Shown here piece after piece: positions 1-38,696 of a stretch of 38,696 bases of DNA. Both the position numbers and the translations under genes were made by a program. Origin of the DNA: Candidatus Latescibacterota bacterium (GTDB lineage Bacteria; Hydrothermota; Tepidihabitantia; Tepidihabitantales; CAIPLT01); contig JAGXRL010000103.1 in the NCBI GenBank assembly GCA_018335915.1, forward strand, positions 1-38,696, written 5' to 3'. How positions within the stretch are numbered: the first letter of the stretch is position 1; every line of letters starts with the position of its first letter. The notes beneath the pieces were generated by a model. That model was not told where the DNA came from and did not search any database. It saw only the letters and a program-made list of their open reading frames with translations.

Positions 1-1463
1 TCCAGTTTGGTGAGCGGCACTGATGACCAGGACGCAACCACATAAGCAATATCTTCTTCATTGACAACCGGGTAATTGCCCTGCTTTTCCCATTCTTTGC
101 GTTTCTTTTTCAAGGATTCAATCAGATTTTTCTGCTCGTCACGCAGTTCTGCTGCCCGTTCAAATTTCTGGGCTTTGATCGCATCTTCTTTGCCTTTGCG
201 GGCTTTGTCAATCTTCTTTTCAATCTCATCCAGTTCCGGATTGACTGTCGAGCGGACCAGTTTGACCCGGGAGCCGGCTTCATCAATCACATCAATCGCT
301 TTGTCCGGTAAAAAGCGGTCAGCAATATAACGGTCAGCAAGATATGCCGCAGTTTTGATTGCCGATTCCGTGTAAATAACTTTGTGGTGGAGTTCGTATT
401 TTTCTTTAAGACCCATCAAAATCCGCACGGTTTCTTCCATTGCCGGCGGTTCGACAATAATCGGCTGGAAGCGCCGTTCCAGGGCAGAATGTTTTTCAAT
501 GTATTTTCGGTATTCTTCAAGCGTGGTCGCACCAATGCACTGGAGTTCACCGCGGGCTAAAGCAGGTTTTAAAATATTGGACGCGTCAATCGAACCTTCA
601 GCCGCACCAGCACCGACAATCGTATGCAGCTCGTCAATAAATATGAGACTGTCACCCTGGGTGATTATTTCATTGACGATTGCTTTTAACCGTTCTTCGA
701 ACTGACCGCGGTATTTAGTGCCGGCAACAATCGCTGCCATATCCAGAGCGAGCACCCGCTTGTTTTTGAGAATACTGGGAATTCTGCCGTCAATAATGCG
801 CTGTGCCAGACCTTCGACAATCGCAGTTTTGCCGACGCCAGCTTCGCCAATCAGAACCGGATTGTTCTTTTTGCGCCGGGCTAAAATCTGGACTACCCGT
901 TCAATCTCTTTTTCCCGGCCAATAATCGGGTCGAGTTTATCTTCTCTGGCTAACTGGGTTAAATCTCGCGAGAAAAAATCTAAAGCCGGGGTTTTGGACT
1001 TAGGTTTTTTAGCGGTTTCTTTTGTACTGCCGCCTAATAAACGGATTGTCTCCTGACGCACGATTTCGAGTTCAACACCGAGCGACTGCAAAATCTGAGC
1101 GCCAAGACTGTGGTCTTCTTTTAAAATACCGAGCAGAATATGTTCGGTACCGATATAAGAATGGTTCATACGCCGGGCTTCGTCAACCGCCCAGTTAATC
1201 GCAGAACGCGCTTCCTGATTCAAAGGAATATCGCCAAGAACCAGAGTTTTGGTACCGTAATTAACCGCATTTTCAATCGAGCGCTGCAAGTCTTCGAGAT
1301 TGATGCCTAAATCATTCAGGACCATGGCGGCAACACCTTCAGCTTCTTTAACCAGACTCAAAAGAATATGTTCAGTGCCGATATAATCGCTGTGCATGCG
1401 GATTGCTTCCTGTCTTGCCAGATTTAGAATCCTTCTGACCCGTTCCGTAAATTTTTCCTGCAT
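1..1463 (-). CDS. clpC: ATP-dependent Clp protease ATP-binding subunit ClpC (C-terminus cut by window start)
   Basis: Reverse-strand translation starts [35 protein letters not shown] (Clp N repeats), then [18 protein letters not shown] (Walker A), [24 protein letters not shown] (Walker B) and a UVR-like linker. Open to position 1, so absent from the ORF track. Confidence 0.96.
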
Positions 1464-1530
1464 AATTAATTCTATGGCTATTTTATTAGATTGTCAAGAG
1501 CAGGGGGAGATGCAAACCGGACGCAGACAC

Positions 1531-2040
1531 TTAATTTAAAATTCAAAAGTCAAAGGTCAAAAGTCAAAATTAAAACTCAAAATTCAAAACTAATAATGAA
1601 AATTGAGTTGATTCGAAAATCCATTGATAATTGACCATTGAAAATTGTAAATTAACAGCTTGTCATTCCGGACTTGATCCGGAAACAAGTTTTTTGGGAC
1701 GCAGATTGACGCAGAAAAAAGAAGAAACCACAGATTAACACAGATAAACACAGAGTGAATTTAACACTGAAAAACACTGAAAACACTGAACAGCTTGTCA
1801 TTCTGAGGCGAAGCCGAAGAATCTCTCGCGAGAGACCCAGGATGTCGCGTATGCTCCATCTACACTTCCGTCCGCATATGCTCAGGGTGACATAGCAAAC
1901 CACGGACCTGTCCGTACCTATGATTAGGTGCGTGGATTGACCCGGAAACCAGTTTTTTGGGACGCAGATTGACGCAGATTTTCGCAGATATTTATAGATA
2001 TCATTTAAGATTTTTTAGAGAACGCAGATATTCAAACTAA
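1531..2040. repeat. Composite cluster of dispersed intergenic repeat relics
   Basis: AATTCAAAAGTCAAAGGTCAAAAGTCAAAATT..., TTGTCATTCCGGACTTGATCCGGAA, GACGCAGATTGACGCAGA (twice), AACCACAGATTAACACAGATAAACACAG, AACCACGGACCTGTCCGTACCT. Confidence 0.75.
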
Positions 2041-2100
2041 TTTTATACCTGGTAAGAATAGATATTAGATACTGGTTATGCTTTGGATTAAGCAATATAC

Positions 2101-2799
2101 TTATTTACGCTTGCCAGAAGAAGTTTTTGCTTTTGGTCGAGAAAGCCGCTCGAGATTGGGAAATAGAAACGGCACATGTTTCTGGTATTCGATATATTCA
2201 TCTTTATACTGTTTTGATAATACCTGCTCTTCTGCCTGCATCTCGAGATAGATTAATAAAAGACCAAAGATAAGACTCGCAATCAGACCCAGATACGAAG
2301 AAAAGATTAAGGGAATCGCAATAATCTGTAATAAAGTTCCCAGATAACGCGGATGCCGACAGACATTGAAAAGGCCGGACCGGACAAGTTTATTCTGCGG
2401 TTGATTGAGCAGATGAAAAAGCGTTGCCAGCCGTATCAGGACACCGAGCGCAAAGACAATCAGCCCGGCAATATTCAGATATGGATAGGCAAACGAGACC
2501 TGGGTCCAGTTTAGCGAAACATAATCGGTAATCGAATAGATTGCCATCACATAAAAGAAGAGCGAGAAAAACAATTTGAGCCAGCCGTGCATTACGACAA
2601 TGCCGGACTGGAAAAACGGTGAGGCGAAATAGTATTCGAGCGTCATCCACAAAACCAGGATAATAAAAAAGACGACCGGTATCTGGGCTTTGTCGCTGGT
2701 CAGGGAATTGAAAAAATTACGGCTGAAATTGATAAAATACCAGGTCACAAAAAGCGTCCAGACCAGACGCCAGAAATTGAGTTTTTTAGCAGATTTCAT
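2101..2799 (-). CDS. Isoprenylcysteine carboxyl methyltransferase (ICMT)-like integral membrane protein
   Basis: Multi-TM protein with the RHPRYLGTLLQIIAIPL motif typical of ICMT/PEMT-like methyltransferases. ATG at 2799 preceded by AGGAG, so the track start at 2835 is probably too long. Confidence 0.75.
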   Translation of the reverse strand: MKSAKKLNFWRLVWTLFVTWYFINFSRNFFNSLTSDKAQIPVVFFIILVLWMTLEYYFASPFFQSGIVVMHGWLKLFFSLFFYVMAIYSITDYVSLNWTQVSFAYPYLNIAGLIVFALGVLIRLATLFHLLNQPQNKLVRSGLFNVCRHPRYLGTLLQIIAIPLIFSSYLGLIASLIFGLLLIYLEMQAEEQVLSKQYKDEYIEYQKHVPFLFPNLERLSRPKAKTSSGKRK

Positions 2800-2883
2800 T
2801 AACACTCCTAAGACTTTTAACTGCGAATGATACATAATAAAATAATGTCATTGCATAGATTTGAATTAAACAGATTGAAACTT

Positions 2884-3684
2884 TCATTTTTGATATTGAG
2901 AAATTATATTTGTGATGGTCGGGTCAGCTTGATAAGAGCTGAGCGCGAGCGTATGCCGTTTTATTTCTATAATATTATTGGCATTATCAAGACCGATTTC
3001 CAGTTTATAAGCGCCTTCGGCTTCAGACGGTATGAGTGAAAATTGCTGCTGAGCCGGCGCACCCAGGATTAAATCAACCGGAAAATCGAGCGAGTCATTT
3101 GACCGGGTGAGCAGACAGATAAAGTCAGAGCGATTTTTAACCAGGGGAATCAGTTTTAAAACGGTAAATTCAGGACTGCGTAATTCATATTCCGGGCTCT
3201 GATACAAAGGATTTAATGTATCGTAAATCACGCCAATCACGCAAATATTGAGATTATTCAATTGTTTGATAAGATATTCAGGGCCGATATTGGTATTATT
3301 AGTTTTATCTTTTAGATTTGCACTCAAACAGGGAAAATCACTGTTGCGGATAATTTGCCGGCAGTTATCAATACCGGCATAGAGAAAATCAGGCGTTACG
3401 AGCACTCCGTCAATTTGAGTAGCATTGAGAATTTCGATGCTTAATTGCTGTGTTAACGAATCCGTGCTTCCGCTAAAAATCTGGCTATTGATAAGGGCGA
3501 GGACCGGGTTTATCGTCTTTTCCTGTTTAATTAAAGTTGCGATTTGGGCTGATTGTTCGATGTTCCAGCCGGTAATATAAATAATCGAAATCTTGTACAG
3601 GGATGGTTTGGTTGTCTGATGGAGCGAACAGTGTAAAGCAAATAACGATATGAACGCAAAGGCAAGTAATTTTTTCCGGTTCAT
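2884..3684 (-). CDS. Lipoprotein with degenerate 5'-nucleotidase/metallophosphatase-like fold
   Basis: Lipobox-type signal MNRKKLLAFAFISLFALHC. 'GSTDSLTQQLSIEILNATQIDGVLVTPDFLYAGIDNCRQIIRNSDFPCLSANL' follows the UshA/5'-nucleotidase pattern (G.PLSnLt.ge..iea.N..GYDa.tlGNHEFDyG.d.L...i....FP.LSANl). Confidence 0.55.
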   Translation of the reverse strand: MNRKKLLAFAFISLFALHCSLHQTTKPSLYKISIIYITGWNIEQSAQIATLIKQEKTINPVLALINSQIFSGSTDSLTQQLSIEILNATQIDGVLVTPDFLYAGIDNCRQIIRNSDFPCLSANLKDKTNNTNIGPEYLIKQLNNLNICVIGVIYDTLNPLYQSPEYELRSPEFTVLKLIPLVKNRSDFICLLTRSNDSLDFPVDLILGAPAQQQFSLIPSEAEGAYKLEIGLDNANNIIEIKRHTLALSSYQADPTITNIISQYQK

Positions 3685-3692
3685 GTATAATG

Positions 3693-3721
3693 ATTATATG
3701 ATTGACTTTTAAAAAAGTCAA
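3693..3721 (-). promoter_or_regulatory. Sigma70-type promoter for the lipoprotein gene
   Basis: Minus strand TTGACT-17 nt-TATAAT immediately upstream of the ATG at 3684; the -35 lies in a 10-bp inverted repeat ATTGACTTTT/AAAAGTCAAT. Confidence 0.55.
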
Positions 3722-3779
3722 TGATTACACAGATTACAAACAAGATTGCACAGATATTTATGTAATTACGGATTTGACC

Positions 3780-3885
3780 GATTTCTGTCATTGCGCGGTT
3801 GCTTTCGCAACGCCCTCGCAAAGACATAGCCCTTCTGTCATTGCGCGGTCGCCGTTGGCGACCCTTGTAATCTCTCACAATATTA
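3780..3885. repeat. Tandem 'TGTCATTGCGCGGTTGC...' repeat elements
   Basis: Two adjacent copies of CTGTCATTGCGCGGT(T/C)GC; related copies near 7235 and 9163. Confidence 0.7.
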
Positions 3886-3941
3886 TTTTTTACGAGATAT
3901 ATCCTTCAGTCAATCAAATCAAATCACAATATGTTTTTCTA

Positions 3942-3970
3942 TTGACAAATAGTTATATATGAATTATTGT
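3942..3970 (+). promoter_or_regulatory. Sigma70-type promoter for the 2TM-tldD unit
   Basis: TTGACA (3942-3947)-17 nt-TATTGT (3965-3970), followed by GGAGG and ATG at 4005. Confidence 0.5.
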
Positions 3971-4004
3971 AATTTAAGTGAAATTTATTTTGTTGGAGGA
4001 TTTT

Positions 4005-4289
4005 ATGGACGAAAAACATGCGTATGAGAGCGCACGAAAATTTGTCGAAGCCCGAGTAGATTTTTTTGTGCACTTTTTAATTTACTTGTTTGTCAACGGC
4101 GTGCTCTTTGTCATTAATTACCGGTTTAGCCGCGGTACCTGGTGGTTCATTTTTCCATTGCTTTTCTGGGGTATTGGTATTTTTGCCCATTTTTTGAGCG
4201 TCTTTCTTTTGTCACATTCGGTTAAAGAGCGCTGGATTCGTAAAAAAGCCCAGGAGATAATGCAGCATCATAAACCGGAGGACGAATGA
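4005..4289 (+). CDS. 2TM domain-containing small membrane protein
   Basis: MDEKHAYESARKFVEARVDFFVHFLIYLFVNGVLFVINY...: two hydrophobic helices and the A..rv....F..Hl..Y..vN..L pattern of 2TM-domain proteins. GGAGG upstream; ATG overlap with tldD. Confidence 0.7.
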   Translation: MDEKHAYESARKFVEARVDFFVHFLIYLFVNGVLFVINYRFSRGTWWFIFPLLFWGIGIFAHFLSVFLLSHSVKERWIRKKAQEIMQHHKPEDE

Positions 4290-5668
4290 TAGATTTATTG
4301 AAAAGCGTGCTCGGTTCGTTCGGTGATATGGAATACGGCGAACTGCGGTTTCACGAACGCATATCGAGCGGAATCGTGGTGCGTAAAGGCGAACTTGAAT
4401 CGCTTGCCAACAGCACATATGCCGGGGTCGGCGCGCGGGCACTTTACAAAGGCGGCTGGGGATTTTCATCAACCAGCCGGACTGACGCCGGTGAAATCAA
4501 GCAGGCAATTATTGATGCGTGTGCCGCAGCCAAAGTCTCAAGTCAGGGCAAGGCAAACAAAGCCGTAAAAATGGCAAAAGCAGACCTTGCCCATGGCAAA
4601 TTCGCACCGCCGATTAATGGCCCGCTCACCAACCATTCATTTGAAGAAAAACTGGAACTGGTCAGAAAAACCGAAGAAAAACTGAGAGGGTCATCAAGTA
4701 TTATCCAATCAGCCCTGGTCGGGTATCGTGAGTTATTAGACCATAAAGTGATTGTTACTACTGATGGTGCCGAATGCGAAATTATTGACTCAAAACCTGA
4801 ATTCAGAATGTTTGCGGTTGGCGGCAATGGCAAAGATATGGTCGAGTCATTTGAAGCGGTCGGCGTGACCGGCGGCTGGCAGGATTTGTTTAAAAAGACA
4901 CCAGACCAATATATTGAACTGGTCATCCGCCGGATTGAAGCTTTGCTTAAAGCTGAATATGCCAAAGGCGAACGGGCAGTGGTGATTTTAGACCCGGGTT
5001 TGGTCGGACTTATTTCTCACGAGGCAATCGGTCATACGGTTGAAGCGGATTTTGTCTCGTCCGGTGCGATTACCAAAGGAAAAATCGGACAGCGAGTTGG
5101 CAGTGAATTGGTTACCCTTTTTGATTCGGGTCAAGAAGGTAATGCCGGCGGAACTTTAATGGTTGATGATGAAGGCGTCATAACCAAAAAGACAATCATT
5201 ATTGAAAACGGAATCTTGAAATCATATCTGCATAACCGCGAGAGTGCGGCTGAATTTGGTGTTGAGCCGACCGGCAATGCGCGTGCTTTTGAATATTCAG
5301 ACGAACCGATTATCCGGATGCGAAATACGGGCATTTTGCCGGGTACTTCAAGTTTAGACGAGCTGATTGCAGGTGTGAAACATGGATATCTTTTAAAAGG
5401 CGCAAAAGGCGGACAGGCAGATGCCAATGCCGAGTTTATGTTCGGAGTGCAGGAAGCGTTTCGGATTACTAACGGCAAAGTCAGCGAGATGTTGCGCGGC
5501 GTTACGGTTTCTGGACAGGCGTTTGATGTTTTGACCAGCGTGGACGCAGTGAGCAAGGATTTTAAATGGGATATGGGTTTTGGCGCGTGCGGCAAATGGC
5601 AGGCTGCAAAAGTTGACGGCGGCGGACCATATCTGAGATGCCAGGCAATGATCGGCGGCAGACAGTAA
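4286..5668 (+). CDS. tldD: TldD/PmbA family metalloprotease, TldD-like subunit
   Basis: HEAIGHTVEADF (HExxxH zinc site), GTLMVDDEGV, GILKSYLHNRESAAEFG and NARAF... motifs of TldD. Confidence 0.9.
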   Translation: MIDLLKSVLGSFGDMEYGELRFHERISSGIVVRKGELESLANSTYAGVGARALYKGGWGFSSTSRTDAGEIKQAIIDACAAAKVSSQGKANKAVKMAKADLAHGKFAPPINGPLTNHSFEEKLELVRKTEEKLRGSSSIIQSALVGYRELLDHKVIVTTDGAECEIIDSKPEFRMFAVGGNGKDMVESFEAVGVTGGWQDLFKKTPDQYIELVIRRIEALLKAEYAKGERAVVILDPGLVGLISHEAIGHTVEADFVSSGAITKGKIGQRVGSELVTLFDSGQEGNAGGTLMVDDEGVITKKTIIIENGILKSYLHNRESAAEFGVEPTGNARAFEYSDEPIIRMRNTGILPGTSSLDELIAGVKHGYLLKGAKGGQADANAEFMFGVQEAFRITNGKVSEMLRGVTVSGQAFDVLTSVDAVSKDFKWDMGFGACGKWQAAKVDGGGPYLRCQAMIGGRQ

Positions 5669-5670
5669 CA

Positions 5671-5780
5671 TGATTACACAGATTATTAAAGCACTGATTA
5701 CACAGATAAAAAAACTAATCGACTACGCAGATCGTCAAAATGTAATCTGTGTAATCTTTCTGAAATCGGTGTAATCGGTT
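5671..5780. repeat. 'GATTACACAGAT' family repeat between tldD and tldE
   Basis: TGATTACACAGATTATTAAAGCACTGATTACACAGAT ... ATGTAATCTGTGTAATCTTTCTGAAATCGGTGTAATCGG (inverted arms). Confidence 0.7.
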
Positions 5781-5793
5781 TCTGGAGGAAACA

Positions 5794-7122
5794 ATGATTG
5801 AATTAGGTGAATTAGCAATTAAGAAAGCATTGGAACTGGGTGCAGACCAGGCAGAAGCGTTTCTGGTCAAAGGCAAGTCATTCTATGTCTCGTTTGAAGC
5901 GAATGATATCAAACTTGCCAAAAGCCAGATTTCAGACGGTATCGGCATCCGGGTTTTTAAGAATAAAGGGCTCGGTTTTTCATCGGTCAATACCCTGTCT
6001 CAGGAAAAAGTTATCGACACAGTAAGTAATGCGGTGCGTTTGGCAAATTTAGCGCCAGCTGACAATGCAAACAGTTTGCCCAAAACAAGCGGTGAAATTC
6101 CTGAGATAAAAGATTTATATGACCCGCAGGTCGAAAATCTGAGTATGGAACAGGTGCTCGATTATGCGTCAAAACTGCTCAAGACCGCAATCAATTATGA
6201 CCAGCGGATTCTAATTGACAGCGGCGTGTTTGCCGGTTCGTACGGTGAGAATGTGATTGTCAATTCGCAGGGTATTAAAGTGAGTGAGCGGGGCAGTTCG
6301 TTTGATTACGGCATAATGGGTATGGCTGAAGACAAAGGCGAAGTCTCGTGTTTTCAATACGAGTTTGACAATACCCGCAAACTGAGCGAGATTAATGTGC
6401 TTAATACGGCTGTAAATTTTGCCGAGAAAGTGCTTAAATCTTTGGGTGCGAAAAAAGGCGAGAGTTTTCAAGGACCGGTTATCTTGGAACCGGAAGTGCT
6501 CGGTGATTTTCTGAGCATTGTAATCGGCGCCGTTTCAGCCAATAATATCCAGAAAAAAATGAGCCGTTTTATCGGACAATTAAATCAAAAAGTAGTTTCC
6601 CAGGATTTGACGATTGAAGATAATGCACTCTTGCCCGGCGGTGCGGCATCGAGCGGATTTGATAGGGAAGGCGTGGCAAGAAAACCTTTGAAGATTATCG
6701 AAAATGGAATTTTAAAGGCATATCTTTACAATACTTATACTGCGAACAAAGAAAACCGCGAGTCAACCGGACATGCCGCAGGCGGTGCGCGTTCGATTCC
6801 TGGTGTCGGACCGACCAATATCTTAATCAATGCCGGCGAGAAATCGCAAGCCGATTTAGTTAAAGAGACCAAAAAAGGATTATTCGTAACCCGTTTATCA
6901 GTACAGCCCGACCCGTTCAGCGGTGATTTTTCGGGTGTGGTCAAAGGCGGATTTCTGATTGAAGACGGCGTGTTCAAACGGCCAGTGATCGAAACGATGA
7001 TTACCGGAAATATCTTTGCACTCTTAAATCAGATTTCTGGATTATCCCAGGAACGGAAAAAAGTCGGCAGTTTCTTAATTCCTTATTGCCGGATTGAAGA
7101 TGTGTCAATCACGAGCGGATAA
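5794..7122 (+). CDS. pmbA: TldE/PmbA family protein (partner of TldD)
   Basis: TldD/PmbA fold without HExxxH; GILKAYLYNTYTANKENRESTGHA and FSGDFSGVVKGGFLIEDG motifs; GGAGG upstream of the ATG. Confidence 0.88.
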   Translation: MIELGELAIKKALELGADQAEAFLVKGKSFYVSFEANDIKLAKSQISDGIGIRVFKNKGLGFSSVNTLSQEKVIDTVSNAVRLANLAPADNANSLPKTSGEIPEIKDLYDPQVENLSMEQVLDYASKLLKTAINYDQRILIDSGVFAGSYGENVIVNSQGIKVSERGSSFDYGIMGMAEDKGEVSCFQYEFDNTRKLSEINVLNTAVNFAEKVLKSLGAKKGESFQGPVILEPEVLGDFLSIVIGAVSANNIQKKMSRFIGQLNQKVVSQDLTIEDNALLPGGAASSGFDREGVARKPLKIIENGILKAYLYNTYTANKENRESTGHAAGGARSIPGVGPTNILINAGEKSQADLVKETKKGLFVTRLSVQPDPFSGDFSGVVKGGFLIEDGVFKRPVIETMITGNIFALLNQISGLSQERKKVGSFLIPYCRIEDVSITSG

Positions 7123-7144
7123 AAATATCAGAATCAATCTTTTT

Positions 7145-7440
7145 AACCTCTGAAAACACTGAAAAAGAATTTTTAACCACGGATTACACGGATTAAACAG
7201 ATTCTAAACCACGAATGGACACGAATTGACACTAATGTCTTTGCGCGATTGCTGAAAGCAACCCCGTAGCAATCTCATCTTTACTGTATGTAAGATTGCC
7301 ACGTCGCTAACGCTCCTCGCAATGACAGATAGTATGATTGTCATTCCGGACTTGATCCGGAATCTATTCTTTAACCAATAGAAAACACGGATGTAAAGGG
7401 GGAGTCGTTCCCGGTTTAACAGGTGCGACCCCACTTAAGG
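7145..7440. repeat. Composite dispersed repeat cluster between tldE and abiE
   Basis: AACCACGGATTACACGGATTAAACAG; CACGAATGGACACGAATTGACAC; TTGCGCGATTGCTGAAAGCAACCCCGTAGCAATCTC; GTCATTCCGGACTTGATCCGGAATCT; decayed GC-rich hairpin GGGGGAGTCGTTCCCGGTTTAACAGGTGCGACCCC. Confidence 0.75.
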
Positions 7441-7457
7441 TTACAAGTATTTCAGGC

Positions 7458-7485
7458 TTGACAAATACTACTAAGTATATATAAT
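7458..7485 (+). promoter_or_regulatory. abiE promoter with palindromic operator candidate
   Basis: TTGACA (7458-7463)-16 nt-TATAAT (7480-7485), overlapped by the perfect palindrome GTATAT-ATA-ATATAC (7475-7489). Confidence 0.6.
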
Positions 7486-7506
7486 ATACAAAAATGTAGA
7501 TTATCT

Positions 7507-8103
7507 ATGCTTAATAAATATACAGCACTTTCTGAACAATTACGCCGGCGCGCTTATTTTTCGATTGCCGATTTGGCTGGCGTTTTAAGGGTAAAGCCGG
7601 CTTCCGCCAAAATGCTCGCTTCCCGCTATACCAAAAACGGATTATTGGTCCGATTCAAAAAAGATTTTTATATATTAAAAGAGAAATGGCTCAATTTAGC
7701 AACACCAGAACTTTTCCGAATTGCTAATCTTTTACAGGTACCGTCCTACATATCATTAATGACCGCGCTTTATTATTACGAGATAACAACGCAAATCCCG
7801 CAAGATTATTATGAAAGCGTTGCGATTAAACGCACGCAACAAAAAAATATCAATGGCAGAAGTTTTGTCTATTACAAGCTTAGCCAACCATACTTTTTTG
7901 ATTATTTTAAAAAGGACAATATCTTTATTGCTACCAAAGAAAAAGCATTAGTTGATGCCCTGTACCTGTATTCATTTGGTAAATATAAAATTGATATCAA
8001 CTCGCTTGATATATCAAAACTTGACCTCACCCGCCTTAAAAAATTGATAAAAAAATATCCAGCTAAAACTAAAAAGACCATTAAAACAATATGCAGGATT
8101 TAA
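7507..8103 (+). CDS. abiEi: Type IV TA system antitoxin, AbiEi family (wHTH)
   Basis: N-terminal wHTH (FSIADLAGVLRVKPASAKMLASRYTKNGLLVRFKKDFYIL), central PSYISLMTALYYYEITTQIP, and a downstream nucleotidyltransferase partner. Confidence 0.85.
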   Translation: MLNKYTALSEQLRRRAYFSIADLAGVLRVKPASAKMLASRYTKNGLLVRFKKDFYILKEKWLNLATPELFRIANLLQVPSYISLMTALYYYEITTQIPQDYYESVAIKRTQQKNINGRSFVYYKLSQPYFFDYFKKDNIFIATKEKALVDALYLYSFGKYKIDINSLDISKLDLTRLKKLIKKYPAKTKKTIKTICRI

Positions 8104-8166
8104 ACCGGCACCAATTTTTAATATTTGTCGATGATATTAACTGCAGTCGGATAAGGAGAAGATAAA

Positions 8167-8856
8167 ATGTTGGATAATATGGCTACGAAAAATGATGCGG
8201 GACTGGTTGCACAAGAGCAGTTTGAAATAGAAGTATTAGAGCAGCTCAATCGTAAGCGATTCCTTGATAAAATCATTTTTGGCGGAGGTACTATGCTGAG
8301 ATTATGTTATGGATTGCACCGGTTCTCCGTAGATTTGGATTTCTGGATTGTAAAAAAGACTGACGCTCAAAAACTCTATCGCGATATAAAAAATTATCTC
8401 GGGCAGATTTACACTGTTACAGATGCACAAAACAAATATTACACGATACTTTTTGAAATAAAATCAAAGAACTATCCGCGCCGGTTGAAAATTGAAATCC
8501 GTAAGGAAAAGAAAGATATTATAAGTGAAAAAGCAATTGCGTACAGTGCATATTCGAATACGCAGGTTTTATTAAATACGGTTTCATTAAACGATATGAT
8601 GATATCAAAAATTCAGGCATTTACTGAACGCAAGGAGATACGGGATATTTTTGATATTGAATTTCTCTACAAAAAAGGCGTAAAACTGCCTGACGATAAG
8701 CCCGCTTTGAATCAGCTGTTATCAATCATTAATAAGCTGACTAAAAAAGATTATACTGTAAAACTTGGGTCAATCGTGTCAGCCGACCAGAGAAAATACT
8801 ATACTCAAGAAAACTTCAAAATCATTAAACTGGCAATTAAAGAAAAACTTACCTGA
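8167..8856 (+). CDS. abiEii: Type IV TA system toxin, AbiEii/AbiGii nucleotidyltransferase
   Basis: FGGGTMLRLCYGLHRFSVDLDFW (GG.T.LR...R.S.DLDF nucleotidyltransferase motif), LNDMMISKIQAFTERKEIRDIFDIEFL. Confidence 0.88.
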   Translation: MLDNMATKNDAGLVAQEQFEIEVLEQLNRKRFLDKIIFGGGTMLRLCYGLHRFSVDLDFWIVKKTDAQKLYRDIKNYLGQIYTVTDAQNKYYTILFEIKSKNYPRRLKIEIRKEKKDIISEKAIAYSAYSNTQVLLNTVSLNDMMISKIQAFTERKEIRDIFDIEFLYKKGVKLPDDKPALNQLLSIINKLTKKDYTVKLGSIVSADQRKYYTQENFKIIKLAIKEKLT

Positions 8857-8890
8857 GAAAACTTTACCACAACCGTGAAGCAGTCTTATT

Positions 8891-9260
8891 TTTAACCACT
8901 GAGAACACGGATAAACACAGATAAAAATTAAGAACTTATAACCACGGATTACAAGGATTTACACAGATTTGTCATTCTGAATTTATTTCAGAATCTCTCT
9001 TAATTTAACACTGAAAACACTGAACACCTTGTCATTTTGGACTTGATCCGGAATCTAATCTTTTAGGACGCAGATTAACGCAGATTTCCTCAGATAAATA
9101 TACCACGGAGTCACAGAGACACAGAGAAAAGAAAAATTCGAAATTCGAAATTCTGGAGTATTGTCTTTGCGCGGTTGCGAAGCAACCCCGTGGCAATCTC
9201 TCTTTTTTTATCACCTTTGAATTTTGACTTGTAATTTTGATTTTTTGCCTTTTGACTTTT
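8891..9260. repeat. Composite dispersed repeat cluster downstream of abiE
   Basis: AACCACTGAGAACACGGATAAACACAG, AACCACGGATTACAAGGATTTACACAG, TGGACTTGATCCGGAATCT, ACCACGGAGTCACAGAGACACAGAG, AAATTCGAAATTCGAAATTC, TTTTGACTTTTAAATT. Confidence 0.75.
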
Positions 9261-9630
9261 AAATTATTATTAAGAAACACCCCGATTTTTCTTTCAACAC
9301 GTCTTCAATCACTTCCGACTCAGTCGTAAAGTCAAGATATTTTTTATAGATATATTCTAAGAGTTTTTTTAATGGGGTTTGGGCAGAGTAGGTTTTATAC
9401 TTGCGGAGTTGTAATGCAGTTTTTTATCCAACCAAATTATATATTCAATTTCAACCGGTTTTCCGAGTGGTATTCTCTGATTCTGTTTCGTCTTCAGACG
9501 ATGAGTCAGTTTCCAGGATATACTGGATTTGACATTGGGGAACATACAACGCGGATATCCGATTTTGTCAGAACAGGCGAAATTCGCGAATATACGATTT
9601 GCCGACCGATATGTTAAAGGACAAGGAAAT
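9259..9630 (-). pseudogene. Possible decayed/frameshifted gene fragment
   Basis: Minus-strand frame 9369-9630 reads ...GKSYIREFACSDKIGYPRCMFPNVKSSISWKLTHRLKTKQNQRIPLGKPVEIEYIIWLDKKLHYNSASIKPTLPKPH*. A second frame from about 9425 reads KTALQLRKYKTYSAQTPLKKLLEYIYKKYLDFTTESEVIEDVLKEKSG. Both are protein-like but neither has a proper start. Confidence 0.35.
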
Positions 9631-9756
9631 TTAGGGGTTTTAAGCCCAGGTGAACTCGTGGTATGGGGCGACCCCCAGGGTCACTCTCCCCTTTGCTTCA
9701 GGTCAGGAGATTGTTTGTACAAAAATGTTCAATATTTATGTGAGAAATATAAGCTT

Positions 9757-10401
9757 TTACACGCTTCTTACATAAAACGGAACTAAGGAAGCGGTGTCAG
9801 AAATGTCATTATTGGTAATACAGAGTTGAGCATTGAATGCAACCGCACTTGGTATTGGATAATGATATTCACAAATATCAAATTGACGCTTGGTATTGGT
9901 TTTTATCACATCGGCATAGTTTTTAATACCACTGCCAATCAAGAATGCTTTTTCAGGAATTATTTGAGTAAAAACATCGGGTTTGCTAATCTGCGGTTCG
10001 GTTATCGGTTCACATCCTTGATAGATTTGATAGTATAATTCTTCCCGCCTGATATCAATTACTGGTATAATCGTTATTTTATCGACAAGCATTTTATCAG
10101 GCACTGAAAATGATAGTGCTTGTAATGTTTTGAATGCTTTGATAGGAATGTTATTTACCACAGCCAATCCTTTGGCACAAGCTAGTCCAACCCGTAAAGA
10201 TGTAAACATACCAGGTCCGATAACAATGCCAATACCGGCCAAATGAGCAGGGGAGATGTTTAATGTTTTGAATGCAAGGTCTAAATTGTTAAATAGTAAT
10301 TCGTTCTGGCGGGCTTCGGCTTGTTCGGTTTTTTCGTACAGAATCTTATTGTTTTCAACAAAAGCAATGCCGGTCTCTTTCTCAGTCGTAGTTATTCCCA
10401 A
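9757..10401 (-). CDS. tsaB: tRNA threonylcarbamoyladenosine biosynthesis protein TsaB
   Basis: LGITTTEKETGIAF...ARQNELLFNNLDLAFKTLNISPAHLAGIGIVIGPGMFTSLRVGLACAKGLA: the GPGSFTGLRIG-type motif of TsaB. TTG is the only start-like codon near the N-terminus; true start uncertain. Confidence 0.88.
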   Translation of the reverse strand: MGITTTEKETGIAFVENNKILYEKTEQAEARQNELLFNNLDLAFKTLNISPAHLAGIGIVIGPGMFTSLRVGLACAKGLAVVNNIPIKAFKTLQALSFSVPDKMLVDKITIIPVIDIRREELYYQIYQGCEPITEPQISKPDVFTQIIPEKAFLIGSGIKNYADVIKTNTKRQFDICEYHYPIPSAVAFNAQLCITNNDISDTASLVPFYVRSV

Positions 10402-10406
10402 GAATA

Positions 10407-10441
10407 ACTTTTGACTTTTGACTTTTGCCTTTTGACTTGCT
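10407..10441. repeat. 'TTTTGACTTTTGACTTTTGCC' repeat abutting tsaB
   Basis: AACTTTTGACTTTTGACTTTTGCCTTTTGACTTG directly upstream of the tsaB start (minus gene). Confidence 0.7.
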
Positions 10442-10445
10442 TGTT

Positions 10446-10937
10446 CTATGTGATGACTCCTTCGATTTCATCCATATTATAGTATTCGTCAGACGAGCGA
10501 ATCAATTCGACTGAGGTGTAACCTCGTCCAAGTCCAATAACTGTTATTCTTTTGCCGCGCTTGGATAACCAGTCAACTAAGGCGACAAAATCACCGTCAC
10601 CGGTAATAAGAATTACCTGCTCTAAATATTCGGTCATGGATAGAATCTCAAGCGTGATTTCAATGTCCATATTGGCTTTTGCCGAACCGTCAACCCGCTC
10701 GCGCACTGGTTTGGCAACAACCCGATAACCCTGGAACGAGAGCGCATCGATTAATCTTTGCCGGCGTTCGTCATCCCGTTTGAACGGTACAAAGGCAATA
10801 AATTTATACTCGCGTTCTTCACCTTTGTTTTGTAATATTACATTACGGCGCAGGGCATCATAACGGACTTCCTTGCCCTGACGCTCAAATGTTTCCTGGA
10901 CATTCTGAATGTCAATAAAAACTCCAACTTTAGTCAT
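10446..10937 (-). CDS. NYN domain (LabA/DUF88-like, PIN-fold) protein
   Basis: VGVFIDIQNVQETF, ANMDIEITLEILSM, VILITGDGDFVALVDWLSKRGKRITVIGL: NYN/LabA signature acidic residues. Confidence 0.85.
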   Translation of the reverse strand: MTKVGVFIDIQNVQETFERQGKEVRYDALRRNVILQNKGEEREYKFIAFVPFKRDDERRQRLIDALSFQGYRVVAKPVRERVDGSAKANMDIEITLEILSMTEYLEQVILITGDGDFVALVDWLSKRGKRITVIGLGRGYTSVELIRSSDEYYNMDEIEGVIT

Positions 10938-10951
10938 CTGTTTCTCCTGTT

Positions 10952-11022
10952 AAACCACGGATTTGACGGATTAGACGGATTAAATGAAAAATCTGTGAAA
11001 ATCTGTGCAATCTGTGGTTTCA
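10952..11022. repeat. 'AAACCACGGATTT...AATCTGTGGTTT' repeat with inverted ends
   Basis: TAAACCACGGATTTGACGGATTAGACGGATTAAATG...AAAATCTGTGCAATCTGTGGTTTCATT. Confidence 0.75.
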
Positions 11023-11787
11023 TTTATTATATTTAATTTGATAAATGATTGCTAATCCTTTAAGGGTCAGATTTGGGTCAATTTTATCGAAAATGTTTTT
11101 TATGCCGGGCATGAGTTTGAGACCATTGCCCGTGGCAATCGTATATGGTTTGGTTTTGAGTTTTTTCTGCATCTCCTTTTTTATATTGTAACAGATTCCA
11201 TTAATGGTCTGGTATAAACCAGATTTGACTGCCTGTTGAGTTGAGCAGGCAAAGGTTTTGTTGCTTGAGTTTGTTACTGGTATTGGTAACTTGTCGGTCA
11301 AATGAGCGGGCAATGCCCGGATTAAATTTTTAATACCAGGGATTATGATACCGCCGTGAAAATAACCGTTTTTGGATACGATATTAAATGTAGTTGCCGT
11401 GCCAAAATCAACTATCAGACAGTCTCTTTTGTATATTTTATAAGCGGCAACGCAATCGGCAAGACGGTCTGTACCTAATGAAGTTCTGGGAAAATACCTA
11501 AATTTCAATCCGCAGTTCATATCTGGTCTTAACAGGATAAATTTTTCGAGATTTGTTTTTAGCGATTGGATAGCGCGATTATTGGCAAGAGCAGTGGTGC
11601 TGTAGGCGTCACTCATTATAATACCAGTAATCGGTTTTTGCTTATTGATATAATTGAATAATTTGGATAAATGTTTTTGGTTGACCGGTAAGGTAAAAGA
11701 TTCAATTAATCTGGGAAAGTTCGATTTGGTTTGAGCAAATAACCCAAGGTGAATATTTGTGTTGCCAACATCAATCGCTAAGTACAT
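11020..11787 (-). CDS. coaX: Type III pantothenate kinase
   Basis: MYLAIDVGNTNIHLGLF, SLGTDRLADCVAAY, LIVDFGTATTFNIVSKNGYFHGGIIIPG motifs. Confidence 0.94.
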   Translation of the reverse strand: MYLAIDVGNTNIHLGLFAQTKSNFPRLIESFTLPVNQKHLSKLFNYINKQKPITGIIMSDAYSTTALANNRAIQSLKTNLEKFILLRPDMNCGLKFRYFPRTSLGTDRLADCVAAYKIYKRDCLIVDFGTATTFNIVSKNGYFHGGIIIPGIKNLIRALPAHLTDKLPIPVTNSSNKTFACSTQQAVKSGLYQTINGICYNIKKEMQKKLKTKPYTIATGNGLKLMPGIKNIFDKIDPNLTLKGLAIIYQIKYNK

Positions 11788-11807
11788 AAAATATTATAAA
11801 AATAAAA

Positions 11808-13706
11808 TTAGTTCAGTTTAACAATCTTTTCAGTCGTTACTGCATTATTATGTAAAACTTCGGCAAAATAGATTCCATTGGGAATCTCGCGACCATTTTC
11901 ATCCCGGCCATTCCATAAATAGGGCGGCGACTTTAATGTCTTTACCTTCATACCACCTGCATTATAAATGTTTATCATTGCATTGTCAATCAGTATGTTA
12001 AATTGGATATGGTTATGAAACGGGTTGGGCGTTGCGGACAATTTGAATAATCGGGGTGAATTGTCGGTCAAAGTTTGTTCGATTGCCTGCGGAGTCGTAT
12101 TGTAAAACAGGTAATTGCCGATTGTCCGAGTCCAATTGGTTACAGCCAAATCCGGATATTGAGCATAAGTATAATTGATAATCACAGTATCTCCGATAAT
12201 AAAGCTGGCATTGATACTGACCCAACCAGCCAACGGGTCATAACAAAATGCATTGAGAGGAATGGGATTGTTATTGATTTGAACATTGATAAGTTTTTGC
12301 ATGGGGGATTTGCGGGTCGAGAAGAGTTTGCGCGTGCCGTTGCTGATAAATGTATCAGAGCGGCAGATTAAATGCCGGTTTCGGACATCACCGGTGATAA
12401 TCGCTTCGCTGACCAAATTAGTGCCGCTGGTCCAGGACCAGGTTGGCAAGGTATCTAAAACGCCGTTGCGGTTTTCAAAGACAACCAACGCTTCCCACCA
12501 GCCGCCAGCCGCCAAATCCATAAACCCGTCATTATTAAAATCAGCCCAGCACACAGCTGAACAGTATTGGGTATTGCGTCGCATGGTAAAGCTTGGAAAT
12601 GTGTTAAGCTGTCCTTGATTGTTTTTAAAGACTTTGATATAACTCGAATCACTGCCCAGTTGTCCATTAGCGGCAATGGCAAGGTCAATCCAGCCGTCAT
12701 TGTCATAATCAGCCAGAGCAAGCCGTAAAACCCAGGTGCTTATATTAATAGACCAGCTGGCAGTTGTTTCTATAATACCTGCCTGGTTATAGAATACTGA
12801 CAGCTTTCCGCGATAACCGACAACTAAGTCGAGATAACCGTCATTATCTAAATCAGCAAAACGGACCGCATCTGACGGAGTTGAGTCATCAGCAGTCCAA
12901 TAGGGCAGAGGTTCGAAAACACCGTTATGATTGCGATATATTTTTGTTGGCGATTTCCGGTTAGCATAAGCATCACCAGCCGATACTGCCAAATCCAAAT
13001 CACCATCCAAATCAACATCACCAAAAGCACAATCAAACGATGAGTCAGTATCAGCAGAAATCCAGGTCGGCAGAACGGATAAACTGTTGCCAGTATTGTA
13101 ATAAATGCGGGTTTTACAATCGCCCTGGGGTCCTAAAAACGCAACTGCCATATCAAGATGTCCGTCATTATTGACATCACCTAAGTAAAGATGGCCAAAC
13201 ATACCAGAATCACTGGAACGCCAGGATGCCTGGGTTTCAAGCACACCATTGTTATTGTAATAAATAGCCTGTTTATTGAGCGCCATATCATTGCCGTTCG
13301 AGGTGCAGAAATCAATAAACCCGTTGTTGTTGATATCAGCAAAACCACCACCGGTCGAATAGTCATTGTCAATCGATGTCCATGAAGGCGAACTGGATAA
13401 TGGAATTGCGGCATAGCTTAAGGAAAATTGGATAATTGCGATTGCGATACAGAGTTTTAATAAACAAGAATTGCTACTATTGATATGATATTTCTGTCCT
13501 TTATTATTTAACCACGGACCTGTCCCGCACCTTTGCGCGGGTCGCACCCGTAAAACCGGGAGCGACCCGATTGATATAAATGGTGCGGGATTACACGGAT
13601 TTAACAGATTATTTTCAAGATTTTTTTTCTTCAATCCGTGTTGCTGTCGCTTCGCTATGCGACCATCTGTGTTAATCTGTGGTTTCAGTTTATTAGTTTG
13701 GGACAT
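11808..13706 (-). CDS. Secreted FG-GAP/VCBS repeat protein with Por/T9SS-like C-terminal (FlgD-type) domain; N-terminal boundary uncertain
   Basis: Six or more D.D.DG..DL repeats (DVNNDGHLDMAVA, DVDLDGDLDLAVS, DLDNDGYLDLVVG, DYDNDGWIDLAIA...). Signal-peptide-like LLKLCIAIAIIQFSLSYA. C-term LSATPNPFHNHIQFNI...GNGIYFAEVLHNNAVTTEKIVKLN-like sorting domain. The first ~75 codons are translated repeat sequence. Confidence 0.8.
   Translation of the reverse strand: MSQTNKLKPQINTDGRIAKRQQHGLKKKNLENNLLNPCNPAPFISIGSLPVLRVRPAQRCGTGPWLNNKGQKYHINSSNSCLLKLCIAIAIIQFSLSYAAIPLSSSPSWTSIDNDYSTGGGFADINNNGFIDFCTSNGNDMALNKQAIYYNNNGVLETQASWRSSDSGMFGHLYLGDVNNDGHLDMAVAFLGPQGDCKTRIYYNTGNSLSVLPTWISADTDSSFDCAFGDVDLDGDLDLAVSAGDAYANRKSPTKIYRNHNGVFEPLPYWTADDSTPSDAVRFADLDNDGYLDLVVGYRGKLSVFYNQAGIIETTASWSINISTWVLRLALADYDNDGWIDLAIAANGQLGSDSSYIKVFKNNQGQLNTFPSFTMRRNTQYCSAVCWADFNNDGFMDLAAGGWWEALVVFENRNGVLDTLPTWSWTSGTNLVSEAIITGDVRNRHLICRSDTFISNGTRKLFSTRKSPMQKLINVQINNNPIPLNAFCYDPLAGWVSINASFIIGDTVIINYTYAQYPDLAVTNWTRTIGNYLFYNTTPQAIEQTLTDNSPRLFKLSATPNPFHNHIQFNILIDNAMINIYNAGGMKVKTLKSPPYLWNGRDENGREIPNGIYFAEVLHNNAVTTEKIVKLN
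13510..13686. repeat. 'ACCACGG...CTGTGGTTT' repeat carrying a GC-rich hairpin
   Basis: ACCACGGACCTGTCCCGCACC... hairpin GGGTCGC-A-CCCG-taaaac-CGGG-A-GCGACCC (13539-13568) ... GTTAATCTGTGGTTT. Confidence 0.75.
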
Positions 13707-14958
13707 TTATCTCCTGTGCTTGCGGTTTGCGTATCATCAGGTAAGTAAGTACCGATAAAATAATTAAGATGATACCAACCGCAGATAAGACAATCTTATA
13801 CGATGTTAAATCACTGACAATGCCGATGAGCAGAGCCGTGACAACAAAAGTGATGTTGCCGAAAAATTCCTTGATGCCGAAAATACGGCCGCGAATATAT
13901 GAGGTAACCTGTTCCTGGATAATCGTGTTCTGGGCAATCGTGATGAGCGAGAAAATTGCACCACCGACCAGGGCGATAATAATAATAAAGACGCGGGAAA
14001 TAAAGAACGGACCTAAAGCGAACAAGAGCCCGTATATCAAAAGCCCGACAATGATAATATATAGTTTATTGAACCGGATATGAAATACTCCTAAAATCAA
14101 AGCACCACCAATCATACCGACGGCTAAAATACCAGACATAATGCCAACTCCGACCGTGCCCCAGTCAAGAATCTGCTGGACTAAAAAAATCAGGATAGTA
14201 TAAGAGACACTGGACATAAAAGTAATCACGGCAAACGAACTGAGCACAATCAAAACAATGCGGTTATTTTTCATTAAAGCGATAATTTCTTTGATGTCGT
14301 TTTTGAAAATTGATATAATTTTGTTGACTGTTATTTGCACCGGACCACTGCTATGGCTGGGCCGGACTTCAGATGATTTGGAAATTCCGAAAATCAAAAG
14401 ACCGGCAGTAAGATGCATCGCACCGTTGAAAATAAAGCCCCAGCGCCAGCCGATTTTACTGATTAGAAATCCGCCAACCACCATACCGGCAACCGTAGCA
14501 AAACGGGCGAGAAACGTATCTAATGAATTTGCCGGCAGTAATTTGCGCGGGGAAACCAGATTGGGCATCAAAGCCGGTTTGGCAGTATTGTTGAAAATAT
14601 CGATTGAGAAGAACATAGTGATAGTAATCCAGAACGGCAGGTAAGAATGGGTCAAATCAATCAGAAACGGGGTTACGAGCAGGATGATTGCCTGGATAAT
14701 GTGCGCCCGAATCATAATTGACCGGCGCGACCAGTGGTCAACCAGAATCCCGACAATTGGTGAAAAGACGATGACCGGTATTGTGAAGGTTAAAGAAGCA
14801 AATGAAAATGCGGATACTTTACCCGGCGTGGTAATGCCAATCAGGGTAATTAAAAGCATGTGGGTGAGACGGTCACCGAATTGAGAAACCGTGCCAGACA
14901 GAATTAGAAAAATCAGATTTCGAATCTGAAAAAGTTTCAGATATTGCTTAAATTGCAC
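13693..14958 (-). CDS. Major facilitator superfamily transporter
   Basis: 421 aa, about 12 TM helices; GTVSQFGDRLTHMLLI..., PIVGILVDHWSRRSIMI (MFS motif A-like). Confidence 0.85.
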   Translation of the reverse strand: MQFKQYLKLFQIRNLIFLILSGTVSQFGDRLTHMLLITLIGITTPGKVSAFSFASLTFTIPVIVFSPIVGILVDHWSRRSIMIRAHIIQAIILLVTPFLIDLTHSYLPFWITITMFFSIDIFNNTAKPALMPNLVSPRKLLPANSLDTFLARFATVAGMVVGGFLISKIGWRWGFIFNGAMHLTAGLLIFGISKSSEVRPSHSSGPVQITVNKIISIFKNDIKEIIALMKNNRIVLIVLSSFAVITFMSSVSYTILIFLVQQILDWGTVGVGIMSGILAVGMIGGALILGVFHIRFNKLYIIIVGLLIYGLLFALGPFFISRVFIIIIALVGGAIFSLITIAQNTIIQEQVTSYIRGRIFGIKEFFGNITFVVTALLIGIVSDLTSYKIVLSAVGIILIILSVLTYLMIRKPQAQEINVPN

Positions 14959-15014
14959 TTAGTAAGTTTATTTAATTTAAGGCTAAAGTCAACCCCGCAC
15001 CAATTAGTTTTACT

Positions 15015-15044
15015 TAATTATATAAAACTTACTTTATATAATTA
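15015..15044. repeat. Perfect 12-bp AT-rich inverted repeat upstream of dnaN
   Basis: TAATTATATAAA-acttac-TTTATATAATTA. Confidence 0.8.
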
Positions 15045-15174
15045 TGGTTGATAAATTTTCCACTAAAAGAGCATAGAAATGTATTGGACGGTTTGAAAAT
15101 CTGGAATTATATATTAACGACGAATTTCTATTTGTTTCAATATATTTCGATTAATTTCTATTTCACTTTCAGTC

Positions 15175-15203
15175 TTGACAATTAGAGTGAGATTAAGTAA
15201 TAT
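15175..15203 (+). promoter_or_regulatory. dnaN promoter
   Basis: TTGACA (15175-15180)-17 nt-TAATAT (15198-15203); GGAGG at 15215-15219; ATG at 15224. Confidence 0.7.
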
Positions 15204-15223
15204 CACTAAAACACGGAGGCGCT

Positions 15224-16318
15224 ATGTATTGTGTAATTAGTAAAGCTGATTTTGTTGAGAATTTGAGCGGTGTTGTTAATATTCTGATGGCGAAGACGAC
15301 TTATCCGGTTCTTCAGAATGTTTTTCTGGAAACCACGGATAAGAGTTTGATAATTAAAGCCACTGATCTTGATTCGTATGTCGAGAAACAAATCGGTATC
15401 CAGGGAAAAATTAAAGAGGGTAAAGTTCTTTTGCCGGGTAAAAAATTGCTTGATGCGGTACGGGAATTATCTGCCGAAACTTTGACTTTGTCAATCAAAG
15501 AGAATAAAGTGCATCTGGAAGCCGACGGCAGCAGTTCAATATTTTCTGTGCTCGACCCGGCTGAATATCCAGAAGTACCGGAAATTCCTAAAATTAATAA
15601 GATTGAATTTCCGCAAACAGTTTTAGAAGAGTGTTTTGACGATACCGGTTTTGCGGTAAGTAAAGAAGAATCGCGGCCGGCAATGTGCGGTGTGTATCTG
15701 CGCATAAATAAAACCGAGACCCAGATGGTCGCAACTGATGGCTATCGTTTGGCATATATTAAGAAGGGCGGTAAATTTGACGGGACTCTGGATGCAATCA
15801 TCGCGCCAAAAGTTTTAAACCTGTTTCCTAAAGGTGAGGATAAGATTACGATTACCGCAGACAGCGCAAAAATCGGATTTAAATTCGCCAATACTACGAT
15901 TGTCTCCCGATTAATTGAAGGTCCTTATCCGGATTACCAGCGGATTATGCCGGATAAACACACCTGCCGGATGCAGGTTAAAAGTGATGAGTTTATTGGA
16001 GCATTACGGCGGGCCGCAGTTTTTGCTCATCCGGTCGGACGACTGATTGCCCTGCATTTATCTGCGAAAAAAAGTTCGGTATTTGCCGAAACTCAGGACT
16101 TGGGACAATCAACACAGGAATTCATTTCGAAGTATAAAGGCGACGATTTAAAAATCGGCTTTAATGTCACTTATCTTCTGGAAATCCTGCACTCAATGAG
16201 AAGTGAAGAAGTAATTATGGAGTTTGTCAATCCGCTGGCAGCCGGAGTTATTAAACCCGGTATTGAAAATGAAAATACAGAGCGGTTATACCTGTTAATG
16301 CCGATTCGGCTTGAATAA
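15224..16318 (+). CDS. dnaN: DNA polymerase III subunit beta (sliding clamp)
   Basis: 364 aa; MYCVISKADFVENLSGVVNILMAKTTYPVLQNVFLE, MVATDGYRLAY, C-terminal LLMPIRL. Confidence 0.95.
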   Translation: MYCVISKADFVENLSGVVNILMAKTTYPVLQNVFLETTDKSLIIKATDLDSYVEKQIGIQGKIKEGKVLLPGKKLLDAVRELSAETLTLSIKENKVHLEADGSSSIFSVLDPAEYPEVPEIPKINKIEFPQTVLEECFDDTGFAVSKEESRPAMCGVYLRINKTETQMVATDGYRLAYIKKGGKFDGTLDAIIAPKVLNLFPKGEDKITITADSAKIGFKFANTTIVSRLIEGPYPDYQRIMPDKHTCRMQVKSDEFIGALRRAAVFAHPVGRLIALHLSAKKSSVFAETQDLGQSTQEFISKYKGDDLKIGFNVTYLLEILHSMRSEEVIMEFVNPLAAGVIKPGIENENTERLYLLMPIRLE

Positions 16319-16777
16319 ATCAACCGGATTATTAACCAATTCAATATCTCTTGTTTGTTTTGAGGGCAGAACCCGGCTAACCTGCCATTGTTTGTTATGC
16401 TTTTCAAAAAATAAAGTCAGATAAATTTCATCACCAATCAATTCATTGGTCGAAGTGAAAGTACCATAAAGCCGGATTTTTATTTCGCAGATTGCCCGGT
16501 TTTGATAAACCGTAATTGTCTGATTCGTGGTATAAATTTTGATGTTATGATAATACTGAAAATATGATTCAAACCAGCGCATTAACCGGTGGTAATCACG
16601 ACCCCAGTGGTCCTGATAATTTTCCGCCACAATCTCTTCAAGCACAGATAAATTTTCCTTTTCAACGGCATTTTTTCCCCTTTGGATTGTGCGCCATACT
16701 TGCTGCTCTTGAGATTGAAACAGAGTGCAACTGAATAATAAAATAAACAGTAATAGAACAAGATATAATTGTTTCAA
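16295..16777 (-). CDS. Lipoprotein with NTF2/SnoaL-like fold
   Basis: Lipobox LLLFILLFSC. 'VEKENLSVLEEIVAENYQDHWGRDYHRLMRWFESYF...IRLYGTFTSTNELIGDEIYLTLFFEKHNKQWQVSRVL' fits NTF2-like folds. Overlaps the 3' end of dnaN convergently by 24 bp. Confidence 0.6.
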   Translation of the reverse strand: MKQLYLVLLLFILLFSCTLFQSQEQQVWRTIQRGKNAVEKENLSVLEEIVAENYQDHWGRDYHRLMRWFESYFQYYHNIKIYTTNQTITVYQNRAICEIKIRLYGTFTSTNELIGDEIYLTLFFEKHNKQWQVSRVLPSKQTRDIELVNNPVDLFKPNRH

Positions 16778-16839
16778 TAAATTAATCTAATCTTAAAACA
16801 TACTCTTGTCAATTCTTAAATATTTATTTATGATTTTGT

Positions 16840-17916
16840 ATGCGGCTGGCTGAATTGGGTGAACTGAAAACAATCGAGATGATAAAGAAAATAACCAGTG
16901 CGCCACGCTTGACAAATCGTGCTTCACGCTTTATCAAGGTTGGTATTGGCGATGATGCGGCTGTGTTAAAAGAAGGTAATGTAGTCACTACAGACGCGTA
17001 TATTGAAGATGTTCATTTTTCCTTAGATTATTTTAGTTTATACCAAATCGGGCAGAGAGTTGCTTGCGGAACATTGTCTGATATAGCGGCAATGGCAGCA
17101 ACTCCAATTGCCTTATTTATTTCAGCTTTATTACCGTCCAAATTAGAACAGAGACAACTTAAACAATTATATGCCGGTATGCTTAGTATTGCGGATAAAT
17201 TCGGATGCCGAATTAGCGGTGGTGATATTGTTGCCTATCCAAAACTTGGTTTGATACTGACTGCAATTGGCAAGACCAGGACACCAAAACTCCGCTCAAC
17301 TGCACAACCTGGCGAATATTTATATGTTACAGGTTTTTGCGGATTGGCTGAAACCGGCAGACTGGCATTAAAGCAAAAATTTCCTAAAAAAGATTTCATT
17401 CAATCAATTAAGAGACATACCTGCCCGTGCCCGAGAATTTTCGAAGCGATTAAACTTAAGAAATATATAAATGCTTTAATCGATACATCAGACGGTTTGT
17501 CAACAGATGTCTTTCATATTGCGGAGGAGAGCAGAGTTAAGATAAAAATATTTGCGGACAAATTACCAATGCATAAAGAAACTTATAATCTTTATAATTG
17601 GGTCATTGCGAAAAGCAAAACGACACCACAATCGGTTGTTCAGAAGATGCGCACAAAACTCCACACTAGAGCAATCTTACAACCGTTAAAAGATGAGATT
17701 GCTTCGCATACGCTCGAAATGACAAATCCGTTAGCGCTCAATGGAGGTGAAGATTACGAACTTTTATTCACATCTGCTTATCAAAAACTACCCGCAAAAA
17801 TTACAGGCACAAAAATCACCCGGATCGGCAAGATTGAAAAAGGGAGCGGTGTCTATTTGATAAAAGATAATAAGGAGATTCGATTATATCCCAAAGGTTA
17901 TGACCATTTTCAGTAA
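16840..17916 (+). CDS. thiL: Thiamine-monophosphate kinase
   Basis: RLAELGELKTIEMIKKI, VGIGDDAAVL, VTTDAYIEDVHFSLDYFSLYQIGQRV, GGDIV, DTSDGLSTDV motifs. Confidence 0.93.
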   Translation: MRLAELGELKTIEMIKKITSAPRLTNRASRFIKVGIGDDAAVLKEGNVVTTDAYIEDVHFSLDYFSLYQIGQRVACGTLSDIAAMAATPIALFISALLPSKLEQRQLKQLYAGMLSIADKFGCRISGGDIVAYPKLGLILTAIGKTRTPKLRSTAQPGEYLYVTGFCGLAETGRLALKQKFPKKDFIQSIKRHTCPCPRIFEAIKLKKYINALIDTSDGLSTDVFHIAEESRVKIKIFADKLPMHKETYNLYNWVIAKSKTTPQSVVQKMRTKLHTRAILQPLKDEIASHTLEMTNPLALNGGEDYELLFTSAYQKLPAKITGTKITRIGKIEKGSGVYLIKDNKEIRLYPKGYDHFQ

Positions 17917-20854
17917 TACCGAAAACACAAACATCACAAATTTTCGTATAACCTTGATTGTAGCATTTCTTTTTATGTTTATAAGTAATTCGTATTTATT
18001 GGCACAAGTAGATACTTCTTGGGTAAGAAGATTTAATGAACCGGTGAGCGGAATTGATTATGCGAGCGCGATTACAGTTGATTCAGCCGGCAATGCCTAT
18101 ATCACGGGTTGGAGCGGAACTGCCGGTATACCGGATTATCTGACTATTAAAATGAATGCAACCGGACAAATCGAATGGATGCAGACCTATAACGGACCAG
18201 ATAACAGCGGTGACTGGGCTTATGCGATTGCCGTTGACGCGCAGGGCAATGTTTATGTGACTGGCGAGAGCGAAGGATTGGGTACAAGTACTGACTATGC
18301 GACCGTGAAATACAATGCCATGGGAATCGAACAATGGGTGGCAAGATATAACGGACCTGCGAATGGCAGTGACTGGGCAAATGCGATTAAAGTTGACGCA
18401 CAGGGTAATGTTTATGTGACTGGCGCAAGTGACGGCGGCAGCAGTGATTATGATTATTTGACTATCAAATACAGTGCAAACGGTCAGGAACAATGGGTCC
18501 GACGATATAATGGCACTGGTAATGGTGATGATATTGCGAATTGCCTGGCAATTGACGCTGCCGGCAATGTCTATGTGAGCGGTGAGAGCGAGGGTGATGA
18601 AAATGATGATTACATTACAATTAAATACAATGCTCAGGGTGTGCAGCAATGGCTAAACCGGTATGACGGGATTGGTGATAGTTATGATTATGCATATGGC
18701 ATTGCCGTTGACGCGCAGGGCAATGTTTATGTGACCGGCGCGAGCGGAGATGATGATGCGGATTTTGATTATGCGACGGTTAAATATAATGCCAATGGCG
18801 TACAGCAATGGGTAAGAAGGTATGATGGTACTGGTAATGACGACGATTTTGCTTATGCGATTGCCCTTGATGCGCAGGGTAATATTTATGTGACCGGGAC
18901 CAGTTTTGGTATTACCAGTGCCTATGATTATGCGACCGTTAAATACAATTCTGCCGGCACCAGACAATGGACCGCAAGATATAACGGCACGGGTAATAGC
19001 TGGGATTATCCAGAAGCGATTGCGGTTGATAATGTGGGTAATGTTTATATCACGGGTGACAGCTATGGTCTTGATAATACTTATGACTATGTAACAATTA
19101 AGTATAATACGAGTGGCATTGAACAATGGGTGCAGCGTTATCAAGGTACTGGCAATGGCGAAGATTATGTTTATGGACTGGGATTGGATGCGCAGAATAA
19201 TGTTTATGTGACTGGTGGCAGCGTTGGTTTATATACAGAATCAGATTATCTAACCGTCAAATACAGTTCAGCCGGTAATCCTGAATGGTCGCAGCGATAT
19301 GATGGTCAGGGTAATAGCATTGACCAGGCAAGCGCGCTGATTATTGACCAGTATGACAATGCTTATGTGACCGGTTCAAGCACTGGTTCAGGTACAGGCA
19401 GTGACTATCTAACTGTCAAATATAATAATGTGGGTGTGCAGGAATGGGCTGTTCGATACAATGGATTAGCAAACGGCAATGATAATGCTTATGCGATTGC
19501 CAATGATATTCATGGTAATGTTTATGTAACAGGCACGAGTTATGGTGTTGGCACCAATTATGATATTGCGACCGTTAAATATGACCTTAATGGAAATCAG
19601 CAATGGTCAGTCAGGTATAATGGACCAAGAAACTTGTATGACTGGGCAAATGCGATTGCAGTCGATAATGCGGGTAATGTATATGTTACAGGAGGCAGTG
19701 AAGGAATCGGCACTGATTTTGACTGCGTAACTATCAAATATAATGCAGCCGGACAAGAACAATGGGTGCAAAGGTATAATGGCATTGCCAATAGTATTGA
19801 TTATGCCAATGCGATTGCAATTGATATTGTTGGCAATGTATATATAGCCGGAGTCTGTTTTTCACCAGGCAGTTCATATAATTATCTAACGATTAAATAT
19901 AATTCGGAAGGCATCATGCAATGGTCGCAGACTTATAATGGCACTGCCAATGGTTCTGATGCCGCAACGGCAATCGCGGTTGACGAATTGGGTAATGTTT
20001 ATGTAACGGGTCGGAATTTTGGCACCAATACGAATCGTGATTATGTCACTATTAAATATAACAGTCAGGGACAGGAACAATGGGTGCAAAGATATAATGG
20101 CACGGGTAATGGTGAAGATGCGGCAAATGCGATTGCGGTTGATAATTTTGCTAATGTATATGTTACGGGTTCGAGTATTGGTGCTGGCAGCGGTCGAGAT
20201 TATACAACAATTAAATATAATGCAGCCGGTCAAGAACAATGGGTGCAAAGGTATAATGGCACGGCAAATGGTGATGATGTTGCATATGCTTTATTTGTCG
20301 ATAATTGGGAAAATGTTTATGCGACCGGTGCCAGTCATGGTATTGGTTCATCAGTAGATTATCTGACTGTAAAATATGATGCGAATGGAAATGAACAATG
20401 GACGCATCGGTATAACGGATTAAGAAACCGGTATGACCGCGCTTCCGCAATTGCAGTAAATAGTTCGGGTATGGTTTTTATTACAGGTACAAGCGAAGGT
20501 TTCGGCACAGGCAATGACATTGTAACCATAAAATATTTACAAACAAGTGGGTTGGTAGAAGATAATATTAGCATATCAGAACCGAACTTGTTTAGTATAT
20601 CTCCCAATCCATTCAGTTCACAAACCACAATTAAATATACATTGCATTTTTTTGAACCAGTTAGTTTACAGATATTTGATATAACAGGCAGAGCAGTAAA
20701 GATGCTGGTTAATGATTTGCAGTTACGAGGGAAGTATAATATTATATGGGATGGCAAAGACCAGAAAGGAAATGTAGTAAAACAAGGGGTATATTTCAGT
20801 ATCTTAAAAATTGGTGACCAGCAGAAACAGAAAAAAATAATATTGCTAAAGTGA
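17900..20854 (+). CDS. Secreted SBBP (beta-propeller) repeat protein with Por/T9SS-like C-terminal domain
   Basis: 16 copies of ...QWVQRYNGTGNG.D.A.AIAVDAQGNVYVTG.S.G...DY.TIKYN. Signal peptide-like N-terminus; C-term SISPNPFSSQTTIKYTL...GKYNIIWDGKDQKGNVVKQGVYFSILK. Confidence 0.9.
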   Translation: MTIFSNTENTNITNFRITLIVAFLFMFISNSYLLAQVDTSWVRRFNEPVSGIDYASAITVDSAGNAYITGWSGTAGIPDYLTIKMNATGQIEWMQTYNGPDNSGDWAYAIAVDAQGNVYVTGESEGLGTSTDYATVKYNAMGIEQWVARYNGPANGSDWANAIKVDAQGNVYVTGASDGGSSDYDYLTIKYSANGQEQWVRRYNGTGNGDDIANCLAIDAAGNVYVSGESEGDENDDYITIKYNAQGVQQWLNRYDGIGDSYDYAYGIAVDAQGNVYVTGASGDDDADFDYATVKYNANGVQQWVRRYDGTGNDDDFAYAIALDAQGNIYVTGTSFGITSAYDYATVKYNSAGTRQWTARYNGTGNSWDYPEAIAVDNVGNVYITGDSYGLDNTYDYVTIKYNTSGIEQWVQRYQGTGNGEDYVYGLGLDAQNNVYVTGGSVGLYTESDYLTVKYSSAGNPEWSQRYDGQGNSIDQASALIIDQYDNAYVTGSSTGSGTGSDYLTVKYNNVGVQEWAVRYNGLANGNDNAYAIANDIHGNVYVTGTSYGVGTNYDIATVKYDLNGNQQWSVRYNGPRNLYDWANAIAVDNAGNVYVTGGSEGIGTDFDCVTIKYNAAGQEQWVQRYNGIANSIDYANAIAIDIVGNVYIAGVCFSPGSSYNYLTIKYNSEGIMQWSQTYNGTANGSDAATAIAVDELGNVYVTGRNFGTNTNRDYVTIKYNSQGQEQWVQRYNGTGNGEDAANAIAVDNFANVYVTGSSIGAGSGRDYTTIKYNAAGQEQWVQRYNGTANGDDVAYALFVDNWENVYATGASHGIGSSVDYLTVKYDANGNEQWTHRYNGLRNRYDRASAIAVNSSGMVFITGTSEGFGTGNDIVTIKYLQTSGLVEDNISISEPNLFSISPNPFSSQTTIKYTLHFFEPVSLQIFDITGRAVKMLVNDLQLRGKYNIIWDGKDQKGNVVKQGVYFSILKIGDQQKQKKIILLK

Positions 20855-20994
20855 TGTTTTAACGTAGATAATAAAAAAGTGTGCAATAGTCTGTTTTAAA
20901 TATAGTAAGCGAAAATTAGTATAAGCCGGGGTTCTCTGAATGGGTTTAAGTAATCATAGAATGACTGAAATGGTGCAAATATTATCAGATACTA

Positions 20995-21594
20995 TTATGA
21001 ATAGCGTTGTTCGCGCCAGGGGTCACCATGATTGTGATATCCGCGTGATTCCCAAAAACCCGCTACATCTTTAGCTAAAAACTGAACGCCATTGACCCAT
21101 TTCGCGCTTTTCCAGAAATATAATCTCGGTACAACAAGACGGACCGGATGACCATGCTCAGGTGTGATATCTTGACCATTTAATTTAACAGCAAATAAGA
21201 CATCATCAGCGAAAAAATCATCACATGCTAAATTAGTATAGTAGTCATCACTACAATATATCATCACAAATTTTGCTTCAGGTTTTATTCTGACCAGATT
21301 TTTGATTTCTTTGCTTGAGATGCCCTGCCAGGTGTTATTCAGTTTGGACCAGCCGGTTACACAGTGAATGTCAGAAAATACTTTAACTTGTGGTAATGAG
21401 ATGAATTCATTATAGGGCAATCTCTTTTCTTTCTCAACTTGACCCCAGATACGAAATACCCATTTATCTCTATTAAATTCGTGAATACTATTAAAATGTA
21501 AAACCGGGAAATTATCAGTCAGTCTTTGACCATTAGGAACACGGTTCTTTTTTTGAGTATCTGGACTGATAATTGTATAATTCTTCTCAGACAT
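20995..21594 (-). CDS. Molybdopterin-dependent sulfite-oxidase-fold oxidoreductase, short cytoplasmic form
   Basis: WVFRIWGQVEKEKRLPYNEFISLPQVKVFSDIHCVTGWSKLNNTWQGI (Mo-ligand Cys region) and GHPVRLVVPRLYFWKSAKWVNGVQFL; no signal peptide evident. Confidence 0.85.
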   Translation of the reverse strand: MSEKNYTIISPDTQKKNRVPNGQRLTDNFPVLHFNSIHEFNRDKWVFRIWGQVEKEKRLPYNEFISLPQVKVFSDIHCVTGWSKLNNTWQGISSKEIKNLVRIKPEAKFVMIYCSDDYYTNLACDDFFADDVLFAVKLNGQDITPEHGHPVRLVVPRLYFWKSAKWVNGVQFLAKDVAGFWESRGYHNHGDPWREQRYS

Positions 21595-21636
21595 AATTTT
21601 GTAAATTTATTTATAAAATCTGATTAATGCAGTATA

Positions 21637-22254
21637 CTAATAACCCCAGATTTCGTTAAGATATGCTTTACGACGGCAATCAACGCAGAGAATACGCTGG
21701 TGCTGAGAACGGTAAGGAAGTTCAGCAGTATCAGTTTTAGTATCGGTTCCAGTCTTTATGGTATCCAACTCAGCATGCAGGGTTAAATACAGGGTCGGAT
21801 TAGCGTATGCGAGTTCACCAAGTTTGTGAGCAATCCAGAGCAACTGTGCTTTTGGGGCAACTACCACACCACACATTTCGCAGAAGACCAGTTCTTTTTC
21901 AATGATATTTTCAAAGTCTTTGTTTTCGAGTTTGGCTAAATCGTATTCCTGCGTATGTTTGATGCCTTGCTGAGTTGTGCAGTAAGTCACGCATTGTCCG
22001 CAGTAGATGCATTTTTCCTGATAATGGATTACCTTGCGGACTTTTCTTTTAATATCGTCTTCAATTGCCCGAGCATTAGCAGGACAGACTTCAACACAGG
22101 CACCGCAACCGATACATCGTTCAACATCGTATTTAATAATACCACGAAAATTCGGTGCTGGTACAGACGGTTTTTTAGGAAATTTTGTAGTATACGGACC
22201 TTTGATTAAAGCTCGGATTGCTTCACCGAGTTCACGCAATTTAGGCTTTTTCAT
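21637..22254 (-). CDS. 4Fe-4S ferredoxin subunit of membrane-bound hydrogenase (MbhN/NuoI-like)
   Basis: CIGCGACVEVCPANA and CIYCGQCVTYCTTQ clusters plus C-terminal CEMCG...CVDCRRKAY cysteines. Start at 22254 supported by GGAGG; the track start 22281 overlaps the upstream gene more. Confidence 0.85.
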   Translation of the reverse strand: MKKPKLRELGEAIRALIKGPYTTKFPKKPSVPAPNFRGIIKYDVERCIGCGACVEVCPANARAIEDDIKRKVRKVIHYQEKCIYCGQCVTYCTTQQGIKHTQEYDLAKLENKDFENIIEKELVFCEMCGVVVAPKAQLLWIAHKLGELAYANPTLYLTLHAELDTIKTGTDTKTDTAELPYRSQHQRILCVDCRRKAYLNEIWGY

Positions 22255-22621
22255 CAGTAGCCTCCGAATCAGGTTTTTCAATTAATTCTTTGCCGACTTT
22301 GTCCGGTCCGAATTTATCGAGTTCGGTCTTGTGCCACATCTTGATACCAAAGAATAATGAACCGCGCGATAAGACATGGGCAGCAACCGGCATGGTTAAG
22401 AGAATGAACAGGGCACAGACCAATGCTTTGATACCCATAACACTAAATCCTTTTAACAAGAAGATGCCGAACATTAAACCACAGGCACCGAGCGTAACCC
22501 CTTTGGTTGCGGCTTGCATGCGATTGTACAAGTCAGGAAACCGAACCAAGCCAAGACAGCCGAGCAGAGCAAAACAGACACCAATGACAATAAAAATCCA
22601 GCCCAAGAGATTAATCATCAA
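22241..22621 (-). CDS. mnhG: Monovalent cation/H+ antiporter subunit G (MnhG/MrpG-like)
   Basis: GVCFALLGCLGLVRFPDLYNRMQAATKGVTLGACGLM: MnhG signature. Confidence 0.88.
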   Translation of the reverse strand: MMINLLGWIFIVIGVCFALLGCLGLVRFPDLYNRMQAATKGVTLGACGLMFGIFLLKGFSVMGIKALVCALFILLTMPVAAHVLSRGSLFFGIKMWHKTELDKFGPDKVGKELIEKPDSEATDEKA

Positions 22622-22865
22622 GACTCCTGCCTTCTAAATATTTCCCCAGTGCCAAAGTTCCGATAAAACTTAAGATCGCGAGCGTGATTGCCAGATCCAT
22701 TAAGAATGCAATATTATATCGAAGTGCCATTAAAGCGGTGATACAGGTGAAGATAATGCTCATAATATCAACCGATATGACCCGGTCTGAAATGCTCGGT
22801 CCTTGCAGGGCACGATACAGACAGAAGAACGCACCTAATGATAATAGTACAATCAGTATTTCCAT
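22611..22865 (-). CDS. mnhF: Monovalent cation/H+ antiporter subunit F (MnhF/MrpF-like)
   Basis: 84 aa; YRALQGPSISDRVISVDIMSIIFTCITALMAL...FLMDLAITLAILSFIGTLALGKYL. Confidence 0.88.
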   Translation of the reverse strand: MEILIVLLSLGAFFCLYRALQGPSISDRVISVDIMSIIFTCITALMALRYNIAFLMDLAITLAILSFIGTLALGKYLEGRSLDD

Positions 22866-22874
22866 GTTACCTCA

Positions 22875-23363
22875 TTACTCGAATATCTTTAATAAATATT
22901 TTTCAAAGGGTCCGGCAATATCCTTTGTTGCTTTTTCTAAATCTGTATCACGCATCCAAATCCAATGAATATATAAGATGTCGTCATCAATATCGACACT
23001 CATCGTACCCGGAGTCATGGTAATCGAATTGGCAAGCATAGTCCGGCCCAAGTCGGTCTTAAGTCTGGTTTTGATTTTGACAATACCAGGTTTCAAAGGT
23101 CGTTCGGGATGAATAACTCGATAGGCAACATCAAGGTTGGCTTTAAGACAGAGCCAGCCAAAGACCGGAATGTAAATCAAGAACCATAATAACCGGTGCG
23201 GTTGGAGGATTTTAATAGGATGATATGAAAAATATCCGCCGAAAATTATTGTCGCCAGTAATGATAAGACGATACCGATAACTAAAGAGCCCCAATAAAA
23301 TGTCCAGGTCAAAATCAGCCAAAGGCCGAGGCATAAAATCCAATAACTAAGTCTTTGTGACAT
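22875..23363 (-). CDS. mnhE: Na+/H+ antiporter subunit E (MnhE/MrpE-like)
   Basis: TRLKTDLGRTMLANSITMTPGTMSVDIDDDILYIHWI: MnhE signature. Confidence 0.88.
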   Translation of the reverse strand: MSQRLSYWILCLGLWLILTWTFYWGSLVIGIVLSLLATIIFGGYFSYHPIKILQPHRLLWFLIYIPVFGWLCLKANLDVAYRVIHPERPLKPGIVKIKTRLKTDLGRTMLANSITMTPGTMSVDIDDDILYIHWIWMRDTDLEKATKDIAGPFEKYLLKIFE

Positions 23364-23367
23364 ATAT

Positions 23368-23706
23368 TTAACCCTTCAGCTTTCTGATTTCATTGATATC
23401 AAGTGTCTTATACTTTTGATAAATCCGGATGATTAATGATAACATTACCGCAGTGGTACCCAAACCGATAACAATCGCGGTGAGCACTAATGCTTGCGGA
23501 ATCGGGTCAACAAAATTGAGTGGTGAATTGGGGGATGTGATAATCGGTGCCAGAGCATCTTTTTTAAATCCAATAAAAGCAAAGAGGAGATTAACACCAT
23601 ATTCAACCATACAAAAACCGATTGCAATTTTGATTAAGTTCCGCTTCGTGATGATACCGTAGAGACCGATAACAATCAGTAAAATACAGCCGATAAATGG
23701 TATCAT
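23368..23706 (-). CDS. mnhC: Antiporter subunit C / NuoK-like (MnhC)
   Basis: IGLYGIITKRNLIKIAIGFCMVEYGVNLLF...VDPIPQALVLTAIVIGLGTTAVMLSL. Confidence 0.87.
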   Translation of the reverse strand: MIPFIGCILLIVIGLYGIITKRNLIKIAIGFCMVEYGVNLLFAFIGFKKDALAPIITSPNSPLNFVDPIPQALVLTAIVIGLGTTAVMLSLIIRIYQKYKTLDINEIRKLKG

Positions 23707-23708
23707 AA

Positions 23709-24143
23709 TTACTCCTTCATAATATAATGCGATGCGGCTAAAGCAAGAAAGATGCTTAGAAGCCCGGCACCAACTTTCATACCAATCGCAATATTTGCCA
23801 AAGGAATTATTCCCGCACTGAGCAGTTTTAAGGGCGCGCCTTTACTGATTATATTTGTAAAAAAGAATGTGCCAGCAAAGAGACCGAGCAGGGCAAGGAT
23901 GAGAAACATGAGTCCGCCAAGGCTTTCGAAGATAGAAGAAAAGGTGTAGGAACTCTTTTCTTTAATTTCCGCGGCGCCAAAAGAAAGTACTAACAGAATG
24001 AATGAAGCGGCAATAATAACACCACCAGCAAAACCGCCGCCGGGCGTAAGATGACCATGGAGAATGATATAACTACCATAGAGAAAGATAAAACCGGCCA
24101 GGATGCGGGATATGGTTTTTACAATAACACTCATTCCTTTCAT
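23709..24143 (-). CDS. mnhB: Antiporter subunit B (MnhB-like)
   Basis: FIFLYGSYIILHGHLTPGGGFAGGVIIAASFILLVLSFG: MnhB signature. Confidence 0.87.
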   Translation of the reverse strand: MKGMSVIVKTISRILAGFIFLYGSYIILHGHLTPGGGFAGGVIIAASFILLVLSFGAAEIKEKSSYTFSSIFESLGGLMFLILALLGLFAGTFFFTNIISKGAPLKLLSAGIIPLANIAIGMKVGAGLLSIFLALAASHYIMKE

Positions 24144-24670
24144 TTTCGCCCCTTTACTCTTAATATAGTCAAGACACCTAATACAGATGTGAACAGGACA
24201 ACCGCTTCACCAAAGGTATCGTACCCGCGATAATCGAGGATAATTGCCGCAACAATGTTTGTGGCACCGGTCTGATTGAGTCCGTGAACAATATAATGCT
24301 CGGCAACTTTCATTATCGGCATCCCGAATCGGGGCAGATCTTTTAGAGCGTAAATTGCCAGAACTGTGACCAAAGTTCCAAAGATAAAAAATGCGATGAC
24401 CGGAAAAATTCCTTCGCGCTGGATGCCTTTCTGAATTGTCGTATCCGTATGCGTGGTGCGCAGAATAGTTGCGGCAAAGAAAACTACGGTCAGAATTTCA
24501 ACGACAATCTGGACGATCGCCAAGTCTGGAGCCTGCACCAGAATAAACATGATTGCGACGGAAAAACCGACAATACCCATTGAGACCGCTGATGCCAGTA
24601 AATCTTTGATTTCAATGGCAACAATAGCGGCAGCAAGCATCGCAATAACCAATAAATATATTTCAATCAT
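24140..24670 (-). CDS. Fused MbhD (DUF4040)-MbhE-like hydrogenase/antiporter subunit
   Basis: N-terminal DUF4040-like IKDLLASAVSMGIVGFSVAIMFILVQAPDLAIVQIVVEILTVVFF; C-terminal TNIVAAIILDYRGYDTFGEAVVLFTSVLGVLTIL (MbhE/MnhA-C-terminal-like). Confidence 0.82.
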   Translation of the reverse strand: MIEIYLLVIAMLAAAIVAIEIKDLLASAVSMGIVGFSVAIMFILVQAPDLAIVQIVVEILTVVFFAATILRTTHTDTTIQKGIQREGIFPVIAFFIFGTLVTVLAIYALKDLPRFGMPIMKVAEHYIVHGLNQTGATNIVAAIILDYRGYDTFGEAVVLFTSVLGVLTILRVKGRK

Positions 24671-26247
24671 GCAACACTCCTTATCTTATGCCTAAAAAAC
24701 TTAAGGTAATACAGGATGATACCAAGGATTATCGAGCTGATTATTGCAAATGGCAAATAGGAAAGACTGAATGGATTGGTAGGAATGTTGTGTGAAAATG
24801 TTTTTATACTGTTCAGCACCGGGACCAGAATGGTCTGCCATGAGAAAGACCGGACAAAAATACCCAGCACAAACGCGATGAGTATTAATATCGCGGATGA
24901 TGTCCACATAGTAAAGCCAGGATCACGAATCTTTAAAGAATAGTGCGTATCGGTACCGCGGAAACTGCGGATGTATTTCAAAAAGTAAATCGGGGTGACT
25001 ATAATACCAAAGAAAAAGCCGACTATCGATAAGATAGAAGCACTACTAAGAAGACTGGTATTTGACGTTAAAACACCCTGTAATATTAACCATTTGGAAA
25101 AGAATCCGCTTAAAGGAGGTATGCCAACGCTGACTAATATAGCCAACAATAACATAAAAAATGTAATCGGCATTTTTCCACCGAGTCCACCGAAATTTTC
25201 TAAGAGCGTGGTTTTAGTCCAGTATTCGAACGACCCAGCTGTGAACAAGAGAGTTGGCTGGAAAGTGAGATAATTAAGCAGGTGAAAAATACTACCAGCC
25301 AGAGCAAGTGGGTTGACCCAGCCAAGGCCAAGCAGAATAAAACCGAGCTGCACCATTGCATTTTGATTTAAAAACTGATAAATACCTTTACTACGCAAAG
25401 CTAAAATTCCCGCAATAATAATGTTAATCACACCAATACCGATGATGAGCAGGCGGATCGAGTGGGATTGATTTAGATTAAAGATATATTGTGTGATGCG
25501 AATCAGCATATAAGCACCAGTAATTTTTTCAATTACAGACGGTATTAAAATAAAAACTGATGCCGGTGATTTTTGGGCGATTTGGTTAGTCCACTGATGG
25601 AAGGGGATAAGTCCAATTTTACCAAGCAGACCGACCAATAAAAGCAGAAATGCGATATTTATTGTCGGTGTTGATAAAATAATGCGCGGGTCAGATATGA
25701 CAGTTAGATTAAGAGTATTATGAAAAAGCAGGATTGCGCCGGCAAGGAAAAAAATATTATATAAAATTACTGACAAAAGAATCTGGTAGATAAAAGCACG
25801 CGGACTTTCGGCAGTTGCGATTAAAAGCGCACAGAGAATCAGCGTTAAGAAGATTGATAAGATACCGAAAAACAACAGATTATTCGCAAGCACCATCGCA
25901 TTTGCAATCCCAGCTGTCAAAGACAGATAAAGGTAATAGCTGTTTAAGTTTTTCAAGCTTCGGGCAGAACGGAATGAATAGACGAGGACGATAAAACAGG
26001 TTATCGCAATCGCAATTATGATGATACTGCCGAATCGGTCTAAAGTAAAACCAAATTTGAAATTATTTATTGCGATGATATCTTTACTGAGAATATTTAA
26101 TCGTCTGACATTAATGAATAAGAGAAAGGCATAGTATAAATTTATAGCCGCACCCAAAAAATTGAATTCATTGCGCAGTTTGGAAATGAGATAACCGAAA
26201 ATACCAGTGATAACCGGCGCGACGGTGATTATAAGTAAAGGTGTCAT
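24667..26247 (-). CDS. Proton/cation-translocating membrane subunit (MnhD/NuoN/MbhH-like)
   Basis: 526 aa, about 14 TM; LLLLVGLLGKIGLIPFHQWTNQIAQKSPASVFILIPSVIEKITGAYMLIRI: proton_antipo_M family. Confidence 0.9.
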   Translation of the reverse strand: MTPLLIITVAPVITGIFGYLISKLRNEFNFLGAAINLYYAFLLFINVRRLNILSKDIIAINNFKFGFTLDRFGSIIIIAIAITCFIVLVYSFRSARSLKNLNSYYLYLSLTAGIANAMVLANNLLFFGILSIFLTLILCALLIATAESPRAFIYQILLSVILYNIFFLAGAILLFHNTLNLTVISDPRIILSTPTINIAFLLLLVGLLGKIGLIPFHQWTNQIAQKSPASVFILIPSVIEKITGAYMLIRITQYIFNLNQSHSIRLLIIGIGVINIIIAGILALRSKGIYQFLNQNAMVQLGFILLGLGWVNPLALAGSIFHLLNYLTFQPTLLFTAGSFEYWTKTTLLENFGGLGGKMPITFFMLLLAILVSVGIPPLSGFFSKWLILQGVLTSNTSLLSSASILSIVGFFFGIIVTPIYFLKYIRSFRGTDTHYSLKIRDPGFTMWTSSAILILIAFVLGIFVRSFSWQTILVPVLNSIKTFSHNIPTNPFSLSYLPFAIISSIILGIILYYLKFFRHKIRSVA

Positions 26248-27428
26248 TTTCGATATTTTGACTTTAATATTTCAGTTTTTTGCCAGGATAGTTCTAAGAG
26301 CTGTTTCCCATTATATATTTCTTTACCATCTTCGAATGCAGCCATTCTTTCGGTGCAACAATAACATGGGTCAATGGCAGCCAAACATAAGGCGGCATCA
26401 GCAATTGAATATCCTTTGACTGCATATTCATTGGAGGGAAGATTCATAAAACTGGGCGCCCGGACTTTATGCCGGATTGGTTTGTTGGTACCATCACTAC
26501 GCACATAATGAAAAACTTCACCTCGCGGTGCTTCTGTTCGTCCACAACCTTCACCAGGCGGGATATCATCAACCCGCGCTTGAATCGGTCCCTCAGGTAA
26601 TTGTTTTATGCATTGCCGTATAATCTTGATTGATTCAAAACATTCAAGTAAGCGGACTTTGGCTTTGGCAAAAATATCGCCTTCTTCAAGCACAATCATA
26701 TTCCAATCAATTTTGTCATAAGCACAGTGTGGGTCGTCTTTTCTGACATCGATTGCATAGCCAGAAGCACGGGCAGTAGGACCAAGCACGCCATATGAGA
26801 TTGCTTTTTCTTTGGGCAGGATACCGACATTTTCAAGTCGGGCGTGCAGGACTGGGTCATCTAAAACCGCATGTGTTAACATTGAAATTTTCTGCTCAGC
26901 TAAATTCAGGACTTTTTCAATTTCAGGGAACTGACCCGGATTAATATCTCGCCGGACCCCGCCAATTTTATTCATCGCATAATGGTTACGGTTACCAGTA
27001 ATTATTTCAAATAAATCCAAAATCGGTTCCCGGTAACGCCAAGCCCACATCCAGACCGTATTATATCCGATAAAATGACCAGCCAGACCAAGCCATAATA
27101 AATGGGAATGGACTCGTTCCAGCTCGTGAACAACAGAACGAAGATATTGTGCTCGTTCCGGCACTTCGATGTGAGCTGCGTCTTCAACTGCTAATACAAA
27201 AGCCAAAGGATGAGAATTGGAACAGATACCGCAGATTCGTTCAACCAGAAATGGCACCTGGTCATAGGTCAAACTCGGTGAGATGAATTCATGACCGCGA
27301 TGATTATAACCAATATTAATTTCGATATCAACAACTTTTTCACCTTCGACAATGAGTTTAAAAAATTCGGGTTCTTCCTGCAGGGGGTGAAACGGTCCAA
27401 TCGGAACAATTCTTCGATTATTGCTCAT
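26244..27428 (-). CDS. Group 4 [NiFe] hydrogenase large subunit (MbhL/EchE-like)
   Basis: Both Ni-binding motifs intact: N-terminal ERICGICSNSHPLAF and C-terminal IDPCYCCTERM. Confidence 0.93.
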   Translation of the reverse strand: MSNNRRIVPIGPFHPLQEEPEFFKLIVEGEKVVDIEINIGYNHRGHEFISPSLTYDQVPFLVERICGICSNSHPLAFVLAVEDAAHIEVPERAQYLRSVVHELERVHSHLLWLGLAGHFIGYNTVWMWAWRYREPILDLFEIITGNRNHYAMNKIGGVRRDINPGQFPEIEKVLNLAEQKISMLTHAVLDDPVLHARLENVGILPKEKAISYGVLGPTARASGYAIDVRKDDPHCAYDKIDWNMIVLEEGDIFAKAKVRLLECFESIKIIRQCIKQLPEGPIQARVDDIPPGEGCGRTEAPRGEVFHYVRSDGTNKPIRHKVRAPSFMNLPSNEYAVKGYSIADAALCLAAIDPCYCCTERMAAFEDGKEIYNGKQLLELSWQKTEILKSKYRK

Positions 27429-27858
27429 AATCCCGCCTTAATGGATGTTTATCTTCGGGCCAATCATCAGAGGTTAATAATGGCTTCATATTCGGATGTC
27501 CTTCAAAATTAATGCCTAAGAGCTCATGAATTTCCCGTTCAATCCAGTTGGCTGATTCAAATATCGGTGCTAATGACTGAATAGTCGGATTATCTTTAGG
27601 AATTAACACTTTAACGTTAAAGAGAGTTCCTGCCGAATCTAAGGAAAAATGATAGATGATTTCAAATCCTTCCCGGGTATCAATACCGGTTGCGATCGCA
27701 AGACGCAGACCTTTTTCTTGATAGAGAAACTTAGTCATATTCCCGATTTTTTCTTTGGGAATCGTAATATAGTATCTTCGCTCATTATGCTCAAATATCT
27801 TTGCGTCAGGAAATTTCTTTTTTAACTCAGTTTGAATTTGACTTATTAATTGGTTCAT
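27418..27858 (-). CDS. NuoC/MbhK-like 30-kDa subunit
   Basis: IQSLAPIFESANWIEREIHELLGINFEGHPNMKPLLTSDDWPEDKHPLRRDY: complex I 30-kDa signature. Confidence 0.92.
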   Translation of the reverse strand: MNQLISQIQTELKKKFPDAKIFEHNERRYYITIPKEKIGNMTKFLYQEKGLRLAIATGIDTREGFEIIYHFSLDSAGTLFNVKVLIPKDNPTIQSLAPIFESANWIEREIHELLGINFEGHPNMKPLLTSDDWPEDKHPLRRDYEQ

Positions 27859-28271
27859 AATTTTGATAATGCCTTAACAATCCCTAAAATCATTGCCTCT
27901 GGTTTAGGCGGACAACCTGGAATAAAAACGTCTACCGGCAGATGTTTTCCATAAGGACCGACTACATTATAAGAGTTCTTAAAAATATGGATATCGCAGG
28001 TACAGGAACCGATACCAATTACCAAACAAGGTTTTGGGGTCTGTTCATAGACTCGTAAGACCCGGGGCAGAGATTTTCGGTTAAGCACACCGGTCACAAG
28101 CAAAGCATCAGCATGACGAGGCGAACCAACTAAAACAATACCAAATCTTTCAACATCAAAGCGCGGTGTGATTAAATCTAAAATTTCAATATCACAGTTA
28201 TTACAGGAAGCAGCAGCAACATGGAACACCCAGGGAGATTTTTTCAATCCTTGTATTCTAAGGTCTTTCAT
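27855..28271 (-). CDS. NuoB/MbhJ-like hydrogenase small subunit
   Basis: ASCNNCDIEILDLITPRFDVERFGIVLVGSPRHADALLVTG...GIGSCTCD...VDVFIPGCPPKPEAM; ATG at 28271 is a better start than 28301. Confidence 0.92.
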   Translation of the reverse strand: MKDLRIQGLKKSPWVFHVAAASCNNCDIEILDLITPRFDVERFGIVLVGSPRHADALLVTGVLNRKSLPRVLRVYEQTPKPCLVIGIGSCTCDIHIFKNSYNVVGPYGKHLPVDVFIPGCPPKPEAMILGIVKALSKL

Positions 28272-28284
28272 AAATATTCTTTTC

Positions 28285-28380
28285 TTAACCACGAATGACA
28301 CGAATTACACGAATAATACGAAATTATGAATTCATTTATAAGAAATTCGTGTGGTTCGTTTATTTGTGATATTCGTGTTC
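28285..28380. repeat. 'AACCACGAATGACACGAATTACACG' repeat inside the hydrogenase operon
   Basis: TTAACCACGAATGACACGAATTACACGAATAATACG ... GAAATTCGTGTGGTTCGTTTATTTGTGATATTCGTG (inverted arms). Confidence 0.75.
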
Positions 28381-28393
28381 TCTTCATAAATAA

Positions 28394-29305
28394 TTACAAA
28401 TTATAAAATGCTAAAATTATACCAACAATTGCAAATGGTACTAATCCAATCCAGAAGAATTTTAATGCCTGGTCAATGCGTAATCTCGGGTTAGTATTTT
28501 TTAAGAGTATAACCAGAACGACTAATAAGAGTAGTTTGGGAATTGCCCACCGGCTGGCGAGTCCGCCCCAAAAGATTGTGATTAAAAAGCAGGGTAAGAT
28601 AAAAAACATCATTGCTTTGGTTAATTTAAACATGGCTAAAGCTACACCTGAATATTCAAGCAATGGTCCGGCCATAATTTCCTGTTCTGCTTCAGCAATG
28701 TCAAACGGCACATATCCGAGTTTTGCCTGCATCGCAAATAAAGAAATGAGCATCGCAATAACACCAGAAAAAGAATAGAGAATCGGTCCGTACAACTGCT
28801 GAAACGCAACCATCTCACCGATTCTTATCTGACCGCCGGTTTTAATCACCGCAATCAGAATCGCGGCTAAGAACGGCAGCTCATAAGCAAAATATAAAGT
28901 CATTTCCCGTGACGCACCAACCGCGCTTAACGGATTTTTTGATGCCGAACCGCCAAGAATCAGGCCGAGCGGTGGCAGCGCTAAGAGATAAATCAAGACA
29001 ATCAAATCACCAACAAAGGATTTATCAGGCATAAAGTTCATGGCAAAGAGCATAACTGCAATAATAGTCATCGCAATGACACCCAGCATTGGCGCTAACA
29101 AGAAAATAAATTTAGGTGTGCCGGCTGGAATCATGGTTTCTTTAGCGAGCAGTTTAAAGAAATCAGCAAACGGCTGGTACCAGGGCGGTCCGATCCGCCA
29201 GTGAATACGGGCAGTTACTTTTCGGTCAACCCAGGTTAAGAGCATACCGACAATCGCAGTAAAAAGAAAGCCCGGAAATACCAAGAACCAGAAAGCTATT
29301 TTCAT
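28394..29305 (-). CDS. NuoH/MbhM-like membrane anchor subunit
   Basis: LLTWVDRKVTARIHWRIGPPWYQPFADFFKLLAKE; ASREMTLYFAYELPFLAAIL; PFDIAEAEQEIMAGPLLEYSG. Confidence 0.93.
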   Translation of the reverse strand: MKIAFWFLVFPGFLFTAIVGMLLTWVDRKVTARIHWRIGPPWYQPFADFFKLLAKETMIPAGTPKFIFLLAPMLGVIAMTIIAVMLFAMNFMPDKSFVGDLIVLIYLLALPPLGLILGGSASKNPLSAVGASREMTLYFAYELPFLAAILIAVIKTGGQIRIGEMVAFQQLYGPILYSFSGVIAMLISLFAMQAKLGYVPFDIAEAEQEIMAGPLLEYSGVALAMFKLTKAMMFFILPCFLITIFWGGLASRWAIPKLLLLVVLVILLKNTNPRLRIDQALKFFWIGLVPFAIVGIILAFYNL

Positions 29306-29312
29306 AAGACAT

Positions 29313-29410
29313 CACCACTAAGGCACAAAGTCTTCAAGGGCACAAACCAGAATTTCGAATTTCGAATTTCGAATTTTTCTTTTCTCTGTGTCTTCGTGTC
29401 TCTGTGGTAT
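29313..29410. repeat. 'ACCACTAAGGCACAAAG...CTCTGTGGTAT' repeat inside the hydrogenase operon
   Basis: CACCACTAAGGCACAAAGTC; three tandem AATTTCGAATTTCGAATTTCGAA units; TTCTCTGTGTCTTCGTGTCTCTGTGGTATAA. Confidence 0.75.
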
Positions 29411-29420
29411 AATTTTTTAA

Positions 29421-29900
29421 TCATGTGCGCCTCCAGAATGGAGAACGGGAAATGAACCGTTTACTGATAATTGTCTTTTTAGCCTCGGCTTCAGTCATGT
29501 ATTTTAAGGCACCAGACGTACAGCTTGCCACGCAACGCGGTCCGGCTTCGCGGTCATGACATAAACTACATTTCTGAGAAACATGATTAAAAAGACTCTG
29601 GTCTAAAACTCCGAACGGGCAGGCCAAAATACATGATTTGCAGCCGACGCAGTGAAAACTCGCCTGCAAGACCAGACCATTTTCAGTTTCTTTTAAGACT
29701 TCAAACGGGCAGGCACGGGCGCACAAAGGTTCTTCGCAATGACGGCAGGCAATCGGCAGATATACGGTTGCTGAGACCTCGCCATAACGGATTCTTGCTT
29801 CATTAAAGGTACTGCGGCAGGCTGCTTCACAAGAGCGGCATCCAATACAATAATCTAAATCAAGATAAATTCTTTTTTCGTTATTTGGCATTACTTTCAT
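29421..29900 (-). CDS. HycB/HydN-like polyferredoxin (four 4Fe-4S motifs)
   Basis: CIGCRSCEAAC, CRHCEEPLCARACPFEV, CVGCKSCILACPFGVL, CSLCHDREAGPRCVASC. Confidence 0.9.
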   Translation of the reverse strand: MKVMPNNEKRIYLDLDYCIGCRSCEAACRSTFNEARIRYGEVSATVYLPIACRHCEEPLCARACPFEVLKETENGLVLQASFHCVGCKSCILACPFGVLDQSLFNHVSQKCSLCHDREAGPRCVASCTSGALKYMTEAEAKKTIISKRFISRSPFWRRT

Positions 29901-29911
29901 TCTTTATATTT

Positions 29912-29966
29912 TAAACCACGGATTTGACGGAGAATTTTGAATTTTATCTGCGTTCATCTGTGGTTT
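29912..29966. repeat. 'AAACCACGGATTTGACGG...CATCTGTGGTTT' repeat inside the hydrogenase operon
   Basis: AAACCACGGATTTGACGGAGAATTTTGAATTTTATCTGCGTTCATCTGTGGTTT. Confidence 0.75.
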
Positions 29967-29973
29967 CATTTAT

Positions 29974-31689
29974 TTATTCACCCGTTCCGACCTTTTTTAT
30001 TATGCCGCTGGCAGTGCTGACAAGGATTTCTTTGGTTAAATCATCAGTCTGGATTGGAAAGAGTTCGCGATTATCGGGTGTAGTTACCGAAACAGCGGCA
30101 GTGTGATTAGGCAGAGAAGGCGTAATTTTTGCAATATAAGTTTTTTCTTTGCCGTTAATACTTAATATTACTTTATCATCTGGTTTGATGTTGAGGTGTT
30201 CAGCATTAAGCGGATTTATTTTAATTGTCTCGGCATCGTTTTCAAACAAACCGCGGTATGCGAATGGTGTTTCTTCGCCGATAACGGTAAAGTCCGGATT
30301 GTCCTTATAATTTTCGACAAAACTGATTAACCGGTTAATTACATCGTCAATATTTAAATTACTATTAAAATTTAATCTCGGTTTAGTTTTGGTACTGCTG
30401 TACGGAACGATTGAGTCGAGTATTTCGGGAATCGGTTTTGTGCCGTTAAGCGCAGGCGCTACTGGTTTGAGGTTTTGCCGGGACCATAAGGTATTAATTG
30501 TGCCTGATTTTTCCAAAAGTGACGGCACGGCTAAAGTGTAATTTCTGGTTATTCCACTTATCTGGCTTATGTGCGGATTGCGAAAAGTATCAGCGTGAAT
30601 AAACATATCTAATTTATTTAAGTAAGGAAAGACTTGCGGATAATAATATGGAAAATCTTCGCCAAAATTGATTAAAGCTTTGATTTTTTCCTGATCGAGC
30701 ATTTCCAGAACAGAACCAAAACCGACTTTTCCAAAAGGCACCATTGATAAAGCCGGTGCCAGAAACTTTTTACCCGGGATAAGAACAGCTATTAATTGTG
30801 CTAATAACGACAGTAATAGCGGGTCTTTGGTTTTACCAAAATCGATTGCGCACAAGATAACGCTATGCTCATTGGCAGTAATTGACTGGCAAATCTCCTG
30901 GATATCTTTTTCCAAGACGCCGCATATTTCCAATAATCGGGAAGATAGTTTTTTCAGACTGTTAAAATTCCTGTCTCCAAGCATGTCTTTGGCCGGTTTA
31001 CCCATCGCAAGAATCAATGCTGCTAATACTATCGGTTCAGTATTCGGTTTTGTCCAGATAAATTTATTGGCAAACCCAGCCAGTTTGGTATTGACTGAAT
31101 CAATATAAAACAGGCGGTGACTGCGGTCTGCATATTTGGCATCTAAGATTGGTTTGGCAATCACTGGTGACTTGCTGAAAACATCGCCGATTATCAGAAT
31201 CTGCCTGGCATTAGCAATATCTTTCAAATCAGCATTCTCGATGTTGCTGATGCCATAACTCAAAAATGACTCGGGATGCAGATAGGTGCGCGCAATTTTA
31301 TCGACTTTTAATTCCTGAGCAAAGCTAAAAATCGCAGTCAATTCTTCAATCGTGTTATTCGTATCATAGGTAACAGCGATTTCACTGGCGGGAATCGATT
31401 TGAGATGTGAACTAATCTGTTTGAGCGCATCGTTCCAGATAACGTTCTTGTTGTTGAATAGGGGGTAAGCAAGACGCCTTTTATGATTTAAGACGGTCGG
31501 CGCTAAATTGCCCCGGGCGCATAATCTGCCTTGATTAATATCAGATTTGGCATCATATTCATTCTTGTACAGAATAAAATCACCGCGATTAATCTCGTTG
31601 ATTGCCAGTTCACAGCCATACAAGCAGAACGGACAGACAGATTTTTTTATTTCGGATTTCGAATTTAGTGCTTCGGATTTATGCTTCAT
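29974..31689 (-). CDS. Molybdopterin-oxidoreductase-fold iron-sulfur protein (FdhA/NuoG-like), probably without Mo-ligand Cys/Sec
   Basis: N-terminal CPFCLYGCEL...GRLCARGNLAP 4Fe-4S motif, bis-MGD-type domains, C-terminal INPLNAEHLNIKPDDKVILS molydopterin-binding-like domain; residues at the expected catalytic site read ARTYLHPESF. Confidence 0.8.
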   Translation of the reverse strand: MKHKSEALNSKSEIKKSVCPFCLYGCELAINEINRGDFILYKNEYDAKSDINQGRLCARGNLAPTVLNHKRRLAYPLFNNKNVIWNDALKQISSHLKSIPASEIAVTYDTNNTIEELTAIFSFAQELKVDKIARTYLHPESFLSYGISNIENADLKDIANARQILIIGDVFSKSPVIAKPILDAKYADRSHRLFYIDSVNTKLAGFANKFIWTKPNTEPIVLAALILAMGKPAKDMLGDRNFNSLKKLSSRLLEICGVLEKDIQEICQSITANEHSVILCAIDFGKTKDPLLLSLLAQLIAVLIPGKKFLAPALSMVPFGKVGFGSVLEMLDQEKIKALINFGEDFPYYYPQVFPYLNKLDMFIHADTFRNPHISQISGITRNYTLAVPSLLEKSGTINTLWSRQNLKPVAPALNGTKPIPEILDSIVPYSSTKTKPRLNFNSNLNIDDVINRLISFVENYKDNPDFTVIGEETPFAYRGLFENDAETIKINPLNAEHLNIKPDDKVILSINGKEKTYIAKITPSLPNHTAAVSVTTPDNRELFPIQTDDLTKEILVSTASGIIKKVGTGE

Positions 31690-32504
31690 CAGAATGGGTC
31701 CTCAATATCTTTCACCTGGTCCCAGGTCAAGACCGGACCGTCTTGACAGACAAAATATTTTCCGCACCGGCAATGACCGCACTGGCCAATACCGCAGGAC
31801 ATATTCTTTTCCATTGATAAATAAATATTCTTGCCGTCAAACCCTTTTTCCAGTAATTTTAAAGTACCAAATTTCATCATAATCGGTGGTCCGCACACGA
31901 CCGCAACAATATCTTGAGTATTTTGCAGCGAATCATCTAATAAAACCGTGACGACGCCGGTTTTTCCTTTCCAGGTTTTATCACCAACATCCACTGATAA
32001 GTCAATATCAACACCTTTCCATGTTTTCCATTCAGGCAAGAGATATTTATAGACAATGTCGGCTGGTGTGCGGGCACCATATTTGATATAAATCTTACCA
32101 TACTTTTTAATATTTTCTGCCAGAGCAAGAAATAACGAGCGTAATGGCGCTAAACCGACACCGCCGCCGAGAATCAATACTTCCCGCTTTTCAAATTCTT
32201 CAATCGGATAACGCTTGCCAAACGGTCCGCGCACAGCGAGAGAGTCACCAGGTTTCATTTCAAATAGAGCCGAAGTAGCCCGTCCGACTTTCATAATCGT
32301 CATTTCCAGAGTATCTTTCACAAACGGTGAAGATGAAGGCGTAAACGGTGCTTCGCCAACCCCGGGTATGGTCAGTTGAATAAACTGACCGGCATCAAAA
32401 GAGAACTTATTGCCCTGCAAGTCGAGCACAAATGTCTTGATTGTCGGTGTTTCATCAATGATTTTAGTGATTGTGACCGGGAAGGGCTGGAATGGGTTTT
32501 TCAT
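31689..32504 (-). CDS. FAD/NAD(P)-binding 2Fe-2S oxidoreductase (sulfhydrogenase gamma/HydG-like)
   Basis: FDAGQFIQLTIPGVGEAPFTPSSSP, VLILGGGVGLAPLRSL, VCGPPIMMK, SMEKNMSCGIGQCGHCRCGKYFVCQDGPV. Confidence 0.92.
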   Translation of the reverse strand: MKNPFQPFPVTITKIIDETPTIKTFVLDLQGNKFSFDAGQFIQLTIPGVGEAPFTPSSSPFVKDTLEMTIMKVGRATSALFEMKPGDSLAVRGPFGKRYPIEEFEKREVLILGGGVGLAPLRSLFLALAENIKKYGKIYIKYGARTPADIVYKYLLPEWKTWKGVDIDLSVDVGDKTWKGKTGVVTVLLDDSLQNTQDIVAVVCGPPIMMKFGTLKLLEKGFDGKNIYLSMEKNMSCGIGQCGHCRCGKYFVCQDGPVLTWDQVKDIEDPF

Positions 32505-33541
32505 ACTTTTTCCAGTACTTTTCTGATATCAATCTTACCCATACAGACTGAATAACATCGTCCGCAGCCAGAACAGGCGTAAAAATCATACTTGTTCTTA
32601 AAATGCATAAACTTGCAGTGAAAACGGTTTCTAAATCGTTTCCAGAATTCAGCCCGGTCCTGCATACCGCCGCCAACCCGTGCATAAGCCGCATAATAAC
32701 AGGCATCCCAGATTTTGTGCCGTTCAAATGATTCTTTATGAGTCGGGGTATCATATAACAGGAAACAAAAACAAGTCGGGCAGACCATGAGACAGCCAAA
32801 ACACTCGACACACTTATCAGCATGCTCCTGCCAGAAATTTGCTTCGGTTTTTTCGTCAATTGCTTTGGGTAAATCGTCGCGCAATTTGCTGGGATTAATT
32901 TTTTCCAAACTCTGCATTGCCTGTTTCCGTTTTTCATTTCGTTGACTCAAATCTTCAGATGATGCTTCTTGAAACAGGTGATTATTGTCGCGTAAAAAAT
33001 CTTCGCCTTTTTTAGTAGCGGATTCGAAAATATAACCATTAGGCAAGGTGGTTAAAATTATATCTGCGCCTTTTTCCGGATAGGGTTTTAATCCGACCAG
33101 ATTGCAAAAACAGGTGTCTTTGGGTGCTGGACAATCTGCGGCAATGATTATGGTGCGGTCAAGCTGTGATTTATAAAATGCGTCGCCATACTCATTTTCC
33201 AGATACATCTTCTGATGCACCATCAAGGGCCGCAAATCACAGTTCTTGGCGCCGATAATAACCCGGGGCGATTCGTCCAGTTTAACATTTACTTTTGAAT
33301 CTTTATTTAAACCGCCGACTTTAAGTCTGGGATTAAAGAAAAACCCCTTGAGTGCTTGAGTCGGTCGGATTTCCTGCAAAGCTTTATACATGGAATTGTC
33401 AGTACCACTGAAAAACTCGGGCGTGAGTTTACGGTAATGAATTTTATTTTCCAAAAAATCGGGATAGTAAACTGAGTAGGATTCGTGAATTTTTCTCAAC
33501 CATTGGTTGAACTTATATCTGTTCAAAAACAATATTGACAT
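32501..33541 (-). CDS. 4Fe-4S dicluster protein (sulfhydrogenase beta/HydB-like)
   Basis: VIIGAKNCDLRPL, ADCPAPKDTCFC, CVECFGCLMVCPTCFCF, CSGCGRCYSVCMGKIDI: HydB/anaerobic sulfite reductase A family. Confidence 0.9.
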   Translation of the reverse strand: MSILFLNRYKFNQWLRKIHESYSVYYPDFLENKIHYRKLTPEFFSGTDNSMYKALQEIRPTQALKGFFFNPRLKVGGLNKDSKVNVKLDESPRVIIGAKNCDLRPLMVHQKMYLENEYGDAFYKSQLDRTIIIAADCPAPKDTCFCNLVGLKPYPEKGADIILTTLPNGYIFESATKKGEDFLRDNNHLFQEASSEDLSQRNEKRKQAMQSLEKINPSKLRDDLPKAIDEKTEANFWQEHADKCVECFGCLMVCPTCFCFLLYDTPTHKESFERHKIWDACYYAAYARVGGGMQDRAEFWKRFRNRFHCKFMHFKNKYDFYACSGCGRCYSVCMGKIDIRKVLEKV

Positions 33542-33553
33542 TATTCGATTAAC

Positions 33554-33581
33554 AATTTAACAGAAAATCTGACTTTGTCAA
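33554..33581 (-). promoter_or_regulatory. Candidate promoter of the hydrogenase operon
   Basis: Minus strand TTGACA (33576-33581)-16 nt-TAATTT-like box TAAATT (33554-33559), only about 12 nt upstream of the ATG. Confidence 0.4.
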
Positions 33582-34027
33582 GAGTAAATATAAAATATTT
33601 TTGAAAAGTAAGTTTGCTGATCAATTACTATATATAGGCATAATTTATTGAATATGGATACTAATTGATATAATAAAGAAATATTCTGTGATAGTCAATG
33701 AAAGAATTTACCATGACAGACATTATATTGGAGGTTAAACTTTCTGCCCACGGAAACCCAGAAATCTTTTCCCACGCGCGTTACTTCATTTTAAAATATT
33801 AATTAGAATTTAAAAATTTCAATCTTCAATTTATAATTCGTTGTATCTTTCCAAGGTATGCGGGTAAATCTCGCCCATTTCACTGAATCGAGGCAAGAAA
33901 ACTGAGAGCGTACCTTTTTATAACCTATTGACTGTTGATCCGTGTTTGTCCGTGGCTTTTTTGTTTTACAGGTCAGATTTGTTATGGTTTCTTCGTAATA
34001 GATATTTGAAATTTTCATAAATAACTA

Positions 34028-34056
34028 TTGACAAACGACTATAATCGAATTATGCT
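34028..34056 (+). promoter_or_regulatory. Candidate pheT promoter
   Basis: TTGACA (34028-34033)-17 nt-TATGCT (34051-34056), plus an alternative TATAAT at 34040-34045; all within 36 nt of the pheT start codons. Confidence 0.45.
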
Positions 34057-34063
34057 AAAAATT

Positions 34064-36355
34064 ATGTTAGTTTCGATTAAATGGCTTAATGAGTTTATCA
34101 CTTGTAATAAATCAGCGCAGGAACTGGCTGATTTGTTCACGCTTAAAGGAATTGAAGTAAAAAGTATTTCCCGGGTCGGTAAAGTTCTTGAAGGTTTTGT
34201 TGTCACCGAAGTAAAAGTTATTGATAAAAATAATCTGACCGTATCAGACGGAAAGACAACATATACTTTTTCAACAGTTACTTATCACTTAAAACAAGGC
34301 GATAAGATTGGTTTTAATTTCCAAACTAATCAATGGCTCAATCCGCAATTAATCGGATTGAGTGAAGACGCTTTGCCCTATGTATTGGAAAAAGATTACG
34401 AGACCGGTAAACCGGTTTTAGATTATTTAGACGATGAGGTGATTGAGCTGGAAATTCTGCCGAACCGCGGGGACTTGATGTCAATGCTTGGCATTGCCCG
34501 GGAACTCTCCAGTTATAAAGAGATAGAACAATCATTGCATATCAGCACAGCACCCAAACCGATTGATTCAGATAAATATTTTATCGCTGACTTATTGGAA
34601 TTACAGGTATTGGACAGCAACGCCTGCCCTGATTATATTGCCCGCATGATTTGCGATGTTAAGATTTCGGCATCGCCGTTCTGGCTGCAGTGGCGGCTTT
34701 TGGCAGTCGGTTTGCGGCCGATTAATAATATTGTCGATGCAACCAATTATATGATGGTCAAATACGGCACACCTCTGCACGCATTTGATTATGATAAGGT
34801 GACCGACCAAACAATTCAGGTGCGTTTTGCAAATAAGAACGAGAAGATACGAACGATTGATAATAATCTGCATAGTTTGAACGAGAAAGTGCTCTTAATT
34901 GCGGATAAAAAATTTCCGATTGCCCTGGCCGGGATTATGGGCGGTCTAACTTCAGAAATCAGTTTTAATACAAAACGGGTGCTTATTGAATGTGCCCGGT
35001 TTAATCCGCAAATTGTGCGTCGGGGCAGTAAGAGTATTAATCTGTCAAGCGAAGCTTCGCAAAGGTTTGAAATGGGTATTGACAGCGAGATTTTAGAGAC
35101 CGCATCAGAGGAAGTGAGTATTCTCATAAGTCAATTAAGTAACGGTATAGTTGCACAAGGAAAACTCGAATCGCGCACTCAAGATAAGCCGATTACAATC
35201 AGTCTTTCTTACACAAAAACCAACCGGTTACTTGGGCTCAGTTTATCCGCGCAGCAGATAAAGAATATTTTAATTAAGCTGAACTGTCATATCGAAGAAA
35301 AGGGCGACTCGGTTCTTGTTGAGACGCCTTCATACCGGTTTGATTTGGCAAGAGATGTTGATTTAGTCGAGGAGATTGGACGGATTCATGGTTATGATAA
35401 ACTGGAGTCAGTTTTCTCGCTACGCGGTAACAGAGCAGGTCAGGTCGATAAATTATCCCGACAATTCAGCCAAATCCGTAATTTTTTTATCGGACTTGGA
35501 TTCGTCGAAAATTATTCAATCAGTTTTTGTGACGAGTTGACCGCTAAACTTTTTACCAGTGAAGAGATTGTCAGAATACCGAACCCGCTTAATGAACGGT
35601 ATTCAGCGCTAAGACCGTCAATTCTGGCAACTTTATTAGATTGCGTGCGGATTAATTACAGCCGCGGCAATAAGAACCTGCGCCTGTTTGAAATCGGTAA
35701 GGTTTTTGCAAAAGATAAAGACTTATCAGAAACTGTCCATATTACCGCTTTACTAACCGGTGAAGCGCAACCATTATTCTGGCGACACAATGACGAGTCA
35801 ACATATGACTATTTTGACGTTAAAGGTATTACTGAATCATTTCTCGATTATCTGAAAATTAAAGAGATTAGTTTTAATAAAATCGAATCTCATTTCCTGA
35901 ATAAGAACGCCATGCATATCAAATATGCTGATAAAGAAATTGGTTATCTGGGTGAACTGAATAAAACAGTTTTAGATAAGTTTGATATTCCGGCTGCGGT
36001 GTATGTGATGAATCTCGATCTGGCAGAAATCTTAAAATTAGCACCATCATACCGTTTTTATCAGGCTTTGCCACGATTTCCATCGGTGGTAAGAGATTTT
36101 GCCTTAGTCATTGATGACTCTTTTGCGGTACAACAGTTGACGAGTTCGGTGGAAAAGATTACCGGTGCCCTGTTACAGAGTGTTGAGATATTTGATTATT
36201 TCGGGGGAAAGCCACTACCGCCAGGTAAAAGGAATCTCGGCATCCGGATTGCCCTGCAATCAGAAGAACGAACCCTGCAGCAAGCCGAAGTTAATAAGAT
36301 ATTTGATAAGATATTGGAGTACATAACTGAAAAATGGCATGTGCAGATTCGGTAA
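34064..36355 (+). CDS. pheT: Phenylalanine--tRNA ligase beta subunit
   Basis: MLVSIKWLNEFITCNKSAQELADLFTLKGIEVKSI, LEILPNRGDLMSMLGIARELSS, AGIMGGLTSEI, C-terminal FDX-ACB domain (YQALPRFPSVVRDFALVIDD). Start 34064 or 34052; the track TTG at 34028 is probably the -35 box. Confidence 0.94.
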   Translation: MLVSIKWLNEFITCNKSAQELADLFTLKGIEVKSISRVGKVLEGFVVTEVKVIDKNNLTVSDGKTTYTFSTVTYHLKQGDKIGFNFQTNQWLNPQLIGLSEDALPYVLEKDYETGKPVLDYLDDEVIELEILPNRGDLMSMLGIARELSSYKEIEQSLHISTAPKPIDSDKYFIADLLELQVLDSNACPDYIARMICDVKISASPFWLQWRLLAVGLRPINNIVDATNYMMVKYGTPLHAFDYDKVTDQTIQVRFANKNEKIRTIDNNLHSLNEKVLLIADKKFPIALAGIMGGLTSEISFNTKRVLIECARFNPQIVRRGSKSINLSSEASQRFEMGIDSEILETASEEVSILISQLSNGIVAQGKLESRTQDKPITISLSYTKTNRLLGLSLSAQQIKNILIKLNCHIEEKGDSVLVETPSYRFDLARDVDLVEEIGRIHGYDKLESVFSLRGNRAGQVDKLSRQFSQIRNFFIGLGFVENYSISFCDELTAKLFTSEEIVRIPNPLNERYSALRPSILATLLDCVRINYSRGNKNLRLFEIGKVFAKDKDLSETVHITALLTGEAQPLFWRHNDESTYDYFDVKGITESFLDYLKIKEISFNKIESHFLNKNAMHIKYADKEIGYLGELNKTVLDKFDIPAAVYVMNLDLAEILKLAPSYRFYQALPRFPSVVRDFALVIDDSFAVQQLTSSVEKITGALLQSVEIFDYFGGKPLPPGKRNLGIRIALQSEERTLQQAEVNKIFDKILEYITEKWHVQIR

Positions 36356-36421
36356 TAAAAAATTTACCACTTCACCCAAATTAATCGAATGAGACGAATA
36401 AAAACATCGTGGAATAATTAA

Positions 36422-36610
36422 ATGGATGTAAAAGTAGAAACCAATCTTAAGTATTTAGAAGAACGGATTGATAAGGCAATTAATGTTATAAACGGGCTAC
36501 GGGAGGAGAATGCCCGGTTAAAATATATCCTTAAAGAACTGCAAGATCGTAATAATCAGTCAATTGAAAAAATAAACTCACTACTTGACAATATATCTAA
36601 ATTGTTATAA
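36422..36610 (+). CDS. Small coiled-coil protein (ZapB/FtsB-like), upstream of zapA
   Basis: 62 aa, heptad-rich: LKYLEERIDKAINVINGLREENARLKYILKELQDRNNQSIEKINSLLDNISKLL. Confidence 0.6.
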   Translation: MDVKVETNLKYLEERIDKAINVINGLREENARLKYILKELQDRNNQSIEKINSLLDNISKLL

Positions 36611-36638
36611 AATATGTTAGTTTTAGTAGGGAGTTGTA

Positions 36639-36905
36639 ATGAAGACTTATAGTTTGAATGTTTTTGGAAGCGAATATAAGATAAAAACCGATCGAAACGG
36701 TGATTATGTTTTAACCATAGGTAAAATTGTCGACGATAAGATGAAAATGATTAACCGCGAATATCCGCAAGGTTCGTTGGCTAAGACTGCTATAGTATCA
36801 TGTATTAATCTGGTTGACGACTTTTTAACCGTAAAACAAACAGAACAAGAAAAATTAAACCGGCGGCTCGGTTTGCTCATTGAAAAATTGGAACGGATAG
36901 TATAA
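36639..36905 (+). CDS. zapA: Cell division protein ZapA
   Basis: KTYSLNVFGSEYKIKTDRNGDYVLTIGKIVDDKMKMI...KTAIVSCINLVDDFL: ZapA family. Confidence 0.85.
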   Translation: MKTYSLNVFGSEYKIKTDRNGDYVLTIGKIVDDKMKMINREYPQGSLAKTAIVSCINLVDDFLTVKQTEQEKLNRRLGLLIEKLERIV

Positions 36906-36935
36906 ATCAGCATATTTTGATTCATTTGCTGATTT
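36904..36935. repeat. 9-bp perfect inverted repeat between zapA and the 6S RNA
   Basis: AAATCAGCA (36904-36912) and TGCTGATTT (36927-36935); begins at the zapA stop. Confidence 0.75.
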
Positions 36936-36944
36936 AAGCTTTTA

Positions 36945-37121
36945 GCTCCCTGCTCTTTTCGTGATAGGACATGAAGTCTTGAGCTAACACCCATTGATTG
37001 GGTGTCTGATGCTTGTGTCGATGTACCCAATTTGGGTTTACAGCAAATACTGGCGATGACACCCTCTTGTCTATAGGGTTCAAAGACTCTTGCTTACACG
37101 ATCTGTGGCGGGGATTTTTTT
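36945..37121 (+). ncRNA. ssrS: 6S RNA
   Basis: Non-coding ~177 nt directly after zapA. Closing stem TCCCTGCT (36947-36954)/GGCGGGGA (37107-37114) followed by T7. Inner stems TCGTG/CACGA and AGTCTT/AAGACT. E. coli-like elements CTTGAGCTAACA (cf. CCUGAGCCGAUA), AGGGTTCAA (identical) and TGTGGCGGGGA (cf. UGCGGCGG). Matches the known zapA-6S linkage. Confidence 0.83.
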
Positions 37122-37230
37122 ACAGAAAACATCACAATTTTCCGCGAAAGGCAGTTGTATTTTTAGTCGTTTTCGGGTAATTGTGTTTGAGATAAAGAAA
37201 GAATGAGAATGAATATTCTCGGAGGATTTT

Positions 37231-38696
37231 ATGTTAGCGAGTGAAATTATTAGATTAGGAATATCTTTGGGATTTATTATCATCGCAGTTATTACAGCAT
37301 TTTTCATCATGCGGCAGATAAACAAAAATTATCTGAAATCGAGCCGCTATACGGCGCGGAAAATTATCGAAGAAGCAAAGGTTAATGCGGAAAATATCAG
37401 ACGCCAGTCTGAAATGGATATTAAGGAAAAACTGCACCAGGAAAAACTGAAACTGGAAAAAGACCTGTCTGATTCCAGAAAAGATATCGAACGGGTTGAA
37501 AAACGGCTGCGTGAAAAAGAACATCTGCTCAATTTGAAAGATAATAACCTGGCAAGCCGGGAAAGCGAACTCTTAAAATTTCAACGGGAAATCGGAACTA
37601 AAGAGAAGATTATTAAAGCAAAAACCGAACGATTGGACCAGTTGATTAATGTCCAGAACCAGCGCTTGGAACGGATTGCTAATCTGAGCGTTCAGGATGC
37701 TAAAAAAGAGTTGCTGCAGAATCTGGAGGAACAAGTCCAGTTTGAATCGGCTCAAATGATTCGTGATATGAAGGAGAAAGCCAAACGGGAAGCAGATAAT
37801 CAGGCGCGGGAGATTATTATCAATGCAATGCAGCGGTGTGCTCTGTCACAGGTTTCTGAGACAACTGTCTCAGTGGTTAATATTGCAACCGATGAGCTGA
37901 AAGGACGGATTATCGGCCGGGAAGGCAGAAATATCCGTGCCTTTGAAGCATTGACCGGCGTAGAAGTAATTATTGACGATACACCAGGGGCGATTATTCT
38001 ATCGGCTTTTGACCCGGTGCGCCGGGAAATTGCGCGGCTCTCCATGGAAAAACTGATTGCGGACGGCAGAATCCACCAGACCCGGATTGAAGAGATTGTC
38101 GAGAAAACCCGTAATGAGATGGATAATATTATTATGAATACAGGTGAAGCAACCGTACTCGAATTCGGTTTAAGCGGGGTCGATAATGAACTGGTCAAAC
38201 ATATTGGCCGTTTAAAATACCGAACCAGCTATGGGCAGAATATGCTCTTACATTCAAAAGAAGTGGCGATTCTGGCTAATGGCATGGCACAAGAATTAAA
38301 TCTGGACCCGATGCTTGCAAAGCGGGCAGGTTTATTACATGATATTGGCAAAGCAGCCGATATTCATATCGAAGGTCCGCATGCCAAGATCGGCGCTGAG
38401 CTTGCCAGTAAATATGGCGAAGATGAGATTGTTGTTAATTCGATAGCCGCACACCACGAAGAAGAGACGCCAACTTCTCCTTACGCATTTATCACGGCTG
38501 CGGCAGATGCGATTTCGGGTTCGCGCTCCGGTGCCCGTCGGGATAATTTTGAATCGTATATTAATCGGCTCCAGTCTTTAGAAAATATCGCGGTTTCATT
38601 TGACGGCGTCGAAAAAGCATATGCGATACAGGCGGGTCGGGAAATGCGGGTGATGGTGCAGCCAGAAAAGATTACTGATGCCCAGGCTGATGAATT
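37231..38696 (+). CDS. rny: Ribonuclease Y (C-terminus cut by window end)
   Basis: N-terminal TM helix then coiled coil, KH domain (ELKGRIIGREGRNIRAFEALTGVEVIIDDTPGAIILSAFDPVRREIARLSMEKLI), HD domain (AGLLHDIGKA). GGAGG upstream. Open to the window end. Confidence 0.95.
   Translation, partial: MLASEIIRLGISLGFIIIAVITAFFIMRQINKNYLKSSRYTARKIIEEAKVNAENIRRQSEMDIKEKLHQEKLKLEKDLSDSRKDIERVEKRLREKEHLLNLKDNNLASRESELLKFQREIGTKEKIIKAKTERLDQLINVQNQRLERIANLSVQDAKKELLQNLEEQVQFESAQMIRDMKEKAKREADNQAREIIINAMQRCALSQVSETTVSVVNIATDELKGRIIGREGRNIRAFEALTGVEVIIDDTPGAIILSAFDPVRREIARLSMEKLIADGRIHQTRIEEIVEKTRNEMDNIIMNTGEATVLEFGLSGVDNELVKHIGRLKYRTSYGQNMLLHSKEVAILANGMAQELNLDPMLAKRAGLLHDIGKAADIHIEGPHAKIGAELASKYGEDEIVVNSIAAHHEEETPTSPYAFITAAADAISGSRSGARRDNFESYINRLQSLENIAVSFDGVEKAYAIQAGREMRVMVQPEKITDAQADE

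Follow-up and report, generated by a model that had tools for sequence, protein, structure and literature searches.

A formate dehydrogenase-type subunit without a molybdenum ligand in a conserved [NiFe]-hydrogenase operon of WOR-3 bacteria

Background

The 38,696-nucleotide stretch of DNA analysed here (the window) encodes a molybdopterin-oxidoreductase-like subunit, MopB, within a hydrogenase operon. This raises the question of whether MopB is a formate dehydrogenase (FDH), and the locus thus a formate hydrogenlyase, or whether the subunit has another role. Relatives were sought in a host clade set of 61 WOR-3/Stahlbacteria genomes and, at the phylum level, in 147 genomes.

The gene and its 4Fe-4S site

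MopB occupies positions 29974-31689 on the (-) strand and is described here, based on its open reading frame, Pfam, profile alignment, and a structural model, as a MopB-fold subunit with one 4Fe-4S site and no Mo ligand. The frame starts with ATG, encodes 571 aa, and contains neither an internal stop nor a TGA throughout, in agreement with a previous sequence-only reading; selenocysteine encoded by an internal TGA is thus ruled out. The same reading considered the protein short, and this shortness is real, since the open frames of family members span 485-645 aa. It also described the N-terminal CxxCxxxC...C site as intact, which holds: C19-x2-C22-x3-C26-x30-C57 is present, and Molybdop_Fe4S4, the sole Pfam domain found in MopB, scores 30.7 bits (cut-off 22.7). 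All 4 cysteines are invariant in the MopB alignment (A1, 15 rows).

Loss of the molybdenum site

The comparators for the active site (alignment A3) were Cys-type FDHs, namely 6 longer proteins that come from the same phylum and retain the CAR-x-CH motif, to which the MopB family aligns strongly (E-value 7.4e-38). In this profile alignment the Mo-ligand Cys146 of the FDHs corresponds to Tyr136 of MopB, and the adjacent catalytic His147 to Leu137, both within the segment KIARTYLHPESF. The alignment of this short stretch may be off by one residue, and the alternative register puts Leu137 at the ligand position; the window MopB has no Cys or Sec there in either register. The suggestion that Tyr or Leu stands in place of the missing Cys/Sec is thereby borne out, and the profile alignment to FDHs places no conserved Cys at the Mo-ligand position. 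Among 41 sequences (the window and 40 homologues), Cys does not occur at position 136, which holds Tyr, His, Pro, or Leu; position 137 is Cys in a single sequence (L044, YCEPE). Across the family, global-mode profile alignment shows Cys146 replaced by Tyr or His, and His147 by Leu, Val, Ile, or Phe.

The remaining FDH signatures are affected as well. The catalytic Arg loop, PLRGQNNVQGA, is mostly deleted in the MopB family, and the cofactor-site motifs VDPR and TTGR are replaced by IDS and G-E-K/E, respectively. Of 186 columns invariant in FDHs, 28 are retained at ≥80%, including the four 4Fe-4S cysteines, and 158 fall below 80%. As for curated models, the NCBIfam Fdh-alpha model TIGR01591 gives 76.6 bits on MopB vs a cut-off of 666.25. 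The best solved-structure match in phmmer is an F420-dependent formate dehydrogenase, whose ARL-X-HS segment is paired with ARTYLHP of MopB. The loss of the Mo site is therefore family-wide, and MopB is not an FDH according to either its defining residues (ligand, His, and Arg loop) or its curated model score.

The former ligand site typically carries a [YH]-[LIVF]-E-P-[ED] motif. That E138 and P139 are nearly invariant in most of the clade could indicate that the former cofactor cavity was refitted for another ligand, with this motif as its signature. Such a refitting is improbable, however, given that the motif varies in families f5, f7, f8, f9, and f30 and reads YLHPE in the window itself.

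Fold, selection, and lineage variation

The AlphaFold model of MopB (pLDDT 83.8) keeps the molybdopterin-oxidoreductase fold of the DMSO reductase type, with TM scores of 0.74-0.75 vs FDH/Nap and 0.65-0.67 vs NuoG. MopB is the least conserved of the 8 subunits compared, with a mean identity of 31.9% (81%, 75%, and 66% for NuoB, NuoD, and HydG, respectively). Low conservation of this kind would be expected of a decaying gene without function, an explanation that has next to no chance of being correct and was rejected as contradicted by selection and conservation: dN/dS is 0.1-0.2 in close pairs, i.e., MopB is under purifying selection, and it is present in 58 of the 61 related genomes with matches free of internal stops. 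At the phylum level the MopB profile matches 110 of 147 genomes, many of the weaker matches being longer proteins of other MopB families.

The cluster site itself is lost in one lineage. In f30 the third 4Fe-4S Cys is Asp in 3 loci (L084, L085, and L091) and is also missing in L095, with the operon conserved; the cluster of MopB is thus dispensable.

Cofactor supply and maturation genes

Neither FdhD nor MoaA was found in any of the 61 host-clade genomes, MoeA was not found above cut-off in any of them, and the only MoaC match is a fragment of 33 residues at the end of a contig. HypD, in comparison, occurs in the window's own genome and in 50 of the 61. Four genomes (G007, G008, G010, and G012) have the operon and no HypD match; in G008 and G010 the [NiFe] ligands of the large subunit are intact. 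Elsewhere in the phylum, G131, G110, G112, G114, and G087 carry MoaC, MoeA, and FdhD; a Cys-ligand FDH was read in G110, G114, and G087, and the MopB-profile match of G131 has an in-frame TGA. The absence of Moco genes is not decisive alone, however, because 3 genomes of the same phylum with a Cys-ligand MopB (G083, G089, and G116) also have no MoaC, MoeA, or FdhD matches. The missing genes thus support a Mo-free MopB without proving it.

A separate candidate Mo protein is encoded in the window at 20995-21594 (-). This MsrP/sulfite-oxidase-like protein of 199 aa keeps HCVTGWS with a putative Mo-ligand Cys, in a genome in which MoaA, MoaC, and MoeA were undetected; L054 is the sole other locus with a copy (73% identical) among those searched.

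Some members of the DMSO reductase family use a non-Cys ligand or no protein ligand at all, and MopB might accordingly be an active Mo/W enzyme, an FDH or another. The intact fold of the model and the MsrP-like protein encoded in the same genome are consistent with this, but the catalytic His and the Arg loop are gone, the cofactor-site motifs are replaced, and the 61 genomes lack MoaA, FdhD, and any MoeA above cut-off, which makes an active enzyme very improbable.

Operon

MopB belongs to a conserved operon of about 16 genes, all on the (-) strand in the window, which comprises HydB-HydG, MopB, a HycB-like protein, NuoHBCD, Mrp/Mbh antiporter subunits, and NuoI. The first gene (32501-33541) encodes a HydB/AsrA-like 4Fe-4S protein, the putative beta subunit of an NAD(P)H module, which is conserved in relatives' loci and has the Pfam domain Fer4_22; its NCBIfam scores for ShyB, HydB, and AsrA (157.5, 143.3, and 108.1 bits, respectively) are all below cut-off. 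The putative gamma subunit (31689-32504) is a HydG/AsrB-like FAD/NAD(P)H and 2Fe-2S protein with Pfam NAD_binding_1, FAD_binding_6, and DHODB_Fe-S_bind, and with 213 bits for hydrogenase gamma and 211.5 bits for AsrB, both below cut-off. MopB is followed by a HycB/CooF-like polyferredoxin (29421-29900) with Pfam Fer4_11 and other domains, in which Cys motifs for four 4Fe-4S clusters were read directly.

The hydrogenase part consists of a NuoH-like membrane subunit (28394-29305; Pfam NADHdh, 220 bits), a [NiFe]-hydrogenase small subunit/NuoB-like protein (27855-28301; Oxidored_q6, CNNC...GSC...PGCPP, with an uncertain GTG start), a NuoC-like subunit (27418-27858; Complex1_30kDa), and a NuoD-like [NiFe]-hydrogenase large subunit (26244-27428) with both CxxC pairs (ERICGIC and DPCYCC). 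It is followed by an antiporter-like membrane subunit of the NuoL/M/N, MrpA/D type (24667-26247; Proton_antipo_M), an MbhD-MbhE fusion (24140-24670; MbhD, MbhE), MnhB/MrpB (23709-24143; MnhB), an MnhC/NuoK-like subunit (23368-23706; Oxidored_q2), and MnhE (22875-23363; MNHE). MrpF (22611-22865; MrpF_PhaF), MrpG (22241-22621; PhaG_MnhG_YufB), and a NuoI-like ferredoxin with two 4Fe-4S clusters (21637-22281; Fer4 set), the last conserved gene, close the window's operon and recur in those relatives whose stretch reaches that far. Elsewhere in the window, at 8167-8856 (+), Pfam finds an AbiEii-like nucleotidyltransferase toxin domain with 79.5 bits.

Within the clade, complete loci have the same gene order, HydB-HydG-MopB-HycB-NuoH-NuoB-NuoC-NuoD, then antiporter, MbhDE, MnhB, MnhC, and MnhE; several of the loci compared end early at contig ends or at the limits of the stretch analysed. 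L037 yielded only HydB, HydG, MopB, and part of HycB. In f33 (G136) HydB-HydG and MopB-HycB-NuoBCD-NuoI share a contig but are several kb apart, and in f34 (G138; L083, L096) HydB-HydG is on another contig, with only MopB, HycB, and NuoB detected together and no large subunit nearby. The large subunits read keep both [NiFe] ligand pairs (in L050 only the second motif was read), and an Mbx-like complex with lost [NiFe] ligands is thus ruled out. Two CxxC pairs, NuoH-like and antiporter-like subunits, and the maturation gene HypD identify the predicted complex as a group 4 [NiFe] hydrogenase.

In other WOR-3 lineages, Cys-ligand FDH-like proteins adjoin HydB and HydG in L079 (3878-5947) and L088 (7451-9508); they may be relatives of the ancestral module, and their genomes have no MoaC, MoeA, or FdhD matches. 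L076 and L086 contain a gene cluster that, judged by eye, resembles an Stn/Nfn transhydrogenase, with NuoE/NuoF-like, NfnA/NfnB-like, and NuoG-like members; the NuoG-like protein (736-775 aa, without a CAR-C motif) gives those genomes a second MopB that has no FDH motif.

Proposed role

Based on these results, MopB appears, with a probability of roughly 0.8, to be a Mo-free descendant of an FDH-type protein that keeps the fold and, in most lineages, one [4Fe-4S] cluster, has no Mo/W-bis-MGD and no catalytic activity, and would sit within a proposed electron path. In this path NAD(P)H would reduce the FAD and 2Fe-2S cluster of HydG, with electrons passing to the 4Fe-4S of HydB, then to that of MopB, and via HycB/NuoI to NuoB and the [NiFe] site, while the membrane arm would translocate ions. 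The position of MopB between HydBG and HycB is suggested by gene order and analogy, and its role by these together with the fold; the physical complex, the order of electron transfer, and the ion coupling are likewise predictions, and the net direction could be either H2 evolution or H2-driven NAD(P)+ reduction. MopB is most likely a scaffold with one Fe-S cluster, built into an NAD(P)H-linked membrane hydrogenase of WOR-3 that is about as large as complex I.

The MopB cluster may lie on the main electron path or be mainly structural, and the invariant 4Fe-4S site hints at a wire. A purely structural MopB, whose fold docks HydBG onto the hydrogenase with the 4Fe-4S cluster off the electron path, would have a precedent in cluster N7 of complex I. 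The fastest evolution among the 8 subunits and the persistence of the operon in f30 after the loss of the third cluster Cys both fit this alternative, but none of the 4 cluster cysteines varies within the window's own clade, and a purely structural role is possible though rather unlikely.

A scaffold of this kind agrees with the sequence-only reading, which proposed a NuoG-like structural or electron-wire subunit and not an FDH; this proposal is favoured by the lost Mo site, a clade without Moco genes and FdhD, and the linkage to HydB-HydG and the hydrogenase. The further warning against annotating the locus as a formate hydrogenlyase also appears justified: the active-site residues are absent from the FdhF-like subunit, and the label is very probably wrong because an FDH-like protein without a metal active site is likely a scaffold in an NAD(P)H-linked hydrogenase. 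The family thus represents an annotation trap, as HMMs label MopB a formate dehydrogenase, yet the active site is lost and Moco genes are undetected in its genomes. F420-type FDHs were reported in 33 subgroup-4 WOR-3 genomes (PMC12542636). Since the best solved-structure match of MopB is an F420-FDH, these calls may partly rest on the MopB family.

Comparison with known systems

In the part of the Saganbacteria report considered here (PMC6349859), a group 4 hydrogenase locus of RX5A with relatives in Zixibacteria and Omnitrophica is called "enigmatic", and its molybdopterin oxidoreductase is matched by FDH HMMs and unclassified by phylogeny. That locus shares hydrogenase and Mrp subunits, asrA, asrB, cooF, and the molybdopterin oxidoreductase with the present one, the likeness resting on the described gene set; that part makes no mention of a lost Mo ligand or of missing Moco genes. 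The gene combination is therefore already known from Saganbacteria, the lost Mo ligand and the undetected Moco genes are added here for WOR-3, and the WOR-3 operon suggests how the enigmatic locus might be classified.

The E. coli formate hydrogenlyase (Hyc/Hyf and FdhF) likewise brings together FdhF-like, HycB-like, and group 4 [NiFe]-hydrogenase subunits. In the present operon, however, the FdhF-like subunit has no active site, and there are also genes for an NAD(P)H module and for Mrp subunits. Mbh/Mbx of Thermococcales share the MbhD/E and Mrp-type membrane subunits and the NuoBCD/H/I-like arm, whereas HydBG, MopB, and HycB are added here. Mbx-type complexes have no [NiFe] ligands, in contrast to the operon described here, which keeps them. 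The Ehr discussion in the same Saganbacteria report offers a comparison on this point (PMC6349859). A literature search returned no usable source on cluster N7 or on NADH-driven group 4 hydrogenases.

An architectural counterpart is NuoG, which likewise has a molybdopterin fold free of Mo together with a 4Fe-4S site and belongs to a Nuo-like complex (TM 0.65-0.67). In contrast to NuoG, MopB has no N-terminal ferredoxin domains (the 4Fe-4S domain begins at residue 15), is partnered by HydBG instead of NuoEF, and is closer in sequence to FDH; the NuoG model TIGR01973 gives 58.9 bits vs a cut-off of 470.05. MopB is thus an analogue of the molybdopterin domain of NuoG and not a NuoG. Tentatively, and at somewhat less than even odds, the [NiFe] hydrogenase of WOR-3 may be an ion-coupled, NAD(P)H-linked complex of about the size of complex I, whose FDH-type subunit gave up Mo in an event separate from that in NuoG and came to fill the corresponding place in the architecture. 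If true, it would be a living parallel to the acquisition of NuoG by complex I, one that makes the origin of NuoG accessible to testing.
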